Shown: piece after piece, positions 1 through 64,000 of the stretch
Layout of the letters: each line of letters begins with the position of its first letter
How positions within the stretch are numbered: position 1 is the stretch's first letter
DNA from: Halovivax ruber XH-70
GTDB taxonomy: Archaea > Halobacteriota > Halobacteria > Halobacteriales > Natrialbaceae
Reading direction: 5' to 3'
DNA length: 64,000 nucleotides
NCBI RefSeq assembly: GCF_000328525.1
Contig: NC_019964.1
Location: 310,001 to 374,000 of the forward strand
Position numbers and translations under genes: made by a program
Notes under the pieces: generated by a model
The model's database searches: none
What the model was told of the DNA's origin: nothing
The model's input: only the letters and a program-made list of their open reading frames with translations

Positions 1-183
1 GGCGGCTAGCACCTGCCGGTCGATCTCGGCGGTCGATGCCTCGGTGTCGATCGCCGCACTGGTGATGGTGGGCCGATCCGCGACTCGCGGCGGGTAGTCA
101 CAGCTGTGCGAGACGCCGACCGGGTCGATCCCGAGAGCGGCGACCAGTTCCGTCGCGGAGGGGAGTGTCGTCACGACGCGCAT
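1..183 (-). CDS. BtuF-like cobalamin/siderophore substrate-binding protein, N-terminal fragment (cut by window edge)
   Basis: Only the first 61 codons are inside the window; the gene continues to the left. The protein opens MRVVTTLPSATELVAALG and continues through VGVSHSCDYPP. The LPSATE-VAALG motif is the usual start of BtuF/FepB-type periplasmic binding proteins (PF01497) that deliver vitamin B12 or an iron chelate to an ABC importer. There is no signal peptide before the motif. That is seen in a cytoplasmic-looking haloarchaeal subgroup, so the substrate and even the transport role are inferred. The ATG at 183 is the first start that includes the motif. Confidence 0.75.
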   Translation of the reverse strand, partial: MRVVTTLPSATELVAALGIDPVGVSHSCDYPPRVADRPTITSAAIDTEASTAEIDRQVLAA

Positions 184-264
184 ACGCGGCGATTCGTCGG
201 GTGGGTGGAAAGGCTCACGGGTCGTCGGCCGTCGCTTCGATCTGCGGTGTGATCGCGCCAACGC

Positions 265-1023
265 TCAGACTGGGACCCACGGCACGACCGCCACGGCGGT
301 GCCGACGAGTGCGAGGAAACAACCGAACGCGAGGGAGACGAGCCCGCTCTGCGTTCGCTCGTCGATCAGTTCGCGCTCGGGTCTGTTCGAGAGGACGAAC
401 TCGCCGGATTCCGTGGGTTCGTCGATCACGTAGTCCGCCCGGTCCCAACCGGCCGCCGTCTCTCGTACCGCCCCGAGCACGTAGCCGTCGTCGCCCGGTT
501 CGAGCACGCCCTCCGTGTAGCGTCTGCGCTCGCCGACGCTCACCGGTCCCATACTCCGCCGGTCGGGCAATTCGAGGTCGGATTCGGTCTCGACGTAGCG
601 TCGCACGGCAGCCGGCGGTTCGTCGTCGACGCCAACCTCGGTTTCGGTCCCCCTGAGGTCCAGTTCGCCCGCGGAGGAAAGATCGACCGGCACTTCGCCA
701 GTCCCGTCGTCGACGAGCAGCGACTCGGCCCACTCGTCCGTGAAGATCGTGTTCCACGAGCCGTCTTGCTGCTCTTCGACTTCGACGCTGACGGCCAGTG
801 CCTCGGTCGCCGAGATCGGCGCCTCCGTCGCGGTCGCGTCTTCGGCGGGACGAACGGTGCCCTTCACCTCGGCCGGTCCGGGCGTGAGATCCCGGACCGC
901 CGTCGTCTCGGTCTCGGCGATCACCTCGCCCTCGGCGCGCTCACCGTACCCGTGGTACATCGTGATGGCACCGGCGACGACGAAGACCAGCCCGAAAACC
1001 GAGAGAACCGCGTTCTCGAACAT
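265..1023 (-). CDS. Membrane protein with a GIDE/MULAN-like domain
   Basis: A 252-residue protein starting MFENAVLSVFGLV. It has one N-terminal membrane segment (about residues 5-27) followed by HGYGE, a soluble middle, and one C-terminal membrane segment (about 228-248). The middle region (LTPGPAEVKGTV, then W, then LLVDDGTGEVPVD) follows the pattern of the GIDE/BAM domain of MUL1-type proteins: PG..V.v.G, a central W, then a D-tGxv.V strand. No RING finger is present, so no ubiquitin-ligase activity is implied. The open frame continues upstream to 1338 but that part is Arg-rich and not protein-like, so the ATG at 1023 is used. The cellular role is unknown. Confidence 0.8.
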   Translation of the reverse strand: MFENAVLSVFGLVFVVAGAITMYHGYGERAEGEVIAETETTAVRDLTPGPAEVKGTVRPAEDATATEAPISATEALAVSVEVEEQQDGSWNTIFTDEWAESLLVDDGTGEVPVDLSSAGELDLRGTETEVGVDDEPPAAVRRYVETESDLELPDRRSMGPVSVGERRRYTEGVLEPGDDGYVLGAVRETAAGWDRADYVIDEPTESGEFVLSNRPERELIDERTQSGLVSLAFGCFLALVGTAVAVVPWVPV

Positions 1024-1235
1024 GCTCGCCTCTCGAAACCGGAACCGGAAGAAACCCGGTGGTGTAAAATCGCTATAGGGTTCTGCTGGCACGTTCGGTT
1101 CGGCCGGCGGGCAGAACAGGGGCCGTCCTGTCGCGACACGTGCGTCGAGGTCGATGGGGCGCCCTCGCGTGCGATAGCCGCATCTCGGGGCTGAACCGGC
1201 GCTTCCGCTTCGGCGAGCTCGCCGGCGCCTCCATG

Positions 1236-2507
1236 TTAGCCTTCGTCGGCGACGAGGGAGACGATCGTGGGGATCGCGTCTGCGTCTGCCGCTGCGCCGC
1301 GATATTGCAGCGCCGCACGATCGAGTTCGGCCTGCCACTGCTCACTATCGTCCGACCTGACGTTCTCACGGAGGCGGTCGAGCGATGAATCGGCCTGTTC
1401 GACGTTCTGGATCGCCTGTCGGAGCAAGTGTGCGCCGAGTGGGTCGGAACCGACCGCGTCGGCCGTCGCCGCGAGGCGGTCGCTGGCGGCTCGCTTCTCG
1501 GCGACGAGTTCCGCCGCGTCGTCGAGTAGTTCTGTGTCGACATCCCGAGAACCTCCCCAGCCGGGAACGTCGTCGAACTCGGCGAGCGTTTCGGCGACAG
1601 TGGCCCGCTCAGCCTGAATCAACACGACCAGTGCGACCCGACCGACGTCTCTGGCGTGGTCTGGTTGGCCGAGGTGGTCCATTTGGACCCCTCTCCACCG
1701 ATCGTAGGCCCGGGCGTACACATTGGGTTCGTACTCCCACTGGACCCCGTCGGTCGCCGACTCGATATGTTCGGCGAGTCGCTCGTCACAATCCTCGAGA
1801 GCCGCGGTCCGGTCGACCGCATCGTCGGTTGCGAGTCCCTCCCGAAACCACTCGGCGTTGTCCAACTCGAACCGGCCGATTTCGACCGTCTCCCACGTCA
1901 CGTCGTGACTGAACCGGTCGTCCGCCAGGTAGTCGGCTGCCCGGGAGTGATTCGACGCGGCGGTTGCCCAGCGCGAGTCGGCGTGACCAGCCTGAACGAC
2001 CGTGCCGGTGAGCGACTCGCCGGCGTACCGCGGGTCGACGGCGTCGAGGTCGTCACTGAGCGTCTCGTGGGCCGCCTCCAGTTCGTCGCTCGGTGGTTGG
2101 TCTTCGGTTTCGACGGGGTACCCGCGGGCCATCGCACTCGATGAAACCGCGAGCGTGTACTGTGTGAGGGCCTCGTGGCGAGCAGCTCCGTCGTCGACCT
2201 CGTCGGGAGCCTGTCCTGTGAGGTCCTCCGTCGCGTGTTCGAGGCGGTTCGAGCCTACTTCCGACTCCGGGAATTCGCGCTCGGTCGTTTCGACGTGCTC
2301 GCGGGCCCACGAGTAGGCGGCGTCGAGGTGGGCGTCGGTGACGGTCACGGGATTTGGCACGGTCGGGACGGTGACGTCGAGCGTCGTCTCGATCGCGTCG
2401 AGGTCGTCCCGCCGTCGGAGCCACCGACGCTGCCAGTAGGCGACGCCGGCCCCGCCGAGACCGACGCCACCCGCTACTTTGAGGACGGTCCGCCTGCTGG
2501 GGCGCAT
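1236..2507 (-). CDS. Exported or membrane-anchored protein with Tat-like N-terminus, unknown function
   Basis: A 423-residue protein beginning MRPSRRTVLKVAGGVGLGG, a twin-arginine followed by a hydrophobic stretch of about 20 residues that ends in WQRRWLRRR. There is no lipobox cysteine, and the basic cluster after the hydrophobic stretch suggests the segment stays as a membrane anchor. The rest is acidic, Ala-rich and probably helical, with two HE-rich or DR-rich stretches and no catalytic motif I recognise. It lies in the same direction as the winged-helix membrane protein at 2605-3666 and the GIDE-like gene at 265-1023, but gaps of 97 and 212 bp do not prove an operon. Confidence 0.75.
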   Translation of the reverse strand: MRPSRRTVLKVAGGVGLGGAGVAYWQRRWLRRRDDLDAIETTLDVTVPTVPNPVTVTDAHLDAAYSWAREHVETTEREFPESEVGSNRLEHATEDLTGQAPDEVDDGAARHEALTQYTLAVSSSAMARGYPVETEDQPPSDELEAAHETLSDDLDAVDPRYAGESLTGTVVQAGHADSRWATAASNHSRAADYLADDRFSHDVTWETVEIGRFELDNAEWFREGLATDDAVDRTAALEDCDERLAEHIESATDGVQWEYEPNVYARAYDRWRGVQMDHLGQPDHARDVGRVALVVLIQAERATVAETLAEFDDVPGWGGSRDVDTELLDDAAELVAEKRAASDRLAATADAVGSDPLGAHLLRQAIQNVEQADSSLDRLRENVRSDDSEQWQAELDRAALQYRGAAADADAIPTIVSLVADEG

Positions 2508-2604
2508 ACGTTAGTGGCGTATCACGACGACAGTAATTCTTGTCACTGGGCGCGATTTCACATATCGAGTATCGCCAGCCCACCCAACCCGACAGCCATC
2601 GTGA

Positions 2605-3666
2605 TCACTCGTCTTCGTCGGGCATCGAGACCAGGTTCTCTCGGCCCAGTTGTAGCTTTTCGATGACTCCTTCGTCCGCCAGCTCCCCGACGACGCGCGA
2701 CGTCTTCGAGGCGGACCAGTCACACTCCTCGGCGATCACCGCCTGTCGAATTCGGCCGCCATTGGCTTCGAGGAGGTCGAGGACGCGCTCTTCGTCCGTC
2801 AGCACCGGCTCGCGCTCCTCGACGTCACGCTCCTCACCAGCTGCGGGTGGTGACTCGCTCCGTTCAGCGGCTTCCTCGGCTGGAACGGGCGTCTCGTCGG
2901 AATCACTCGTGAGACGCCGGTAACTCACGATGCCACCAAGCCCGAGTACGACCACGAGGAGCCCACTGACGGCGATTCGAACGATCGTCCCGGCGATCGC
3001 GCCACCCTCGTCGGTCTGCCCGGTGTTCGCGATCGCCACGGTCGGATTGCCATCGGCGAAGTCCTGTCTGCCGGTCCACGTCACCATCCCACTTTCTCGA
3101 CGATCCGGAGCCGGATCGGTGTGGGCCACCTCGTAACCGTCGGGGGTGACTACCTGCAGCGTATCGCCGTCGGCGATGAAGAATCCACCCTGGAAGACGT
3201 CGCCGACGGTCACCTGACCGTTCTCGCTGGCGGCGAAATTCGTCCACGTGAACTCGTAGGTGACGACTCCCCAGCGCCGGGGTACCTCCTGGATACTCGT
3301 CGACGCGGTGAACGCCGTCGCCTGCATCCGGCGATCGGTCGCGTTTGCCGCGTTCGCGACGACGCCGCGCATCCGTGTGCGATACGGGTCGAGATATTGC
3401 GCTGTATCGTTCCTGAACCGGTCCTGAAACGCGGCGTACTCGGCTACGCGCTGGTCGGTGTCGAGGCGGGTCCGAATCTGGACCGTCCAGTGTGCGGACC
3501 CGTTCTCGGTTACCTCGATCCGCGTGACCGTGTTGTCGGTCTCGGGCTGGGATTGCTGGGCGACCGCAGCACCGGTGACGATCGGTGACAGTAGTCCACC
3601 GGCCAGGAGGCCGATGATGGCGACTGCAACGACCGCCCGTCTACCGGCGTCCGATGAGCCAGCCAT
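2605..3666 (-). CDS. Membrane-anchored protein: extracellular domain, one TM segment, cytoplasmic winged helix (DUF7345/DUF7343-like)
   Basis: A 353-residue protein. Residues about 8-34 form a signal or anchor segment (AVVAVAIIGLLAGGLLSP). An exported domain of about 210 residues follows, with a conserved-looking EVTENGSAHWTVQIRT start. A transmembrane helix (about 245-265, ISGLLVVVLG-type) comes next, then an acidic linker and a C-terminal winged helix (EERVLDLLEANGGRIRQAVIAEECDWSASKTSRVV, written here in pieces). This out-TM-in-wHTH layout occurs in many haloarchaeal genomes and suggests a one-protein membrane sensor that touches DNA or a partner inside. The ligand is unknown. Start chosen at ATG 3666 because a TATA element lies 27-34 bp upstream; the upstream in-frame extension is not protein-like. 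Confidence 0.8.
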   Translation of the reverse strand: MAGSSDAGRRAVVAVAIIGLLAGGLLSPIVTGAAVAQQSQPETDNTVTRIEVTENGSAHWTVQIRTRLDTDQRVAEYAAFQDRFRNDTAQYLDPYRTRMRGVVANAANATDRRMQATAFTASTSIQEVPRRWGVVTYEFTWTNFAASENGQVTVGDVFQGGFFIADGDTLQVVTPDGYEVAHTDPAPDRRESGMVTWTGRQDFADGNPTVAIANTGQTDEGGAIAGTIVRIAVSGLLVVVLGLGGIVSYRRLTSDSDETPVPAEEAAERSESPPAAGEERDVEEREPVLTDEERVLDLLEANGGRIRQAVIAEECDWSASKTSRVVGELADEGVIEKLQLGRENLVSMPDEDE

Positions 3667-3978
3667 TAGATACCCCACATTCCTACAGAAATCGTATAAG
3701 TCGTCTGTTTTCTCGATCCACCGTACGGGCCGAACGACACGGGGACTGTTGGTAGTGGTGTGAACGGGCCGCAACTGTCGGCGACCGAGCCCGTGGCCCG
3801 TTCCCGAATCCGACGATCGGAGGGGTGTGCTGCCTCTGAATGCGGTGTTTTACCGGCTGAAACGCCGGAAATTGGTCACCGCGACGCCGGACCGGAGATC
3901 CGTCGTCTTCGTGGGTCTCACTCGGGAAACCCACGGCGGTATCTGCGCGATCGTGGACCTCTCGGCTGATCTGTCGCG
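3667..3978. other. Non-coding gap of about 310 bp
   Basis: Lies between the membrane winged-helix gene and the stop of the acidic-tail gene. Apart from the TATA element at 3693-3700 nothing recognisable is present: no tRNA, no repeat, no coherent frame on either strand. Confidence 0.5.
3693..3700 (-). promoter_or_regulatory. TATA element for the membrane winged-helix gene
   Basis: Read on the minus strand the site is CTTATACG, 27-34 bp before the ATG at 3666. It would give a leaderless or nearly leaderless transcript, and it supports the chosen start. Confidence 0.55.
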
Positions 3979-4575
3979 TCAGTCGTCGGTCTCCTCCTCG
4001 TCATCGTCGTCCGCTTCTTCGTCGTCATCATCGTCCTCGCTCTCTTCGTCGTCTTCGTCATCTGCGTCGTCGTCCTCGTCCTGCTCATCATCAGCATCGT
4101 CGCCTTCGCTCTCCTCGTCGTCATCGTCCGCTTCTTCGCCGTCTGCGTCATCCTCGTTCTCTTCGTCGTCCTCGTCAGCTGCCACGTCGTCACGCTCGTA
4201 CTCGAATTCCTCTTCGACGAGGTACAGTGAGCCGTCGTCGATCACGTATTCGAGTTCACCCTCGAAGTCACTCCCCTCGATCTCGAGTTCGAGTTCCTCG
4301 TCTTCGTCAGTCTCGAAGGTGACCGTCCCGTTCGCGTCGGTCGTGGCTCCCTCCTCGTCGTCTGCGTGCACGCTGACGTTCTGGAGGGGCTCGCCGGCGT
4401 CGGTGACGACGACGGTGACCGTCCCGTTGTCGTACGTCGCGTGTGCGTCGACGTTCGTCACACCACTCGTGTCGCTGGCCATCGTCTGGGTACTGCCGCC
4501 AGTACCGGTGGCGGCGACGCCACCGATCGCGAGCAGTACCACGAACCCAACCGCGAGCAGTTTTGTGGAATCCAT
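3979..4575 (-). CDS. Secreted protein with a long Asp/Glu-only tail
   Basis: A 198-residue protein starting MDSTKLLAVGFVVLLAIGG, a Sec-type signal segment. A small domain of about 80 residues follows, predicted beta-rich (NVDAHATYDNGTVTVVVTD and GEPLQNVSVHADD), resembling a carboxypeptidase-regulatory or Ig-like fold. The last about 75 residues are almost only D and E with a few A, N, S and G. The tail is coded by GAC/GAT/GAG/GAA runs (3979-4190), which makes the DNA strongly repetitive. Divergent from 4861-5970, which has the same signal/domain/acidic-tail plan. Possible roles are cation binding or charge-based cell-surface function; this is inference. A TATA element at 4602-4608 fixes the start. 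Confidence 0.8.
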   Translation of the reverse strand: MDSTKLLAVGFVVLLAIGGVAATGTGGSTQTMASDTSGVTNVDAHATYDNGTVTVVVTDAGEPLQNVSVHADDEEGATTDANGTVTFETDEDEELELEIEGSDFEGELEYVIDDGSLYLVEEEFEYERDDVAADEDDEENEDDADGEEADDDDEESEGDDADDEQDEDDDADDEDDEESEDDDDDEEADDDDEEETDD

Positions 4576-4601
4576 TGCACTCTCGTCTCGAAACGGGGCG
4601 A

Positions 4602-4608
4602 CAATAAA
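4602..4608 (-). promoter_or_regulatory. TATA element of the leftward acidic-tail gene
   Basis: TTTATTG on the minus strand, 27-33 bp before ATG 4575. Transcript expected to be leaderless. Confidence 0.55.
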
Positions 4609-4667
4609 CCGGTCCGACGTTCGTACCGAGTTGCATCGTCGACACGACGGGATCCGTGCGGAGTCGC

Positions 4668-4697
4668 TGCAAACGTCTGCAACTGTCTCCAACTGCA
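4668..4697. repeat. Phased 10-bp repeat array A (CTGCAANNNN x3)
   Basis: Three consecutive 10-mers: CTGCAAACGT, CTGCAACTGT, CTCCAACTGC. The CAA core recurs exactly every 10 bp, so the sites would lie on one helix face. Located in the intergenic region between the divergent acidic-tail genes, about 93-122 bp before the leftward start codon. Candidate operator for a cooperatively binding regulator. Confidence 0.55.
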
Positions 4698-4778
4698 CCT
4701 CCATGTTCGATGCGAAGCGTCGGCACGCGGTGAGGGATCGGTGATGGTAGGTGCCCGATCGAATGGGCCGTTCGACCT

Positions 4779-4808
4779 GTGCAAGTGAGTGCAACCGTCC
4801 GCAAACGA
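4779..4808. repeat. Phased 10-bp repeat array B (GTGCAANNNN x3)
   Basis: Three consecutive 10-mers: GTGCAAGTGA, GTGCAACCGT, CCGCAAACGA, with GCAA at 4781, 4791 and 4801. The same period and core as array A, with its GCAA cores 111 bp downstream of those in A. It ends 18 bp before the TATA-like element at 4827-4833 of the rightward gene, a normal place for an activator or repressor site. Confidence 0.55.
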
Positions 4809-4826
4809 CGCCGACGGTCTCGTCCG

Positions 4827-4833
4827 TTTAAGG
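4827..4833 (+). promoter_or_regulatory. TATA-like element of the rightward acidic-tail gene
   Basis: TTTAAGG, 28-34 bp before ATG 4861. It supports ATG 4861 over the longer in-frame start at 4789, because the latter would lie upstream of the promoter. Confidence 0.5.
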
Positions 4834-4860
4834 GCTCCCGGGACGTCCTCATCGATACTG

Positions 4861-5970
4861 ATGAACGGAACCGCGCTCGTCTCTGTCGTTTTCGCGACCC
4901 TTCTCGTGGTCGGGATCGCCGTCCCGGCGGTGGCGCTCTCGACCGATGCTGGCGAGCCCTCGTCGAGTTCGCTGGACGGCACGACCGTCGCACCAGCCCA
5001 GTCCGCGCCGAACAGTTCGAGCGTGAACGTCACGACCGGGCCGCAGCTCTCGACGGTCATCGAGGTTTCTGCCGACGACGTACAGTCCGACGTCGAGGAC
5101 ACGGCCTTCGAGATCTCGTTCGAGGACGCGGACGAAGCGACGCGGGCCGACGCGCTCGCCGACCGGGCGGCGGCCCTCCGTGATCGGGCCGAGGCTATCG
5201 ACGAAGACTACGCGGACGCGACCGCCGCCTACGAGGACGGCGACCTCGGAAAGGCTGCGTACACTCAGCGGCTCGCGACCCTGAACGCCCGCGCGTCCAA
5301 CGTCCTCGACAGTCACAGGCAGTTCCGACAGCGGGTCGCGACGGTCTCTCCGTCCGCGCTCAGCGCCGCCGAGGTCGATCGGTCCGCGCTCAACCAGTCG
5401 ATCGAGGCCCTGAACACGGTCACCGGCACCGGCGCCACGGCGCTCCTGGCACAGTTCACCGCCGAGTCGACCGGTGAGATCGAACTCGAAACGGACAACG
5501 GACTCTCGATCGAGGTCGAGAGCGAGGACGGCGAGCGCTCTCGCGAGTTCGAGCGCCCGCGCGACGACAACGACGACCGAACGGTGGCCCAGTCAGCAGC
5601 CCTCGAAACGGCCCGCGACGCACTGTCGCCAGTCGAGGATGGGAACTGGACCCTCACCAGTTCGGAGATCGACGACGGCAGCGCCTACGAGTTCGAGTTC
5701 GAACTCCTGGACGCCGCCACCCTGACTGGTGACGCCGAAATCGCCGTCGACGGGTCGACTGGGGACGTGTTCTCCCTCGAGGAAGAGATCGAACCCCGTG
5801 ACGACGAAGCCGACGATGACGAGGACGCAGACGATGAAGACGACGACGCGGATGACGAGGACGAAAACGACGAGGACGAGAACGACGCAGAGGACGATGA
5901 GGACGACGCAGATGAGGAAGACGACGATGCGGACGATGACGGCGACGCGGACGACGAAGACGACGACTGA
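4861..5970 (+). CDS. Secreted DUF7096-like protein with Asp/Glu tail
   Basis: A 369-residue protein. MNGTALVSVVFATLLVVGIAVPAVA is the signal region. A mainly helical ectodomain follows (about 60-240) with DALADRAAALRDRAEAIDEDY and QSIEALNTVTGTGATALLAQF. Then comes a PepSY-like strand-rich piece (DGNWTLTSSEIDDGSAYEFEF, with GDVFSLEEEI). The last about 55 residues are nearly pure D/E/A/N. This matches what I know as the haloarchaeal DUF7096 family, but the family name is from memory. The start is set by the TATA element; the frame from 4789 to 4860 is upstream of the promoter. It probably sits at the cell surface. The tail and the shared divergent regulatory region tie it to 3979-4575. Confidence 0.8.
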   Translation: MNGTALVSVVFATLLVVGIAVPAVALSTDAGEPSSSSLDGTTVAPAQSAPNSSSVNVTTGPQLSTVIEVSADDVQSDVEDTAFEISFEDADEATRADALADRAAALRDRAEAIDEDYADATAAYEDGDLGKAAYTQRLATLNARASNVLDSHRQFRQRVATVSPSALSAAEVDRSALNQSIEALNTVTGTGATALLAQFTAESTGEIELETDNGLSIEVESEDGERSREFERPRDDNDDRTVAQSAALETARDALSPVEDGNWTLTSSEIDDGSAYEFEFELLDAATLTGDAEIAVDGSTGDVFSLEEEIEPRDDEADDDEDADDEDDDADDEDENDEDENDAEDDEDDADEEDDDADDDGDADDEDDD

Positions 5971-6094
5971 CGCAGCCGAGAAGGAGTGATTCTGAAGCGG
6001 CTGATGAGGCCGAACAGGCCACTCGATCGCTATGGGGTGCTGGTGGACGATTAATACGTGGTGACCCGTACGGAGCCCAGAGAGAGAATTCCGC

Positions 6095-6457
6095 ATGTCC
6101 GAGCCAGAAACCGTCGACGGCTACATCGCCGACGCGGACGAAGCCGCCCGCCCGACGCTCAGAGAACTCCGCGAGCTCGTCACTTCGACCGTGCCGGAAG
6201 CGGAGGAGGGAATCAGCTACAACGTCCCGTTCTACCGCTTCCACGGCACCCACGTCGGCATCACCGCGTTCACGAATCACGCGACCTTCGGGATCGGCGC
6301 GGACGCACTCGGGAGCGACGACCGCGACCGGCTCGAAGCGATGGGGTACGACACCGGCAAGGAGACCATCCAGATCGGGTACGAGCAGGACGTGCCGACC
6401 GCGGAGCTGACGGAGCTGCTGGCGGCGAAAGCCGAGGCGGCCAGAAACGCGGAGTGA
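6095..6457 (+). CDS. DUF1801 family protein (YdhG/iron-chaperone Fra-like fold)
   Basis: 120 residues: VDGYIADADEAARPTLREL, then VTSTVPEAEEGISYNVPFY, then HVGITAFTNHATFGIG, then GYDTGKETIQIGYEQDVP. The Y-I-x11-L-x2-LR start, the E-x-IsYn-P-fy core and the final GKxTIxi segment are the DUF1801 (PF08818) pattern; the length is typical. Bacterial relatives have been linked to iron handling (Fra/YdhG), but function in archaea is not established. Stands alone between the acidic-tail gene and the GNAT gene. Confidence 0.85.
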   Translation: MSEPETVDGYIADADEAARPTLRELRELVTSTVPEAEEGISYNVPFYRFHGTHVGITAFTNHATFGIGADALGSDDRDRLEAMGYDTGKETIQIGYEQDVPTAELTELLAAKAEAARNAE

Positions 6458-6706
6458 GCCGGACCGGCAGTCGGTGCCGTTGGGTCACTGTGCGCCGTGA
6501 CTCCCTCGGGATGGCGTCTCTGTGCGCATCGCGTCGCGACGCTCGCAGGCGGCGACGAACTGTGGAGCCGGTGTCGGAACTGATTTGCTGACCACAGCTG
6601 CTGGATTCAGCGGCGGGACATCGTTCGGCGGCCCACCCCCGATAACCACCCGCTCGGCCGGTGTGGTGGCTCACTACTGATTACGCTCGATTGCGAGTAG
6701 GGTGCT

Positions 6707-7300
6707 ATGTTCCCCGAACGTATCGAGACCGAGCGCCTCCGACTCGACCGGATTTCCCACGACACTGTCGACGTGTTTGCCCTTCACGAGTTCTACAGCG
6801 ACGGAGCGGACGTCGACGAGATGTTCGAGTACTGGGATTCGTCGCCGCACGAGACGGTTAAAGAGACGCACGACTACGTCGACGAGGCCGAGCGGTCGTG
6901 GGACGAGGGAGACGGAGCGAAGTACGTTATTCGTCCGACGGACGGGGAAGACGGCGCGGGCGTCATCGCCGGAACGACGGGATTGTATCCGCACTGGGAC
7001 AAACGGCTCGCCAACCTCGGAATCATCCTCGGGACGCGATTCTGGGGGCGCGGATACGCCGGTGAACGAGCCGATGCGATCCTCGCCGTCGCGTTCGATC
7101 GGCTCGACTTGGAACTCGTCGTCGCCGCGCACATCGACGGCAACGAAAAGTCACGAAAGGCGATCGAAACGTACGTCGACCGGTACGACGGTCGGTACGA
7201 GGGCCGACTTCGGAACTGGCTGCCGCTGGCTGATACCGTCGCCGACGTGCACAGATACACCATCTCCCGAGACGAGTACGTCGCGGCGACCGACCGGTAA
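6707..7300 (+). CDS. GNAT acetyltransferase, RimJ/RimL type
   Basis: 197 residues beginning with ETERLRLDRIS, the normal opening of RimJ/RimL N-acetyltransferases (PF13302). The acetyl-CoA-binding motif A appears as LGIILGTRFWGRGYAGE (about 105-121), followed by AFDRLDLELVVAAHIDGNEKS, the Asn-x-Ser helix that packs on CoA. The acceptor is unknown; relatives modify ribosomal protein N-termini, antibiotics or small amines. It is the last strongly GC-rich gene before the AT-richer accessory stretch that begins near 7301. Confidence 0.88.
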   Translation: MFPERIETERLRLDRISHDTVDVFALHEFYSDGADVDEMFEYWDSSPHETVKETHDYVDEAERSWDEGDGAKYVIRPTDGEDGAGVIAGTTGLYPHWDKRLANLGIILGTRFWGRGYAGERADAILAVAFDRLDLELVVAAHIDGNEKSRKAIETYVDRYDGRYEGRLRNWLPLADTVADVHRYTISRDEYVAATDR

Positions 7301-7767
7301 GCGGCTCACCCGTTGTGACCGGCCCGACACCCTCCCCTGGAAATGTTCGGTGTAGCATCCACGCCGCGTATCCGGTCGTCAGCCATCCTCGACCGTGTTG
7401 CGTCCATGGGCGGAACGGCCAGCCAAATTGTTCGTGCGCACTTCCGGAGACTAGCCCAATACTTTCTTCCACCCATCCGATAATTATATTGCACTTCACA
7501 TTGGAGTACTGAACGGAAGTCACGCGCTCCAACGAGTGTACGGGGACAGCCGCTTGCGGAAATGTCCCGGGTGTTTGGGCCACCCGAGACGTGGCTTCCA
7601 AATCCCGCTGAGAGATTTGTCCACCATGATACGAAACCCACCATCGAGACAAAAAGGTCTCGCACAGCAGTGGCATCGGCAGCCGAAGCGCTACCCGGCA
7701 TTCGTCTGGGATTGGAAACTCGCCGAGGATCTCGTCCTGCGACTCGGCAATTTGAAGGTGAACTGAG
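7301..7767. other. Gene-poor segment, start of the less GC-rich accessory stretch
   Basis: No frame on either strand looks like a protein over its length, and base composition drops (for example the AT-rich run around 7480-7510). A plus-strand frame from about 7590 to 7766 has even base use but no recognisable domain. It may be a decayed coding remnant. Confidence 0.45.
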
Positions 7768-7995
7768 ATGGGTCGCTACGACTACGACGAGCCCCGGCCG
7801 GACGATCCGTGTCCGCGCTGCGGGCAGGACCTGGCGACGACGTACTCGGCGTCCGTTCGGGCGGTCCACGAAGGGCCGCTGTCGGAGCGGTACGCGGATT
7901 CGGAAAAACGACTGTGCGTGGACTGCATCGCGGCGATCGGGCTACTGGAGTTCGATATGGGGCGGGTGACTGGGGGTGATCCGGAGTCGGTTTGA
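7768..7995 (+). CDS. Small zinc-finger protein
   Basis: 75 residues. DDPCPRCGQDL at the N-terminus and KRLCVDCIAAIG near residue 50 make a CPxCG...CxxC pair that could hold one zinc ion. This CPxCG type is frequent among haloarchaeal small proteins, many of which affect growth or stress when deleted. Function here is not known. The start codon directly follows a short open stretch (TGA-gATG), and no TATA element is obvious. Confidence 0.65.
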   Translation: MGRYDYDEPRPDDPCPRCGQDLATTYSASVRAVHEGPLSERYADSEKRLCVDCIAAIGLLEFDMGRVTGGDPESV

Positions 7996-8225
7996 GGACT
8001 ACCAGCCGCTTGGCGCTGTTGAATTCCTCCGCAAGTGAGAGCTTTTGACTCAGGTGCGGTCAATACAGCGGAATGCGGTAACACATTGGCTGACTACCTA
8101 TCGCTTATTGGATACTTGCGGCGTGTGAGGTACAGAGGATGAGTTCAGCACGACGTCCCTATTTGTTTCATGCCGGAATCGGTGAACTATCCTCACACTA
8201 CACGTGCGTATTGAACGGTGGATGA

Positions 8226-8268
8226 TCTATCAGGACTGGGGGTATATTCAGACTATTGTGCTGAATAC
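8226..8268. repeat. Left copy of a bipartite inverted block
   Basis: Contains TCTATCAGG at 8226-8234 and GTGCTGAATAC at 8258-8268. The exact reverse complements of both words occur in reversed order at 9353-9394 with almost the same spacing (23 versus 22 bp). The two copies bracket the zinc-ribbon membrane gene. Confidence 0.5.
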
Positions 8269-8441
8269 ACGGCACGTTTTATTGTACAGCCCGTCACTCG
8301 CACTTTGAGGGGTAAGATCTATTTGTACGATTATGTAGGGCACTCCATTGTGAGGAACTATAATAAAATACCGTACTGTGAGTGAGCTTTAATGACGGCC
8401 CCTATGGGAATGGTAGATAACTGTTTGGCCAGTAGGTATTT

Positions 8442-8453
8442 CATCACGTGATG
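8442..8453. promoter_or_regulatory. Perfect 12-bp palindrome before the zinc-ribbon gene
   Basis: CATCACGTGATG, ending 14 bp before ATG 8468. The position overlaps a likely promoter or transcription start, so a repressor operator is plausible. Confidence 0.4.
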
Positions 8454-8467
8454 TATTTTCCATATTT

Positions 8468-9106
8468 ATGCCATACTGTCAGAATTGCGGGGCCGGGATT
8501 GAACCTGAGTCCCGCTTTTGCAGTGAATGTGGTACTGAATTGGATCCATCTCTGGATTCTAAAAGTCACCAGCCAGACCCAGCAGAAAAAGAACAATCCG
8601 AAATGGGACCACAGCGCCCCTCACAGGGGGAGCGACCACAAACGAGCGAAACCTCTCAGGTGGGATCAGAACCAACAGACCAGCTGTCCTGGAAGCATTT
8701 CTCCGAGATTTCACTTGGAAAGAAGTTGGCGCTTGTCGGTGGGGGTGTCACGATTGCCGGGGCATTCCTTCCATGGTTCTCTGTGGAGTTTCTGGGAACA
8801 TCAGTTAGTAGAGCTGGGATTGATGCCGACGGTATCTTCACGCTGATACTGGCTGCCATTGCGGTTGTCGTTGTTGGGCGCTCTCGTCTTGGAAGTTGGG
8901 GTCAAAAAACCTGGATTGGTGTCACTCTGATTGGTATATTTGTTGCATTCCTCGCGCTGGGATATATTAACGATCCATGGATGGGTGTCGACGAGAATCC
9001 ATCGGAAGAAGCTGAAACGTTAGTCAACATTGGTATAGGGTTGTATTTGACGGCTATTGGGGGGGTTATGTTGCTCGCGGGACCACTATACGATAAATAC
9101 GCTTAA
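8468..9106 (+). CDS. Zinc-ribbon protein with C-terminal membrane segments
   Basis: 212 residues. MPYCQNCGAGIEPESRFCSECG is a zinc ribbon (CxxC-x12-CxxC, residues 4-22). A polar linker rich in Q, S, E and P follows (about 25-75). Then come four hydrophobic segments: around 88-106, 116-133, 148-165 and 188-208. The ribbon-linker-membrane plan is common in archaea; such proteins may sense or organise the membrane, but the role is unknown. The gene is less GC-rich than its neighbours and uses AT-ending codons such as AAA, ATT and GAA freely, which suggests recent acquisition. A short T run directly follows the stop. Confidence 0.8.
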   Translation: MPYCQNCGAGIEPESRFCSECGTELDPSLDSKSHQPDPAEKEQSEMGPQRPSQGERPQTSETSQVGSEPTDQLSWKHFSEISLGKKLALVGGGVTIAGAFLPWFSVEFLGTSVSRAGIDADGIFTLILAAIAVVVVGRSRLGSWGQKTWIGVTLIGIFVAFLALGYINDPWMGVDENPSEEAETLVNIGIGLYLTAIGGVMLLAGPLYDKYA

Positions 9107-9565
9107 TTTTTGTTAGCTGTCAACACTACCGCCAGTCTCGGTGCTACAGACCACTTGCTGAAAAGGTATACCGATGACAGGACTGTCGTTCGAAAAATCC
9201 CCCCTACATGCTGTATGCAGCCTCTATATTCAGCAGGCAACTTTTAGCATGTTTCAGACAAATCAATAGCTACCTCGGTAACTGCTTGCCCTGTACTGAG
9301 CGTTCGATCCCCTGTGTTGATTACGCTCAGACTCGTGCGACATTCGCGCTCTGTATTCAGCACGGGCCGATAAACATCACTTGTTCCTGATAGAACTTTC
9401 AGCGGTAACTACGCACGTGTAGTGTACAGTGTATTCACGGGAACAGGTCTCTAAAGGAGAGAATTTCAACGGGACCAGCCGCTTCTATTCGGGCATGGAG
9501 ATCGCCGTCAGTGAACCCGATAAGGTGTGTTCGGGTCCGTATTGTCGGAACGAGGCTACCCACTT
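9107..9565. other. AT-rich non-coding region with TATTCAGCA motifs
   Basis: Holds CTATATTCAGCAGG near 9225 and GTATTCAGCAC at 9353-9363, plus the right inverted block. A frame at 9208-9390 has no protein-like sequence. Nothing else is recognisable. Confidence 0.4.
9353..9394. repeat. Right copy of the bipartite inverted block
   Basis: GTATTCAGCAC (9353-9363) and CCTGATAGA (9386-9394), inverted relative to 8226-8268. The 22-bp middle parts are not conserved. Could be ends of a small mobile element or paired protein-binding sites. Confidence 0.5.
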
Positions 9566-9838
9566 TCAATCTGTTATAGCGGGGTCACTCCGCGGATTCT
9601 CGAGCTGTAACTCGAGCTCCGTCAGCCGACACTCGTGGGCGAGCAGCATCGAAATCAGGTGCGTCGTCATCGGATCGGGGTGGTTCTGCATGCCGCCCGC
9701 ATCGGCAAAGTTTCGAACCTGGTGGATGAGTTGCTGGAACTGGTCCTGGTGTTGTGTTCGGAGTGCCCGATGATACGTCGACCACTCAGTTTCGAACGCG
9801 CGAACCGTGTCTCGGTAGGTGGGATTGGTCTTTCCCAT
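9566..9838 (-). CDS. Small haloarchaeal protein of unknown function (DUF8156-like)
   Basis: 90 residues: MGKTNPTYRDTVRAFETEW, then HRALRTQHQDQFQQLIHQV, then a helix with MLLAHECRLTELELQLE. This resembles a small family found repeatedly in haloarchaeal genomes and near mobile or accessory DNA; the family number is from memory. It is all-helical and polar, with no membrane segment and no cysteine pair. Start chosen at the MGKTNPTYRDT methionine that begins the conserved-looking part; the frame extends upstream to 9991 without protein character. Confidence 0.65.
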   Translation of the reverse strand: MGKTNPTYRDTVRAFETEWSTYHRALRTQHQDQFQQLIHQVRNFADAGGMQNHPDPMTTHLISMLLAHECRLTELELQLENPRSDPAITD

Positions 9839-10127
9839 ACGACCTGACACTGTCAGAAGTGGGATAAGTGACGGAGTACCGTTTCGGAAATTCCGATACT
9901 GGGTCGGAGATATCTTGGAAAGTAGGGAAGATAGCCCATCGAGTACAGAATGTGGGGCATCACGGCCGACTCGTTCGTATCGAACCGGCACTGTTGCAAC
10001 CTGCCTGGGTCGCTACCTGCTGGTGAGAGCCGGTCAGCCGCTCGTGTGTACTGGTCGATCTAGTTCCTTTAGGGGTGAACGATACTGGTAAATTTCTCCC
10101 GCTCTGGATTGTAGGATGGGTGGCGGA

Positions 10128-10331
10128 ATGGACCAAGTCACGAAGTTCAATTACTGGTTTCCCGTGGGTTTAGGCATTTGCTCGCTCCTCCTTGGCCTGT
10201 CTTCGCTCATTTGGGGTTTGACCGGTCAATCGGACTCACGGCTGTTCCGCGGTGTATTCTGGATCCTCTTTAGTATCCTCTGGATGGTCTACGCAACTCC
10301 GAGGTGGAGGGAGAAATACACCGAGGGGTAG
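10128..10331 (+). CDS. Small membrane protein with two predicted TM segments
   Basis: 67 residues: MDQVTKFNYWFPVGLGICSL, then two hydrophobic stretches (about 11-30 and 39-57), then a basic end (PRWREKYTEG). An in-frame ATG at 10116 would add MGGG. No family recognised. It lies alone in accessory DNA, and coding status rests only on the clear membrane pattern. Confidence 0.5.
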   Translation: MDQVTKFNYWFPVGLGICSLLLGLSSLIWGLTGQSDSRLFRGVFWILFSILWMVYATPRWREKYTEG

Positions 10332-10583
10332 TCACCTGCCCTGCACGCGGCAGGCGGCGCATTTTGCCCCTCCAACTGTGGGGTCGTACAGCTCAGTACT
10401 GTTCTGGTATGATCTCTCTCCGTCTTCCACTCCGTCGACTCACCAGCGACCTGACTACAGTGTGGCCAAACCCGGACAGAATCCTGACTGATTAGGGTGC
10501 CCTTCGCCGATTTCTCGCCGATCACGTCTATCATGACGACGGCTGAACTGGTTCCGCACTATATCGAAAAACTGATAGAAGCC

Positions 10584-10590
10584 CTTACAA
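10584..10590 (+). promoter_or_regulatory. TATA-like element before the wHTH regulator
   Basis: CTTACAA, 24-30 bp before ATG 10614. It favours that start over the GTG at 10611 only weakly. Confidence 0.4.
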
Positions 10591-10613
10591 CCCTCCAGTA
10601 ATAGTACCTTGTG

Positions 10614-11429
10614 ATGGTATCACATGACGGGCGCGTCGTTCAACTGCTCGCGGATCCCACTACCCGATCGATACTGAGTAGTGTCGCTGACGCCGCAGGC
10701 GCGCTTTCGGTGGCCGAACTCGCCGATCGAATCGAGTCGGCGGAGTCGAGGGACCCCGAGATGCTGGCCGTGTCCCTCCACCACAAGTATCTCCCGCAGC
10801 TCGACGAGGCGGGCCTCCTCGCGTACGACCCCGCTGACAATCGCGTTAGCAGCGGGACCGGCGCATTCGACGACGCGCAGTGGATGGACGACGGCGTCCT
10901 CGCCAACGTGTTCAGACAGATCGACGTCGGAACCGGGTCGGACGATCGTCCCGTCGAACGACTCGAGGGTCGCGAGCGCGTCTACGACTACGGACGGGAG
11001 ATGGCCGAGCGCGCCGCGGACGAACTCTTTCTGATATACGCCTCCGACGAACTTCTCGACGAGGCGTGTCTACCCCACGCGCGCCGGGCGATCGACCGCG
11101 GGGTCGCGTTCCACGCCGGGACGAAGAATTGCGAGGCGCGGGAGTTCTTCAGCACACACCTTCCGGAGGCGACGATCTGGGAACCGCAACTCGACTGGCT
11201 GTACGACCCGACGGGGTATCCGACGGTGAGTCGGCTGATCGTCGCCGATCGAGATCACGTCCTCGTCGGCCTCTGGGACGAAACCGCCGCGGGCACGAAA
11301 CGCGAGGTCGCGCTCGTCGGCGAGGGGCGGGCGAACCCCTTCGTGGTCCTCATCCGGGAACTGCTCGGCCCGCGACTCGATCACCTCGACTACCAGAGCG
11401 ACGATTTCCTCGGCAGTCTCACGTCCTGA
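10614..11429 (+). CDS. Winged-helix regulator with C-terminal TrmB/PLD-like sensing domain
   Basis: 271 residues. The N-terminal about 85 residues form a winged helix of the haloarchaeal DUF7344/ArsR-like kind (VVQLLADPTTRSILSSV, SVAELADRI, SLHHKYLPQLDEAGLLAYD). After a linker, residues about 120-260 (ADELFLIYASDELLDEACLPH, RGVAFHAGTKN, GYPTVSRLIVADRDHVLVGLW) look like the PLD-like C-terminal domain seen in TrmB-type regulators. The ligand is unknown. It is a single gene ahead of the flippase at 11621 in the same direction, but 190 bp apart. A 22-codon frame just upstream (10534-10602) is not protein-like. Confidence 0.75.
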   Translation: MVSHDGRVVQLLADPTTRSILSSVADAAGALSVAELADRIESAESRDPEMLAVSLHHKYLPQLDEAGLLAYDPADNRVSSGTGAFDDAQWMDDGVLANVFRQIDVGTGSDDRPVERLEGRERVYDYGREMAERAADELFLIYASDELLDEACLPHARRAIDRGVAFHAGTKNCEAREFFSTHLPEATIWEPQLDWLYDPTGYPTVSRLIVADRDHVLVGLWDETAAGTKREVALVGEGRANPFVVLIRELLGPRLDHLDYQSDDFLGSLTS

Positions 11430-11620
11430 CGCCCCTCTACAGGCAGCGCAGGCCGAGTGTTTCGATCCCTAGCGCCGCGGCTCCGCCTCAGTCCGCCGGC
11501 TGATCGAGCACCCGCGACGGCGTCGACTCCCGGACGAACAGGACCCGTCTCACGGCGAGGGTACCCGCTTTCGCGCGCCTTTTCCGGCGGGGGTGGCTCC
11601 CTCGACGTAGAACCGAGACT

Positions 11621-13240
11621 GTGAGCGACGACGGACCCCTAGCCGAGCAGCCTGCAGTCGCCGACCGAGCCCGAACTGATGGCGACGATCAGACAGCGGA
11701 TTCGCCGTCGACCACCGAGGCGGTCCCGGCCGACGAGCGCGACGCGCTCCTCTCGCTCGCTCACGGCGCGGTCGTGACCGGCGGCGGGGTGTCGGTCAAA
11801 CGCGGCCTCTCCATCTGGATCGAGGCTATCCTCACGCGCGGGCTGGGGCCGGAACTCTACGGCGTCTACGCGTTCGGCTGGCGCCTCACCACGATGGCCC
11901 TCCGCTTTGCGAATCTGGGCGCCGACATGACGCTCCTGCGGGATCTGCCGGCGTTCGCGGACGAACCGGAGCGCCAGCGCCGCTCACTGGGGCTGGCGTA
12001 CCTGTCGACGCTCGTCACGTCGCTCCTCATCGCCGCACTGCTCTTCCTCGCCGCGGAACCGATCAACGCGGCGACGATCGACCAGCCGGCGTTTCCCGAG
12101 GCGATCCGCCTCTTCGGCGTCTTGCTGGTCCTCCTCGCGATGGTGCGGATGCACGCCACGGCGCTCAAGGCGGCGAAGTCGGCCAACGGCGAGGTGTTGC
12201 TCAACCGAATCCTCCGCCCGGCCGTCCGGCTGGTCGCGGCGGCCGCGGCGGTGGGGCTCGGCTACTCCGTGGTCGGCGTCGTCGGGGCGCTCGTCGTCAC
12301 CGTCGGGGCCCTCGCGGTGGTGGCCTACCCCGTCACGATCGGGACGATCGGCGTCCGGCCGACGGTCCGTGGCCTGCGTTCGGAGGCCCGGCACTTCTTC
12401 GATCACGCGGTTCCGAGCGCGCTCTCCGGCGTCGGGCGGCTGATCCGCACGCGCGTCGACGTGATCCTGATCGGCGTGTTGCTCACCGCGACGGCCGCGG
12501 GGATCTACAACGTCGTGCTCGTCCTCGTCGGCCTCGCGGCGATCCCGCTGATCGCGTTCAACCAGCTGATGCCCCCTGTCGCGTCGGACCTCTACGCCCG
12601 CGGTCGGGTGGCGACGCTGAACGACGTCTACACCACGGTGACGCGGCTCATCGTCACCGCAACGGTGCCGCTGATCGCCATCCTCGCCGTCTTCGGCCAG
12701 GACCTGCTCGCGATCTTCGGCCCGCAGTACACCCGCGGCTACGAGATCCTCCTCGTCTTCCTCGTCGGCCGGTTCGTCGGCAACGCCGTCGGCGCGACGG
12801 GGATCCTCCTCTCGATGACGAACAACCACTATCCGAAGATGTGGCTGGAGTGGCTCCTGGCCGTCCTGAACCTCACGCTCACGACGCTGTTCGTCCTCCA
12901 GTTCGGCCTGATCGGCGCGGCCCTGGGGACCAGCGTCGCCATCGGCGTGCAAAACTTCCTCCAGGTGCTCCTGCTCCGGCGCTTCGAGGGACTGTGGCCG
13001 TTCGACGCGACCTTTCTCACGCCGCTGGGCGCCGGGATCGCGATGGCCGGCGCGATGGTCGGCGTTCGCTCGCTGCTCGACGGCTGGATCGCGGTCGGCG
13101 TCGGCACGCTGATCGGGCTGGTCACCTTCGGTGGCGTCATCGCGCTGCTCGGATCGAACCCGCGCGATCGGCTCGTCGTGGGTGAACTCGCGAGCCACTA
13201 CCGCCGGACGGCGAGCGCCGCGATCGCTGCCGTTCGGTGA
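11621..13240 (+). CDS. Polysaccharide/glycolipid flippase, MATE-fold (Wzx/AglR-like)
   Basis: 539 residues. A polar N-terminal extension of about 45 residues is followed by about 14 membrane helices. GLGPELYGVYAFGWRLTTM is the conserved first pair of helices in the polysaccharide biosynthesis (PF01943/PF13440) family, and a second copy of the half-repeat begins near 260 (FFDHAVPSALSGVGRLIRTRVDVILIG). It would flip lipid-linked sugars across the membrane for S-layer or exopolysaccharide glycosylation. No glycosyltransferase genes are nearby, so the substrate cannot be guessed. The start codon is GTG at 11621, directly followed by the polar N-terminus. Confidence 0.88.
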   Translation: MSDDGPLAEQPAVADRARTDGDDQTADSPSTTEAVPADERDALLSLAHGAVVTGGGVSVKRGLSIWIEAILTRGLGPELYGVYAFGWRLTTMALRFANLGADMTLLRDLPAFADEPERQRRSLGLAYLSTLVTSLLIAALLFLAAEPINAATIDQPAFPEAIRLFGVLLVLLAMVRMHATALKAAKSANGEVLLNRILRPAVRLVAAAAAVGLGYSVVGVVGALVVTVGALAVVAYPVTIGTIGVRPTVRGLRSEARHFFDHAVPSALSGVGRLIRTRVDVILIGVLLTATAAGIYNVVLVLVGLAAIPLIAFNQLMPPVASDLYARGRVATLNDVYTTVTRLIVTATVPLIAILAVFGQDLLAIFGPQYTRGYEILLVFLVGRFVGNAVGATGILLSMTNNHYPKMWLEWLLAVLNLTLTTLFVLQFGLIGAALGTSVAIGVQNFLQVLLLRRFEGLWPFDATFLTPLGAGIAMAGAMVGVRSLLDGWIAVGVGTLIGLVTFGGVIALLGSNPRDRLVVGELASHYRRTASAAIAAVR

Positions 13241-13311
13241 GCGCGAACGCAACCTTCTCGACGCGTCGTGTCGACGCGCTGTGCGGACCGCTCCGCTGGG
13301 TGGCCGGCGAT

Positions 13312-14391
13312 TCAGACGGTGAACTCGACATCGGCCATCGTGAGGAATGCGGTTTCGTAGCCCTCGTGGCGGGCGACCTGCGGTGGCGTGTCGATCGACA
13401 GCGTGACGGTGTCGCCCGCCTCGACGCCCTCGACCGCGGTCCCGTAGTGGAACGCGAGGTCGGGGTCGAGTGTCGCCCGGAGCGGCTCGTCGGCGACGAC
13501 CGTCTCTTCGTTGCGCGTGATCGTCGCCGACACTGCCATGAAGGGGAGCGGAAAATGGTTGTAGGGCGTTCGCGGCGAGACGGCGAGGTAGCTCTCGGCT
13601 GTTCCGTCGGCGCCGAGCCGATCGCCGTCGTCGACGACCGTCGCGACGAACCTGGCGTCGCCGCTCGTCGCGTCGCCGAGGACGGCACCAGGCAGCCGCT
13701 TCTCTGGGGGGACCGTCGTGGCCGGTCCGTCCATCGTCGTCGGTGGCGCCACCCCTTTCTGACCCTGCTCGTCCGGATACTCGCGGACGGTGACGCCGTC
13801 GCGCGCGTCGCGTGTGTAGTCGAACGTGATCTCGACGGTGGCCGGTTCGTCGAACTGGTCGGCGAAGTCGCCAGTCCGTCGGATCGTGAGAGGGTCCAGC
13901 CGGATAGTGGCCGTGTACGTCCCGTCGTCGGGGAACGGCACGTTGTCGCCGAAGTGGGCGCCCATGGTCTGGCTGAGCATCGGCCAGAGCACCCGCTGGT
14001 CGACGACGTCCCCGCCTCGTGTGAGTTCGATCGTGGGACTCCCGACTGGCACGACGACGTCGGTTACCGGATCCCAGACGGTCAGCATGAGATGGGCCGA
14101 CCCGGGGTCCTGAACGAAGACTCGCTCCGCCTCGTCGCCGCTGACGGTCCAGAACCGGTGTGGAAAACTGTACGAGAGGGCGACTGCGTAGGGTCCGGCC
14201 CGGGCCATCCCGGCCATCTCCATCCCCTCCGTGTGCGTCGGGACGTACACTGCGTCAGGTCGATCGTCGACGACTGGTGGCTCGCGGGGACGGTCTTCCG
14301 ACTGAAGCAGCGACGTCACCGACTCCATACACCCCGCGGCAAGCGCACTCGAGAGACACGCGCCTGCCCCGACGAACTCCCGGCGCTCCAT
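13312..14391 (-). CDS. Tat lipoprotein with P19/FetP-like metal-binding domain (DUF7350-like)
   Basis: 359 residues. MERREFVGAGACLSSALAAGC combines a twin-arginine with a lipobox (LAAGC), so it should be a membrane-anchored lipoprotein outside the cell. Residues about 50-170 contain GMEMAGMARAGPY and LWPMLSQTMGAHFGDNVPF. These match the Met and His metal sites and the H-x-G-x-N turn of the P19/FetP/Tp34 iron-transport family (PF10634). A second beta domain follows (about 240-359). Divergent from the DyP-like lipoprotein at 14659, 267 bp away; together they resemble EfeO/FetP and EfeB. A start at 14418 is also possible. Confidence 0.75.
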   Translation of the reverse strand: MERREFVGAGACLSSALAAGCMESVTSLLQSEDRPREPPVVDDRPDAVYVPTHTEGMEMAGMARAGPYAVALSYSFPHRFWTVSGDEAERVFVQDPGSAHLMLTVWDPVTDVVVPVGSPTIELTRGGDVVDQRVLWPMLSQTMGAHFGDNVPFPDDGTYTATIRLDPLTIRRTGDFADQFDEPATVEITFDYTRDARDGVTVREYPDEQGQKGVAPPTTMDGPATTVPPEKRLPGAVLGDATSGDARFVATVVDDGDRLGADGTAESYLAVSPRTPYNHFPLPFMAVSATITRNEETVVADEPLRATLDPDLAFHYGTAVEGVEAGDTVTLSIDTPPQVARHEGYETAFLTMADVEFTV

Positions 14392-14658
14392 CGGCGGTAC
14401 TTCCCGACCAGCCAGCATACGAATTGTGATTCGAACGTGTCCTGGGTGGCGCCGGGGCTGTCGATCACCGCCGCGAATCGAGCCGGCCTCCAACCGCCGC
14501 GAACCGGGCCGATGAACACCGGTTCCGCCCCGCCCGCCATCCGCCAATTTTACGGTCGCCAGCCCCCAACGAGGGACTAGATTCGGTCGACGGGACGGCG
14601 CCGCGAGGCGACCGCACGCCGAGGCGCTCCCGGGCGATCACGCCAGGAATCACCTCCG

Positions 14659-15939
14659 ATGGTCTCTCCCTCACACGACTCCCTCTCGCGTCGCGACTTC
14701 GCCAGAGCCGCCGTCGCGATCGGCGGGTCGGCAGCGCTGTCGGCCTGCCTCGAACGCGAATCGCCCCAGGTCGACGTTCCACGCGGCCCGGACGACCTCT
14801 CGGGGCTCCCCTCGCGTCAGCACGCGTGGAACGAGGGGCTCGCGACGGACGAGTACGGGAACCACCTCGCCCCGCGCCATCGGGTCCTCCTCCTGCTCGA
14901 CTACGCGGACGATGGTGAGCCGACCGAAGCCGATCGGGAGACGGTCGAGGATGCGTTCTGCACGCTGGAACGCGCGTACGAGCGGAGCCACGACGGTCTG
15001 CTCTTTACGGTGAGTTACTCCCCGTCGTACTTCGACCGATTCGACGACCCGGTGTCCGATTCGGTCGATCTGCGAGAACCCGAGGCGCTTGCCCCCTTCG
15101 AGGACCCGGCGCTCGACCGCCCGGACGTGGTCGTCCATCTGGCCAGTGATCACGGCTCCGTCGTCCTGGCGGCCGAGGAAGCGTTGCGCGGCGAACTGGA
15201 CGAACTCAACGGCGTCGCAGTCGAGGCGACGCTCGATGGCGTCTTCGAGCGAGTGGATCGACGAACGGGCTTCGTCGGCGAGGGCCTCCCCGCCGAGAAC
15301 CAGGACGTGGCGGACGTTCCCGACTCCGACCCGGTGCCCGACGAGTCGCCGATGTACATGGGCTTCAAGTCCGGCTTCGAGAAGAACCAGGCCAGCGAGG
15401 ACCGCGTGACGATCCGGGAGGGCCCCTTCGCCGGCGGGACGACCCAGCAACTCTCGCTCCTCCGTCTGAATCTCCACCAGTGGTACGAACAGGACACCCG
15501 CGACCAGCGCGTCTCGAAGATGTTCTGTCCCGCCCACGCCGCCGACGACCGTGTCGAGGGCGCTGGCCACAATCTCGGCGCGTCGAGCGGACTCGGAAAC
15601 TGCCCCGCCCACGCCGGGGACGACGCCCGGGAGCACGGCGCGGTCGGTCACTCCCAGAAGGCAGCTCGGGCCCGCGAAGACGACTCGCCACTGCTCCTTC
15701 GCCGGGATTTCGACTCGACCGACGGCGATCGGGCCACCCTCCACTTTCTGTCCCTGCAGCGGCGGATCGGTGACTTCGTCGACACGCGCCAGGCGATGAA
15801 CGGCACCGGTATCTCGGAGACGTCGGCGGTCGGCCAGCGGCTGAACAACGGCATCCTGCAGTACGTGACCGTCGAACGACGGGGCAACTTCCTGCTCCCG
15901 CCGCGGGAGATGCGCGCCCTGCCGACACCGACTCCCTGA
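14659..15939 (+). CDS. Tat lipoprotein related to DyP-type heme peroxidase (EfeB-like; DUF7405)
   Basis: 426 residues. SRRDFARAAVAIGGSAALSAC is a Tat signal with lipobox C30. The C-terminal half follows DyP peroxidases: GFKSG (235-239) at the GxxDG position, LLRLNLHQWYEQDT, H331 in GHSQKAARARED as likely heme ligand, LLRRDF (346-351) and LHFLSLQRRIGDFVDTRQ. The catalytic Asp of GxxDG is replaced by Ser238. Two copies of CPAHA (290-294 and 315-319) are not part of the usual family. It probably binds heme outside the membrane, with activity uncertain. Context with the P19-like lipoprotein suggests iron or heme handling. Confidence 0.75.
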   Translation: MVSPSHDSLSRRDFARAAVAIGGSAALSACLERESPQVDVPRGPDDLSGLPSRQHAWNEGLATDEYGNHLAPRHRVLLLLDYADDGEPTEADRETVEDAFCTLERAYERSHDGLLFTVSYSPSYFDRFDDPVSDSVDLREPEALAPFEDPALDRPDVVVHLASDHGSVVLAAEEALRGELDELNGVAVEATLDGVFERVDRRTGFVGEGLPAENQDVADVPDSDPVPDESPMYMGFKSGFEKNQASEDRVTIREGPFAGGTTQQLSLLRLNLHQWYEQDTRDQRVSKMFCPAHAADDRVEGAGHNLGASSGLGNCPAHAGDDAREHGAVGHSQKAARAREDDSPLLLRRDFDSTDGDRATLHFLSLQRRIGDFVDTRQAMNGTGISETSAVGQRLNNGILQYVTVERRGNFLLPPREMRALPTPTP

Positions 15940-16018
15940 TCGAACTGATCGCCGTTCGATCGGGAGCCGTGTCGGGAGTCCGCTTCGTTCGCCAGGCGCT
16001 CGCTGGGACGAGTGGGGC

Positions 16019-16456
16019 TTAGTCGATGGGCGAGTCGACGACGCCGAGTTGTTCCATTAGTCCGAGCGTGTCCGGGTTGACCCACCGTTCGGCGATCCGC
16101 CCGTCCTCGATGCGAGTGAAGACCATATTCTGTACGTCGAACGTCTCACCGGTCGGGTCGATCCCCATGAAGTTTCCCTGGTGGGTTCCGCGAAGCCGGG
16201 CCCGCATCGCGACGGTGTCCCCTTCGGCGACGATCTCCTCGACGGTGGCTTCGAAGTCGGGAAACGCCTCGAGAAACGTTCGCATCTGTTCTTTGTCTTC
16301 TGCCGGTCCGTGCGATTCGACGCCGAACGGCCCGTGCTCGACGAAGTCGTCCGCGTGGAGCTCGTCGATGAGGTCGAGATCTCGTTCCGTGGCGACTTCC
16401 TCGGGATATCGGCGGGCGATTCGCTTGTTTTCCGCTGTATCTGTTGCTGATGCCAT
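16019..16456 (-). CDS. SnoaL-like ester cyclase / nuclear-transport-factor-2 fold protein
   Basis: 145 residues: NKRIARRYPEEVATERDLDLIDELHADDFVEHG, then FLEAFPDFEATVEEIVAEGDTVAMRARLRGTHQG, then GRIAERWVNPDTLGLMEQLG (given here in pieces). This is the SnoaL/ester-cyclase pattern (PF07366) with the D-f-v-H-p strand and F-P-D-f core. Most such haloarchaeal proteins have no assigned substrate. Start at ATG 16456; the upstream frame is not protein-like. It is in line with the SDR gene at 16685 but 228 bp away. Confidence 0.85.
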   Translation of the reverse strand: MASATDTAENKRIARRYPEEVATERDLDLIDELHADDFVEHGPFGVESHGPAEDKEQMRTFLEAFPDFEATVEEIVAEGDTVAMRARLRGTHQGNFMGIDPTGETFDVQNMVFTRIEDGRIAERWVNPDTLGLMEQLGVVDSPID

Positions 16457-16684
16457 AATTAGTCCTCCGTGTGCGCCGACCCGATACGGCCTCCAGTCTG
16501 TCGTTTCCGCGAGACCGTCCCGCGTCGTGGGCGCAGGGCCAACGCACGTCGCCGAGCACGGTAAAACGATACCCGGGCGCCGCATGCTTCGGGGGCGGCC
16601 GGGAGCGCCACGGCGAATGGCGGATGGACTTCCCGTACGGGTGGAATTCGCCCGGGGCCCTCCGTTTCGACACTCGGGCCGGTG

Positions 16685-17443
16685 TTACTGAACGGAGTAC
16701 CCGCCGTCCACCGTGAGCGGTTGGCCGGTGACGTACGAGGCGTCGTCCGAGCACAGCCAGACGACTGCCGCGGCGATCTCTTCGGGTTCGCCGAGTCTGT
16801 CTGCCGGGATCGCGGCGATCGTCTGCTCCATCGAGTCCGGGTCCTCTTCGCTCGAGCGCTGGACCATCGGGGTGTCGATCACGCCCGGAAGGACCGCGTT
16901 CACCCGGAGCCCGTCGGCGCTGAACTCGACGGCCGCCGACCGCGTCAGTCCGACGACGCCGTGTTTGCTGGCGACGTACGGACTCAGATTCGGAAAGCCG
17001 AGGATACCGGCGATGGAGGCCGTGTTCACGATGGCGCCGCCACCGCTCTCGAGCATGACCGGTATCTCCTCGCGCATCGCGTAGAAGACGCCACCCAGGT
17101 TGATGTCGAGGACGCGCTCCCAGTTTTCGTTCCCCTGATCGGCGAAGCTGACCTGTTCGCCCTCTATCCCCGCGTTGTTGAACGCGAAGTCGAGCCCGCC
17201 GTAGGTGTCGACGGCGGTCTCGACGGCTGTCGCCACGTCGTCCTCGTCGGTGACGTCGGTCTCGACGAAGGTGGCTTCGCCACCCTCGCCCTCGATCTGC
17301 GAGACCGTTTCCTCGCCGCCGTCGGCGTCGATATCGGCGACGACGACGCTCGAACCGTCTGCTGCGAACCGCTTGGCCGTCGCGCGCCCGATCCCGGACG
17401 ATGCGCCGGAGATCAGCGCGACGCCGTCTTCGATTCCGTTCAT
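16685..17443 (-). CDS. Short-chain dehydrogenase/reductase (SDR)
   Basis: 252 residues, classical SDR length. The cofactor motif GASSGIG is at 13-19, D38 in VVVADID suggests NAD preference, NNAG is at 89-92, and the catalytic Ser143/Tyr156/Lys160 lie in NTASIAG and YVASK. The C-terminal VTGQPLTVDGGYSVQ is also typical. Best described as a glucose-1-dehydrogenase or 3-oxoacyl-ACP-reductase-like SDR. The substrate is not predictable, since neighbours (SnoaL-like, aldo/keto reductase) do not form a known pathway. Confidence 0.9.
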   Translation of the reverse strand: MNGIEDGVALISGASSGIGRATAKRFAADGSSVVVADIDADGGEETVSQIEGEGGEATFVETDVTDEDDVATAVETAVDTYGGLDFAFNNAGIEGEQVSFADQGNENWERVLDINLGGVFYAMREEIPVMLESGGGAIVNTASIAGILGFPNLSPYVASKHGVVGLTRSAAVEFSADGLRVNAVLPGVIDTPMVQRSSEEDPDSMEQTIAAIPADRLGEPEEIAAAVVWLCSDDASYVTGQPLTVDGGYSVQ

Positions 17444-17713
17444 ACGTCGTCACCTCGCAGTCGGCTGATTGGGGATGGCTTCTCGACGACGGAGTTTCCG
17501 GCTCCATTCGGTCCGGTGGGGGTCGTTGGTGTCATTGCACGGACCGCTACCACGACCACTCACTTATAGGAGGATCTGCGTTGCACGCGAGGACTGGGAC
17601 GCCGTCACGATGGACGAGGAACTGGACGACCGACGAAGTGCCGCGAATCTGCCGACGAAATGGGGCTGTCTCTATCTACTGGAGGTGATACTGTCGCTGT
17701 CGTCCATCCTCAC

Positions 17714-18604
17714 CTACGCGACGTCGTTCAACGCTGCCATGTCCTCGTCGGTCAGTTCCACCTGCGACGCGGCCACGTTCGACGCGAGGTGGTCCGCACT
17801 CGACGTGCCCGGGATCGGGAGCGTCACGTCCGAGTACGCGAGTAGCCAGGCGAGTGCGATCTGGCGGGGTGTCGCGTCGTGGCGCTCGGCTACGTCCTGC
17901 AACACGCCGGCGACACCGTCCTCGTCGACGGTGTACAGCGGGCCGTACGGGATGAACCCGACATCGTGGTCCTCGCAGGCCTGCAGAACGTCTTCGTGCT
18001 CTCGATCACCGACGTTGTACTGGTTCTGGACCGTCGCGATATCGACGATGTCCATCGCGGTCTCGAGCTGCTCGACAGTGACGTTCGAGAGGCCGACGTG
18101 GGCGATCTGGCCGGCGTCTTTCATCTCGGCGAAGGCGTGGACCGACTCCGCGAAGTCGACGTCCGGGTCCGGCGTGTGGAGCTGGTAGAGGTCGATCCGG
18201 TTGGTCCGCAGTCGGTCGAGGCTGCACAGTACCTGGTTCTTCAGGTAATCCGGATCGCCGTGGGGGAGCCAGTCGCCCTCGCGATTGCGGAGCGTCCCGG
18301 CCTTCGTCGCGACGACGACGTCGGAATCGGTGCCGTTGGCATCGTCCTCGCGATCATCTCCGCCCGCGAGCACTTCCCCCAGCAGTCGCTCGCTGACGCC
18401 GGGTCCGTAGGAGTCGGCGGTGTCGATGAGATCGACGCCGAGGTCGACGGCGCGACGGACGACGTCCTTCGCTTCCTCCTCGTCGGCCGGCGGGCCGATG
18501 ATGGCGTCGCCGGTGAGGCGCATCGCGCCGAAGCCAAGCCGACTGACTGTCAGCTCGCCGCCGATGTCGAACGTGTCGCTCTCGTTGGTGGGCGCAGAAG
18601 CCAT
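17714..18604 (-). CDS. Aldo/keto reductase
   Basis: 296 residues. The catalytic tetrad is visible: D61 and Y66 in DLIDTADSYGPG, K101 in VVVATKAG, H143 in LYQLHTPD. The C-terminal TLPIPGTSSADHLASNV is the NADPH-binding end. It reduces an aldehyde or ketone with NADPH; the substrate is unknown. The open frame extends to 18625, but ATG 18604 starts the conserved part. Lies 270 bp upstream of the SDR gene in the same direction. Confidence 0.9.
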   Translation of the reverse strand: MASAPTNESDTFDIGGELTVSRLGFGAMRLTGDAIIGPPADEEEAKDVVRRAVDLGVDLIDTADSYGPGVSERLLGEVLAGGDDREDDANGTDSDVVVATKAGTLRNREGDWLPHGDPDYLKNQVLCSLDRLRTNRIDLYQLHTPDPDVDFAESVHAFAEMKDAGQIAHVGLSNVTVEQLETAMDIVDIATVQNQYNVGDREHEDVLQACEDHDVGFIPYGPLYTVDEDGVAGVLQDVAERHDATPRQIALAWLLAYSDVTLPIPGTSSADHLASNVAASQVELTDEDMAALNDVA

Positions 18605-18894
18605 GTCTCCCCGTAGGCGTACCAATCACAAAGGCGTGTGGACCGAGGCAGGGCCATCGACGCTGGAATCGGGGACGGCCCGAAGTGGATCACACCGGGG
18701 GTTGCCAGGCCGTTCCACCAGCGGACACGCCTGTTCCGCCCCGCCCAATTCTCGGTGTCTTCGTCCGCGCCGTCGGCCACTCAGTGACCGGTTCGATCGA
18801 GACCGCTCGCGTTCTCGCTGGCCTCACACTCGTACGTCGCGCGCTGTGTGTCCGCAATCCGGACCTTCTTGAGGCGCGCTCGCCACCACCCGCC

Positions 18895-19887
18895 ATGTAT
18901 CAGGTCGGGATTGTCGGGTGCGGCGTCATCGGGTCGCGCCTCGCGACGGCGTTCGACGAGCACGAACGGACCGAGATCCGGGTCGTCTGCGACCGGGTCG
19001 CCCGGAAGGCCGAGTCGATGGCGGACGAGTACGACTGCGAGGCGGTTACGGACGTCGACGAGCTCGTCGCGATCGACGCGGTCGACGTGGTCTACGTCGG
19101 CGTCCCGCCGAAGCACCACGCGGCCGTCGTCCGGGCCGCGCTCGACGCGGACACGCACGTCATCTGCGAGAAGCCAATCGCGGAAAACGCGGCCGTCGGA
19201 CACGAACTGACCGACCTCGCCCGCGAGAGTGATCGCACGACGGCGATCAACTTCCCGTTTCGGTACACGCCGGGGTTCGTCGACATGCGCGAGCGGATCG
19301 TGGCCGGCGAGATCGGCACGCCAAAGCGTGTCTCTCTCCACTTTCGCTTCCCGCAGTGGCCCCGGGAGTGGCAGGACGTCGACTGGCTCGCCGGCCGGGA
19401 GCAGGGCGGGCCGCTCCGGGAGGTCGGGAGCCACTTCGTGTTCGGCACGCAGGAACTCTTCGGCGCCATCGGCGACGTGACGGCCGACGTTCGGTACACG
19501 GGGCCGGAGACGTACGAGGAGTCCATCGTCGGGACGTTCCAGGCCGGCGTCGAGAGCGACGTCGAACTGACCGGCACCGTCGCCGTCGACGAGCCCGTCC
19601 ACGGGACGATCGACCTCCTCTGTGACTGCGCTGGGAGCGAGGCGAACGCCATCACCGTCGAGGGAACCGAGGGCTCGCTGTCGCTACAGGCGTGGCGCCG
19701 CCTAGTCGCCGATCCCGGCGAGGAGACCGAGCGCGTGCTCACCGAGGACCCAGGTGAGACGACGCTCACGCTGGTCGACGAGTTCGTGACTGCACTCGAT
19801 GGTGGCGATGGCGATCTCGTCTCCGTCGCCGAGGCGACCCGTGTACAGGCGGTCGTCGACGCCGTCCTCGGTATCGACGCCGACTGA
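18895..19887 (+). CDS. Gfo/Idh/MocA family oxidoreductase
   Basis: 330 residues. MYQVGIVGCGVIGSRLATAF is the N-terminal Rossmann fold, and HVICEKPIAENAAVG is the family hallmark EKP motif with the catalytic Lys. The C-terminal part contains GGPLREVGSHFVFGTQELFG, where the D/H-x3-H pair of many members reads EVGSH. NAD(P)-dependent oxidation or reduction of a sugar or cyclitol is likely. Divergent from the aldo/keto reductase, 290 bp apart. The long upstream frame from 18685 is not protein-like, so ATG 18895 is used. Confidence 0.9.
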   Translation: MYQVGIVGCGVIGSRLATAFDEHERTEIRVVCDRVARKAESMADEYDCEAVTDVDELVAIDAVDVVYVGVPPKHHAAVVRAALDADTHVICEKPIAENAAVGHELTDLARESDRTTAINFPFRYTPGFVDMRERIVAGEIGTPKRVSLHFRFPQWPREWQDVDWLAGREQGGPLREVGSHFVFGTQELFGAIGDVTADVRYTGPETYEESIVGTFQAGVESDVELTGTVAVDEPVHGTIDLLCDCAGSEANAITVEGTEGSLSLQAWRRLVADPGEETERVLTEDPGETTLTLVDEFVTALDGGDGDLVSVAEATRVQAVVDAVLGIDAD

Positions 19888-19956
19888 CTTCTGGTCGCAG
19901 AATCGGTACTCGATCTCGGTCGGCGCCGAACGTGTGCCGACGCCCCGCACTCGCTC

Positions 19957-20028
19957 CGTTACGACACGTCGAATTCGTCTCGTTACGACACGTCACATCC
20001 GTCCCGTTACGACTCGTCGCACTCGCCC
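19957..20028. repeat. 24-bp tandem repeat, three copies
   Basis: Three direct copies at 19957-19980, 19981-20004 and 20005-20028, each starting CGTTACGAC(A/T)CGTC. The third copy contains the stop codon of the Lrp-like fragment, so each repeat carries a TAA in the minus direction. A further partial copy precedes 19957. It looks like expansion of the gene's 3' end. Confidence 0.65.
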
Positions 20029-20280
20029 GGTCCCGTCTCGTCTTCGTCGACGAAGCCGCGGAACGGACAGACGTACTCGTCGCGGATGAGCTGTTCGTCG
20101 ACGACGGTGAGTCCGAGTGCATCGAGCTCCTTGCTGATCCGGTTTAAGTCGTCGTGGTCTTTCCCGATGGCGTTGACGTAGACGTTGCGTTCGCCGGTCA
20201 TGATGTCGCGGACCGCCGTCACGCCCCGGATCTTCCGGGCCTGGTTCGCCGCGTTCAGCGCGCCCAGCGTCCAGTCGGCC
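20007..20280 (-). pseudogene. Lrp/AsnC-family regulator, C-terminal ligand-binding part only (5' end deleted)
   Basis: About 80 residues match the C-terminal half of haloarchaeal AsnC-type regulators: QARKIRGVTAVRDIMTGERN, YVNAIGKDHDDLNRISKEL and DALGLTVVDEQLIRDEYVCPF. The family is normally about 150-165 residues with an N-terminal helix-turn-helix. Here the HTH is missing, because the sequence runs directly into a permease read on the other strand near 20255-20281. ATG 20282 exists but lies in permease-derived DNA. Without the HTH it cannot act as a normal regulator, though the small domain could still fold. Confidence 0.75.
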
Positions 20281-21948
20281 AATTACGCGAACTTCTTCGA
20301 CGACGGGATCGGCGGGATTCTGGCGGCGACCGGGCTGGTGTTCGTCTCCTACGCGGGCGTCACGAAGGTCGCAAGCGTCGCCGAGGAGGTCGAGAATCCG
20401 GGTCGGAACATCCCGCTCGGCATCCTCGGCTCGCTTGCGTTCACCACGATCCTCTACGTTGTCATCGTGGCGGTCCTGGTCGGCGTGACGGATCCGGGAA
20501 GCGTCGCCGGGTCGTTGACGCCGGTGGCCGTCGCGGCGAGGGAGACGCTCGGGGGAGTCGGCGAGATCGTCGTCGTCATCGCGGCCATGCTCGCGCTCGT
20601 CTCGACGGCGAACGCGGGCATCCTCTCGTCGTCGCGGTACCCGTTCGCCATGAGCCGCGACCAACTCGCGCCTCCGACGTTCTCGTCAGTGAGCGACCGG
20701 TTCGGGACGCCCGTCGCGTCGATCACGCTCACCGGTGCGGTGCTGTTACTACTCATCGCGGTCGTCCCCCTCCCGAACATCGCGAAACTCGCGAGCGCGT
20801 TCCAGATCCTCGTCTTCGCGCTGATCAACGTGGCCGTGATCGCGTTCCGCGAGGGCGAGTCGGCCTACGAGCCCGAGTTCGAGTCCCCGCTGTATCCGTG
20901 GGTACAGGTCTTCGGCGCCGTCTCGGGACTCGTCCTCCTCACCCAGATGGGGCGGGACGCCTTCCTCGGGGCCGTCCTCATCATCGTGGGGAGCGTCGCC
21001 TGGTACGCCTACTACGCCCGATCGCGCGTCGATCGCGAGGGCGCGGCGACGGACGCGGTTCGCCGCCGTGTTGGCCAGGAAGCGCTGACGGAGACCGAAT
21101 CCGCGGTGAACGAGACGCCGCGGCAAGTCCTCGTCTCGCTTACGAAAGGGCTAGACGCAGATCGGGAACGGTCGCTCGTCGCCATCGCGGCCGACCTCGT
21201 TCGCGCGGACGACGGCCGCGTCGTCGTCACGCGATTCGAGGAGGTGCCCGATCAGGCCCCGCTCACCGACGAAGTGACGGTGCAGTCCGCCGCGGACCGC
21301 TCGTTCGAGTCACGGATGGACGACCTCTCGACGGACCTGGACGTCGCGATCGAGGCCGACGAGATCGTCAGCCACGATACGAAACACGCGGTCGTCAACG
21401 TCGCCGCAGAACGGGGCGTGGACGCGATCGTCGCCGAACACGAGCCGCTGCGACTTCGCTCCCGGCTCCTCGGCGACCCGGTCGACTGGATCGTTCGACA
21501 CGCGCCGTGTAACGTCGTCCTGGTCGACAACCTCGGCTACGACGATCCGGAACGTGTCGGCCTCGTCGGCGAACGCGGTCCGTTCCCGCCGCTCGCGGTG
21601 ACCGTCGCCGAGTCGCTCGCCGACGAGAATCGAGGCACCGTCTCGCTCTGGCAACCCACCGATCGCGACGGTACGGACCAGTACGAGCGGACGATCGAGG
21701 ACTACCAGACGGAACTCTCGGAACTGCTCTCCGTGCCGGTTCGCGCCGCCCCTATCGGCGCCGACGCCCTCCAGTCGGCGGCGCCCGACGTGGTGATCCG
21801 TCGCGGCACCGACGACACGCTCGCCTCGCAGGTGTTAGACGACAGTCCGACCGTTCCCCACCCCGGCTGTACGACGATCTCGGTCTACCCGCACGAGTCC
21901 CACCGGCCGCGATTTTCGCGTCGACTCCTCGAACGCCTCACGTTCTGA
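20281..21948 (+). pseudogene. APC amino-acid permease with C-terminal UspA domains, N-terminal third deleted
   Basis: From NYANFFDDGIGGILAATG on, the product matches the middle and end of a haloarchaeal cationic amino-acid permease: VFVSYAGVTKVASVAEEVE, NPGRNIPLGILGSLAF, and about six or seven membrane helices up to residue 290. Two universal-stress (UspA-like) parts follow (RQVLVSLTKGLDADRERSL and PERVGLVGERGPFPPLAVTV). Full-length relatives have about 200 more residues (helices 1-5) before this point. Those are absent, and in-frame codons upstream of 20281 are Lrp antisense. A transporter lacking helix 1 and the substrate-binding GxG region should be inactive. Confidence 0.75.
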
Positions 21949-22007
21949 CCGACGGCGGGTCCGGTCGACGGCAGTTTGCGGGCGACGCCCGCCCGCCGAC
22001 CGTCCGA

Positions 22008-22256
22008 TCACTCGCCCTCTCCGGCTCGCAGATCGCCGAGCGAGTAGATGATCATGCCGACGATCACGACGTACAGGGCGACGAGCAACAGCGCCGCCGC
22101 GCTCGCCTCCGTCGCCGGGAGGTAGTCGTAGAGCCAGTCGGTGCCGAGCCAGACCAGCCAGCCGCCGGCGACGATAGCGCCGGCCAGGCCGAAGACCAGA
22201 ATGATCGCTCCGATCGCCGCGATACCGCGCCGAAGTACGTCGAGTACATCTGCCAT
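22008..22256 (-). CDS. Small two-TM membrane protein
   Basis: 82 residues: MADVLDVLRRGIAAIGAIIL begins the first hydrophobic segment (about 12-40), a WLYDYLP turn follows, and a second segment spans about 50-72. The end is acidic. No family recognised. It is convergent with the truncated permease and in line with 22406-22855. Confidence 0.65.
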   Translation of the reverse strand: MADVLDVLRRGIAAIGAIILVFGLAGAIVAGGWLVWLGTDWLYDYLPATEASAAALLLVALYVVIVGMIIYSLGDLRAGEGE

Positions 22257-22405
22257 TGTCTCTCACGCCAGGGGCGCCCGCTCGCGGTCGACCCTGCTGC
22301 GTCTAGGGGCGCCCTCGAAATGGGTGCGGTCCCGGCGGATGCAGGCCGTCGATTACGCGACTCTCGATGCTTCGTTCGAAACAGCCGCCAGCTGGAGCCA
22401 CGTAC

Positions 22406-22855
22406 TCAGGCGTCCGTCGAGCCGATCCCGTCGGTCCTGGAGCCGTCGGGTCGCTCGGGCTCGGTTCCCTCGGTAATCTCGATGACGGTCCCCTCCGTCG
22501 TCGCGTCGTCGCGCCCGAGGACGCTGTCGATGCCGCGCTCGGCCTGTCGGTTGACCGCGTACGCCAACTGGAAGCCACGTTCGACGCCGCCACCGACGTC
22601 CGGGCCGGGAAGCCGATCGCGTGAGAACTCCTCTAAGCTGTAGGCGCCCTCCGGGTGGAGGTACTGGAGTGGATGGTCGTTGGGCACCTCACGAAGGTCG
22701 ACGTCGATCGACCACAGGAGTGCCAGCGCCTGCAGGGCGTAGGCGTTGGGCTTGGGCGTTCGCCGGCTGGCCGCCGTGAGCGCCGTGGTGAACATCGTCG
22801 TCTTCGCGTCGGTATCGTAGTACACGCCGGGAATTCCCGGAACTGAGACTCGCAT
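22406..22855 (-). CDS. Hypothetical protein
   Basis: 149 residues starting MRVSVPGIPGVYYDTDAKTT. It contains ALTAASRRTPKPNAYALQAL and an acidic, charged C-terminus with TEGTVIEITEG. No motif or family is recognised; it is probably cytoplasmic and alpha/beta. ATG 22855 begins the coherent part. It lies 128 bp downstream of the M32 carboxypeptidase in the same direction, so co-transcription is possible. Confidence 0.6.
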   Translation of the reverse strand: MRVSVPGIPGVYYDTDAKTTMFTTALTAASRRTPKPNAYALQALALLWSIDVDLREVPNDHPLQYLHPEGAYSLEEFSRDRLPGPDVGGGVERGFQLAYAVNRQAERGIDSVLGRDDATTEGTVIEITEGTEPERPDGSRTDGIGSTDA

Positions 22856-22983
22856 ACCCGAGGGAGTCGCGCCGGCCGAAAGGGTTCGCCCCCGGCAGGT
22901 GCCAGTCCGAACTCGACCTCGCGTCCGCGAGCCGGTCGAGTGGCCGTGAGCGCTCCGCACCCGTCCGCCGAAGCGTCGCGTCC

Positions 22984-24528
22984 TCAGAGGTCGTACAGGT
23001 CGGTGAACTTCTCGTCGACGTACTCGAGGAAGTAGTCGGCGGTCAGCGGTTCGCCGGTGGCCTCCTCGATCAGTTCGTCGGTGCGGTAGCGCTTCCCGTG
23101 GCGGTGGACGTGCTCGGTCATCCACTCGCGGATCGGGTCGAACTCGCCCTCGCGGACGAGGCCGTCGACGTCGAGATCGTCGCGCAGAGCGGCGTCGAGC
23201 TGGGCGGCGAGGACGCTCCCGATCGTGTAGCCGTGGAAGACGCCGAGTCCGGACGACCAGTGGATGTCCTGTAGACAGCCCTCGGCGTCGGTGTCCGGCA
23301 CCACGCCGAGGTACTCCTCCATCTTCCGATTCCACACGTCGGGGACGGCTTCGACGTCGAGTTCCCCTCGCATCAGCGCGCTGTCGATCTCACAGCGGAG
23401 GATGATGTGCATGTGGTAGGTGAGTTCGTCCGCCTCGACGCGGATGCGGTTTTCCGGATAGATGCGATTGACCGCGGCGTAGGCGTCGTCGACGGTGAGG
23501 TCCGAGAGCGACGGGAAGTGCTCTTTGACGGTGGGGAGAAACAGCTCCCAGAAGGGCTTCGTCCGCCCGACGTGGTTCTCCCAGAAGCGCGACTGGGACT
23601 CGTGGACGCCGGACGATCGCGGGGAGCCAAGCGGCGAGCCGTAGGCGTCCTGGCGCAACCCCTGCTGGTAGGAGGCGTGGCCGTACTCGTGGATGACGGC
23701 CATCAGGCCCGCGAGGGGGCTCGACTCGTCGAAGCGCGTGGTGACGCGGGCGTCGAACTGCGTGCCGGACATGAAGGGGTGCGGCGCGGTGTCGAGCCGG
23801 CCACGATCCCAGTCGTAGCCCACGGTATCGAGTGCGGCGCGACAGAGTTCCTCCTGGGTTTCGGCGTCGTAGGTCCCCGTCACGACCTCGGGGATGTCCC
23901 GCCCCTCGGTCCGGATGCGCTCGATCAGCGGGACGAGGTGCCCCCGAAGCTCCTCGAAGATCTCCTCGACGCGTTCGAGCGGCAGGTATGGCTGGCGATC
24001 CTCGTACTGCACCTCGTAGGGGTCGCGGTCGGGGGCGATGGCCGCCGAGCGCTCGCGTTCGAGGTCGACGAGGCCGTCGAGTCGCGGTGCGAACGTCTCG
24101 TAGTCGTCCTCGGCCTTCGCCTCCTGCCAGATGCCCTGGTTTTCGGATCGATATTCGGACAGTCGCGTGATCAGGTCGCTGGGGACGCTCGCCGAGCGCT
24201 CGTAGTCGCGACGGATCTCGCGAACCTCCGCCCGCTGGTCGTCGTCGAACGGCTCACCGTCGAGCTGGCCATCGTCGGCCGTCTCGACCCCTTCGAGCCG
24301 GTCGAGTGCTGCTCCCATCGCGTCGTCCGTCAGGAGATCGTGCCCGACGGTCGACAGGGCACCCAGCTGCTTCGCCCGGGCGGGCGCCCCACCGTCTGGC
24401 ATCATCACCTGCTGGTCCCAGCCGACTACCATCCCCGCGTGCTGCAGGTAGGAATACTGCTGGTACCGTTCGGTCAACTCGTCGTAGGCTGCGGCGGCGT
24501 CGGCGCCGCGTTCGTCACCTGTTGCCAT
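22984..24528 (-). CDS. M32 family metallocarboxypeptidase, paralogue 1
   Basis: 514 residues, usual for M32 (carboxypeptidase Taq). The zinc-binding HEYGH is at 280-284 and the third ligand E310 lies in SGVHESQSRFWENHVGR. DTAPHPFMSG and the Y-H-x-H stretch (LTYHMHIILRCEID) are family-conserved. It trims C-terminal residues from peptides in the cytoplasm. ATG 24528 starts the conserved helix; an in-frame TTG at 24558 is less likely. Paralogue 2 lies at 26630-28153. Confidence 0.95.
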   Translation of the reverse strand: MATGDERGADAAAAYDELTERYQQYSYLQHAGMVVGWDQQVMMPDGGAPARAKQLGALSTVGHDLLTDDAMGAALDRLEGVETADDGQLDGEPFDDDQRAEVREIRRDYERSASVPSDLITRLSEYRSENQGIWQEAKAEDDYETFAPRLDGLVDLERERSAAIAPDRDPYEVQYEDRQPYLPLERVEEIFEELRGHLVPLIERIRTEGRDIPEVVTGTYDAETQEELCRAALDTVGYDWDRGRLDTAPHPFMSGTQFDARVTTRFDESSPLAGLMAVIHEYGHASYQQGLRQDAYGSPLGSPRSSGVHESQSRFWENHVGRTKPFWELFLPTVKEHFPSLSDLTVDDAYAAVNRIYPENRIRVEADELTYHMHIILRCEIDSALMRGELDVEAVPDVWNRKMEEYLGVVPDTDAEGCLQDIHWSSGLGVFHGYTIGSVLAAQLDAALRDDLDVDGLVREGEFDPIREWMTEHVHRHGKRYRTDELIEEATGEPLTADYFLEYVDEKFTDLYDL

Positions 24529-24871
24529 GTCACGAATCGAAATGTGTGTGGTTGTCAATGTTCGGGTATCGGTCGGCCCGACCGGTGCCCGCGGGTCCCG
24601 ACGCCTCGCCCGTTCTGCGGGTGCTCACAGCTGTGGTTCCGCTCGACGATCCGCCCGAGTGATGCTCGTGGTGCTCTCGACCCTCCCGACCCCGCCGCTG
24701 TGGCCCGACGCGTCGACGAAAGGTCGGCTTGAAACTCTTCTCTCCGTCGTCGTCGGGTTATTTTCACGTCGCCGAATCGAGTGGCCCACCTCCTCTCTGC
24801 GGACGTATCGGTGGCCTTGAATCTCCTGAACCATGAAAACTATTTTGGCCCCAGTTGTCCTTCGGTCGAGT
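24529..24871. other. Divergent intergenic region
   Basis: About 340 bp between the M32 gene and the membrane protein at 24872. A TATA-like AAACTATTTT (24837-24846) serves the rightward gene. No repeat, RNA gene or second clear promoter is seen. Confidence 0.5.
24837..24846 (+). promoter_or_regulatory. TATA element fixing the start at 24872
   Basis: AAACTATTTT lies 26-35 bp before ATG 24872 and overlaps the alternative start at 24833, which it therefore argues against. Confidence 0.55.
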
Positions 24872-25489
24872 ATGATTGGGGGGTCGGAAACCCGACGGGC
24901 TGGGGGGTCCGTCGACAGGGAGCGACTGGAACGGGCGCTTCGGGAGTGGGAGTACGAGACGTCGCCGACGGCGGCGGCGTCACTGGCGACGTACCTGGAC
25001 TCGCTGTTTCCCGACGCGAGCGTCGACCGACCCGGCGGCGGTGACGAAGCCGCCGTCGTGGTCGACGACGTGGCGATCTGCTTCGCCGACGCGTTCGGGC
25101 GACGGTTCCGCACGAACTTTCACATTCTCAGGGAGTCCTACGGCGGGGTGTTCTGCTACTCGATCAGTGCACACACGGACGACCCGACGGAGTGGCGGGC
25201 GTTCACCCGCCGCTACGGATCCGACGACGTCCGGTTCGTCCGCCGGCCGACCGCTGAGCCGCCGGAACCCGGCCTCGCCGGACCGGCCACCGTCGCGGCC
25301 GTTCCGCTGGTGATGGCCGCGATCACGATCGTCCTCGCCGCGTCGACCGGCCTCCTCTCTGCGGGGGCGACGCCGATCGCCGGGAAGGCCGGGCTCGTCC
25401 TCGCCGTCGTCGGGCTCGGCGCGCTGGCCACGTCGCTCGGCCTCTTCGAGATCCTTCGCCGGCGACAGGGGCCGCTCCAGGCCGCCTGA
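24872..25489 (+). CDS. Membrane protein with soluble N-terminal domain, unknown function
   Basis: 205 residues. The N-terminal about 125 residues are soluble (RERLERALREWEYETSPT, AAVVVDDVAICFADAFGRRF, GGVFCYSISAHTDDPTEW). Two hydrophobic segments follow (about 138-160 and 168-190), then a basic end, RRRQGPLQAA. No family recognised. It lies in the group of three membrane-protein genes between the two M32 paralogues. Confidence 0.7.
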   Translation: MIGGSETRRAGGSVDRERLERALREWEYETSPTAAASLATYLDSLFPDASVDRPGGGDEAAVVVDDVAICFADAFGRRFRTNFHILRESYGGVFCYSISAHTDDPTEWRAFTRRYGSDDVRFVRRPTAEPPEPGLAGPATVAAVPLVMAAITIVLAASTGLLSAGATPIAGKAGLVLAVVGLGALATSLGLFEILRRRQGPLQAA

Positions 25490-25605
25490 TCCGTCCGATC
25501 TGGGCACACCAACTCGCCGGGGATGCCGAACGGAGCCGACGCCGGCCACAACCTTCTTTCCCAGACTCCCACAATCGGGAGCCAGACCATCCGGTCTGGA
25601 CCCCC

Positions 25606-25989
25606 ATGACGACCTGGTTCGACGCGACGCCCCGCTACGACGAGTACTGGGACTGGGCAGCGGTCGTGCTGTTCCTGTTTCTCACGCTCGACCTCCTGCT
25701 CTCGGTCCTCGCGGCCGGGACGGTCGGCCTCGGCTACGAACGAAACCCGCTCATGGCCTGGCTCTACGGCCAGTCGCTCTGGGTCGTCGTGGCGGGTCAC
25801 GTCGCCGTACTGGTCGTTCTCGCGGCGTTCTTCCACGCGCTGTTCGCGATCGTCCGTGAGCTGCCCCCGGGCTATCGCGGCCCGGTCGCCCTCGCCGTCG
25901 AGATCTTCCTCGGCGGGTTGCTCGCGGCCGGATTCTTGCTACTGGCGAACAACGTGGCCGTGATCGTCCTCGGCGAGGGGCTGTTGTAG
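25606..25989 (+). CDS. DUF5658-like membrane protein
   Basis: 127 residues with three predicted TM helices. The signature FLTLDLLLSVLAAGTVGLGYERNPLM resembles the DUF5658 pattern (D in helix 1, then G-x-G-x-E-x-NP-l-m), given here in part. No catalytic role is known for the family. It is in the same direction as 24872-25489. Confidence 0.7.
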   Translation: MTTWFDATPRYDEYWDWAAVVLFLFLTLDLLLSVLAAGTVGLGYERNPLMAWLYGQSLWVVVAGHVAVLVVLAAFFHALFAIVRELPPGYRGPVALAVEIFLGGLLAAGFLLLANNVAVIVLGEGLL

Positions 25990-26052
25990 TCGACACTGTC
26001 GCACGTACACGGTCTGAGCCGGTCCACCTGACAAATTCGCGTTGACTCGCGC

Positions 26053-26514
26053 CTATCGAACCCCGACAAGCGCGCCGACTGCGCCGGCCAGGGCCGCGAC
26101 GACGAAGGCGCCGACGGCGGTCTCACCGATCGACACGTCGACGACGGCGCTCGCCAGTGCGACACTCAGCGCGTAGCCGAGAGCAAGGTAGCCGACGCCA
26201 ACGAGCGCGCCTCGCGTCTGGTTCGTGTTCGACCCGAACAGCGACGTGACCGACGCGCGAAGCCGACCGACGACGCCCGTTCCGACTCCGTTGCCGATCC
26301 GGTAGCCGGCCAGCCCCAGGACGACGAGGGGGACACCGACGAGCGTCACGGGAGCGGTTCCGCTCCCGAGGACGATCGTGTGGGCGTCGAGCAAGGCGTG
26401 GGCGGCCCCCGCTGGTGCCTCGACGAGCCCGCCGACGACGAGCGCCAGCGTACACAGGTAGCCGCCGAGCACCGCGAACCCGCCGCGGATCACGCCGCGT
26501 GCAATGTCGAACAT
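26053..26514 (-). CDS. Membrane protein, DUF7978-like
   Basis: 153 residues starting MFDIARGVIRGGFAVLGGYL, with four hydrophobic segments and a loop containing SNTNQTRGALVGVGYL. The opening resembles a haloarchaeal membrane family that I recall as DUF7978; this is a memory-based call. Function is unknown. It lies in line with and 115 bp from the second M32 gene. Confidence 0.65.
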   Translation of the reverse strand: MFDIARGVIRGGFAVLGGYLCTLALVVGGLVEAPAGAAHALLDAHTIVLGSGTAPVTLVGVPLVVLGLAGYRIGNGVGTGVVGRLRASVTSLFGSNTNQTRGALVGVGYLALGYALSVALASAVVDVSIGETAVGAFVVAALAGAVGALVGVR

Positions 26515-26629
26515 ACCCGCTCGTGGCCGTGACAGCCAAAAATAGGTGCCGGTCCCCGGGGAGCCGATCCGACGGCACCCACGATGCGGTCGCGAACTGG
26601 CCGGATCGGTCGGTCTGGCGACAGCCGAG

Positions 26630-28153
26630 TCAGTATTCGTCCAGGTCGTACAGTCGGCCGTACTTCTCGGTCGCGTAGTCGATGAAGTAGTCGGCCGTGT
26701 AGCCCTCGCCGGTGGCTTTCTCGACGAGGTCGGGCGTGGTGTACGTCGCACCGTGGCGGTGGATGTTCTCGCGAAGCCAGCCGTTGAGCTCGTCGAACGC
26801 GCCCTCGCGGACCTGCGCGTCGACGTCGCCGACTTCGTCCTCGGCGGCGGCGTACAGCTGTGCGGCGAGCACGGAGCCAAGCGAGTACGTCGGGAAGTAG
26901 CCGAACGAGCCGTGGCTCCAGTGGATGTCCTGCAGGCAGCCCTCGGCGTCGGTCTCGGGCCGGACGCCCAGGTACTCCTCGTACTTGTCGTTCCAGACCT
27001 CGGGGACGTCTTCGACGTCGAGATCGCCCGAGATGAGGTCGCGCTCGATCTCGAACCGGACGATGATGTGCATGTGGTAGGTCAGCTCGTCCGCCTCGGT
27101 GCGGATGAGGTTGTCGTCGTAGACCTGATTCGCGGCTTCGTAGGCCTCGCGGGCCGAAACGTCGTCGAGGGCGGGGAAGCGCTCGGCGGCCGTCGGGAGG
27201 AAGCACTCCCAGAACGCTTCCGAGCGACCGACGTGATTCTCCCAGAGGCGGGACTGGGATTCGTGGACGGTGAGGTCGCGCGACTCACCCAGCGGCGTGC
27301 CGTAGCCCTCGTCGGGCAGGCCGAGCGTGTAGTTGGCGTGACCGAACTCGTGGACGGTCGAGGTGATCGAGCCCAGCAGATCCTCCTCGTCGAAGCGGGT
27401 GGTGACGCGGGCGTCGAACTGCGTCCCGGTCGAGAACGGGTGCGGTGCGGTGTCGAGGCGGCCCCGATCCCAGTCGTAGCCGACCGTATCGAGGACGTCG
27501 CGCGAGAGTTCCTCCTGCGTCTCGGGATCGAACGTGCCGTCGAACGCGCCACCGAGCTCGACGTCGCTCTCGCCGATCGCCTCGATCAGGGGGACGAGTT
27601 CGTCGCGCAGCCGTTCGAGGACGCGCTCGGCCGTCTCCAGGTCGAGGTACGGTTCGTACTCGGCGAACAACACCGCGTATGGGTCGGCGTCGGGGTCGAT
27701 GTGTTCGGCGTACTCGCGCTTTTGTTCGATCAGTGTCTCGAGCGTCGGGGCGAACGTCTCGAAGTCGTCTTCTTCCTTCGCCTCCGTCCAGACGGGATGC
27801 GCGTTCGCGGTCGTCTCGGAGATCTCCTCGACGAGCTCGGTGGGAACGCTCGTCGCACGGTCGTACTTTCGGCGGATCTCGCGGACGACCGCCGATTGTG
27901 CCTCGTCGAGGTCGGCCGCCTCGAGTTCGTCGAGGAGGTTGCCCATCTCCGGATCGGTCAGCTCCTCGTGGGAGATCGACGAGAGCGTCGAGAGCTGTTT
28001 CGCCCGGGCGGGTGTCCCGCCTTCGGGCATCATGACCTCCTGGTCCCACCGAAGCACGCCCGCTCCGGCGGTGATGTTCGTGAGCCGTTCGACGCGCGAT
28101 TCGAGCTCCTCGTAGGCGTCCGTGACGGACGTCGCCTCCTGTTCCGGTGCCAT
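26630..28153 (-). CDS. M32 family metallocarboxypeptidase, paralogue 2
   Basis: 507 residues. HEFGH at 268-272 with the following VHESQSRLWENHVGR as third-ligand motif, plus DTAPHPFSTGTQFDARVTTR and LTYHMHIIVRFEIE. It is clearly homologous along its whole length to 22984-24528, but the two differ in the zinc motif (HEFGH versus HEYGH), the substrate-side loops and the C-terminus, so they diverged long ago. An upstream in-frame ATG at 28180 is possible; 28153 gives the same N-terminal length as paralogue 1. Confidence 0.95.
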   Translation of the reverse strand: MAPEQEATSVTDAYEELESRVERLTNITAGAGVLRWDQEVMMPEGGTPARAKQLSTLSSISHEELTDPEMGNLLDELEAADLDEAQSAVVREIRRKYDRATSVPTELVEEISETTANAHPVWTEAKEEDDFETFAPTLETLIEQKREYAEHIDPDADPYAVLFAEYEPYLDLETAERVLERLRDELVPLIEAIGESDVELGGAFDGTFDPETQEELSRDVLDTVGYDWDRGRLDTAPHPFSTGTQFDARVTTRFDEEDLLGSITSTVHEFGHANYTLGLPDEGYGTPLGESRDLTVHESQSRLWENHVGRSEAFWECFLPTAAERFPALDDVSAREAYEAANQVYDDNLIRTEADELTYHMHIIVRFEIERDLISGDLDVEDVPEVWNDKYEEYLGVRPETDAEGCLQDIHWSHGSFGYFPTYSLGSVLAAQLYAAAEDEVGDVDAQVREGAFDELNGWLRENIHRHGATYTTPDLVEKATGEGYTADYFIDYATEKYGRLYDLDEY

Positions 28154-28288
28154 TGGTTGCACTTCTGTGCCGACCGACATGAACGTCGTGGTATCGGCCG
28201 GTGGGGCCGCTAGATTCACGCTGTGGCTGGCCCCTTCGTGCGGTCGAGGACGAGCGTCCCGACGATGGGTGCGGTTGAACCCTCGCTC

Positions 28289-28723
28289 TCACACGTTCCA
28301 GAGCTCGGTGAGACGGGTCTCGATGTCTCCGAGGACGAGGCGCAGGACGTCGCGGTAATCGGTCGGCCACGAGGCATCGTCACCGGGGGTGCTCGCTCTC
28401 GGTGGCGGATGGAAGTGATCCCGGGAATTGTGGGAATTCGGATGGCGATCCCACCGGCAGTCCCAGGTGTGATCCTCGTGGGACTCTCGATAGTGCACGG
28501 AGAAGTCGTCGTTCGTGTACCACCGAACGGACAGGGTCGCCTCAGTGACGGATTCGGGATAGAATGACGCCGAAAGCGTCACGTGTAGTTCGAGGTGTCC
28601 GCTTGAATCCGTGACGACCGCTTCAGCGACCTGCTTCGTCGCTTGCAGGTGCGTCTGGAGGAATTCGAGAATCGGACGATCGATGGGTGCGGGGCTTCCC
28701 CCGTCTCCTGCGGGCGGTGCCAT
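28289..28723 (-). CDS. DUF6516-like protein, partner of the wHTH gene
   Basis: 144 residues: TKQVAEAVVTDSSGHLELHV, then SVRWYTNDDFSVHYRES, then WDCRWDRHPNSHNSRDHFHP. The W-D-x2-P-H-x-H-x-H cluster after a short beta-rich region is what I associate with DUF6516, a family encoded beside small HTH proteins and proposed to be toxin-like. It starts 8 bp after the stop of 28732-29265, so they form one transcript. No nuclease residues are proven. The wHTH partner would be the antitoxin or regulator. Confidence 0.65.
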   Translation of the reverse strand: MAPPAGDGGSPAPIDRPILEFLQTHLQATKQVAEAVVTDSSGHLELHVTLSASFYPESVTEATLSVRWYTNDDFSVHYRESHEDHTWDCRWDRHPNSHNSRDHFHPPPRASTPGDDASWPTDYRDVLRLVLGDIETRLTELWNV

Positions 28724-28731
28724 CGATGTGG

Positions 28732-29265
28732 CTAGCCGGATACCCGTCCGGTCCCGGCACCGCTTCGTTGCTGGCGAGCGCGTTCGTGGCGCCGTCGCTC
28801 CTCGCGTGCGGTCTTCCAGTCGCCCAGATCGCTGTACACGTCGTCGATCGTCCGGTCATCGCTCGCCTCCGCAGCCGCGACAGCGTCGACGGCGGCCGGG
28901 GTCGACGCGTCGTAGACGTCCTCGTACGCGTCGATTCGCGCCGTCAATTCCCGGACGCGTTGCTGCAGGGCGTCGACGGAGTGATCGGTTGCGAGCCGAT
29001 CGATTCGTCGCCACTCGAAGTAGGTGTCGTTGCGCTCGTATGTGACCGGCCGTCCATCGTGTCGAGTGACGATTCCGAGCTCGGTGAACCAGCGCAGGTA
29101 CTTCCGAGCAGTTTTCGGATCGCAGTCGGCCCCTTCGGCGATTTCGTTCGCTGCCGTCGGATTGCGGGTCTGGAGGATTGTCCCGTACACGCGCTGTTCG
29201 ACGTCGTCGCCGCCGAACGCGTCCTCGAAGGCGGGTGGACCACCCGATGTGTCGCCGTCGGCCAT
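28732..29265 (-). CDS. Winged-helix protein (DUF7342-like), first gene of a two-gene module
   Basis: 177 residues. VEQRVYGTILQTRNPTAANE and IAEGADCDPKTARKYLRWFT form a clear winged helix (about 24-75). A coiled-coil-like stretch follows (VDALQQRVRELTARIDAYED), then a basic Arg-rich end. The helix-turn-helix plus coiled coil suits a DNA-binding dimer that may repress its own operon. Partner gene 28289-28723 starts 8 bp downstream. A TATA element at 29285-29292 gives a leaderless start at ATG 29265. Confidence 0.75.
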   Translation of the reverse strand: MADGDTSGGPPAFEDAFGGDDVEQRVYGTILQTRNPTAANEIAEGADCDPKTARKYLRWFTELGIVTRHDGRPVTYERNDTYFEWRRIDRLATDHSVDALQQRVRELTARIDAYEDVYDASTPAAVDAVAAAEASDDRTIDDVYSDLGDWKTAREERRRHERARQQRSGAGTGRVSG

Positions 29266-29284
29266 AGCAGTTCTTGCACGGCTG

Positions 29285-29292
29285 CGGATATA
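29285..29292 (-). promoter_or_regulatory. TATA element of the wHTH/DUF6516-like module
   Basis: CTATATCC on the minus strand, about 20-27 bp before ATG 29265. Confidence 0.5.
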
Positions 29293-29359
29293 GTTCTTTC
29301 TTCGAGGAATAATTTCCTGTAGGCGGGGTGGGGATCGTGTCAGCGATACGATCTGGCCG

Positions 29360-30553
29360 CTACGCGACCCACGCCTCCACCGTCGCCCGGTACACCGCCC
29401 GACACCGTTCCAGGACGTCGATCGAGACGCTCTCGTCTGCGGTGTGGGCCTCTCCGGGTTCGGCCGGACCGACGATCACGCACTCGGTTCCGGCGCGGTC
29501 GGCGAGCCAGCCCGCGTCGGTCGCGTGGGGTTTCGTGACGTGGGTCGGTTCCGACTCACCACGCTGCTCGTGGACCTGGCGGGCGGCGTCGAGTACGGTG
29601 TCGGCGAACGCGTCGTCCTCGCAAGCCATCGGCGGCAGGTCCTGGTCGACGGCCCACTCGACGCCCTCGATCGCCTCGACGCGGTCGAGCGGCGCCCGTT
29701 CGCCGGGCACGGTGCGCTCGTCGACGGTGATCGTACACCGGTCCGGCACGATGTTCCAGGCCGACCCGCCGTCGATCTCCGTGACGACGACGCTGCCCGA
29801 CAGCGACTCACCCGCAATCGTCACCTCGGGGGCCGACAGCTCACGGACGACGTCGACCGCCTCGCTCGCCCGGTAGATCGCGTTCGTCCCCGCCTCCGGT
29901 TCGCTCGCGTGGGCCGCCTCGCCGTGGGCGGTAATCGTGCTCGCCCGGCGGCCCTTGTGTGCAACGGCGACGTCCGTCACGCCCGATCGCGAGTAGTTCG
30001 TCGATCCCTCGCCGACGACGGCGACGTCCGGGGCGAACCCCTCGTCGATGGCGTGGCGGACGCCCTCGCCGCCGATCTCTTCGCCGACGAAACTCGCGAA
30101 GACGAGTTCGCCGCGGCCGTTCGCTCGGTCCTCCTCCGCCGCCACGTCTGCGTCCCGAAACGCCAGTGCCATTGCGGCGACGGCACCCTTCATGTCCGCC
30201 GTCCCGCGGCCGTAGAGCCGGCCGTCGCGTTCCGTGACGACGTACTCGTCTGCGCCGCGGCCGTTCGCGCCCCCACCGTCCTCGCTGGCGTCTCGATCGA
30301 CCGTTTCGCGATCGTCAGCCCCGCTCTCCGCGACCTGTGACGCGTCCGGCGGGACGACGTCGTGGTGGCCGACGAGGGCGAGCGCCCTCCCGTCGGGATC
30401 GCCGCGACGGGCGAGGACGTTGCCAGCGGCGTCGCGCGTCACCGACGCATCGGTTTCCGTTCGGAGCCAGTCTTCGAGGAAGTCACCGGCGGCGGTCGCG
30501 TCCTCGTGGCTCGGGATCGCGGTGAGTTCACGGGTCAATTCGACGAGGGTCAT
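29360..30553 (-). CDS. M20 family metallopeptidase/deacylase (ArgE/DapE-like)
   Basis: 397 residues. The metal ligands of the M20 family appear in order: VGHHDVVPP (about 62-69), GRGTADMKGAVAAM with D120, GEEIGG, GEAAHASEPEAG in the lid domain, and the final H in PGEAHTADESV. A non-conserved acidic insert (about 71-107) separates the first two. ArgE/DapE/CPG2-type enzymes hydrolyse N-acyl amino acids; which of these is not decided here and no arginine or lysine genes are nearby. The upstream open frame is the antisense of HemAT; ATG 30553 is the start. Confidence 0.92.
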   Translation of the reverse strand: MTLVELTRELTAIPSHEDATAAGDFLEDWLRTETDASVTRDAAGNVLARRGDPDGRALALVGHHDVVPPDASQVAESGADDRETVDRDASEDGGGANGRGADEYVVTERDGRLYGRGTADMKGAVAAMALAFRDADVAAEEDRANGRGELVFASFVGEEIGGEGVRHAIDEGFAPDVAVVGEGSTNYSRSGVTDVAVAHKGRRASTITAHGEAAHASEPEAGTNAIYRASEAVDVVRELSAPEVTIAGESLSGSVVVTEIDGGSAWNIVPDRCTITVDERTVPGERAPLDRVEAIEGVEWAVDQDLPPMACEDDAFADTVLDAARQVHEQRGESEPTHVTKPHATDAGWLADRAGTECVIVGPAEPGEAHTADESVSIDVLERCRAVYRATVEAWVA

Positions 30554-30615
30554 GGCCGACCCATCGACGGCGTCGCTGTTCAGTCCACCGGAACCGGCGG
30601 GGGTATCCCGGCGAG

Positions 30616-32262
30616 TCAGTCCACCCGCTCGTAGACCGGCGGCGCTGTCTCTGGTGGCTCGTCGGTGAGCCGGGCGACCGACGTCCGCATCTCGCGCAGG
30701 CTGGCGGTCTGTTGCTGACTGGCCGCCGCGACCGATTCCGCGGCGCTCGCGACCTCGTCGGCCGACCCCGAGAGCTCGGCGAGTGTCTCTGCCGCCCGCT
30801 CGACCCCGCGGGCCTGCTGGTCGGCCGCGCTGGCGACGTCTTCCATGCCCGCGGCCGTCGATTCGGCCGCCTCGTGGATCTTCTCGAGCGAGTCGACCGT
30901 CTCTCGGACGCGATCGGTGCCGGTGTCGACGCGAGCGACGGTTTCTTCGGTCGTCGCGATCGTCGCCGACGCCTCCTCGCGAACCGCTTCGACGGCGTCT
31001 TCGATCGCTCCCAGATCGGCTTTCGTCTGCTCGGCGAACGACCGCACTTCCGACGCGATGATGTCCATGGTCTCGTTCGTCTGATCGCCCGACCGGGAGG
31101 ACTCGATCTTGGCGTTCGCCGCCAGCACCGTCGTGCGATTGGCGAGGTCGTCGAGCCGATCGACGATTTCGTCGATTTCGTCGGTCCGGGCCGCGAGCCC
31201 CTCGACCGCCTCGGCGACGCGGTCGGTCGCGTCCTCGATGGCCGCGAGTTCGGCCACCGCGTCGTCGGCCGCCTCGACGCCGTCGGCCGCGAGGCGCTCG
31301 GTTCGGTCGCTCTCCGTACCGACCTCGTCCGCGACGCCAGCAACCTCCTCGACGGCGGCGCTGACCTCGTCGAGTTCGCGTGCGGCCTGTCCGATTGCCG
31401 CAGCCTGGGATTCTGTGTGGTCGCTGATCGTTTCGGCGCGTTCCGCGACGTCTTCGCTGGCGTCGGACAGCTCCCCGAGCGGCGTCTGGACGTCCGTTTC
31501 GACCTCGGCGGCGAGTCGCTCGCGCCGCTCGATCGACTCCTCGAGCCGCTGTGCGTAGGAGTCGACGTACGTGTCGGTCGCGATCTGCATATCGAGGTTG
31601 ATGATCCGCAACAGCGAGAGGACGTCCATCATGCCGTCGTCGATGGCGTCCCTGACGGCCCGCTCGAACGACTCCTCGAGGCCGTCGTCGCCGTCCGCGT
31701 CCTCGCCGCCGAGCCCCAGCGCGCCGACGAACCGGCCGAGGCCGCCCACGTCCTGTTCGGCCTCGCGCTCGGCGGCCCACGCCTCGATGGCATCGACGAC
31801 TTGCGCCTGGACGCGCTCGTTCATCCGCGACAGGATGAGATCGTAGTAGACGCCGTACTGCCCCACGTAGTGTTTCAGGGGCATATCGAGTAGTTCGTGC
31901 AGTTTGCCGATCCGGGTCCGGTTCTCGAAGTACGACCGGTCGTAGTCGCCGGTCGCGAGCGAGACGAGGTAGGCCTGCTGGGTCCGTTTGAGCGCCTCGA
32001 CTCCTTTTGGCGAGCGGTCGACGATCGCCCGGGTCTCCTCGTACTCGAGGACGTTCTCGTAGAAGTCGTCGGCGATGACCGCCGCATTGGCCCGCAAGAG
32101 CGGTTCGAGGTCGGCCAGTCGGCGCTCGTCGGCCTCGTCGAACCCGATGAACTCCTTGCGCCACGCGATCTCCTCGTAGTCGAGCCCGATCCGGCAGACG
32201 AGTTCGTCGACATCGAGAGCGTCGTTTAGTCCACCGTGCCCGAACATCTGCTGCGGTTGCAT
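30616..32262 (-). CDS. hemAT: HemAT globin-coupled aerotaxis transducer
   Basis: 548 residues, no membrane segment. Residues about 20-180 form a sensor globin: H122 in RIGKLHELLDMPLKHYVGQY is the proximal heme ligand. The rest is a methyl-accepting chemotaxis signalling domain with long heptads (about 250-520). Its hairpin tip region reads LDDLANRTTVLAANAKIESS followed by SRSGDQTNETMDIIASEVRS. It signals oxygen to CheA. No other che genes are in the window. Start at ATG 32262, 24-30 bp after a CTTACCG TATA-like element (32286-32292). Divergent from the STAND ATPase. Confidence 0.92.
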   Translation of the reverse strand: MQPQQMFGHGGLNDALDVDELVCRIGLDYEEIAWRKEFIGFDEADERRLADLEPLLRANAAVIADDFYENVLEYEETRAIVDRSPKGVEALKRTQQAYLVSLATGDYDRSYFENRTRIGKLHELLDMPLKHYVGQYGVYYDLILSRMNERVQAQVVDAIEAWAAEREAEQDVGGLGRFVGALGLGGEDADGDDGLEESFERAVRDAIDDGMMDVLSLLRIINLDMQIATDTYVDSYAQRLEESIERRERLAAEVETDVQTPLGELSDASEDVAERAETISDHTESQAAAIGQAARELDEVSAAVEEVAGVADEVGTESDRTERLAADGVEAADDAVAELAAIEDATDRVAEAVEGLAARTDEIDEIVDRLDDLANRTTVLAANAKIESSRSGDQTNETMDIIASEVRSFAEQTKADLGAIEDAVEAVREEASATIATTEETVARVDTGTDRVRETVDSLEKIHEAAESTAAGMEDVASAADQQARGVERAAETLAELSGSADEVASAAESVAAASQQQTASLREMRTSVARLTDEPPETAPPVYERVD

Positions 32263-32285
32263 GATGGGAACGTGTTCGGGTGTTT

Positions 32286-32292
32286 CGGTAAG
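32286..32292 (-). promoter_or_regulatory. TATA-like element of hemAT
   Basis: CTTACCG on the minus strand, 24-30 bp before ATG 32262. Confidence 0.4.
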
Positions 32293-32457
32293 TGTCCGAG
32301 AGCGTTCCCGGCCGCTGAGAATCCGATCAGCCTCCCGTCGTCCGATCGTTCCTTGCTGGCTCCACCCGGTGGGGCGTTTCGACGTGCTGCCGGCAATCAC
32401 CGTGTCGATCGCCGGGCACGGTGCTCGTGGGCGTGGCGCGTTGTATGGGCCTGAACG

Positions 32458-32465
32458 GTTTTACC
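32458..32465 (+). promoter_or_regulatory. TATA element of the STAND ATPase gene
   Basis: GTTTTACC, 23-30 bp before ATG 32488; it supports ATG over the GTG at 32485. Confidence 0.5.
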
Positions 32466-32487
32466 GGTCGCCGTTCAATTCAGGGTG

Positions 32488-35400
32488 ATGACTGCGTACG
32501 GCGTCGCGGACCTTGTCGTCCTCGCGCTCGATTCGACCGGTGCCGTCGACGAGCGGGCGGACGGGAGCGCGACGACGGTCGAACTGAGCGAGACGATCGC
32601 GTTCGGCGAGTCGCTGGCTGACCGCGTCCAGCTCCTCGCCGCGCTCTCCTCGCTGACCCGGTCGGGCCTCGTCGAGGAGTCGGTCGACGACGCCGACCGG
32701 ACACGATATCGGCTGACGGACGCGGGGCACGACCGCGTCGCGGAGCTGCGAACGGAACTGGCCGACGAACGGGTCACCGTTTTCGACGGCACCGACACGA
32801 TCGAGTGCGACCTGTGCGACGTTCCCGAGACCGTCGATATCTCGGTCGCGGAAGCCCTCGTCCGCCGCTCGCCGTCGGGCGAACTCCTCCTCGAAGCGGC
32901 GTTCGACGATGTGGTCGACCGTGTGGAGACGTTCGACCGACTGACGGCGGCGTTCGAGTCGCTCACAACGACGAACCCGGCGGACTCTATCGAGACCGAC
33001 GCCGGCCAGCCTCCCTCCAACACAACCCAGACGGTCGTCGTCACCGGTGACGCGGGCGTCGGCAAGACGACGGTCGTCGAGGCGTTCGTCGAGCGCGTCC
33101 GGGAGCGGTGTGCGGACGTCTTCGTCGGCCGCAGTCGGCCCGGCGGCGATGCGCCGTTCGAACCGATCGAAGCCGCACTCGACGCGGGCGACGCGACCAC
33201 GCCCGCCTTCGACGTCGACACCGTGCTCGAGACACCCGATGCCGAAACCTACCGGGCCCACCGGACGCGTCTGTACGCCGACGTCGCAACGTGGCTCGAA
33301 ACGCGCGCGGCCGACGGCCCGGTCGTGCTGGTCGTCGAGGACCTGCAGTGGGCCGATAGCGCGACGCTCGACCTGCTCGCGCACCTCCACTCGTTGCTCG
33401 CATCTGCCCCCGTCTTGCTCCTGTGTACGTACCGTGGCGACGGTGTGGACGACGTGGACCCGCTCGGCGAGCGGGTGGGGGCGGACGCCGATGGACCGAC
33501 CGTCCTCCCGCTCTCGCCGTTCGACCGGGAGACGACGGCGACGCTGGTCGAACACGAACTCGGTCAGCGCGGCGTCCCCGCGGCCTTCACCGACGCCGTC
33601 TACACGGTGACGGGTGGGAACCCCCTGTTCGTCGTCGAGACGGTCGCCGCGGCGCTCGAGGACGGCTCGCTCGATCCGCGGGTCGACCGATACCCGACGG
33701 ATACCGACACCCTCTCCGCGCCGGATGTCGTCGAGACGACGATCCGCCGCCGGTTCGACCGCCTCGACGACGAGACGCGCGAACTGGTCGACGTCGGCGC
33801 ACTCGTCGACGAACCGATCACCGTCGAGACCCTCGGCGCGCTCTGTGCGCTCTCGCCGACGCGACTGCGAGACCGGGTCGACCTGCTCGTCGACGCCGGC
33901 ATCTGGCGTGAGACGGACGGCGGGTATCGATTCCGCAGCGACGTCCTCCGGAGCGGCGCCAGATCGGCACTCGACGCGGACCGTCGTCGGGACCGCCACC
34001 GGGAGATCGCCACCCTGCTGGCAGCCGACGATGACCCGAACCACGCCCGGATCGCGACGCATTTCGATCGGGCGGATGAGGCGGCGGCTGCCCTCGAACA
34101 GTACCAACTCGCAGCCGCGGACGCGGAAGCCACGTACGCTCACGACGTAGCGGCCGCACACTACGAACGCGCCCTGTCGATCGCACGCGACCTCGACCGT
34201 GACGACGACGCGCTGGCCCTGCTCGAATCGCTCGGCGACAGTTACTACACCCGCGGCGAGTTCGACGCGGCAGACCGGTACTTCCGGTACGTCCGTGAGG
34301 CCACCGACGAGCCGGACCGGATCCGGCGCAGTTACTACTACCAGGCCCGGATGCACTTCGAGCAGAGCGAGTACGAGCAGACGAAGACGTTCGCCCGGCG
34401 CGGCCTCGACGTCGGCGGTGACGAGGTCACCGAGGCAGTCTGCTGGCTCGTCGATTACCTCGGCAGCGCGCACATGAAGTGCGGCGAGCACGAGGCGGCG
34501 GTCGAGCAGTTCGAGCGCCAGCGGACGCTCGCCGAGTCGATCGACTTCGCGCTCTCGCTTGGTCGATCCCACCAGAATCTCGCCAACGTCTCTCGCCGCA
34601 CCGGGGCGATCGAGGAGGCCGTCGAGTACGGCGAACGAGCCGTCTCGTTGCTCGAAACGGCGTCGGCCGACCGCGAACTCGCCCGCTGTCTCAACGACGT
34701 CGCGCTCGTCTACCGGAGCGCGGGGCGGACCGACGCGTACGTCGAGACGCTCGAACGCTGTCACGACGTCGCCGAGGAGACGGGAAACGTTCGGGCGCGC
34801 ATCCTCGCCAAGCACAACCTCGGCGTCGCCGCTCAGAGCCGGGGCGACTGGGAAGACGCACGGTCGTACTACGAGGACGTCATCGACCTTGGTGAGCGTG
34901 CCGGCGACGCAGACACGGTCGCGACCGCGCTGTGGAACCTGGGCGCCATGGACCTGTCCGTCGGCGACGCCCCAGGGGCGATCGACGGGTTCGAACGGGC
35001 ACTCTCGCTCGTCGACGAATCGGAAGCGGTCGAACAGCGGACCCACTTTCACACCCACCTGAGTCGGGCCTACCAGCTTGCCGACGACGTCGATGCCGCG
35101 CGCTGGCACGTCGCGATGGGACTCAGACTGGCCGCCGAACACGACCTCTCTCACCTGCGGGGGGCCAGCGCGATCAACGCCGCGGCGCTCGAACGGGCGC
35201 AGGGGGCCGTCGACCCGGCGCTCGAACACCTGCAGTCGGCCACCTCGATTCTCGGCTCTATCGAGGACGTTCGCACCGAAACCTCCCTGCTCGACCAGTT
35301 CGCTCGGACACACCTGGCGGCCGACGAGCCCGGCACTGCGATCGAATATGCCCGCCGTGCGCACGATGTCGCGCCCGAGGGCAACCGACAGGAGACGATA

Positions 35401-35697
35401 GCCGTCGAGGTAACCCTGGGCGCGGCGCTTCGTGCCACCGGGCAGCGAGCGGCGGCCCGGGATCGCCTCGAGACCGCCCTCGCCGACGCATCGGGCCTCT
35501 CCGCGCTCGCGGAAATTCGCGCCCGGCGTGAACTGGCGCGCCTCGAACGTGACGAAGGGAACACCGGTCACGCGCGTGAGCACTACGAAACCGGGATCGA
35601 ACTCGCGGCATCGGCCGGAATGACGCTGTACGAAACGCAGTTGTCGGACGAGGTAGCGGTACTCGACGCGGACGTCGCCGTGACTGACGGCAAGTAG
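32488..35697 (+). CDS. STAND-type AAA ATPase with N-terminal wHTH and C-terminal TPR-like repeats
   Basis: 1069 residues. A winged helix occupies about 38-95 (DRVQLLAALSSLTRSGLVEE, TRYRLTDAGHDRV). The ATPase has Walker A GDAGVGKT at 187-194 and Walker B VVLVVEDLQW at 279-288, followed by the ENTRY-like TGGNPLFV. The MalT/AfsR-like helical region ends near 500. From about 530 to 1060 there are about 13-14 repeats of 40 residues typical of TPR (DALALLESLGDSYYTRGEFD, HNLGVAAQSRGDWEDA). Such proteins are NTP-driven switches that oligomerise when the repeats bind a signal. Only the wHTH end, not a LuxR domain, could contact DNA. The signal is unknown. Confidence 0.88.
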   Translation: MTAYGVADLVVLALDSTGAVDERADGSATTVELSETIAFGESLADRVQLLAALSSLTRSGLVEESVDDADRTRYRLTDAGHDRVAELRTELADERVTVFDGTDTIECDLCDVPETVDISVAEALVRRSPSGELLLEAAFDDVVDRVETFDRLTAAFESLTTTNPADSIETDAGQPPSNTTQTVVVTGDAGVGKTTVVEAFVERVRERCADVFVGRSRPGGDAPFEPIEAALDAGDATTPAFDVDTVLETPDAETYRAHRTRLYADVATWLETRAADGPVVLVVEDLQWADSATLDLLAHLHSLLASAPVLLLCTYRGDGVDDVDPLGERVGADADGPTVLPLSPFDRETTATLVEHELGQRGVPAAFTDAVYTVTGGNPLFVVETVAAALEDGSLDPRVDRYPTDTDTLSAPDVVETTIRRRFDRLDDETRELVDVGALVDEPITVETLGALCALSPTRLRDRVDLLVDAGIWRETDGGYRFRSDVLRSGARSALDADRRRDRHREIATLLAADDDPNHARIATHFDRADEAAAALEQYQLAAADAEATYAHDVAAAHYERALSIARDLDRDDDALALLESLGDSYYTRGEFDAADRYFRYVREATDEPDRIRRSYYYQARMHFEQSEYEQTKTFARRGLDVGGDEVTEAVCWLVDYLGSAHMKCGEHEAAVEQFERQRTLAESIDFALSLGRSHQNLANVSRRTGAIEEAVEYGERAVSLLETASADRELARCLNDVALVYRSAGRTDAYVETLERCHDVAEETGNVRARILAKHNLGVAAQSRGDWEDARSYYEDVIDLGERAGDADTVATALWNLGAMDLSVGDAPGAIDGFERALSLVDESEAVEQRTHFHTHLSRAYQLADDVDAARWHVAMGLRLAAEHDLSHLRGASAINAAALERAQGAVDPALEHLQSATSILGSIEDVRTETSLLDQFARTHLAADEPGTAIEYARRAHDVAPEGNRQETIAVEVTLGAALRATGQRAAARDRLETALADASGLSALAEIRARRELARLERDEGNTGHAREHYETGIELAASAGMTLYETQLSDEVAVLDADVAVTDGK

Positions 35698-35725
35698 TCC
35701 GATTCAACCCGCTCGCCTCACGATC

Positions 35726-36829
35726 CTACCTGGCACGCTCCAGGTGAACGCAGAACTGGGCGCCGCCCAGGGGCGAATCGTCGACGGTGAGTTCGCCGCC
35801 GTAGGTGTCCGCGATCTCGGCGGCGAGGTGGGTACCGAGGCCCGTCCCGCCGGACTCGCCGATCGAGACGCCGCGATCGAAGATGCGCTCGTGGTCGGCC
35901 GGATCGATACCGTCGCCGTCGTCCTCGACGAAGACGGTCACGGCGTCGTCGGTGGCGGCCGTCCGAATGCGGATCTGGGTGCCACCGGAGTGGACCAGGG
36001 CGTTTTCTACGAGATTGGCGAAGAGTTCTTTGAGCAGCGTGCCGCCTGTGACGTGGAGTTCGTCCACGTCGGTCTCGACGTCGACGTCGTGCTGGCTCGC
36101 CAGGTCGGCGTGGCGATCGACGGTCTCGCGAATCACTCTGGAAAGTGAGATCGACGAGAGTTCCTCGTCGGCGTCGAGCTGGTGGAGCGTCCGGACGTTC
36201 TCGACGAGGTCGATCGCCTCGGTGACGCCGTTCTCCGCGTACGCGTGGTACTCTCGCTGCTGGTCGGTCAGATCCGTCTCGGCGAGCAGGTCGAGGTAGC
36301 CGTCGATGACGGTGAGTTTGTTCCCCAGGTCGTGTCTGAGCACGGAGTGGAGGAACTCGGCGCGCTCTTTGGCTTCGGTTCGCTCGGTCGTGTCGGTCGC
36401 GACGCAGACGATCCCCTCGACGCTGCCCGCGTCGTCCGTCATCACCGACGCGGAGAGGCTCGTCGGCACGGCCTCGCCGTCTTTGGTCTCGAAGTAACTC
36501 TCCAGATCGGTGACACTCCCTTCACGAAGGAGGTGCTCGATCAGCTCGCCCGAGTGTAACATCGAGGAGAGTTCGACGTCGTCGCTCGACTCGGCGAGGA
36601 CGTAGTCGATCGGCTTGCCGACGAGCTCGTCGGGGTCGTAGCCGAGCATCTCCCCGACGGCCTCGTTCGCCATACGGATCCGGCCGTCGGGGCCGAGCTT
36701 CACGAGGACGTCGACCATCGTGTCCATCAGGTTCTCCAGGTCGGCGGTCCGCTGGCGAACCCGGTCCGCGAGCTCCGACCGCGAGAGAATCGTCAGTTCG
36801 TCCGCCCCGTCCAGGCCCCGATCGTCCAT
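35726..36829 (-). CDS. PAS-domain sensor histidine kinase
   Basis: 367 residues, soluble. A short coiled start (LADRVRQRTADLENLMDTMV) leads into one PAS domain (about 33-145) ending DTTERTEAKER. The H-box FLHSVLRHDLGNKLTV carries the phospho-accepting His, and the ATPase domain has N-box ELFANLVENALVHS, G1 DDGDGID and G2 GGTGLGTHLA. No response regulator is encoded next to it, which is common in haloarchaea. Convergent with the STAND gene, with 28 bp between stops. Confidence 0.93.
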   Translation of the reverse strand: MDDRGLDGADELTILSRSELADRVRQRTADLENLMDTMVDVLVKLGPDGRIRMANEAVGEMLGYDPDELVGKPIDYVLAESSDDVELSSMLHSGELIEHLLREGSVTDLESYFETKDGEAVPTSLSASVMTDDAGSVEGIVCVATDTTERTEAKERAEFLHSVLRHDLGNKLTVIDGYLDLLAETDLTDQQREYHAYAENGVTEAIDLVENVRTLHQLDADEELSSISLSRVIRETVDRHADLASQHDVDVETDVDELHVTGGTLLKELFANLVENALVHSGGTQIRIRTAATDDAVTVFVEDDGDGIDPADHERIFDRGVSIGESGGTGLGTHLAAEIADTYGGELTVDDSPLGGAQFCVHLERAR

Positions 36830-36920
36830 TCAGGTGATCGTTGACTCCGTGACTATTCAAGCCAACGGTCGACTGGATCTCGCCGATCGGCGAGAATCGC
36901 ACGGTGGACGGGACGGGACC

Positions 36921-36991
36921 CACCCGGACTACCCCGCAATCGTTCGACAGGTGGTCCACCCGGACGTACTCCGCAATCGTTCGACAGGTGG
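36921..36991. repeat. Two direct 34/35-bp repeats upstream of the PIN-ATPase
   Basis: Unit 1 is 36921-36954 and unit 2 is 36957-36991. They share a 21-bp identical core ending CGTTCGACAGGTGG and similar starts CACCCGGAC. Each is bounded by CCACC and GGTGG, which are inverted to each other. The second unit ends 5 bp before the TATA-like CTTATC, so the pair looks like a double operator. Confidence 0.6.
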
Positions 36992-36996
36992 ACACC

Positions 36997-37002
36997 CTTA
37001 TC
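36997..37002 (+). promoter_or_regulatory. TATA-like element of the PIN-ATPase gene
   Basis: CTTATC, 24-29 bp before ATG 37026, directly downstream of the repeat pair. Confidence 0.45.
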
Positions 37003-37025
37003 AGCGTACGTAACCGAGAGCCGGT

Positions 37026-38930
37026 ATGCACGTCGTGCCGGATACCAGTGTGGTGATCGACGGCCGCGTCTCGGCCTCGATCGCGGACGGGACGTTCGCG
37101 GACGCGACGGTGTCGGTCCCCGAGGCCGTCGTGGCGGAACTCGAGTCGCAGGCCAACGACGGCCTCGACAGCGGCTGGGAGGGGCTCTCGGAACTCGACT
37201 CGCTGGCCGGCCTGGCCGACGACGGCGAGATCGATCTCGAGTACATCGGCGAGCGCCCGACGGCGGGCGAACGAGGGCGCGCCTCGGAGGGCGAGATCGA
37301 CGCACTCATTCGCGATCTGGCCGAGGAACGTGACGCGACGTTCGTCACGAGCGACGTCGTCCAGGCCGAAGTCGCGAAGGCCAAGGGCCTCACCGTCGAG
37401 TACATCTCGCCGAAGTCGCGAGACGTGGGAACGCTCACGATCGAGGACTTCTTCGACGACGAGACGATGAGCGTCCACCTCAAGACGGACACGATCCCGA
37501 AGGCCAAGCGGGGCGCCCTGGGCGAGATGCGCTACGAGGAGATCGCCGACGAGCTGACGGACGAGGCGACGATGGACGAGTGGGCCCGCGAGGTGGTCGA
37601 CGGCGCCAAGGAGTCCCCCGACGGCTTCATCGAACTCACGGAGCCGGGGATGAAGATCGTCCAGTTCCGCGACTATCGTATCGCGGTCGCTCGCCCGCCG
37701 TTCGCCGACGGCATCGAGATCACGGCCGTCCGACCGATCGCCCAGACCGACCTCGAGGACTACGAACACGCCGACGAATTGAAAGAGCGTCTCCTCGAGC
37801 GCCAGCGCGGCGTCCTCGTCTCCGGCTCGCCGGGGGCCGGGAAGTCGACGCTCGCCCAGGCGATCGCGCGCTACCTCGAGACGCACGACTACGCGGTCAA
37901 GACGATGGAGAAACCGCGAGACCTCCAGGTCGGCCCCGAGATCACGCAGTACACCGCCCTCGGCGGCAAGATGGAGAAGACGGCCGACGCCCTCCTGATG
38001 GTCCGGCCGGACTACACCATCTACGACGAGGTCAGAAAGACCGACGACTTCGAGGTGTTCGCGGACATGCGCCTGGCGGGCGTCGGCATGATCGGCGTCG
38101 TCCACGCGACGCGTCCGATCGACGCCCTCCAGCGGCTCATCGGCCGGGTCGAACTCGGCATGATCCCCCAGATCGTCGACACCGTCGTCTACGTCGACGC
38201 CGGTGAGATCGACACGGTCTACGACGTCCAGACGACGGTCAAGGTCCCCGCGGGCCTGACCGAGGAGGACCTCGCCCGCCCGGTCATCCAGGTGACGGAC
38301 TTCCAGACCGGCGTTCCTGCCTACGAGATCTACACGTTCAACCGCCAGGTCGTCACGGTGCCCCTCGACGATGACGAGGACGGCCCCGGCGCGCGCGAGT
38401 CGGGCGTCGACCGCATCGCCAAACAGGAGATCGAACGCGAGATCCGTTCGATCGCCAGGGGCTACGTCGAAGTCCGTCTCAAGAGCCAGGACAAAGCCGT
38501 CGTCTACGTCGAGGACGACGACATCTCCTCTGTCATCGGCAAAGGTGGCGGTCGCATCACCGACGTGGAGAACCGCCTGGGTATCAGCATCGACGTTCGC
38601 ACGCACGAGGAGAATCCCCACTCCGGCGGGGGCGATGGCGACGCCACCGCGGGTGCTGGCAGCGCGAACGGCGGTCGATCCGGCGGCGCACAGCCGACCG
38701 GTGACCCCGTCGGCCAGCTCGTCCAGCCCGAGATCACCTCGCGCCACGTCGTCATCCCGGTCGAGGGCCACGACGGCGAGACCGTCGAGGTCCAGGCGGC
38801 CGGCGAGTACCTCTTCACCGCGACGGTGAGTCGCGGCGGTGAGATCCAGGTGTCGAGAGGCAGTGCGATCGCTGACGAACTCGAAGACGCGATCGATCAC
38901 ACGGAACCGATTACGGTCGTTTCGTCGTAG
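37026..38930 (+). CDS. PIN-domain/ATPase/KH fusion (VapC-PINc ATPase family)
   Basis: 634 residues. An N-terminal PIN fold has acidic residues D6 (VVPDTSVV), E36-E38 region and D110 (FVTSDVVQAE). A middle ATPase of the type II/IV secretion-like class has Walker A GSPGAGKS (267-274) and the Walker B-like DYTIYDEVRKTDDFEVFADM. A KH-like RNA-binding piece is near 500-535 (ISSVIGKGGGRITDVENRLG), followed by a Gly-rich spacer and a beta-rich end. This three-part family is widespread in archaea and thought to act on RNA, but its target is not known. Start at ATG 37026 set by the TATA element. Confidence 0.92.
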   Translation: MHVVPDTSVVIDGRVSASIADGTFADATVSVPEAVVAELESQANDGLDSGWEGLSELDSLAGLADDGEIDLEYIGERPTAGERGRASEGEIDALIRDLAEERDATFVTSDVVQAEVAKAKGLTVEYISPKSRDVGTLTIEDFFDDETMSVHLKTDTIPKAKRGALGEMRYEEIADELTDEATMDEWAREVVDGAKESPDGFIELTEPGMKIVQFRDYRIAVARPPFADGIEITAVRPIAQTDLEDYEHADELKERLLERQRGVLVSGSPGAGKSTLAQAIARYLETHDYAVKTMEKPRDLQVGPEITQYTALGGKMEKTADALLMVRPDYTIYDEVRKTDDFEVFADMRLAGVGMIGVVHATRPIDALQRLIGRVELGMIPQIVDTVVYVDAGEIDTVYDVQTTVKVPAGLTEEDLARPVIQVTDFQTGVPAYEIYTFNRQVVTVPLDDDEDGPGARESGVDRIAKQEIEREIRSIARGYVEVRLKSQDKAVVYVEDDDISSVIGKGGGRITDVENRLGISIDVRTHEENPHSGGGDGDATAGAGSANGGRSGGAQPTGDPVGQLVQPEITSRHVVIPVEGHDGETVEVQAAGEYLFTATVSRGGEIQVSRGSAIADELEDAIDHTEPITVVSS

Positions 38931-39019
38931 GCGGACCGGTCCGTGTGCGTCGAACCGCGAGCGTCGCAGATGCGAGCAGCGATCGGCGAAACTGACTGCG
39001 TGTTCGACGTCGTCCTCGC

Positions 39020-39448
39020 TCAGTTGCCGTTCGTCTCGATATCCTGGAAGTATATCTCCGGATTTCTGGTGTAGAAGAGTGCCCAGCCGGCGACGAGGCC
39101 GACGAGCATGGCGACCAGTTCGCGGGGAAGGCGGGGCAGGCCGAGTTCGAGGAGGCCGAAGAGCGCGACCGACGCGCCCAGGAGCGTCCCGATGACGACG
39201 AAGGTGACGTCGGTCGCGATTCGGAGGCGGTTGTGCTCCCAGTAGGGGCGTTTCTCCTCGTCGTACCAGACCCCGACGTAGATGATGACGGGTGCCATCC
39301 CGGCGATGACGGTGGCGGCGCCGAACGACACGGGCAGGCCGAGCGGATGAAAGAGGAGTGCGTTGAGCAGGTTCGTCACGAGTGCCATCACGAGGAGCCC
39401 GACGAAGAGCCACCCGGTGCGCGGCAGTCGATCGCGGTCGACGTTCAT
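39020..39448 (-). CDS. Four-TM membrane protein of unknown function
   Basis: 142 residues with hydrophobic segments at about 13-33, 43-62, 78-99 and 104-124, joined by the charged loop VWYDEEKRPYWEHNRLR. The C-terminus ends in a soluble NPEIYFQDIETNGN. No family assigned. Convergent with the PIN-ATPase gene. Confidence 0.75.
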   Translation of the reverse strand: MNVDRDRLPRTGWLFVGLLVMALVTNLLNALLFHPLGLPVSFGAATVIAGMAPVIIYVGVWYDEEKRPYWEHNRLRIATDVTFVVIGTLLGASVALFGLLELGLPRLPRELVAMLVGLVAGWALFYTRNPEIYFQDIETNGN

Positions 39449-39629
39449 ATCTCCCGACGGGTCCGCGACCGGGTTAACGGTACCGTCTCGACGAGTGACT
39501 CACCCGTTTCGATAGCGCAACTCTGCCGTTTCGCCGAATGGGCCGCCGGCAGACGAGTCGGTGGCGATCCTGTGAGCGCGATGGTGTGGCTGGCTGGAAT
39601 CGTCGCGACGAGAGAACAGCGGTTGTTCG

Positions 39630-39926
39630 TTATTCGGCGCAGCAGGCGTCGTCGGCTGCACTGGCGTCGTCCAGCCCGCCGTCAGCGGCGACGGGTTCTT
39701 CGAGTCGGTAGAGGCTCTGGCGAGCGTCGGCGAAGTAGATGTCCTCGTCGACCATGCCAATTTCCTCGAGTCGTTCGAGCGCGTAGCGGACGGTCCGGGC
39801 CGACAGCATCGACTCCTGGACGATCTGTTTCTGGGTCAGTGGGCCGTCGTACTCCAGTACTTTGAAGACGAGCTTGGCGCTGGGGGGACAGTCGCCGAGC
39901 TCCGTCGAGTCCATTGCTTCCATCAT
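39630..39926 (-). CDS. Small winged-helix regulator (MarR-like)
   Basis: 98 residues: DCPPSAKLVFKVLEYDGPLT, QKQIVQESMLSARTVRYALE and RLEEIGMVDEDIYFADARQS make one complete winged helix. The end is short, with a Cys pair (ADDACCAE). This type is conserved across haloarchaea as a single-domain regulator; its targets are not known. The TATA element CTTTTAT at 39951-39957 is 25-31 bp before ATG 39926 and so picks that start from three closely spaced methionines. Confidence 0.8.
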   Translation of the reverse strand: MMEAMDSTELGDCPPSAKLVFKVLEYDGPLTQKQIVQESMLSARTVRYALERLEEIGMVDEDIYFADARQSLYRLEEPVAADGGLDDASAADDACCAE

Positions 39927-39950
39927 TACGAATCGAAACACTCCAGGAGC

Positions 39951-39957
39951 ATAAAAG
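39951..39957 (-). promoter_or_regulatory. TATA element of the small wHTH gene
   Basis: CTTTTAT read on the minus strand, 25-31 bp before ATG 39926. Confidence 0.55.
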
Positions 39958-40015
39958 TTGACGCTCTCGAATCGGTCGTCGGGGCTATCGGAAAATCGGC
40001 TCCGCTGCGGCGTGC

Positions 40016-40114
40016 TCAGCGGACATTCGAGATACACTCGGTCACGTTGGTCTGGACCAGGCCGTCTAGTTGGTCGAGCGGCCCAGCGGCGATCGACGTG
40101 GCCAGCCCATCCAT
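40016..40114 (-). CDS. Possible 32-residue microprotein
   Basis: MDGLATSIAAGPLDQLDGLV continues to QTNVTECISNVR and a stop. Third codon positions are mostly G/C, as in real genes here, and an AGAAGG sequence directly precedes the ATG. It lies 44 bp after the DUF5305 stop, in the same direction. No homologue is recognised and the call is tentative. Confidence 0.25.
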   Translation of the reverse strand: MDGLATSIAAGPLDQLDGLVQTNVTECISNVR

Positions 40115-40158
40115 CCTTCTATCGCGGCGATTGGTCGTCGTTCGGGCCCGACTCGCGT

Positions 40159-41325
40159 CTAGAGTTGTTCCCAGGCGTCTTCGTCGTCGGGATCGATGTC
40201 CGTCGGCGGACCGCCCGGACCGACGGGGCCGTCGGCCGGTGCCGATCCGGGGGCGGCTGGTGGCGCCCCGGCGGTGTCCTCGGCTCCGCCGGTGGTGTCC
40301 TCCAGATTCATGTTCGGCCAGGCGGTCTCCTCCCAGAGGCCGCGGTCGGTGTAGTAGTAGACGACGTCGTCCGAGACGACCGCGAACAGGCCGCGCTGGC
40401 GATCGTGGACCACCCGTTCGCTCGTGTCGATGGCGACGTCGACGACGTCCTCCAGCGTGTCCAGTGCGATGTGGTGGTCGCCGATCCACATGGGGATCGA
40501 GCCGCGGGAGATCCACTCGGCGTACCGGCGTTCGTGGACCGCCCGGCGAGCCGACTTCTCGTCGATCGGGCGGCGCCGGTCGAGTCCCCAGGCCGCGCCG
40601 AGTGAGAGCGTCCCGACGACAGCCAGTAGGCCGACGAGCGCCGTCGAGCGCGGCTCTGACTCGGTCACGAGCGCGTATTGCGGATGCGTCTCCTCGTGGG
40701 ATGGGACGGGCTGGGCGAGCCAGAACGCGCGTTCGGTCGCGACGAGTTCCGTCTCGATCGTGAACGCGTCGGCGGTCGTCCCCGTGTCGTACTCCGTCTC
40801 GACGACGGCGACGACGCGGACGTCGCCCACACCGGCGACCTCGCGCTCGATCTCGCCCATCCGGTCGCGGACGGCGGCGACGTCGACGTCGACCGAACTG
40901 CTGGCGACGCCGTCGCGTACTCTCGGTGCCTGTCTACTGAGCTGGCTCGTCTCGTTCCAGAAGACTGCGCCGTCGCGCACGGCCTCGTATCGGAGCGTGA
41001 CGTCGTGATAGACGCTCGCGTCGTTCGTCGGGACGGTCGTCCGTGGCGTGAGCGTCAGCGTCTCCGTCGCGTTCGTGAGGTAGACCGGTTCGTCTTCGAG
41101 GACCGTCCCTTCGGGCCAGAGCCCGCCGGTCTCGACGATCGCTTCGGTCCCGACCTCGGTCGAGACGCGGTCGGTGCCCGTCTGCTGGGTCGTCGTGGTC
41201 GTCTCCGGCGAGGCGACCGCCCAGCCGGATAGTGCGAGCGCGACGACGCCGCAGACGGCCAGCGCGACGAGTAACGTCCGGCCGTACCGAGCGACGAGCA
41301 GGTCGATTCGTGGATTGTCGATCAT
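40159..41325 (-). CDS. DUF5305 membrane protein of the signal peptidase/TasA-like locus
   Basis: 388 residues. One TM helix (about 17-37, LLVALAVCGVVALALSGWAV) leads to an exported domain of about 200 residues: YLTNATETLTLTPRTTVPTN, VTLRYEAVRDGAVFWNETSQ. A second TM (about 240-258) leads to a cytoplasmic part with SRGSIPMWIGDHHIALDTLE and an acidic, Pro/Gly-rich tail. This is the DUF5305 pattern, repeatedly found next to archaeal signal peptidases and DUF1102 proteins. It may assist export or assembly of the surface proteins encoded upstream. Starts at 41325 or 41334 are both possible. Confidence 0.82.
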   Translation of the reverse strand: MIDNPRIDLLVARYGRTLLVALAVCGVVALALSGWAVASPETTTTTQQTGTDRVSTEVGTEAIVETGGLWPEGTVLEDEPVYLTNATETLTLTPRTTVPTNDASVYHDVTLRYEAVRDGAVFWNETSQLSRQAPRVRDGVASSSVDVDVAAVRDRMGEIEREVAGVGDVRVVAVVETEYDTGTTADAFTIETELVATERAFWLAQPVPSHEETHPQYALVTESEPRSTALVGLLAVVGTLSLGAAWGLDRRRPIDEKSARRAVHERRYAEWISRGSIPMWIGDHHIALDTLEDVVDVAIDTSERVVHDRQRGLFAVVSDDVVYYYTDRGLWEETAWPNMNLEDTTGGAEDTAGAPPAAPGSAPADGPVGPGGPPTDIDPDDEDAWEQL

Positions 41326-41448
41326 TGTTCCCATCCCGTCGGGCCTCGCTTCGAGCGAGCCCACGTGCCGGTTCCCAGCCAGCACACCCCCGACTTGTCG
41401 AGACGTACGAACGACTGACTGATAACCGTACTGGCCCCGTCCGAACGC

Positions 41449-42630
41449 TCAACGGCGCCACTTTCGAAGCTTCCGGCTCACTCTGCGTCGGACCGGGACG
41501 TGCGAGCCGGGCGTTCGAAACTTGATGTCGTCCCGGCCGAACAGGGCGAGGATCAGGACGACGGCGGCGCCCACGACCACTGCGTCGACGGCCGCGACGG
41601 CCAGATATGGGTGGATGCCGTGGAGCCAGCCCAACAGGGTCGGCGGGAGTACGAGCAGATACCGATACTCGCGGACCGTCTGGACGTACGTCCCGGTTCG
41701 GTCGGGGGCCGACAGCGTGACGGTCACCTCGCCCTCGTCCCGCGCCCCGACGACCTGCCGGGCCGGGTCGATGGCGACGCCGTCGCTCGCTGGTTCGGTC
41801 TGGGCGACGATCGGGACGTACCCCGCGTTGTCGATCGTGCGGGTGAGGTCGCTGGTTTCGCCCGGTGCGATCCGCTGTGGATCGTCGGTCGGCTCGTCGG
41901 TGCTGACCACGTCGTACCCCGTCGTGCCGGACGGAACGACCATCGTCGCGGTCGCTGCCGTCACCAGGACGAGCAAGACGAGCGCGATCACCGACCAGAG
42001 GGCGATCACGTTCCGCCGGGTGGTCGTCCGCGTCGTCTCCCGCCGCGGTGGGCCAGCCCGATCGAACACGACGCCGAACCCGAACATGGCGACCCCGAGG
42101 CCGACCAGCATCGCCCCCGCACCGTCGGCGTCGAGGCCGCCCGGGCCGTTCCCCAGGCCGAGCGCGCCGGCGATCGCGCCGACGACGCCGAGCACCAGCG
42201 ACTGGATCCCCATCACGACCGTCCCGAGGTGGGGAATCGTGACGACGGTCCCCTCGATCTGGAGCGCTTTCGCGACGATCTGGCCGTCGGTCACCGGCGG
42301 CTCACCGCCGTCCTGATCGGTAAACGGGTTGGCGTCCCCCTTCGTCACGTAGCCGTCGTCCGTCTCTTCGACGACGCGGTGGGTCGTCAGGCCGCCGCCG
42401 TTGACCTCACGCGCTTCGTAGACGATCACGTCGCCCTCGGAGACGTCGCCGGCGAGGGCATCTGGCACGGCGACGAACCCGTCGCCGGTCTCCATCGCGG
42501 GTTCCATACTTCCCGAGGCGACGTACCCCAGTAACATCGGCTGGCCGAGCACCTGGCCGAGGACGAGCGCCGCTACGACGATGGCGAACGCCACGCCGAG
42601 TACCCGCGATGCCGTTTCGATATCAACCAC
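41449..42630 (-). CDS. Signal peptidase I, archaeal Sec11-type, with C-terminal exported domain
   Basis: 393 residues from GTG 42630. Residues about 9-30 are a TM helix. The catalytic Ser41 lies in YVASGSMEPAM, and the Ser/His type is shown by H84 in GLTTHRVVEE and D99 (or D105) in KGDANPFTDQD. This is the eukaryote/archaeal-like and SipW-like class, not the Ser/Lys class. After two membrane segments (about 125-185), an exported beta-rich part follows (GETSDLTRTIDNAGYVPIVA), then another TM and a basic tail. The extra domain makes it much longer than a housekeeping enzyme, in line with dedication to the neighbouring TasA-like substrates. GTG is chosen because the frame before it is not protein-like. 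Confidence 0.82.
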   Translation of the reverse strand: MVDIETASRVLGVAFAIVVAALVLGQVLGQPMLLGYVASGSMEPAMETGDGFVAVPDALAGDVSEGDVIVYEAREVNGGGLTTHRVVEETDDGYVTKGDANPFTDQDGGEPPVTDGQIVAKALQIEGTVVTIPHLGTVVMGIQSLVLGVVGAIAGALGLGNGPGGLDADGAGAMLVGLGVAMFGFGVVFDRAGPPRRETTRTTTRRNVIALWSVIALVLLVLVTAATATMVVPSGTTGYDVVSTDEPTDDPQRIAPGETSDLTRTIDNAGYVPIVAQTEPASDGVAIDPARQVVGARDEGEVTVTLSAPDRTGTYVQTVREYRYLLVLPPTLLGWLHGIHPYLAVAAVDAVVVGAAVVLILALFGRDDIKFRTPGSHVPVRRRVSRKLRKWRR

Positions 42631-42691
42631 AATTTTCCTCGTTCTCTCCGCGCTAACCCACGCTACGATGCTGGCCTCGGCCGGCACCGAC

Positions 42692-43588
42692 TTAACGCCG
42701 CCGACCTCGCACGACGCGGCCGATCGCCACGAGCCCAAGCGTCGCCGGCGGGGCGATCGCCGCCGTCAGCGGCGATGCGAACTCGACCGACGAGAGTGAG
42801 ATGCTCGTGCGGTCGGAGACGGCGACGGTCCCCGCCGCCGTCTCCCCCACGCTGAGTCGGTAGACGCCCGCCGATTCGGGCGTCCAGCCGACGGTCAGTG
42901 TACGGGTTTCGTTCGGTGCGAGTTCGACACGGCGATCGTCGACGACGGCCCCGTCGACCAGGATCGGGATCCGATCGGCAATTCGCCGGTCGTCGAGGTT
43001 CGACACGGTGGCGGTTACCGTGACCGTGTCGCCGGCCGTTACGTTCGTCGCGTCGACAGACGCGTTCGTGACGGCCAGCTCTCCGGTCAAATCCACATCC
43101 TCGCCGGCCGCGGTTTCGTTCCCGTCGGCGGGCCTATCGTCATCCTCGTCCGCCGTCTCGACGACGATGGAGAACGTCTCCGACCCGGTCGGCGCCTCGT
43201 GCGTGTCGATGGAGACGCCGATGGTAACCGATTCGCCCCCGGACAGGGACACAGGATCGGCGGCGTCGATGGCGGTTTTCCGGTCGCCGTCGGCGTAGAA
43301 CGTGACTTCCCGTACGTCGTGTTCGACCCAGACGCTGCTGTCGTCGGCCGTCGTCACGTCGAAGACGGCGTCGACGTCGGTCCGCGCGTCGACGTTGAGT
43401 CGATCGAAGTCGAGCGTGAGTTCCCCGTCTTCGACGGTCGCGTACTGACTCGCTGCAGTGAGTACGACACCCTCGGTCGCGTCGCTCTCGGCGGTGGTGT
43501 CACTGGCGCCGAGACCTACCGCCGCCGTCGGGACGGCGAGCAGGAGCGACCCGAGTGCGAGTACCGTCAGCCACGTCGTGCGTGTCAT
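42692..43588 (-). CDS. Exported DUF1102-like protein with CARDB-type domain and C-terminal anchor
   Basis: 298 residues. Signal segment TWLTVLALGSLLLAVPTAAV. A DUF1102-like beta region follows (ASQYATVEDGELTLDFDRLN, VDAVFDVTTADDSSVWVEHD). An acidic linker leads to a CARDB/Ig-like domain (ASVDATNVTAGDTVTVTATV, ETRTLTVGWTPESAGVYRLS), then a hydrophobic end and RRVRGRRR-like basic tail that would hold it in the membrane. It could be a fibre anchor or minor subunit. It lies between the TasA-like gene and the signal peptidase; 61 bp to the latter. Confidence 0.75.
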   Translation of the reverse strand: MTRTTWLTVLALGSLLLAVPTAAVGLGASDTTAESDATEGVVLTAASQYATVEDGELTLDFDRLNVDARTDVDAVFDVTTADDSSVWVEHDVREVTFYADGDRKTAIDAADPVSLSGGESVTIGVSIDTHEAPTGSETFSIVVETADEDDDRPADGNETAAGEDVDLTGELAVTNASVDATNVTAGDTVTVTATVSNLDDRRIADRIPILVDGAVVDDRRVELAPNETRTLTVGWTPESAGVYRLSVGETAAGTVAVSDRTSISLSSVEFASPLTAAIAPPATLGLVAIGRVVRGRRR

Positions 43589-43785
43589 CGATTCTGGCCC
43601 TATCATCTTCCAGCCGGGCGACCCTCGTTCGGGACCGGGTCGATCCGACAGCGCCGCGGTGGCGACGCCGCTGGGCAGGTTCCTGTCCCCACTGGTTGAC
43701 GCGTTTCCGCCCACGAGTAGACGAGGTCTCGTCGGCCGTCGAATCCGTCCGTCGATGCTCGAATCCTGCCCCGGTCAGATCAGTC

Positions 43786-44241
43786 TCACGTCGTTGCGGT
43801 GATCGTGATCGTCGTGTTGAGGGTGGCGTTTGCAGCAGCCCCGCTCGTATCGATCTCGAGATCGACCGGAGTGGTGCCACCTGCCGCCAGCGTGTTGTTC
43901 TGAGCTGTCAACGTCACGTCGATATTGTTGCTCTGGGTCGTCCAGGGGCCGTCGAGCGTGATCTCCGCGGAGTGATTGTTGATGATGTTGAAGGCGCCAG
44001 TCGCCGTCAGCGTGCCGTCGATGTTGGCGTCGGTGAGCGAGATCTCGAGCTTGTCGTTGGTGATGCTCGCGTAGTCGCTCGTCGCTTCGAACGCCACTCG
44101 TGCACTCGCGTCGCCGCTCGTCTCCACGGTCACGGTACGATCTGCGGTCACGGTGCTGAACGCACCCGTGCCGAGCAGTGCGCCGCCGCTTGCTACGATG
44201 CCACCCAGTCCGACCAGAACGTTGCGTCGATTCATTCTCAT
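43786..44241 (-). CDS. TasA-like (DUF1102) fibre subunit candidate
   Basis: 151 residues: MRMNRRNVLVGLGGIVASGG is the signal (twin Arg then hydrophobic), ending in GAFSTVTADRTVTVET at 26-41. The mature part is all-beta (VAFEATSDYASITNDKLEIS, GAFNIINNHSAEITLDGPWT, NATLNTTITITATT). Archaeal DUF1102 proteins are relatives of TasA and of the AbpA subunit of archaeal bundling pili, which assemble by donor-strand exchange after cleavage by a dedicated signal peptidase. The motif FST..ADR..TVET is shared with the protein at 45025-46056. It may be the main subunit. A start at 44235 is possible. Confidence 0.8.
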   Translation of the reverse strand: MRMNRRNVLVGLGGIVASGGALLGTGAFSTVTADRTVTVETSGDASARVAFEATSDYASITNDKLEISLTDANIDGTLTATGAFNIINNHSAEITLDGPWTTQSNNIDVTLTAQNNTLAAGGTTPVDLEIDTSGAAANATLNTTITITATT

Positions 44242-44486
44242 GGTATGTCCCCCACGCCCTGCGGGCCGAACCCGACGCGGCGCGGTTCTTACTCATGCCC
44301 AGTCACCACTACCCCTTTGTATTGAGCAGCCGGAACGGTCGCACGGTTGGCCAGAAGGTCGTTCAAGCCGGTCTTGAACGGATATTTCGGCCGTTGAGAC
44401 GGTCGTCGGCCCAAACACATTAGTAGCGATCGGTCCTAGATGTGTCACACCTTCGGGGGAGGGTGCGCGGACTGGTGAGCGACAGC
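44242..44486. promoter_or_regulatory. Divergent promoter region of the TasA-like locus
   Basis: About 245 bp between the leftward TasA-like gene and the rightward wHTH gene. It contains the 21-bp inverted repeat at 44360-44380, an AT-rich GATATTTCGG directly after it, a CAATACAAAGG-like element for the leftward direction near 44318-44328, and CATTAGTAG near 44417. The exact start sites are not clear. Confidence 0.45.
44360..44380. promoter_or_regulatory. Perfect inverted repeat, candidate operator
   Basis: CGTTCAAG, five-base spacer CCGGT, CTTGAACG: eight-base arms with no mismatch. It lies in the middle of the divergent promoter region and directly before an AT-rich GATATTTC. A natural binding site for a dimeric regulator such as the adjacent wHTH protein. 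Confidence 0.6.
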
Positions 44487-45014
44487 ATGGGAGCGTCACA
44501 CGGAAGCCACGGCGAAATCTTCGAGCTGCTTAGCAATCGCCGTCGGCGATACGCGATCCACTACTGCAAGCGGGTCGACGAGCCGGTCGAACTCGGCGAT
44601 CTCGCCGAGCAGGTTGCCGCGTGGGAACTCGACAAGGAGGTTCAGGAACTCACGTCCGCCGAGCGAAAGCGTGTCTACACCGCGCTCCAGCAGACGCACC
44701 TGCCCACCCTCGAGCGAGCGGACGTGGTGGAGTTCGAGAATCACACGATCGAACTGACCGACGAGGCCGACGCGCTCGAAATCTACCTGGACATCGTCCC
44801 CGCGGACTCGATCCCCTGGGGCGTCTACTACCTCGGCCTGTCCGTCCTCGGCTTCGTCGTCCTCGCGGGCGTCTGGGCCGACGTCGTCCCGACGGAGACG
44901 ATACCGCCGCTTGGCTGGGCCGGACTGGTGCTCGGCGCCGTGACCGTCTCGGCTATCGCGCACGTGCTGACGAGTCGGCGCTACCGCCTCGGGGAGATGG
45001 AACGGCCGCCGTAG
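44487..45014 (+). CDS. Winged-helix (DUF7344-like) regulator with two TM segments
   Basis: 175 residues. GEIFELLSNRRRRYAIHYCK through LERADVVEFENHTIELTDEA forms a DUF7344-type winged helix (about 8-100). Two TM helices follow (about 112-133 and 142-162), so the regulator is held at the membrane. It is followed after 10 bp by the second TasA-like gene and is divergent from the first, a classic position for a local regulator. In-frame GTGs at 44463 and 44475 are alternative starts. Confidence 0.78.
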   Translation: MGASHGSHGEIFELLSNRRRRYAIHYCKRVDEPVELGDLAEQVAAWELDKEVQELTSAERKRVYTALQQTHLPTLERADVVEFENHTIELTDEADALEIYLDIVPADSIPWGVYYLGLSVLGFVVLAGVWADVVPTETIPPLGWAGLVLGAVTVSAIAHVLTSRRYRLGEMERPP

Positions 45015-45024
45015 GGGAAATACC

Positions 45025-46056
45025 ATGATGGGGGGTTCACTGACGAAACTGGGGGCGGTGCTAGTGGTCGCGGGAGCCTTGCTCATGGCCGGCCCCGTCT
45101 TCGGATTCAGTACCCTTGCGGCGGACCGGGGAACGACCGTCGAGACCGCTCCCACGGAATCTGCGCTCCTCGGCATCCAGCCGACTGGCGAGACGCCGGA
45201 CAACCAGAACGACGCCCCGGTTCTCACGGTCACGAACAACGCCAACGAACGGTTCGACACCCTCGACACGCAGGCCGAGATCGTCTCGGACCCGAACGGC
45301 GCGCTCGCGATCAGTGACGGGTTCGGCTCCTCGCTCGATCCGGATGCTCAGACTGACCTCTCCCTGACGTGTGCCAGCGGCGGTACCGGCCAGGCGACCG
45401 TCGAGGTGACGGCCAACGCCGTCGGGTCGACGCTCGCCGTCGAGGACATCACGTACACGCACACGTTCTCCTACAGCTGCACTGGCAACGGCGGGGGTGG
45501 CCCGCCCGGATTCGTCTCGGTGTCCGCTGGCGACGTCACCGGCTCGAATACGCAGGAACTGACGTTCGCGCTCGATGGCAAGCTGAACAACGGCGAAACC
45601 GTCACGATCGATATCACGAGCTTCCTGGCAAACTACGACGGTGCCAGTATCGACTCGCTCACGGTCGGCGGCTCGCCGGCTCGAAAACACGACCGGACGT
45701 TTGAACCGGCCAGTGGCTCAGCTACGATCACCGTCACGGCGAAGGGGAACATCAAGGCCGGCAAAGAGGTCCGGATCGTCCTCGATGGGGTCTCGCCGGA
45801 GTTTGACTTCTTCAGCTGGGCGACGTTTAGCACGGCCAGTTCGCAGGCGAGCGACACCTTCGCCATCGACTCCGGTGGTGGATGGATGACAACTGCGTCG
45901 ACAGCTGGCGACACCGGTTCGGTCGACGGAACGATCTCCCGCGAGGAACTCGAATCGATCCCGCTCGCGGAACTCGAGCGATTCGACAGCTACGACGACC
46001 TCGAACGGTACATCGAGGCTGAGACGGACATCGAGGTCGTCGACAGCGGCGGCTGA
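45025..46056 (+). CDS. Second TasA-like exported protein with C-terminal extension
   Basis: 343 residues. MMGGSLTKLGAVLVVAGALL, a signal segment, ends in FGFSTLAADRGTTVET (27-41), almost the same motif as in the divergent TasA-like protein. A beta-rich part follows (APVLTVTNNANERFDTLDTQ, YTHTFSYSCTG), then a Gly/Pro linker, a second beta domain (TGSNTQELTFALDGKLNNGE) with ITVTAKGNIKAGKEVRIVLD, and an acidic helical end (SREELESIPLAELERFDSYD). Two cysteines in the first domain (C112/C153 area) could pair outside the cell. It could be a minor or tip subunit. ATGs at 45025 and 45028 follow GGGGAAA. Confidence 0.75.
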   Translation: MMGGSLTKLGAVLVVAGALLMAGPVFGFSTLAADRGTTVETAPTESALLGIQPTGETPDNQNDAPVLTVTNNANERFDTLDTQAEIVSDPNGALAISDGFGSSLDPDAQTDLSLTCASGGTGQATVEVTANAVGSTLAVEDITYTHTFSYSCTGNGGGGPPGFVSVSAGDVTGSNTQELTFALDGKLNNGETVTIDITSFLANYDGASIDSLTVGGSPARKHDRTFEPASGSATITVTAKGNIKAGKEVRIVLDGVSPEFDFFSWATFSTASSQASDTFAIDSGGGWMTTASTAGDTGSVDGTISREELESIPLAELERFDSYDDLERYIEAETDIEVVDSGG

Positions 46057-46136
46057 GTGCTGAATCGGTACCGTGCCGCCACGTCCCTGCGAGTCACTCC
46101 GAACGGCTTTTGCCCACGCACGTCCGAGACCACCAC

Positions 46137-46454
46137 ATGTCGACTGTAACGTTGAGCGACCGGGGGGAACATCTCCGGTCGATCGGGGTGACCTCCTCCA
46201 GCGCACTCCTGGGGGTTGCTGCTGGCCTCCTCTCGTACATGCAGGTGGGTGCGACAGAAGCGGCAGCGACGAACAACACGGCACTCGCGTTCGTGCTCGG
46301 GGCGATCGTCCTCGAGACGGTCGTCGTCCAGCTCTCGGGGATCTACGACGACGACGAACTCGGGTTCAAGCTCTACCTGTTCATCACCTTCCTGGTCTTC
46401 TCGTTCTGGTTCGTGACGTGGGGAATCTTGCTGACCGAACTCTCCCTCTACTGA
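46137..46454 (+). CDS. EMC6-like membrane protein
   Basis: 105 residues with three hydrophobic segments (about 20-37, 45-63 and 78-100) and the loop GIYDDDELGFKLYLFITFLV. I associate this size, this pattern and the position before ABCE1 with archaeal EMC6-like proteins, relatives of an ER insertase subunit; this is moderately certain. Its stop is one base before the ABCE1 start, so the two are translated from one message. ATG 46137 is used; the longer frame opens with a TTG. Confidence 0.7.
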   Translation: MSTVTLSDRGEHLRSIGVTSSSALLGVAAGLLSYMQVGATEAAATNNTALAFVLGAIVLETVVVQLSGIYDDDELGFKLYLFITFLVFSFWFVTWGILLTELSLY

Positions 46455-46455
46455 G

Positions 46456-48270
46456 ATGGCGGACGATAGCATCGCCGTCGTCGATCTGGATCGCTGCTCG
46501 CCCGACCGGTGTAACTACGAGTGCAAGAACTACTGCCCGCCAAATCGTACCGGCAAGGAGTGCATCACGCTGCGCGGCGAGGACGCCGACGAGGGCCAGC
46601 CGGATCAGGTGCGCATCTCCGAAGAGATCTGTCTGGGCGAGACCTGCGGGATCTGCGTCGAGAAGTGCCCGTTCGACGCGATCGAGATCATCAACCTGCC
46701 CCAGGAGTTGCAGGACGACCCGGTTCACCGCTACGGGGAGAACGCCTTCTCGATGTACGGTCTGCCGGTCCCACAGGAGGGGCAGGTCACCGGCATCCTC
46801 GGGCCGAACGGAATCGGGAAGACGACCGCCGTGCGGATGCTCGCCGGCGAACTCGAACCGAATCTGGGAAACTACGGCGACCCGCCGGGCTGGGAAGCCG
46901 TGCTCGACGCCTACCGCGGGACGGAACTGCAGGACTACATCGCGGACGTCCGCGACGGCGACGTGACCGTCGCCCGCAAACCGCAGTACGTCGACCAGAT
47001 TCCCAGCCAGTTCGACGGTAACACGCGCGAACTGCTCGAGCGCACCGACGAGCGCGGCGAACTCGACTATCTCGTCGATCGCCTCTCGATCCGCCCCGTC
47101 ATGGACCAGGCCATCGACGATCTCTCCGGTGGGGAGCTCCAGCGCGTCGCCCTCGCGGCGGCGCTCGCTCGCGACGCCGACTTCTACTTCCTGGACGAGA
47201 TCACGCCCTACCTCGACATCGGTCAGCGGGTGACGGCGGCGCGACTCGTTCGCGAACTCGCCGAGGAGGACGGCAAGTCGATGCTGGTCGTCGAACACGA
47301 CCTGGCTATCCTCGACCTGCTGTGTGACACCCTCCACATGGCCTACGGTGAACCCGGCGCCTACGGTGTCATCACGGATCCCAAATCGGTTCGCAATGGT
47401 ATCAACGAGTATCTCAAGGGCTACCTCGAGAACGAGAACATGCGGATCCGGCCCGACCGGATCGAGTTCGAGGAACACGCGCCGCGGACCGAGAGCCAGG
47501 GCGACACGCTCGTCACCTACCCCGACCTCCGCAAGTCCTACGGCGACGGCGAGTTCTCCCTCGATATCTCCGGCGGTGAGATTCGCGAAAACGAGGTGCT
47601 CGGCATCGTCGGGCCGAACGGGATCGGGAAGTCCACCTTCGCGAAACTGCTGACGGGCGACCTGGAACCGACCGAAGGCGATGCGGAGCTGGATCTCGAT
47701 ATCTCCTACAAACCGCAGTACGTCACGATCGACCAGCCGATGCGCGTCGACGCCTTCCTCTCGTCGATCACCGACCAGTTCGGCTCGTCGTACTGGAACA
47801 CGGAGATCGCCCAGCCGCTCCAGTTAGAACGGATCATGGAGCAGAACCTCTCGGACCTCTCCGGCGGGGAGCGCCAGCGCGTCGCCATCGCGGCCTGTCT
47901 GTCCGACACCGCGGATCTGTACCTCTTAGACGAGCCCTCGGCTCACCTGGACGTCGAACAGCGCGTGCAGGCGACCCGGGCGATCCGGCGCTACGCCGAA
48001 CAGCAGGACGCCACCGTCCTCGTCATCGACCACGACATCTACATGATCGACCTGCTGGCCGACCGCCTGATGGTCTTCGACGGCGAACCTGCCGTCGCCG
48101 GCCACGCTGGCACGCCACAATCCATGCGCGGCGGCATGAACGACTTCCTCTCGAACTTGGAGATCACGTTCCGCCGGGACGAACGGACCTCGCGCCCGCG
48201 GATCAACAAGCCTGACTCGCAGCTGGATCGTGAGCAAAAGCGCGAGGGCGAGTACTACTACGCGCCCTGA
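46456..48270 (+). CDS. rli1: Ribosome recycling ATPase ABCE1/Rli1
   Basis: 604 residues, typical length. The N-terminal iron-sulfur domain shows C14, C19, C23 and C27, and the ferredoxin-like CLGETCGICVEKCPFD. Two ABC domains follow with Walker A GPNGIGKT near 116 and near 388, and signature motifs LSGGELQR and LSGGERQR. The hinge and the HLD motif are standard. It splits ribosomes into subunits after termination and is essential in archaea. Directly coupled to the EMC6-like gene upstream. Confidence 0.97.
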   Translation: MADDSIAVVDLDRCSPDRCNYECKNYCPPNRTGKECITLRGEDADEGQPDQVRISEEICLGETCGICVEKCPFDAIEIINLPQELQDDPVHRYGENAFSMYGLPVPQEGQVTGILGPNGIGKTTAVRMLAGELEPNLGNYGDPPGWEAVLDAYRGTELQDYIADVRDGDVTVARKPQYVDQIPSQFDGNTRELLERTDERGELDYLVDRLSIRPVMDQAIDDLSGGELQRVALAAALARDADFYFLDEITPYLDIGQRVTAARLVRELAEEDGKSMLVVEHDLAILDLLCDTLHMAYGEPGAYGVITDPKSVRNGINEYLKGYLENENMRIRPDRIEFEEHAPRTESQGDTLVTYPDLRKSYGDGEFSLDISGGEIRENEVLGIVGPNGIGKSTFAKLLTGDLEPTEGDAELDLDISYKPQYVTIDQPMRVDAFLSSITDQFGSSYWNTEIAQPLQLERIMEQNLSDLSGGERQRVAIAACLSDTADLYLLDEPSAHLDVEQRVQATRAIRRYAEQQDATVLVIDHDIYMIDLLADRLMVFDGEPAVAGHAGTPQSMRGGMNDFLSNLEITFRRDERTSRPRINKPDSQLDREQKREGEYYYAP

Positions 48271-48307
48271 GTCCGTCGCCGCAAAAACTGACCGTCGCTC
48301 GACGCGC

Positions 48308-48550
48308 TTACTCCGATTCTCCGCTGCGGACCGCCTCGACGCGTTCACTCCCGCGTTCGCGCCACTCCTCGATCCGACTCTTCGTCCCGATGCGACTCTC
48401 GCCGACGAACGCGCCGATCAGGGCCCCGATGGCGGCGCCGGAACTCGCCGCGTTCCGACTGAGCAGGCCGCCGAGGCCACCGCCGATCGCCGCGCCCATC
48501 GCCGCGAATCGAGCCCGGGAAAGTGCCAGTGTGAGTGCGTCTCGAACCAT
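48308..48550 (-). CDS. Small glycine-zipper protein
   Basis: 80 residues. ARFAAMGAAIGGGLGGLLSR and SSGAAIGALIGAFVGESRIG are two Gly-rich hydrophobic helices of the glycine-zipper kind, followed by a charged helix (SRIEEWRERGSERVEAVRSG). Likely membrane-associated; function unknown. A TATA element (GCTTATTC, 48573-48580) lies 23-30 bp before ATG 48550 and supports that start. Confidence 0.7.
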   Translation of the reverse strand: MVRDALTLALSRARFAAMGAAIGGGLGGLLSRNAASSGAAIGALIGAFVGESRIGTKSRIEEWRERGSERVEAVRSGESE

Positions 48551-48609
48551 ACGAGCCGTACGGGCGCCAGCCGAATAAGCGTGTGCCTCGACGGGACAGT
48601 CAGCCGAAC

Positions 48610-48621
48610 GCACTATAGTGC
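48610..48621. promoter_or_regulatory. Perfect 12-bp palindrome between divergent genes
   Basis: GCACTATAGTGC, 60 bp before both ATG 48550 (minus) and ATG 48682 (plus). Its central position and lack of mismatch suggest a shared operator. Confidence 0.45.
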
Positions 48622-48681
48622 CCTCGGAGTCGATCCCTTGGAAACAAAATACCTTTTGACAGGCAACTCGTAGCGGTTGGT

Positions 48682-49449
48682 ATGGGAACGGAGACGCCGG
48701 CGATCGAGATGACGGGCCTGACGAAGCGCTACGACGACACGACCGCCGTCTCCGACGTGACGACGACGATCGACGCCGGGACGGTCTACGGCTTCCTCGG
48801 ACCGAACGGCGCCGGCAAGACGACCACGATGAAGATGCTGACGACGCTCGTCAGACCCACGTCCGGCACCGCCCACGTCGCGGGGAATCCGATCACCGAC
48901 CGCGAATCAGTCACGCCGCACATCGGCTACCTGCCGGAGGAACCGCCGCTGTACGAGGAACTCTCCGGACGCGAACAACTGGAGTACGTCGCCGGGCTCC
49001 GGGAACTGCCAACCGACGAGGCGACCGACCGGATCGAGCGAATGCTGGAGCGATTCGATCTGGACGAGGACGCCGACAAGCGTATCGCCGACTACTCGAA
49101 GGGGATGCGCCAGAAGGTCGGCGTCATTCAGGCCGTCCTCCACCGGCCGGCCGTCGCCTTCCTCGACGAACCGACGAGCGGGCTCGACCCGCGCGCAGCG
49201 CGGACGATGCGCGACACGATCGCCGAACTCGCCGACCAGGAGATGACGATCTTCCTCTCGACGCACATCCTCCCGGTCGTCGCCGAACTCGCGGACGAGG
49301 TCGGCGTCATCCACGGCGGCGAACTCGTCGCCGAGGGCCACCCTGACAAATTGGCCGCCGAGGCCGAGGCCGGTGCGGGTGGAACGCTCGAAGACGCGTT
49401 CCTCGAGATCACGCAAGATCCCGAAGAAGCCGCCCCAAGAGCCGAGTAA
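48682..49449 (+). CDS. ABC transporter ATP-binding protein
   Basis: 255 residues. Walker A GPNGAGKT (40-47), signature YSKGMRQK in place of LSGGQ, Walker B VAFLDEPTSGLDPRAARTMR and the switch His in STHILPVV. The YSKGMRQ signature is typical of ABC-2/DrrA-type exporters and drug or Na+ efflux ATPases. Its permease partner is likely the convergent gene at 49677-51338. A TATA-like ACCTTTTG at 48650-48657 is about 25-32 bp before the ATG. Confidence 0.92.
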   Translation: MGTETPAIEMTGLTKRYDDTTAVSDVTTTIDAGTVYGFLGPNGAGKTTTMKMLTTLVRPTSGTAHVAGNPITDRESVTPHIGYLPEEPPLYEELSGREQLEYVAGLRELPTDEATDRIERMLERFDLDEDADKRIADYSKGMRQKVGVIQAVLHRPAVAFLDEPTSGLDPRAARTMRDTIAELADQEMTIFLSTHILPVVAELADEVGVIHGGELVAEGHPDKLAAEAEAGAGGTLEDAFLEITQDPEEAAPRAE

Positions 49450-49676
49450 GTGAACCGATTGCCGCCCAGGAATTCTCCTGTCGGGCGTGGCTGATACCCA
49501 ATCGCCGTGGCGTGGCTAGCGTCTCAGTTATCGACCGTGCCACAGCTCCCTCCTGGGCCGTTGCACTGTTACTGGCCCCCTGTGTCCCGTGTGGTCGGCG
49601 ACGTTTCGTGAGACAGTTGCCCTTCGAGTGTCGGCAGGCCTTCGAACACTGCGCCTGCGAAACTGCCTGTATTCGA

Positions 49677-51338
49677 TCACTCGAGCGTGAAGCGATCGAA
49701 CGTGTGGGCGGCGTAGCCGAACGAGAGGACGGGCGAACTCACGCCGAGCGCGACGGTGAGCCACGCAATCGCCGTGACGACCCCGGCGCTAATCGTCACG
49801 TCCAGCATCGGCGCGAGCGAGACGAGCATGGAGACGATGCCGGCGACGGCTGCGGCGCTGTCTGTGTACAGAATGAGTGCAGCGACTATCGGCATCAGCA
49901 GTACCAGCGTGTAGGTGACGAACGCGCTCTTCGAGGGCATCACGGCCTCGCGATTGCTCGAGACGCGGACGCTCCCGAACCGGGGGAACAGCGCGCCGAT
50001 ACCGGTCGCGACGGCTGGGGTCGCGACGGCCCCGAAGACGGTCGCGGCGACGAGGAAGGCTGTCTCGCGCGGCGGGAGGGGACTCGCCAGCCCGAGCCCG
50101 CCGCTCAGGACGAGGGCGAGCGGGGCGGTCACGAGGACCGCGGCGACGATCGTGCCGCCGACCGCCTGCCGACCGGAGACGGTCGTGGTGAGCAGCGTCG
50201 GGAGCGAGCGGCCGTGGTCGCCGATGACGTTGAGCGTCAGGAGCGCGCCACTGGCCCAGACCACGTAGCCACACAGGACGACCGCGATGAACGGGCTCAC
50301 GGTCCCGGTCTCGATGATCTGCTGGATGAACGCCAGGAAGCCGAACAGCGGGTAGACCACGTAGAGCAGCTTGATCGGCGCTCGTTTCGCTCGTCGGAGG
50401 GTCGTGACCGCGACCGTTCGGAGCGCTCGGTCGCCGACGCCGGAGAGCAGCGCGTCGAGCCGGTTCGAGGAGCTGACGTCGCTCGTCGACTCGTCAGCGC
50501 CTGCCTCGTCTGCGAACCAGTGGCGCGTCGCCATGGCCGTACTGGCGACCAACACGAGCGGGAGGCCGATCCCGACGACGAGCGCCGTCCCGACGAGTGC
50601 GAGGGGCCGTGGGGCCTGCCCGGGAACGGCGAACAGGAGGAGTTCACCGGGCCAGCCGAACGGACTGTTCGCGAGTCGCTCGAAGAGGGCCGCGACGATT
50701 CGGTTGAACCACTCGGTCATGACCACGCCGAGGTAGCCGACCCAGAAGAGGACGAACAGCGCCCGTTTGAACCGTGCTACCGGCTCGTACGTCGTCAGCA
50801 GGTGTCTGATCGCGAGGCCGACGACGAAGCCGACGGGGATCGACGTGACGAGCAACAGCGCGACCACGCCGAGGGCGACGGCCAGCGGCACGACCGAGCC
50901 GGCGCCGTAGGCGAACGCGCCCGCAAAGAGGGCCACGAACGGGAGGAGTGTGAGTGCATACAGCGCGAGTTCCGTCCCGATCAGCCCGGCGGCGACGGAC
51001 CGCGTCGACGTCGAGATCAGGAGGCACGCCGGCTCGTCGACGTCGCCCCGAGACGTGGCGGTCCGGCCGGTGGCGGTGAGCGTCAGCCCGAGCCAGACGA
51101 GAGCGGTCGCGCCCGTGACGATCTCACTGACGGACACGCCGCCAACCTCGGAGAGGGCGCCGGCGGCGACTCGTTCGCCGGCCTCTGGGAGGAAGAACAG
51201 GCCGACCGCCGTGAACGGCCCGAAGACGAACAACAGGACGAGCGCCATGATCGCGACCTTCGTTCGATTCCCGGCGACCGCCCGGAGGCTTCGTCGGACC
51301 TCCGTGCGGGTGATCCGGGCCGCGACGGACACCGTCAT
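49677..51338 (-). CDS. ABC transporter permease (ABC-2 like)
   Basis: 553 residues with about 12 predicted membrane helices. The N-terminal VAARITRTEVRRSLRAVAGN is a cytoplasmic amphipathic start often seen in haloarchaeal ABC-2 permeases. A large cytoplasmic loop (about 275-315, acidic then Arg/Lys) lies in the middle. Convergent with the ATPase at 48682, with 227 bp between stops, rather than in an operon with it. The substrate is unknown. A TATA-like ACTATACT near 51436-51445 is about 100 bp upstream, so the leader would be long. Confidence 0.82.
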   Translation of the reverse strand: MTVSVAARITRTEVRRSLRAVAGNRTKVAIMALVLLFVFGPFTAVGLFFLPEAGERVAAGALSEVGGVSVSEIVTGATALVWLGLTLTATGRTATSRGDVDEPACLLISTSTRSVAAGLIGTELALYALTLLPFVALFAGAFAYGAGSVVPLAVALGVVALLLVTSIPVGFVVGLAIRHLLTTYEPVARFKRALFVLFWVGYLGVVMTEWFNRIVAALFERLANSPFGWPGELLLFAVPGQAPRPLALVGTALVVGIGLPLVLVASTAMATRHWFADEAGADESTSDVSSSNRLDALLSGVGDRALRTVAVTTLRRAKRAPIKLLYVVYPLFGFLAFIQQIIETGTVSPFIAVVLCGYVVWASGALLTLNVIGDHGRSLPTLLTTTVSGRQAVGGTIVAAVLVTAPLALVLSGGLGLASPLPPRETAFLVAATVFGAVATPAVATGIGALFPRFGSVRVSSNREAVMPSKSAFVTYTLVLLMPIVAALILYTDSAAAVAGIVSMLVSLAPMLDVTISAGVVTAIAWLTVALGVSSPVLSFGYAAHTFDRFTLE

Positions 51339-51575
51339 GGCGCCGCCCCTCCCCTGGCCGACTGTGTCGACTCGCCGCTTCGAAGCGGTGGCGTGGCCCT
51401 GTCACCGATTCCAGTGCAGCGACTCCAGTGGATCATACTATACTGACAGATACGAACCGTCAATAAAGAACGTTCGGATCGTCCGGTGCGATTCTCGTCG
51501 CGACCGGTGTGGAGTTGCACGCTGCGGGTCTCGGACCGTCGCGACGGCAGTCGTCGTCGAACGGCCCCACAACGG

Positions 51576-52097
51576 TTATCCGAGCCGACGCTGGCAGCTG
51601 CCACAGAGGTTCTCTTCTTTGATATCGACTTTCTGTACCGTCCGGGAGAAGTTCATCACGCAGCGGTTGTTGTTGCAGTGTTCGAGTCCGTAGGTGTGAC
51701 CGATCTCGTGGACGACTTCCTTGCGGATGCGATCGTCGACGATGTCGCTCGCGCTCTTGTTCGAGAAGCCGCCGTCGGAGCTGGTCTGGAGCCGATAGGT
51801 CGAGACGACGCTCCCGCTGCCGTCGAGATAGGCGAGGCCGAAGACGTAGTTTCGTCGCCGGTAGAAGATGTCCTGGGGCGTGATGGCGATGTTCTTGTCG
51901 CCGCGGCCGACGCGCTCGGCCAACTGGATGAAGCTTTCCGCGCTGTACTGGCTCCGGCCGGAGTCGTATGCGCCAGTAGGAATCGACTGCCCGTCACCGA
52001 TCGTGACGTCGCAGTCGTACACCGAGCGCAACGCCGATGAGGCCTCCCGCTTGACCCGCGCGGACACCTCGCCGACCGGAACGATGTCGACGTGCAT
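51576..52097 (-). CDS. amzA: Archaemetzincin zinc protease
   Basis: 173 residues. HEIGHTYGLEH at 130-140 holds the three zinc His (130, 134, 140) with E131. The second zinc site Cys141, Cys146, Cys165 and Cys168 are present (CNNNRC, then CGSC), with the Met-turn M148. This is a textbook archaemetzincin (M54); the physiological substrate is unknown. A TATA element GTTTATGC at 52122-52129 is 25-32 bp before ATG 52097. Divergent from the UPF0146 gene, starts 39 bp apart. Confidence 0.95.
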   Translation of the reverse strand: MHVDIVPVGEVSARVKREASSALRSVYDCDVTIGDGQSIPTGAYDSGRSQYSAESFIQLAERVGRGDKNIAITPQDIFYRRRNYVFGLAYLDGSGSVVSTYRLQTSSDGGFSNKSASDIVDDRIRKEVVHEIGHTYGLEHCNNNRCVMNFSRTVQKVDIKEENLCGSCQRRLG

Positions 52098-52121
52098 GAC
52101 AACGGCTAAGACTGCACCCGG

Positions 52122-52129
52122 CATAAACG
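52122..52129 (-). promoter_or_regulatory. TATA element of amzA
   Basis: GTTTATGC on the minus strand, 25-32 bp before ATG 52097. It lies inside the 39-bp gap to the divergent gene, so the two promoters overlap. Confidence 0.55.
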
Positions 52130-52136
52130 TCCCGCC

Positions 52137-52550
52137 GTGACTCGATCCACACCGCTCGACGACGCGCTGGTCGACCGCCTGTCCACCTACGAGCGAGTCG
52201 TCGAGGTGGGGATCGGCCGTCGGACGGCGGTCGCCGCCTCGCTGGCCGACCGTGGCGTCGCCGTCACCGCGACGGACGTTCACGCCCGCTCGGTCCCCGA
52301 TCCCGTCGACTTCGTTCGCGACGACGTGTTGGCGCCCGCCCCGACCGTCTACGACGGTGCCGACGCGATCTACGCGCTGAACCTGCCGCCCGAACTACAC
52401 CGGCCCGTGGCCGAGGTCGCCACCGACGTGGGCGCGGACTTCCTGTTCACCACGCTCGGTGGCGATCAGCCACAGCTCCCCGTCGCACGCGAGTCGCTGC
52501 CGGTCGGGGCGCTGTTCGTCGCCTCCCTTTCGGGCCCGGGCGACGGGTGA
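52137..52550 (+). CDS. UPF0146 family protein
   Basis: 137 residues from GTG 52137. [20 protein letters not shown] and [20 protein letters not shown], then [20 protein letters not shown], follow the UPF0146 pattern. That pattern resembles the first half of a Rossmann methyltransferase (E-v-G-i-G, then D) but lacks the rest. It is conserved in archaea with unknown function. Divergent from amzA. Confidence 0.88.
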
Positions 52551-52590
52551 GTGCGACCGCTACCCGACGGCTGGCGGAAATCGTCCGTCG

Positions 52591-52683
52591 TCGACCGACG
52601 GACTTCTGCCCGGTTTGTCGCTTGCCGCCGTCAACCGACGAACTTCTGCTCGGTTCGTCGATTGCCGCCGTCGACCGACGAAC
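52591..52683. repeat. 40-bp tandem repeat, 2.3 copies
   Basis: Units at 52591-52630 and 52631-52670 differ at about five positions, and a 13-base third start follows. They share TTGCCGCCG ends and (G/A)ACTTCTGC middles. The array lies between the UPF0146 stop and the TATA element of the HAD gene. Confidence 0.65.
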
Positions 52684-52690
52684 CGCCGAC

Positions 52691-52698
52691 CTTTATTC
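52691..52698 (+). promoter_or_regulatory. TATA element of the HAD hydrolase gene
   Basis: CTTTATTC, 23-30 bp before ATG 52721. It rules out the upstream in-frame start at 52547. Confidence 0.55.
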
Positions 52699-52720
52699 AC
52701 TGCCCCACCCACTGGCGACC

Positions 52721-53728
52721 ATGACCGACGTTCTCGAAGCCGACGCCGTCGTCCTCGACGTCGACGGCGTCCTCGTCGACGTGGCCGACTCCTATCGACG
52801 GGCCATCGTCGAGTCCGTCGAGCGCTGCTACGGCCGAACGATCGACCGGGCGGCCGTCCAGGCGTTCAAAGATGCCGGCGGGTTCAACAACGACTGGGAC
52901 GTGACCGACGCGGTCGCGCTGTACGTCTTGGCCTCGGGCGAGGGCTACGACGCCTCGATCGCGACCTACACCGACGCTATCGCCGACCGTGGCGGCGGCC
53001 TCGACGCGGCGGAGTCGGTCGTCTCGGACGCACTCGACGCGACGGCACTCGAACGCGTCGTCTCTCGCTGGGATCGCGACCGGCTCCGCGAGGTATTCCA
53101 GGGACTGTACCTGGGTGCGGACCTCTACCGATCGATCGAGGGCGGCGAACCGGACGTCCCGGACCGGCCGGGCGCGACGGACGTCGACCTCGCTCGAAAC
53201 GTCGACGGCACGGTCAGGACCGAGCGCGGGACCGAATCGACGGCCGCTCCCGATGGTGAGTCAGCCGACGCTGTCGGTCCCGACGCGCTCCGCGGGTTCA
53301 TCCACGACGAACCCGTCATCATCACCGACGAGACGCGCGAGTGGCTCACGACGAACGTCGACCTGGGCATCCTCACCGGCCGGCCGGAGGCGGAGGCCCA
53401 GATCGCCCTCGGGCGGGCGGGACTCGACGACCTTCCGGCCGACCACCGGTTCACGATGGACGACTGGGACGCGAGCAAGCCCGAGCCGGACGCGCTGACG
53501 ACGCTGGCCGAGCGCCTCGAGGCCGAGACGGTTGTCTTCGTCGGCGACACGCTCGACGACGTCCGCACCGCGACCAACGCGGCCGACGCGGATCCACACC
53601 GCATCTATCACGGCGTCGGCGTCCTCTCCGGCGGGCTCTCGGGCGAGTCCGGCCGGAACAAATTTGCCCAGGCGGGCGCGGTCGCCGTCTGTGAGTCGGT
53701 CAACGACGTCCCCGACCTGCTCGAGTAA
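52721..53728 (+). CDS. HAD-superfamily hydrolase
   Basis: 335 residues. Motif I is [20 protein letters not shown] (D14 and D16), motif [13 protein letters not shown], motif III Lys in [10 protein letters not shown], motif [15 protein letters not shown]. This matches the HAD-IA subgroup that I recall as TIGR01548, phosphatase or phosphotransferase-like. An insert with low conservation, acidic and Gly/Thr-rich (about 135-185), separates motif I from II. The substrate is unknown. Short leader set by the TATA element. Confidence 0.88.
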
Positions 53729-53832
53729 GGGGTCGGCGGTGACGGGACGCCGGAGCGGTTTTCCCCACACGTTCACTTTCACTCCGGTTGGCTGATGGTT
53801 TTGGTCGGCTCCGTCGAAGCGCATGCCATCCA

Positions 53833-54057
53833 ATGAGTGTCAATTTGTCGCGGATCCTCGAACACATCGACGGTGAACTGGTCGAGTCGTCGGAGCGAAC
53901 GGACGCGTCGGTCTCGGCCGGCGTCGACACGGGCGAGACGATCACGCTCACGCTGGAGGCCGACGGCCCGGAGTCTACGACACAGGCGATCTCGGTGGAG
54001 CTGACGCACTCGGAGGCACGGCTCCTGGGCGGGCGGCTGATCGAACCGACGTCCTGA
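53833..54057 (+). CDS. Small haloarchaeal protein, unknown function
   Basis: 74 residues: MSVNLSRILEHIDGELVESS, then TGETITLTLEADGPESTTQA, then ISVELTHSEARLLGGRLIEP. An acidic alpha-beta mini-domain with no Cys or membrane segment. I believe similar small proteins occur in many haloarchaea, but no function is known. ATG 53833 starts the coherent part. Confidence 0.65.
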   Translation: MSVNLSRILEHIDGELVESSERTDASVSAGVDTGETITLTLEADGPESTTQAISVELTHSEARLLGGRLIEPTS

Positions 54058-54171
54058 CCGTCGGCGCGGGCCCGCTCGGGGCCGAGCGACACGTTCGATG
54101 TGCCATCCGGCAGTTCGGGCCCAATTCACACCGCGGTTTTACCCGCTCGTCCGTGGTAGCGACGCGAACCG

Positions 54172-55962
54172 ATGGCCGACCTCGCATCCGGTCCGGGATC
54201 GCTCCCTGGGACCCACACCTCCCCCTGGCTGGTACGCACCGACGATGTTCCCCGGTTCGATCCGCTCGCTGGCGACGAGACGGCCGACGTCGTGATCGTC
54301 GGGGCGGGTATCGCTGGCCTCTCGACCGCGGCCGAACTCGCCGATCGTGGCTACGACGTCGTCGTGCTCGAGCGTGATCGGGTCGCCGGCGGCGTCACCG
54401 GACGGTCGACGGCGAAGGTCACCAGTCAGCACGGGCTGCTCTACGACGACCTGCGCGACTCGTTCGGCGGGACCCGCGCCCGCCAGTACGCCAGCGCGAA
54501 CCAGGCGGCGATCGAGACGGTCGCCGAGCGGGTCGCGGCGCTGGATATCGCCGACGACTGTGGCTTTCGCCGGTGTCCGGCGTACGTCTACGGCGACGAT
54601 CGTGGGGCGATCGAGCGCGAGGCCGACGCCGAGGCGGCTGCCGGGTTGCCCGCGTCGTTCGTCACTTCCGTCCCACCGTTCGAGTCGGCCGACTGTGGCG
54701 TCAGGGTCGACGATCAGGCCTGTCTCGACCCGCGACGGTACCTCCTCGCGCTGGCCGAGGGGCTTGTAGACGGGGACTTCGAGGCGAGTGGTTCGATCAG
54801 CGGTGACGATCCCGCTGCGTCGACCGGCAGTGGAGGCGACGCAGCAGCCTCGACTGGTGGCAGTGGCGCCTCGTCGACCTCGACCGGTGACGGTAGCGAC
54901 TCGGTTGCCCCGACCGGCGGCGACGCGAGCTTCGGTTCTGTCGCCGTTCACGAAGAGACACGCGTGACGGCTGTCGAGCCCGGTCGCACGCCCAGCGTCG
55001 AGACCGCCCGCGGGACGGTCACGGCCGATCGGGTCGTCCTCGCGACGGGGTTTCCGCTCCTCGATCGGCTCGGATTGTTCGCCCGGCTGGCGCCGAAGCG
55101 CTCGTACGTGCTGGCGATCCGGATCGACGGGGAGGCGCCTGAGGGGCTGTACTACCGGCCGGCGGAGGGGAGCCGGCCGTACCGATCGGTGCGAGCACAT
55201 GCCGGAACCCGATCGGGTGGCACTGGAACGGCGGGTGGCGACGAGACTGCCGCTACTGCTGGACCACTCGTCCTCGTCGTCGGCGAGAACCACAAGACCG
55301 GCCAGGGTGGCCCCACGCGCGAGCGCTACCGCCGCCTCGTCGAGTGGGCCGCGGACCGATTCGCCGTACGCGAAGTCGCCTACCGCTGGTCCACGCAGGA
55401 CTACGTCGCCGCGGATCGCGTTCCGCTCGTCGGACCTGCCGGGCCGGGTGCGCGAAACGTCTCCCTGGCCACCGGCTTCGGCGGCTGGGGGATGACGGGC
55501 GGGACGGTGGCTGGGCGACTCCTGGCACAGTTGCACGACGGCGAGGAACCGCCGATCGCGTCGCTGTACGACCCGCGACGGTTCACGCCAGTCGCTTCGA
55601 TCGGGCAACTGGCGACCGAGAACGCGGACGTCGCCGGGCAGTTCGCCACCGACTGGCTGCGGACGCTCTTCGGGCCGGGAACCGTCGCCGTCGAACCCGG
55701 CGAGGGACGCGTCGTTCGTCGCGACGGCCGGCCGATCGCCGTCTCCCGTGACCAGGATGGTAAGTTGCACGCCGTCTCGGCCATCTGCTCGCACGCCTAC
55801 TGCGTGGTCGACTGGAACGACGGCGAGGCAACCTGGGATTGTCCCTGTCACGGGTCCAGATTCGACCCAGATGGGCGACTCATCGAGGGGCCGGCGACGG
55901 ACGGACTCGCTGCCGCGGAGCACGAGGCGACCGGTGACCGTACCGACCACGAGCGAGACTGA
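54172..55962 (+). CDS. FAD-dependent oxidoreductase fused to a Rieske [2Fe-2S] domain
   Basis: 596 residues. The N-terminal DAO-type FAD fold has GAGIAGLSTAAELADRGYDV (45-64) and the TGRSTAKVTSQHGLLYDD segment typical of this family. A low-complexity linker rich in Ser, Thr, Gly and Ala (about 205-250) interrupts the domain. The second FAD motif is ATGFGGWGMTGG. The C-terminal Rieske domain has C539-x-H541 and C557-x2-H560 with CPCHGSRFDPDG. It is related to putative Rieske-coupled glycine/D-amino-acid-type oxidases of bacteria and haloarchaea. The electron partner is unknown. The TATA-like GGTTTTACC just before the start suggests a leader of about 10 nt. Confidence 0.92.
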   Translation: MADLASGPGSLPGTHTSPWLVRTDDVPRFDPLAGDETADVVIVGAGIAGLSTAAELADRGYDVVVLERDRVAGGVTGRSTAKVTSQHGLLYDDLRDSFGGTRARQYASANQAAIETVAERVAALDIADDCGFRRCPAYVYGDDRGAIEREADAEAAAGLPASFVTSVPPFESADCGVRVDDQACLDPRRYLLALAEGLVDGDFEASGSISGDDPAASTGSGGDAAASTGGSGASSTSTGDGSDSVAPTGGDASFGSVAVHEETRVTAVEPGRTPSVETARGTVTADRVVLATGFPLLDRLGLFARLAPKRSYVLAIRIDGEAPEGLYYRPAEGSRPYRSVRAHAGTRSGGTGTAGGDETAATAGPLVLVVGENHKTGQGGPTRERYRRLVEWAADRFAVREVAYRWSTQDYVAADRVPLVGPAGPGARNVSLATGFGGWGMTGGTVAGRLLAQLHDGEEPPIASLYDPRRFTPVASIGQLATENADVAGQFATDWLRTLFGPGTVAVEPGEGRVVRRDGRPIAVSRDQDGKLHAVSAICSHAYCVVDWNDGEATWDCPCHGSRFDPDGRLIEGPATDGLAAAEHEATGDRTDHERD

Positions 55963-56044
55963 CCGCCAGTTGCGTCTGGGCGAGATATACGTGTCTCGGT
56001 GCGTTCTCGTCCCGTCGCCGATTCTATCCTCTCTTGGCAGTCGG

Positions 56045-56054
56045 ATAATTTATC
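56045..56054 (+). promoter_or_regulatory. TATA element of the six-TM protein gene
   Basis: ATAATTTATC, 25-34 bp before ATG 56079; it excludes the TTG at 56073. Confidence 0.55.
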
Positions 56055-56078
56055 GACCTGGGGAAACAATACTTGGGT

Positions 56079-56702
56079 ATGGCCGACCAGCATGACGTGT
56101 CGGGGGCTGGCTCCACTCGGGTAGCCGTCGCGCAGACCGTTCGGACGTTCGTCGTCGTGTTCGCCCTGCTCGCGGTCGTCGCCTTCCTCGGCCTCGAGCT
56201 GCTGGCAACCAGCGGTGTCGTCGATCTGACGGGGGTCGCAAACTGGGTTCTGATCCCGGTCGTCCTCGGCGTCTCGACGCTCGTCACGGGCTGGCTCGTC
56301 AACGGCGGCTACGACCGATTCGACGCGGATCCGTCTGCCGCCGGTCGATTCGGCTGGCTCGTCTTCCTGTCCGTCCCGTTCGCCTTGCTCCCGACCAGAG
56401 TGGCGCTCGCGGCGTTCGGGTTCGACTACTTCGGTGCGTCGGCGATCGTGCTCGGACTCGCGATCGTCCTCGCGGGGTGGCTCGTCTACGGCGGTGGCGA
56501 GCGACTCGGTATCGAGCCGCGACACGTCGCACACGCGGCGATCGCGTCCATCGTGCTTCTCGTCGGTGGGTCGGTGATCGCGTCACAGGTCGCCCCCGGT
56601 CGGCTTCTCGGCCCGGTCGAGACGGGCCTCGTCGCCGTCGCCGCCCAGCTCGCCGCGCTGTGGGTGGGGTTCAGCGGGACCGTGGACCGATTGCTATCCT
56701 GA
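56079..56702 (+). CDS. Six-TM membrane protein of unknown function
   Basis: 207 residues with six hydrophobic segments (about 19-40, 51-72, 85-105, 112-133, 145-165 and 178-200) and a loop GGYDRFDADPSAAGRFG. A second loop, GGGERLGIEPRH, has the same G-G-x-x-R pattern, hinting at a duplicated three-helix unit. No family recognised. The start is set by the TATA element. Confidence 0.72.
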   Translation: MADQHDVSGAGSTRVAVAQTVRTFVVVFALLAVVAFLGLELLATSGVVDLTGVANWVLIPVVLGVSTLVTGWLVNGGYDRFDADPSAAGRFGWLVFLSVPFALLPTRVALAAFGFDYFGASAIVLGLAIVLAGWLVYGGGERLGIEPRHVAHAAIASIVLLVGGSVIASQVAPGRLLGPVETGLVAVAAQLAALWVGFSGTVDRLLS

Positions 56703-57165
56703 ACCAAGCGAGTCGTCAGTCACACCGGTAATCGCTGGCCACTCATCTGCCTGCAGGGGCGGAAGCAGCCTCGTACGCCCGACACCGTCGCTACGATGGA
56801 TGTCGAGTTCACAACGGGTTTAGCGGGTCTGTGATGTGTGGTTTCACCCGTCACCTTCCTCGAGGCGAATATATGAAAGAAATTCTCCGTTCCGAGGCTG
56901 GTCTATCCTATGTTGTAATCGAGTCCGTTGAATTTGAACTAAACTAGCGGAAGTGATCAGACGAACTGCTCAACTCCGGTGTACGCATCGCGATTGATCC
57001 ATCCCTGTGAGACGATCCGGTGTCCGACTCCAGCCCAGCAAGTGAACTTCGGTCGTACAGCGGTGTCGAGTCGTCCTCCGGCCGTTCGGCGTATCGTTAC
57101 CGTGAAAATCCGTGAAATACGGTGCGCTACGATGCTTATGTCCACTATTATGCTATTTCTGTGGG
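56703..57165. other. AT-richer gene-poor region before the metal-uptake operon
   Basis: About 460 bp. The frame on the minus strand at 56957-57145 has no recognised domain. The sequence has an AT-rich patch around 56880-56950 with TCCGTTGAATTTGAAC, similar in flavour to the TGTTGAATTC at about 8014. It may be the edge of a transferred segment containing the operon that follows. No tRNA or clear inverted repeat was found. Confidence 0.4.
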
Positions 57166-57885
57166 TTATGGATCATCCAGCGGTGTAACCAGTATCTGTG
57201 AGGCCAGACTCTGTGGGACACTCGTCTGTTCACCGGTGTCCCCGATAGCAAGAACCACCATCCCAATTGGCGTGGTTTCGACGAGGCGAATACGTTCTGT
57301 CGGTTCCAGCCCAACCGAAACGAGATGCTCCAGAACCTCGTCATCCTGCGTCAATATCCGCGTAACTTCTACACTTACAGACTTATCAACGTCGACTAGC
57401 GAGGTGACGTCCGCTGATTGAGGGAGGTCAAGGTTACTGTCGGGGATAGGATCGCCGTGCGGGTCGGTTTCTGGCATGTCGAGCTTCCGTTCGATTTTCC
57501 GACAGAGCCGATTACTGAGGTGATGCTCCAAGATATCGGCCTCGGCGTCGACTTCACTGATCGCGTAATCGAACAACTCCGTAAGCATCGTCTCGGCAAG
57601 TCGGTGTTTGCGGACCACTCGTAGTGCGATTTTCTTGCCTTCGGTCGTGAGACGAATGGGGCGATACCGTTCTCGGTCGATTAACCCCTGCTTCGAGAGC
57701 GTACTGAGCATACTCGTTACTGATGCTCGGGTAACACCGAGTTGCTCTGCAATCTCTGAGTTGGACACCCGGCCGTCGGCTTCCTGTTCGAGACGGTAGA
57801 TGTGCCGGAGATAGTCTTCCATCTTCGGCGTGATCGCTGGCAACGACTCGGGCGTGTTTGGGGTGTCTGAATCTGATAAACTCAT
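57166..57885 (-). CDS. DtxR-family metal-dependent regulator
   Basis: 239 residues. The N-terminal winged helix is MEDYLRHIYRLEQEADGRVS with VTRASVTSMLSTLSKQGLID. The dimerisation and metal-binding helices contain RVVRKHRLAETMLTELFDYA, DAEADILEHHLSNRLCRKIE and MPETDPHGDPIPD, carrying the usual C/E/H metal ligands (H, E, H, H and Cys in LCRK). A FeoA-like SH3 domain ends the protein (about 165-239). It should repress metal uptake when Fe or Mn is bound. Encoded 65 bp downstream of the ABC permease, in the same direction. Its own promoter region contains GTCTAGTCTGA. Confidence 0.92.
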   Translation of the reverse strand: MSLSDSDTPNTPESLPAITPKMEDYLRHIYRLEQEADGRVSNSEIAEQLGVTRASVTSMLSTLSKQGLIDRERYRPIRLTTEGKKIALRVVRKHRLAETMLTELFDYAISEVDAEADILEHHLSNRLCRKIERKLDMPETDPHGDPIPDSNLDLPQSADVTSLVDVDKSVSVEVTRILTQDDEVLEHLVSVGLEPTERIRLVETTPIGMVVLAIGDTGEQTSVPQSLASQILVTPLDDP

Positions 57886-57950
57886 TTTGTCTAGTCTGAT
57901 TGAATGCTTATCTCACGGGTTACCGCACAGGCTCGTTGTGGAAGGGGTCA

Positions 57951-58961
57951 TCAGTCGTCACTCGGTTTGGCTTCGCCCATGTCGATGCTTCCCATCTCGG
58001 GGCTGTCCTCCTCACCGAGGGCCGTCTGGAGTTTTCCGAGCACCACAGCGACGACGTAGATCGCGACTGCGAGGAGAACGATCACGCCTCCGGCAGTCGC
58101 CTCGGCATAGTACGAGACACCGATGCCGAGGATGACGGCTAACTCGGCGAGTACGACCGACACGAGTATCGATTCGTTGAAGCTCCGAGAGATCTGTGAT
58201 GCGCCAGCGACGGGCACGACGAGCATCGCAGCTACGAGGATGACCCCCATAATCTGCATTGCGCCGACCACGACCATCGCTGTCAGCAACACCATGATGC
58301 GATTGTACCAACTGACCGAGAGCCCAGACACTGCTGCTGCCGTCTCGTCGAAGGTGACGTACAGCAATTGATTGTGCGTGAGCGCAACCACGCCGATGAT
58401 AATGCCGAATAGTAGTAGGAGTATCGCAGCACTATCCTGCGAGACTGTGGCGAGGTTCCCGAAGAGGTACTGGTTTACCCCAACGGAAAGCCCACCGGCG
58501 TTGATGCTGATCAGTGTCGTCCCCAACGCGAAGCCCGTCGAGAGCACGATAGCCATCGAAACGTCGTTGTAGGCATCTGTCGCCTCCGATATCAGCTCGA
58601 TGAACAGCGCAGCGATCATCGAAACCACGACTGCCGTCAGGTACGGCGAGACCCCGAGTTCGAAGACGGCGTTGACGAATAATCCCACGGCGACGCCCGC
58701 AAACCCGGTGTGGGCGAGCGCGTCACCGATCAGTGCCAACTGCCGATGAACGAGGAAGGTCCCGATCAAGGGTGCCATCACCCCGATACAGAGTCCGACG
58801 AGGATCGCCCGGTGCATGAAGCTGTACTGGAGAAGTTCTAGTCCAGTCATCCCAGCCACCCAGGACATGAAGCCCGACCAGAGTTGCAGGAACCAGTACA
58901 GTGGTTCGAACACGGGGCTCAAGGGTCCCGCTTGCAGTAGTAGGGTGGGTTGGTACGTCAT
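57951..58961 (-). CDS. Zn/Mn ABC transporter permease (ZnuB/TroC type)
   Basis: 336 residues, about 9 TM helices, PF00950. The hallmark segments are visible: FLVHRQLALIGDALAHTGFA and NDVSMAIVLSTGFALGTTLI, and LLYVTFDETAAAVSGLSVSW, the cytoplasmic coupling helix. The start overlaps the ATPase stop by 4 bp (ATGA). It carries the metal released by the binding protein into the cell. The last about 30 residues are acidic (EEDSPEMGSIDMGEAKPSDD), an unusual tail. Confidence 0.93.
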   Translation of the reverse strand: MTYQPTLLLQAGPLSPVFEPLYWFLQLWSGFMSWVAGMTGLELLQYSFMHRAILVGLCIGVMAPLIGTFLVHRQLALIGDALAHTGFAGVAVGLFVNAVFELGVSPYLTAVVVSMIAALFIELISEATDAYNDVSMAIVLSTGFALGTTLISINAGGLSVGVNQYLFGNLATVSQDSAAILLLLFGIIIGVVALTHNQLLYVTFDETAAAVSGLSVSWYNRIMVLLTAMVVVGAMQIMGVILVAAMLVVPVAGASQISRSFNESILVSVVLAELAVILGIGVSYYAEATAGGVIVLLAVAIYVVAVVLGKLQTALGEEDSPEMGSIDMGEAKPSDD

Positions 58962-59836
58962 CGAGAACCACCTAACAGGTTCGCTGTGGTGCCAAAGGCG
59001 CGAGCCAGGGCGTCACTCTCGACGAACTCGCTGGCCGACCCGTCGAAGTATATCTCCCGGTTGAGACAGATGACGCGTTCGGCGTGTTCGGTGACTGCGC
59101 CCAGGTCGTGCTCGATGAGTAGAACCGTGATACCGTCCCGGTTCAGTGCATCTAGGAGGTCGTAGAACGCCTCGACCGATTCAATGTCGACACCAACGGT
59201 CGGTTCGTCGAGGACGAGCAGGTCGGCCTCGCTGGCGAGCGCACGGGCGATGAACGCCCGCTGGCGCTGGCCGCCAGACAACTGTGTCACACGACGATTG
59301 GCGAAGGCCGTCATGCCGACGGTGTCGAGCGCCCGGTCGACGATGTCCCAGTCCTCGCTGGAGAGGCGACCGAAGACGGCGTCAAGGGCTCCTCTGGAGG
59401 TGCAGAGCGGGTCCTCGCGTACTGCGTCGATGACCGTCTGGTCGTCGTCGATCAGTCGGTCGAAGCCGACGTGTGGAAACCGACCCATCTTTACGACTTC
59501 TCGGACGGTGATCGGCATCTCTTTCGAGGCGCTGGCGTGCTGGGCGACGTAGCCGATCCGCTCGCCATCGTCGAACTGACGCGAGGGTTCGCCGAATAGT
59601 CTGGCGTCTCCCTCGTCCGGTCGAAGCAACCCCAACATCAACTTCATCAGCGTCGATTTCCCCGACCCGTTCGGACCGACGACCGCAACGTACTCGCCAG
59701 GGTCGATCCGAAGCGAGATATCCTCGACGACCGGGGTAGACGTGTATCCGAAGTCGATCCCGGATAGTTCGATGACCGACTCAGTGCTGCTTGCCGTCCC
59801 CGAACTCGTGGTACTCGCAGGGGTTTGTGTGCTCAT
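58958..59836 (-). CDS. Zn/Mn ABC transporter ATPase (ZnuC/TroB type)
   Basis: 292 residues. Walker A GPNGSGKST (55-63), Q-loop VAQHASASKEMPITVREVVK typical of the metal (Zn/Mn) subclass, signature LSGGQRQRAFIARAL, Walker B LLVLDEPTVGVD, and H-loop LIEHDLGAV. The N-terminal 20 residues are Ser/Thr-rich and unconserved. It is 7 bp downstream of the binding-protein gene and overlaps the permease by 4 bp, so the three genes are one operon. Confidence 0.94.
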   Translation of the reverse strand: MSTQTPASTTSSGTASSTESVIELSGIDFGYTSTPVVEDISLRIDPGEYVAVVGPNGSGKSTLMKLMLGLLRPDEGDARLFGEPSRQFDDGERIGYVAQHASASKEMPITVREVVKMGRFPHVGFDRLIDDDQTVIDAVREDPLCTSRGALDAVFGRLSSEDWDIVDRALDTVGMTAFANRRVTQLSGGQRQRAFIARALASEADLLVLDEPTVGVDIESVEAFYDLLDALNRDGITVLLIEHDLGAVTEHAERVICLNREIYFDGSASEFVESDALARAFGTTANLLGGSR

Positions 59837-59843
59837 TGGAAGT

Positions 59844-60905
59844 TCACTCGAAGCTCATCCACTCGTCGGCCCAGCCATCGGGCCCGACTTCTTCGGGCTG
59901 TTTGTTGCCGAGCACGACCTCGAACGTGGGCATATTGATGTTGTAAGCGATTTCCTCGTACCCCCAGTTGTTCTCAACCCAGTCCTCCCGAACGCCAGCG
60001 TACGGCGTCACGGGATAGTATGCCTCGACCGCCGTCTCGGCGACGAGTTGTTGTGCAGGCCTGCGCGTCTCGAACACCGCGGCACCGATGTACTTGATAT
60101 CGTTCTCGTCGATGACGCGCTTGGCTTCCGTGATGTCGGAAGGCTTGACATTGCCGCTGGCAGCGAGGTTCACGACGAGTGGGCGCATTTGGATGTCGTA
60201 CTTGACGCCGATGTACTGGAACGCGTTGTGAGCGGCGAGTTGGACGACATCGCGTTCGGCGGCGTCGAAGATTGCCTGGTAATCCTGATCGATCTGTTCG
60301 AGGACGTCGGTCTTGTAGGTCGAGGCGTTCTCCCGGAACGTCGATTCGTGGTCCGGTGCGAGTTCGACGAGCCCATCGGTAATGTTGTCGACGGACTGCT
60401 TCGCGCGGTCGGGATCGAGCCAGAAGTGGGGGTCCTTCCCTCGACCCTCGCCGACACCTTCTTCATCGGGGTCGAGGCTGGCGGCGAGGTCGACCAGTCC
60501 GATTCCCTCCCGGACGTTGATGAGTTGGGTGTCGACGTTGTCGTCTTTGAGCGTCTGGATTGCCCGGTCGGCCCAGGGCTGGAAGTCTGAGCCGACGTGG
60601 ATGAACGCATCGGCTTCGATGATATCCCTGGTGATACTCGCGTCCGGTTCCCAGCCGTGGCCGTGGAGCCCGGTTGGAATCAGGTTTCGCACTTCGACAG
60701 GAGTTCCGTTTGCGACCTTTCGGGCGAAGTCATAGAAGCTGAAGAACGAAGCGACGGCGACGGGGCCCTCTACACTCGCGTCTTTGTTGCTACTGAAACC
60801 ACCTATACACCCGGCGAGGCCGGTGGCGAAAAGTCCTGTACCCGCAGTAATGGCCCTTCTGCGTGAGAAACTGTACGTCGTCTTCGACTGTGTCGTGTCG
60901 TCCAT
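59844..60905 (-). CDS. Zn/Mn-binding lipoprotein (ZnuA/TroA type)
   Basis: 353 residues. Tat-like FSRRRAITAG with lipobox C33 (GLAGC). The binding site ligands fit cluster A-I: H81/H83 in GLHGHGWEP, H160 in KDPHFWLDP, H226 in AAHNAFQYIG and an acidic ligand further on. The His-rich loop of zinc-specific ZnuA is replaced by a short acidic loop (DPDEEGVGEGRGKD), so Mn or Fe is as possible as Zn. First gene of the operon, leaderless from a TATA element at 60931-60938. The DtxR gene at the end points to metal control. Confidence 0.92.
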   Translation of the reverse strand: MDDTTQSKTTYSFSRRRAITAGTGLFATGLAGCIGGFSSNKDASVEGPVAVASFFSFYDFARKVANGTPVEVRNLIPTGLHGHGWEPDASITRDIIEADAFIHVGSDFQPWADRAIQTLKDDNVDTQLINVREGIGLVDLAASLDPDEEGVGEGRGKDPHFWLDPDRAKQSVDNITDGLVELAPDHESTFRENASTYKTDVLEQIDQDYQAIFDAAERDVVQLAAHNAFQYIGVKYDIQMRPLVVNLAASGNVKPSDITEAKRVIDENDIKYIGAAVFETRRPAQQLVAETAVEAYYPVTPYAGVREDWVENNWGYEEIAYNINMPTFEVVLGNKQPEEVGPDGWADEWMSFE

Positions 60906-60930
60906 CTTCGGCTAGACTGCAGGGGGCAAA

Positions 60931-60938
60931 TGATATAG
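60931..60938 (-). promoter_or_regulatory. TATA element of the metal-uptake operon
   Basis: CTATATCA on the minus strand, 26-33 bp before ATG 60905. Confidence 0.6.
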
Positions 60939-60944
60939 TAGTTG

Positions 60945-60974
60945 CTATCAAAAGGATAGTTTAGACGGGTCTAA
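60945..60974. promoter_or_regulatory. Candidate metal-regulator operator: palindrome TTAGACGGGTCTAA with adjacent CTATC/GATAG repeat
   Basis: TTAGAC-GG-GTCTAA (60961-60974) has six-base arms with no mismatch. Next to it CTATC (60945-60949) and GATAG (60955-60959) form a short inverted repeat. Both lie just upstream of the TATA element. A DtxR-type dimer site is likely here; a related GTCTAGTCTGA lies before the DtxR gene itself (57889-57900 region). Confidence 0.5.
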
Positions 60975-61154
60975 TTCAGTGACTGTCGTCTCTCACGTCG
61001 AGATATCGGCGTGAGCAATACTTATTAACATATTGAGGAAAATACCGTCCACGACTATCGCCTCGGGCCGGGATTGCTCTCTAATGTAATCTATAGCTAC
61101 AATCATAATTGAATCGAACACTTCGTTCGCCGTTCTAGTTTTGCGACAAAGCGG

Positions 61155-61493
61155 ATGGAGATGGCGACGCCAATAGTGGGTAGCCGGTATTCGGGGTCGT
61201 GGGGTAATACGAGAGCCATATGCACTGAGAGTGCTAGTCTCGACTCCTGCACCACGACTGTCGAGGACGCCCTCGACCGTGCCGCGGACCTCCCGACCGA
61301 CGAGGCCGTGTCCCACCTCCGCTCGGCGGCTGCGGCGCTCGAATCGGCCCGCGAGCGCGACGCGATCGATACCGAGACGGCCGACGCGCTCGCGACCCGC
61401 CTCTCCCAGCGCATCCGGGCGATCGAGGTGCGTGACGCCGACGACGCCGAACTGGGGGCGGCGCTGAATCCGGACGAGGAGGACACGGTCTGA
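61155..61493 (+). CDS. Small helical protein, unknown function
   Basis: 112 residues. From about residue 31 the protein is a charged helical domain: TVEDALDRAADLPTDEAVSH, LRSAAAALESARERDAIDTE, TADALATRLSQRIRAIEVRD. The first 30 residues look less protein-like, so the true start could be further downstream at a rare codon. No family recognised. It lies between the metal operon and the F420 gene. Confidence 0.55.
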   Translation: MEMATPIVGSRYSGSWGNTRAICTESASLDSCTTTVEDALDRAADLPTDEAVSHLRSAAAALESARERDAIDTETADALATRLSQRIRAIEVRDADDAELGAALNPDEEDTV

Positions 61494-61556
61494 CCGACAG
61501 TGTCGTCGTCCGTTCAGGCCCGACACCGACCACGGCACGGCTGGCCCGCTCCAATC

Positions 61557-61566
61557 GATTTATCCG
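61557..61566 (+). promoter_or_regulatory. TATA element of npdG
   Basis: GATTTATCCG, 23-32 bp before ATG 61589. Confidence 0.55.
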
Positions 61567-61588
61567 GTGGCCGCCCGGATGCGGAGGT

Positions 61589-62257
61589 ATGCGACTCGCA
61601 CTACTCGGCGGGACGGGCGACATCGGGGAGGGACTCGCGCTTCGCTTCGCGCGGGATACGGAACACGAGGTTCTGATCGGCTCGCGCGACCCGGAGAAGG
61701 CGCGCGACGCGGTCGAGAGCTACGAGGAGCGCCTGGCCGACGCCGGTGCGTCCGGCGACCTGAAGGGCTTCGCCAACGAGATGGCGGCCGACCGGGCCGA
61801 TGTCGTGATCCTCTCGGTCCCACCGTACTACGCGGGCGACACCGTCGAGGCCGTCGCCGACCAGCTCGATTCGGACACGATCCTCGTCACGCCCGCGGTG
61901 GGCATGAAAGGCGACGAGGACGGGATGCACTACCACCCACCGGGGACGGGCAGCGTGACGGAGCTGGTCGCCCAGCGCGCCCCCGACGATGTCCCGGTCG
62001 TCGGTGCCTTCCACAATCTCGCCGCCGGCAAACTCGCCGACCTCTCGACCGAGTTCGACCTCGACACGCTCGTCGTCGCCGACGACGCGGACGCGAAGGG
62101 AACGGTGCGCCAGCTCGCCGAGGAGATCGAGGGACTGCGCGCGTTAGACGCCGGCCCGCTCGCGAACGCGGCGGAGGTCGAGAGCGTCACCCCGCTGGTC
62201 ATCAACGTCGCCAAACACAACGACGGCATGCACGACGTCGGCGTGAAGTGGATCTAG
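61589..62257 (+). CDS. npdG: F420H2:NADP oxidoreductase
   Basis: 222 residues. MRLALLGGTGDIGEGLALRF is the NADP-binding start, and VLIGSRDPEKARDAVESYEE follows with the Arg that prefers NADP. SVPPYYAGDTVEAV, VTPAVGMKGDEDGMHYHPPG and VVGAFHNLAAGKL match F420-dependent NADP reductases (TIGR01915). It moves hydride between coenzyme F420 and NADP. No F420 synthesis gene is in the window. Confidence 0.93.
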   Translation: MRLALLGGTGDIGEGLALRFARDTEHEVLIGSRDPEKARDAVESYEERLADAGASGDLKGFANEMAADRADVVILSVPPYYAGDTVEAVADQLDSDTILVTPAVGMKGDEDGMHYHPPGTGSVTELVAQRAPDDVPVVGAFHNLAAGKLADLSTEFDLDTLVVADDADAKGTVRQLAEEIEGLRALDAGPLANAAEVESVTPLVINVAKHNDGMHDVGVKWI

Positions 62258-62409
62258 GTCCGGCGACGATCCTCGATCACGACTTCGAGAACGACGACGG
62301 CATCGCCGCGGCCGCGAAACTGGTTTCACAGCCGCCTCGCTCGCTTCGAGATACCTCCGTCGCTCGTCGCTAGCGCAGAAACCGAAAATCGATCGTCAGG
62401 TCGGTCAGT

Positions 62410-62679
62410 CTACGCGCCGGCGGATTCCAGCGCGTCCTCGATGTCCTCACGCTGGGTGACGCCGACGAAGCGCTCGACGATGCCGTCGTCGTTCTCGATC
62501 ACGAGCGTCGGGAGCGAGCGCACCTGATACTCGTTCGCGACGTCCTGGGCCTCGTCGACGTTTACCTTCTCGACTTCGAATCCGCCGTCCCAGTCGTCTT
62601 CGATCTCCTCTAAGATCGGGTCCTGGGTCTTGCAGGGGCCACACCAGTCCGCGTAGAAGTCCTTGAGCGTGACGGTCAT
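62410..62679 (-). CDS. Thioredoxin
   Basis: 89 residues, a short form. The active site DWCGPCKT has C13 and C16; RSLPTLVIENDDG carries the cis-Pro loop. It misses the first beta-alpha unit of the usual 105-residue form, which is common for archaeal small thioredoxins. The upstream frame to 62787 is not protein-like. Not linked to its neighbours by direction or spacing. Confidence 0.92.
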   Translation of the reverse strand: MTVTLKDFYADWCGPCKTQDPILEEIEDDWDGGFEVEKVNVDEAQDVANEYQVRSLPTLVIENDDGIVERFVGVTQREDIEDALESAGA

Positions 62680-62823
62680 AGCGTACCTCGGGGTTCCCGC
62701 GCGTCGCGCATAAGGGTTTCCCAGTGCGGTACGTTTGCCGGCAGATGGGCTGCAGAACGGGTGCCAGCAGCGACAGCGCAGGCCCATTGCTGGCCCGTGG
62801 CCGGGGGCTTCTCCGTCCCGACG

Positions 62824-63162
62824 CTACATTCGCACCGACTGGGCGTGGACGGTCGCGCCCACGTCCAGCACGTTCGCCTCGTCGACGATCCCGACCTCGA
62901 TGGCCAGCTCGACGGCCTCGTGTCCGACGATGTTGGCCACGTCTGCCCGGACGAGCGCGTCGCGGGCGGCCGCCGGCTCCACCGGCTCCGTCCCGTAGAA
63001 GTCTTCGGTGACGGTGAGCGAGACGGCGCCGTCTTCGAACGTCTCGCCGAGGATATCCGCGTCGCAGACGGCCACCAGCGTCCCCTCGGGCGTCTCGCGT
63101 TTGGTGCAGACGACGGGCGTGTCGGCGCCGTCCTCGCTCGTTGCCCCGTTCTCGCCCGTCAT
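62824..63162 (-). CDS. DUF424 domain protein
   Basis: 112 residues: TPEGTLVAVCDADILGETFE, VTEDFYGTEPVEPAAARDAL, ANIVGHEAVELAIEVGIVDE match the archaeal DUF424 family (PF04242). The start ATG overlaps the TPR gene's stop (ATGA), so the two are translationally coupled. Its function is unestablished, though I recall it is often found with genes for translation or RNA processing. Confidence 0.88.
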   Translation of the reverse strand: MTGENGATSEDGADTPVVCTKRETPEGTLVAVCDADILGETFEDGAVSLTVTEDFYGTEPVEPAAARDALVRADVANIVGHEAVELAIEVGIVDEANVLDVGATVHAQSVRM

Positions 63163-63968
63163 TCGTCGAGGCGGGTCTCCTGCTGGTCGTCTATCAGCTG
63201 CTGTTCGGCTTCCTCCCGACGCTCTTCGGCCTCGTCGGCGACCCGTTCGGCCTCCTCGTGCTCGCCGAGGTCTTCGAGGATTCGCGCCTTCTCCTCTAGC
63301 ACCTGCGAGCTGCGCATGCCGAGGCGGATGGCGTTGTCGATGCACCGAAGCGCCTCATCCGAGAGGCCACGCTCTTGCAGGAAGAACGCGCGGTTGTACC
63401 ACCCTTCACCGAAGCGAGGGTCACGCTCGACGGCGCGCTCGGCGTGTTCGAGTGCCTGTGCCGTCTCACCGTACTCCCAGAGGGCGAACGCGAGGTTGCT
63501 CTCGGCGGTGGCGGCGTGTTCACTCGCCGACCGGGTGTTCGACGTCTCGTCCTCGGTCGTCTCGATCTCGGTTTGCTCGACGATGTTCAACGCCTCGCGG
63601 TAGGCGCCGATGGCCTCGTCCCACTCCTCTAACTCGGCGTGGGCAACGCCCTTGTTCGTCCAGGCCTCCTGGGCGAGCCGGTCGTCCTCGGTGAAGCGAG
63701 CCGCGCGTTCGAACGTCTCGGTCGCCTGCTCGAACCGGTTGATCTGCATATAGTTGAGGCCGACGTCGAGGACCTCCTCGGCCTCGATGTCCTCGTTCGT
63801 CAGCTGGCGCTCGTCGAGCAGGTCCGCGATCGCTCGCGAGTCGACGGGGTCGACCTTCCCCGGATCGACGTCGAGCTCCGGCGGGTCGAGGTCGAACTCG
63901 TCGTAGGGATCGTCGAAGCCGGCGCCCTCGGAGAAGCGGTGCCGGTCGTCGCCCGCGTCGTCTGTCAT
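63159..63968 (-). CDS. TPR-repeat protein
   Basis: 269 residues. An acidic N-terminus (about 1-60) is followed by about four TPR units: NYMQINRFEQATETFERAAR, WTNKGVAHAELEEWDEAIGA, SNLAFALWEYGETAQALEHA and WYNRAFFLQERGLSDEALRC. The C-terminal helix is rich in Glu and Arg. No enzymatic domain is present, so it should act as a scaffold. Leaderless from a TATA element (CTTAACC, 63992-63998) 24-30 bp before the start, and the first gene of the operon with DUF424. Confidence 0.87.
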   Translation of the reverse strand: MTDDAGDDRHRFSEGAGFDDPYDEFDLDPPELDVDPGKVDPVDSRAIADLLDERQLTNEDIEAEEVLDVGLNYMQINRFEQATETFERAARFTEDDRLAQEAWTNKGVAHAELEEWDEAIGAYREALNIVEQTEIETTEDETSNTRSASEHAATAESNLAFALWEYGETAQALEHAERAVERDPRFGEGWYNRAFFLQERGLSDEALRCIDNAIRLGMRSSQVLEEKARILEDLGEHEEAERVADEAEERREEAEQQLIDDQQETRLDE

Positions 63969-63991
63969 GGCAAAACGTAGTCGCCCGGACG

Positions 63992-63998
63992 GGTTAAG
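63992..63998 (-). promoter_or_regulatory. TATA element of the TPR/DUF424 operon
   Basis: CTTAACC on the minus strand, 24-30 bp before ATG 63968. Confidence 0.5.
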
Positions 63999-64000
63999 AC

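Follow-up and report, generated by a model that had tools for sequence, protein, structure and literature searches.

The 64,000-nucleotide stretch of Halovivax ruber XH-70 DNA analysed here, hereafter the window, contains two divergent genes for secreted proteins, LP and SP, whose shared intergenic region carries two arrays of 10-bp units. A predicted membrane-anchored regulator, TF, is encoded one gene from the arrays. The features are listed below, with the arrays delimited by sequence inspection and pattern searches and the TATA-like boxes assigned by inspection.

2605-3666, minus strand: TF, predicted membrane-anchored winged-helix regulator, DUF7345 ectodomain-TM-DUF7343 (Pfam, AF2)
3979-4575, minus strand: LP, secreted protein of 198 aa with one carboxypeptidase-regulatory-like domain (Pfam score below cut-off) and an acidic tail
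4603-4608, minus strand: TATA-like box TTTATT, 33 nt upstream of the LP ATG
4668-4697, plus strand: array 1, three 10-bp units, TGCAAACGTC, TGCAACTGTC and TCCAACTGCA
4780-4809, plus strand: array 2, three 10-bp units, TGCAAGTGAG, TGCAACCGTC and CGCAAACGAC
4827-4832, plus strand: TATA-like box TTTAAG, 34 nt upstream of the SP ATG
4861-5970, plus strand: SP, secreted protein of 369 aa with a DUF7096-like helical region, a PepSY-like domain and an acidic tail

Read from the window letters, the cores of array 1 are GCAA at 4669 and 4679 and CCAA at 4689, and those of array 2 are GCAA at 4781, 4791 and 4801. The initial annotation had located the array 2 cores correctly and those of array 1 one base too high; its spacing of 111 bp between the arrays becomes 112 bp from start to start, with the common orientation as it described. 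Three GCAA units at a step of 10, with at most one mismatch, occur in the 64-kb window at these two arrays only, and across steps of 5-25 the three-GCAA pattern gave a single additional match, at step 21. Over both strands of the whole genome (3,223,876 bp) the three-GCAA step-10 pattern matched five times: twice at these arrays and three times within long open reading frames. The 3.22-Mb genome has two copies of the exact motif TGCAA-N5-TGCAA, and the intergenic region of LP and SP holds both; with one mismatch it gave 36 genome matches versus 169 for the pattern read backwards. No lag-10 signal was seen in the remainder of the window outside the arrays. An RNA element was considered and rejected, as a search of positions 3500-5200 against Rfam matched no family and neither array is located downstream of a TATA box of LP or SP.

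Both flanking products have hydrophobic signal-like N-termini and Asp/Glu-rich tails, as judged by eye from the translations. Among aligned SP family members DUF7096 was matched in 18 of 18 and PepSY in 4 (E ≤ 0.01), and the match of the window SP itself to DUF7096 falls below the family cut-off. Its AF2 model (mean pLDDT 70) shows helices at residues 59-159 and an alpha/beta domain at 244-312. A fold search with SP against PDB returned nothing at E ≤ 0.001. LP is related to the C-terminal domain of longer SP orthologs and sits between TF and SP in the window and at one further locus (L124, genome G267). The window SP is shorter than most of its orthologs, and the C-terminal domain seems to have moved into the separate gene LP with its own array. 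In a species of the same genus (G001, L079:2465-2671), TF is reduced to its last ~68 residues, 88-90% identical, and joined to a gene remnant similar to the DUF1801 gene located after SP in the window; the regulatory module looks deleted in this sister species.

Of 392 genomes of the order, 51, a count that includes the genome of the window, have an SP homolog (E ≤ 1e-20). The homologs are spread over 26 of the 95 genera searched, and 17 aligned SP proteins are 41-61% identical to that of the window. We compared 52 upstream regions, namely those of 51 homologs (50 other genomes, one of them with two copies) and of the window. AA pairs at lag 10 numbered 221 versus 40 in dinucleotide shuffles (z 29, a score that overstates independence because the regions are related by descent), and those at lag 20 numbered 141 versus 37. 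On the same strand TT showed no excess at lag 10 in these regions (15 versus 12 in shuffles). The lag-10 AA signal was individually significant at p < 0.05 in 46 of the 52; the six regions above this value belong to G079, G143, G057, G265, G307 and the second copy in G038. A strict run test gave p values of 0.14 and 0.995 for the SP promoters of G265 and G307, the SP start of the latter being misassigned. Conservation of the unit extends beyond AA, with G at 72%, C at 61%, C at 58% and G at 54% in one group. Of ten genomes taken from a separate collection and lying outside the first set, seven carried a phased array at p < 0.02. The initial annotation had named absence of the repeats from orthologous intergenic regions as grounds for dropping its proposal; we found the array in most orthologs, in phase with the TATA box.

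The arrays occupy defined positions relative to the core promoters. Start codons of SP orthologs were set by rule, and 49 promoters were analysed after three loci that have no TATA box by this rule (L153, L154 and L173) were excluded and judged by eye only. Upstream of the SP TATA box, AA occurs at -24 in 33, at -34 in 38 and at -44 in 33 of the 49, then farther out at -54 in 21 and at -64/-65 in 20/23, with almost no AA between these slots. At least three of the five slots were filled (±1 bp) in 45 of 49 SP promoters versus none of 43 TATA-like sites elsewhere in the window. For the divergent regulator gene, TATA boxes were assigned by rule in 30 regions, other rows being dropped and L124, L174 and the window left out deliberately; here AA peaks lie 21, 31, 41, 50-51, 62, 71, 81 and 91 bp from the TATA box. 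In the window, the AAs of array 2 are at -44, -34 and -24 relative to the TATA box of SP, which are the slots that orthologs fill most often. Those of array 1 start 62, 72 and 82 bp (worked by hand) from the end of the LP TATA box, so that array 1 falls on the grid seen at the divergent regulator promoters of other genomes; this agreement carries modest weight, as the peaks become broader with distance. Each window array therefore fits the grid of its nearest TATA box.

These placements bear on two readings of the repeats. That they are a chance or compositional artefact has a negligible probability and was rejected: the small number of units is its sole opening, and against it are the rarity of the pattern in the genome, the lag-10 AA excess and conservation in orthologs, and the occupancy of TATA-relative slots compared with control sites. 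The initial annotation had also suggested that looping of the DNA could bring the two arrays together. Paired blocks within a single intergenic region do recur, in the window, in G364 and in several others, which speaks for looping; but many orthologs have a single continuous pattern, or two blocks sharing one grid, the 112-bp spacing was not seen as a conserved feature, and each window array keeps to the grid of its own TATA box. We regard bridging as very improbable, and this part of the proposal is not upheld. The arrays are a real, conserved operator: they are kept among orthologs, asymmetric between the strands, placed in register with both TATA boxes and linked to TF.

TF combines DUF7345 (118.7 bits, cut-off 27.5) and DUF7343 (94.3 bits, cut-off 27.6) in one protein, and Pfam detected no receiver domain. 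In its AF2 model the ectodomain and a winged helix at residues 290-346 are largely above pLDDT 90, and between them lies a TM helix (221-250) of moderate confidence. The winged helix aligns with MarR/ArsR-type domains at Z of about 10 and had no PDB sequence match. Fenna-Matthews-Olson proteins, the top Foldseek matches of TF, reached TM 0.19 or less and were not accepted as relatives.

At 46 of 51 homologous SP loci, a TF gene lies upstream of SP on the divergent strand. Two of the five exceptions (G265 and G307) have an unlinked TF with 50% identity; the other three (G057, G079 and G143) have no TF homolog above 30-37% identity, and their arrays comprise at most two units. This linkage, together with the pattern of the five exceptions, makes TF the best candidate for the array binder, a role we infer from sequence and gene neighbourhood. 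No array was found upstream of the unlinked TF genes of G265 and G307, so not every TF gene is under this control itself. A clear lag-10 AA signal was also absent upstream of 24 TF paralogs (TT z 2.2), and the array was accordingly rejected as a general feature upstream of DUF7345-DUF7343 genes. A residue of the recognition helix co-varies with the unit, SAS going with TGCAAACG and SKS with AACGG, with exceptions; this was not taken as proof of binding, as SKS changed only about twice on the tree.

In all 17 SP genomes searched, the SP promoter was the best genome-wide site of a sequence model built from 27 arrays, and in six genomes without SP it found nothing better than E 0.3. As the model was trained on these sites, this informs specificity only, in that few other sites exist. 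One of these few is in G252, where an LP homolog (52% identity) that is not linked to SP has the array at its own promoter; this supports LP as a target of the same regulator. A four-unit GCAA pattern matched in 5 of 146 genomes, and the idea that such arrays are everywhere in haloarchaea was dropped on this count; one of the matches is a simple 5-bp repeat, and among the others only the L038 site recurred in a scan for a TATA box with AA slots.

This TATA and AA-slot scan covered 305 kb of other loci and gave 12 sites where four or all five slots are filled. Most of them (e.g., L050, L013, L017, L080, L061, L056, L010 and L008) precede genes for proteins with a signal-like N-terminus, the genes at most sites are DUF7096-like or adjoin TF paralogs, and several sites use another unit, GAAAACGG. 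Next to or near TF paralogs, at L050, L056, L061, L080, L017 and L090, the promoters of genes whose products have signal-like N-termini contain 10-bp-phased GAAAACGG/TGAACCGG units in step with TATATC/G boxes. Five DUF7096-like promoters (L012, L016, L019, L022 and L025) share a conserved GAACG-type stretch (about TGAACGNTNCGAACGAAGGTCC) just before the TATA-like box, and no TF homolog was found in the surrounding sequence examined. Several DUF7096-family promoters with phased units had no TF homolog within the ~1.5 kb searched on each side, and at many of the DUF7096-like loci none was present in the sequence covered. Homologs of LP at 24 other loci carry the lag-10 AA signal (61 versus 11 in shuffles, z 14.7) and also the TT signal (46 versus 12, z 10.4), and LP homologs elsewhere (L239-L260) have phased TTAA-CCG units upstream of the start. 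The phased geometry seems to be shared by the promoters of a family of secreted proteins.

Recurrence of AA with a period of ~10.2 bp is classically a signal of curvature and of nucleosomes, and the phasing could act through DNA shape, by intrinsic curvature or chromatin-protein wrapping of the promoter, with no dedicated regulator. The LP-homolog promoters elsewhere, with both AA and TT in phase, speak for this reading. The SP promoters, however, carry AA on one strand only, bases flanking AA are conserved, and the exact double unit is confined to this locus genome-wide while the rest of the window lacks a lag-10 signal; we consider an effect of DNA shape improbable.

The same wider survey bears on the identity of the binder. 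The arrays could be a true cooperative operator read not by TF but by a soluble factor of the winged-helix or HTH type whose gene lies elsewhere, with TF being a target or a neighbour by descent. Phased units at DUF7096-like promoters without a nearby TF homolog and at LP-like promoters agree with such a factor, as do G265 and G307, where SP and TF are unlinked and the array is at SP alone. Set against this are the linkage of TF to the divergent strand in all but five loci, and the exceptions themselves, two of which keep TF elsewhere while the three without a TF ortholog have at most two units. We hold this alternative to be unlikely, though a good deal less so than an effect of DNA shape.

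On balance, we favour the arrays as the operator of a small dedicated module, bound by TF protomers arranged head to tail. Each 10-bp unit, about T/C-G-C-A-A-A/C-C-G-t-C, would be read by one TF winged-helix domain, and the protomers would assemble cooperatively, side by side in head-to-tail order, along a single face of the helix. The series would stop about 20 bp upstream of the TATA box, beside the TFB site, which suggests that SP is activated, rather than repressed, through aid to TFB/TBP binding. The divergent promoter, that of TF in most relatives and of LP here, would be controlled from the same stretch, so the arrays would control both SP and LP, probably by activation. The ectodomain of TF may sense the extracellular state, placing the signal outside the cell. 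The initial annotation had read the repeats as an operator whose helical phasing would align several protein subunits, shared by two genes for secreted proteins with acidic tails; as a reading this survives, since the phasing is conserved and in register with TATA boxes, and binding by several protomers is what we infer from it.

A broader generalization is offered tentatively and may well not hold, namely a haloarchaeal operator class in which paralogous membrane-anchored winged-helix proteins bind head to tail. They would occupy a grid of ~10.2 bp extending from one divergent core promoter to the other, and would thereby hold the promoter at the membrane. Every paralog would have its own unit (TGCAAACG, GAAAACGG or TTAATCCG), and the geometry relative to the TATA box would be fixed. 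A direct-repeat array at a fixed TATA position, linked to a membrane-spanning regulator, would make haloarchaeal one-component envelope signalling directly testable, and AA at -24, -34 and -44 from the TATA box provides a sequence rule for finding such promoters.

To our knowledge, few archaeal operators are known in detail. CsmR of Haloferax binds TATCA-N4-TGATA (PMC13286277), and for sptA of Natrinema semi-palindromic elements are described along with a distant one that contains direct repeats (PMC6085418); together with the ArnR boxes of Sulfolobus these are mainly inverted repeats. Judged by titles and the openings of abstracts, literature searches returned no description of the present operator, in keeping with the initial remark that no haloarchaeal operator of this form had been described.

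Among known systems, the nearest are direct-repeat sites bound by winged-helix proteins and the membrane-bound archaeal regulators ArnR/ArnR1. In OmpR/PhoB-type sites, winged-helix domains recognise short direct repeats spaced by about one turn of the helix, and the arrays have this one-turn pitch. The CpxR box, quoted as GTAAA-N4-8-GTAAA (PMC6391269), is likewise a pair of short direct repeats about one turn apart with winged-helix readers. The candidate binder TF differs from CpxR, OmpR and PhoB in being membrane-anchored and without a receiver domain by Pfam, and the sites differ in their three to eight units, which keep step with a pair of archaeal TATA boxes. The Streptomyces protein BldC is a winged-helix protein that forms asymmetric head-to-tail oligomers on direct repeats of variable number (PMC5859096), and RdfS is an oligomeric winged-helix protein with direct-repeat sites (PMC11963761). 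BldC is a soluble, MerR-like protein on 9-bp repeats, whereas the candidate here is a MarR/ArsR-like membrane protein on 10-bp units, whose pitch of 10 to 10.2 bp departs from that of BldC filaments.

CadC/ToxR-type bacterial regulators are membrane-anchored, with an N-terminal winged helix and an external sensor domain. TF shares the membrane anchor and, putatively, the external sensor, but its winged helix is C-terminal and its sensor domain is different. ArnR/ArnR1 of Sulfolobus acidocaldarius are archaeal one-component regulators with an HTH that are bound to the membrane and act immediately upstream of the core promoter (PMC6396743). There the HTH is N-terminal and the boxes are inverted repeats, TCGAC-N5-GTCGA, whereas TF has a C-terminal winged helix and the units of both arrays are direct repeats with a different sequence.

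Follow-up and report, generated by a model that had tools for sequence, protein, structure and literature searches.

For the haloarchaeal Tafi pilus, the filament formed by its pilin has been solved as PDB 9P0A, and the gene cluster described here is very probably the orthologous locus in Halovivax. It lies in a window of 64,000 nucleotides from the genome of Halovivax ruber XH-70, which is a single contig of 3,223,876 bases. A first-pass annotation of this window had proposed a fibre locus of TasA type with its own signal peptidase, membrane anchor and membrane regulator. All six genes claimed there were found at their coordinates (Table 1), the observed locus is real and most of the earlier interpretation holds: what stands is a fibre locus that encodes a peptidase, an anchor and a membrane regulator of its own, as its pilin matches 9P0A, and the TasA-type identity falls. 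The pilus system itself is already known. The knowledge of Tafi used here was taken from the PDB title ('Structure of Natrinema sp. J7-2 Tafi pilus', released 2025-07-23) and from the NCBIfam names; a literature search found no paper describing the Tafi locus, and some of the points given here may already be known.

Table 1. Features of the putative Tafi pilus locus, in positions of the window
Feature	Position	Strand	Evidence
DUF5305 membrane protein	40159..41334	-	PF17231, 3.8e-54
Extended archaeal/Sec11-type signal peptidase	41449..42657	-	TIGR02228, 66.2 bits, over cutoff
Membrane anchor, 298 aa	42692..43588	-	DUF1102, 2.6e-5; CARDB, 7.4e-9
Major Tafi-type pilin, 151 aa	43786..44241	-	Match to PDB 9p0a; NCBIfam TafE below cutoff
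Pilin codons 28-41, FSTVTADRTVTVET, predicted mature N-terminus and donor strand	44119..44160	-	
Membrane-bound winged-helix regulator	44442..45014	+	DUF7344, PF24035, 9.4e-29
TafC-type minor subunit, 343 aa	45025..46056	+	NCBIfam TafC, 4.8e-9, below cutoff
TafC-type codons 28-41, FSTLAADRGTTVET	45106..45147	+	Translation; aligned with the pilin donor strand

The locus is made of two divergent gene sets, the pilin, anchor, peptidase and DUF5305 genes on one strand and the regulator and TafC-type genes on the other. The same order of pilin, anchor, peptidase and DUF5305 was observed in a locus of Natrinema gari (L091), which also carries a divergent regulator and a TafC-type gene on the opposite strand, and ABCE1 and EMC6 adjoin both loci. 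Among the 80 loci fetched, ABCE1 was recognised in 22 and EMC6 in 26, all of them in the family of the window locus. The pilin of the N. gari locus (5896-6534) is identical to the 9p0a sequence over 213 residues. Since the gene set, its order and these neighbours are common to a locus that encodes the solved pilin, the window locus is taken as its orthologue in Halovivax. The peptidase tree places the window within a Natrialbaceae clade together with the N. gari locus (support 100/99), and the window peptidase is 97% identical to its Halovivax asiaticus counterpart.

The pilin has a beta-rich core behind an N-terminal donor strand. An alignment of 47 pilin homologues (A2), close relatives of 9P0A among them, gave a profile that matched PDB 9p0a with E=8.7e-43, and the window pilin as a single sequence matched it with 8.7e-16. 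The AF2 model of the pilin was searched by Foldseek, which returned 9p0a at probability 0.99 with TM scores of only 0.49/0.40 and gave no match below E 0.001; the modest TM is possibly due to the monomer model complementing itself. Self-complemented FimA variants were also returned (probability up to 1.0), along with AbpA (7ueg, 0.51) and the Sulfolobus thread (7pnb, 0.47). The NCBIfam models were matched below their cutoffs in every case, with 62 bits against 155 for TafE and 53 against 190 for TafA in the pilin, and 36 against 410 for TafC in the protein at 45025. As the 9P0A pilin itself also falls below the TafA and TafE cutoffs, these names describe a different branch. The first-pass annotation had called the two small exported proteins TasA-like members of DUF1102. 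They are exported and motif-bearing as claimed, but the family assignment fails, because neither gave a Pfam DUF1102 or TasA match; the gathering cutoff of DUF1102 (PF06510, 22.2) was passed only by the anchor (24.9).

The motif F28 S29 T30 .. A33 D34 R35 .. T38 V39 E40 T41 is present in both proteins, as had been noticed earlier. A motif of this shape was found in 76 of 83 related pilins and in 40 of 56 TafC-type proteins, against 4.6 and 2.7 expected after shuffling. The 9p0a sequence has 215 residues, with the M of MNRR at position 3, of which the structure-library chain contains 188. Provided that all residues absent from it are N-terminal, the 9P0A model starts at F28, directly after GTGA, and since the motif begins at this same residue it probably marks the cleavage site together with the N-terminal donor strand. 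The earlier suggestion of a processing site and donor-strand start is thus probable from the modelled length of 9P0A, the cleavage itself being a prediction. The signal of the window pilin is of twin-arginine type (MNRRNVLVGL..GTGA), with the cut predicted before F28. Pairwise identity among the 47 aligned pilins is 72% at residues 1-34 and 26% beyond. RR (or RK) stands in the same position in all 47, a set picked partly by its twin-arginine start, and a twin-basic start was also found in all 53 proteins scoring best against the pilin profile. Such a signal fits Tat export, as far as it can be read from sequence.

The TafC-type protein carries a Sec-like signal, the donor-strand segment common with the pilin and a divergent body. 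In hhalign, only mature residues 1-26 align with the pilin (97%), and the pilin core against the TafC-type body gives 2%. At profile level, one common fold for the two motif-bearing proteins is therefore not supported, and by sequence they are not copies of one fold, the match being confined to these ~26 residues. Iterated HMMs had aligned the two proteins over longer stretches, probably via the conserved N-terminus. The TafC-type protein is a candidate cap or initiator.

The anchor is built of a Sec-like signal (..VPTAA), a pilin core that lacks the donor strand, a CARDB Ig domain and a C-terminal hydrophobic tail. Its first domain aligns with the pilin core from after the donor strand (hhalign, 98%). 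Both the pilin-like domain (41-145) and the CARDB domain are modelled with confidence by AF2; residues 18-37, which correspond to the first strand of the pilin, are disordered (pLDDT below 50). The motif occurred at the shuffled level in anchors of two clades (1/35 and 0/25). A C-terminal hydrophobic segment was found in 57 of 60 anchors, 1 of 83 pilins and none of 56 TafC-type proteins, and a C-terminal TM in 35 of 35 anchor orthologues. When the whole anchor was searched by Foldseek, the CARDB Ig domain dominated and no pilin appeared among the 50 top matches listed. The description of this gene as a DUF1102/CARDB protein with a membrane end was confirmed by both domain matches and the tail.

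The peptidase scored 66.2 bits against the TIGR02228 cutoff of 51.85, and its catalytic Ser48, His91 and Asp106 (numbering of the alignment row that begins at 42651) are invariant in the peptidase alignment (A1), lying in the motifs GSM.P, LTTHR and GDANPFTDQ. With the cutoff passed and the triad kept, it is the extended Sec11-type enzyme that had been claimed. The extension consists of two extra C-terminal TM segments enclosing a CARDB-like ectodomain, which matches the CARDB domain of the anchor (96.6%, hhalign). The DUF5305 protein, for which the PF17231 match and the TM segments bear out the first description, has an N-terminal TM, an ectodomain of ~190 residues, a second TM and a cytoplasmic tail. 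The regulator combines a DUF7344 winged helix with two C-terminal TM helices (TM 123-179), which agrees with a membrane-bound wHTH protein; its gene is divergent from the pilin operon and recurs in most syntenic loci.

In most of the 80 peptidase-anchored loci, the peptidase is surrounded by the regulator, by exported subunits and by DUF5305. As these loci were picked by the peptidase, the pilin, the extended peptidase and DUF5305 were also searched separately in 59 haloarchaeal genomes drawn evenly. All three families were found in 45 genomes and none in 11; of the other three genomes, one has a pilin but no peptidase, and two show DUF5305 only by weak or partial matches. The first-pass annotation had named a wide occurrence of the exported proteins without a signal peptidase as evidence against it, and this was not the pattern found, as 45 of the 46 genomes with a pilin have the extended peptidase. 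Where both are present in these 59 genomes, pilin and extended peptidase are mostly clustered: 103 of the 150 pilin matches listed have an extended peptidase no more than 15 kb away (1.7% expected by chance), and the other copies sit elsewhere, nearly all in peptidase-bearing genomes. DUF5305 was found within 2 kb of 60 of the 70 extended peptidases and, seen from the other side, 60 of 70 DUF5305 genes have an extended peptidase within that distance. In a larger sample of 194 genomes, DUF5305 was present in 157 and TafE-like proteins in 145. Outside haloarchaea, DUF5305 occurs mainly in another family of the same phylum with small genomes. In the four loci fetched from there, DUF5305 is directly behind an extended signal peptidase, near exported proteins, and in three of the four some exported proteins score above the cutoffs of TasA/camelysin PF12389 and SipW-cognate TIGR04088. 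The peptidases of these loci carry additional C-terminal segments, but the last hydrophobic ones stand so close together that, judged by length, a CARDB domain would have little room, and the CARDB-like domain seems to have been added in haloarchaea.

DUF5305 is encoded exactly twice in the Halovivax genome, in each case beside one of its three signal peptidases. The second such locus (L006) lies at ~583.5-589.4 kb of the genome, about 232 kb from the window locus, with TafC-type and regulator genes on one strand and two pilin-like genes, a peptidase and DUF5305 on the other; no CARDB anchor was recognisable in it. Its peptidase, a long branch whose placement calls for caution, falls in a different clade with Haloferacaceae and Halobacteriaceae sequences (100/98). 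Because the two peptidases are in separate supported clades, the two loci look like old paralogues.

The following working of the system is proposed. The invariant twin-arginine signal suggests that the pilin would be exported via Tat, probably in folded form. The dedicated peptidase would then cut GTGA|FST and free the N-terminal strand, as the shared site, the modelled length of 9P0A and the strict co-occurrence suggest. Homology to Tafi, and to donor-strand fibres in general, suggests that the freed strand would complete the groove of the neighbouring subunit. The anchor, having the core and no strand, should only accept and so tie the fibre base to the membrane. The TafC-type protein, with its strand on a body without detectable similarity to the pilin, may only donate, and it would cap or start the fibre as TapA does for TasA. 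In the simplest reading of these sequences, the anchor would only accept, the pilin would both donate and accept, and the TafC-type protein would only donate. DUF5305 and the CARDB-like ectodomain of the peptidase may form a platform for export and assembly, as suggested by their near-constant adjacency, and the membrane winged-helix protein, from its position, may control the divergent operons. We also propose, tentatively, that the CARDB-bearing peptidase and DUF5305 work as one machine, which would couple cleavage of the Tat-delivered folded pilin to hand-over of its strand onto the strand-less anchor.

These roles could also be reversed within the same pilus, with the anchor as the tip or a post-assembly terminator and the TafC-type protein as the base. 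In chaperone-usher pili the strand-less subunit is located at the tip, so this arrangement has a precedent, but the hydrophobic tail that is nearly confined to the anchors fits a membrane base and makes the reversal rather unlikely. It is highly improbable that the exported proteins are secreted or surface-attached adhesins that share a signal peptide and a peptidase and do not polymerise. Such a reading would suit the strong divergence of the subunit bodies (26% mean identity) in an organism known here from its genes alone; against it, a pilus has been solved for a close syntenic orthologue, the donor-strand segment has stayed conserved and the subunits divide their roles in a complementary way.

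That the locus makes a biofilm matrix fibre of the TasA/camelysin family, with a SipW orthologue as its processing enzyme, is very unlikely too, although such a fibre would follow the same logic of exported subunits with a dedicated peptidase. The mature N-terminus would be at residue 28 in both systems (PMC9674648), and in the second archaeal family DUF5305 and the extended peptidase do stand beside proteins passing PF12389/TIGR04088. The exported proteins of the window, however, gave no match to PF12389 or TIGR04088 even at E<=1, on which ground their membership of TasA was rejected, and these models are outscored by 9P0A. The window peptidase reached 42.7 bits against the cutoff of 190 of the SipW equivalog NF046067, and TasA was absent among the 50 Foldseek matches listed for the pilin model.

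Read as a Tafi pilus locus, the present data tie a solved haloarchaeal pilus to a gene set conserved across the class, with an ectodomain-bearing peptidase, DUF5305, a strand-less anchor, a donor-strand minor subunit and a membrane regulator. Donor-strand pilus assembly without a chaperone becomes testable gene by gene, and comparison across species points to a likely initiator, a likely extending subunit and a likely anchor of the fibre. For DUF5305, a family whose function is unknown, there is now a concrete hypothesis; if the one-machine proposal is true, the peptidase and DUF5305 would be a peptidase-driven assembly platform replacing chaperone and usher. The peptidase-DUF5305 pair also occurs beside true TasA/camelysin proteins in another archaeal family, which suggests a single peptidase-dependent assembly route with Tafi and TasA fibres as its branches.

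Among known systems, the Tafi pilus of 9P0A shares with the window a homologous pilin, the signal and the motif, as well as the gene order and chromosomal neighbours of N. gari. With 151 aa against 215, the window pilin is the shorter one; identity is ~40%, highest in the signal region, and the window anchor has one CARDB stretch where that of N. gari has two. The NCBIfam fimbrial families TafA, TafC and TafE detect relatives with scores far under their equivalog cutoffs. TasA-SipW-TapA of Bacillus subtilis is similar in its dedicated peptidase, in a donor-strand N-terminus from residue 28, which is the mature N-terminus of TasA (PMC9674648), and in a helper with a donor strand like that of the fibre protein, as the N-terminal residues of TapA resemble the TasA donor strand (PMC9674648). 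The window system differs from it by the Tat-type signal, the CARDB-bearing peptidase, the membrane anchor and the DUF5305 partner. AbpA (7ueg) and the Sulfolobus thread Saci_0406 (7pnb) also form donor-strand head-to-tail fibres; they are weak fold matches to the window pilin, to which no sequence similarity was found. The thread has in Saci_0405 a donor-only candidate cap (PMC9715654), and it is described as using Sec and ordinary signal peptidase I, unlike the window system.

A second, paralogous locus of the Tafi type was found in the same Halovivax genome (L006, about 583.5-589.4 kb of the contig containing the window), where a pair of pilin-like genes is present and no CARDB anchor could be recognised. 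In the Natrinema gari locus encoding the 9P0A pilin (L091), a large exported protein of 902 aa matching DUF7289, which is absent from the window, has its gene flanked by the TafC-type/regulator pair on one side and the pilin gene on the other. Several haloarchaeal genomes (e.g. G042, G038 and G008) have arrays of orphan pilin genes, and as these arrays stand far from any extended signal peptidase, they suggest that a single peptidase serves several alternative pilins.

In about 25 related loci, mainly of Haloferacaceae, a rhomboid-like intramembrane protease gene is placed between the anchor and signal peptidase genes. The protein carries H..GN and GFSG motifs, its L116 copy matches PF01694 at 2.3e-4 (slightly below the cutoff), and it could cleave the membrane tail of the anchor and so release the pilus.

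Elsewhere in the window, one stretch, possibly acquired DNA, has a GC content down to 0.50, compared with about 0.63-0.65 in its surroundings; another lower-GC stretch holds a zinc/manganese-type ABC uptake operon of ZnuA (1.8e-46), ATPase and permease, accompanied by a metal regulator of the DtxR type that includes a FeoA domain.

Coordinates of the features described
Sequence	Position	Feature
L006	4482-10381	Second Tafi-type locus
L091	2740-5448	DUF7289 protein
L143	6881-7780	Rhomboid-like protease (example)
L115	6775-7680	Same (example)
L116	6919-7815	Same (example)
L129	6733-7692	Same (example)
Window	8001-10000	GC dip
Window	8468-9106	Zinc-ribbon membrane protein, inside dip
Window	9566-9991	Small ORF, inside dip
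Window	57166-60905	ABC uptake operon
L158	4869-8564	DUF5305 and extended signal peptidase, non-haloarchaeal
L159	5515-7758	Same
L160	4633-8325	Same
L161	6753-11812	Same

Outside haloarchaea, exported proteins adjoin the pair of DUF5305 and extended signal peptidase, some loci having two signal peptidases, and several of these proteins (L158, L160, L161) pass the TasA/camelysin and SipW-cognate cutoffs.
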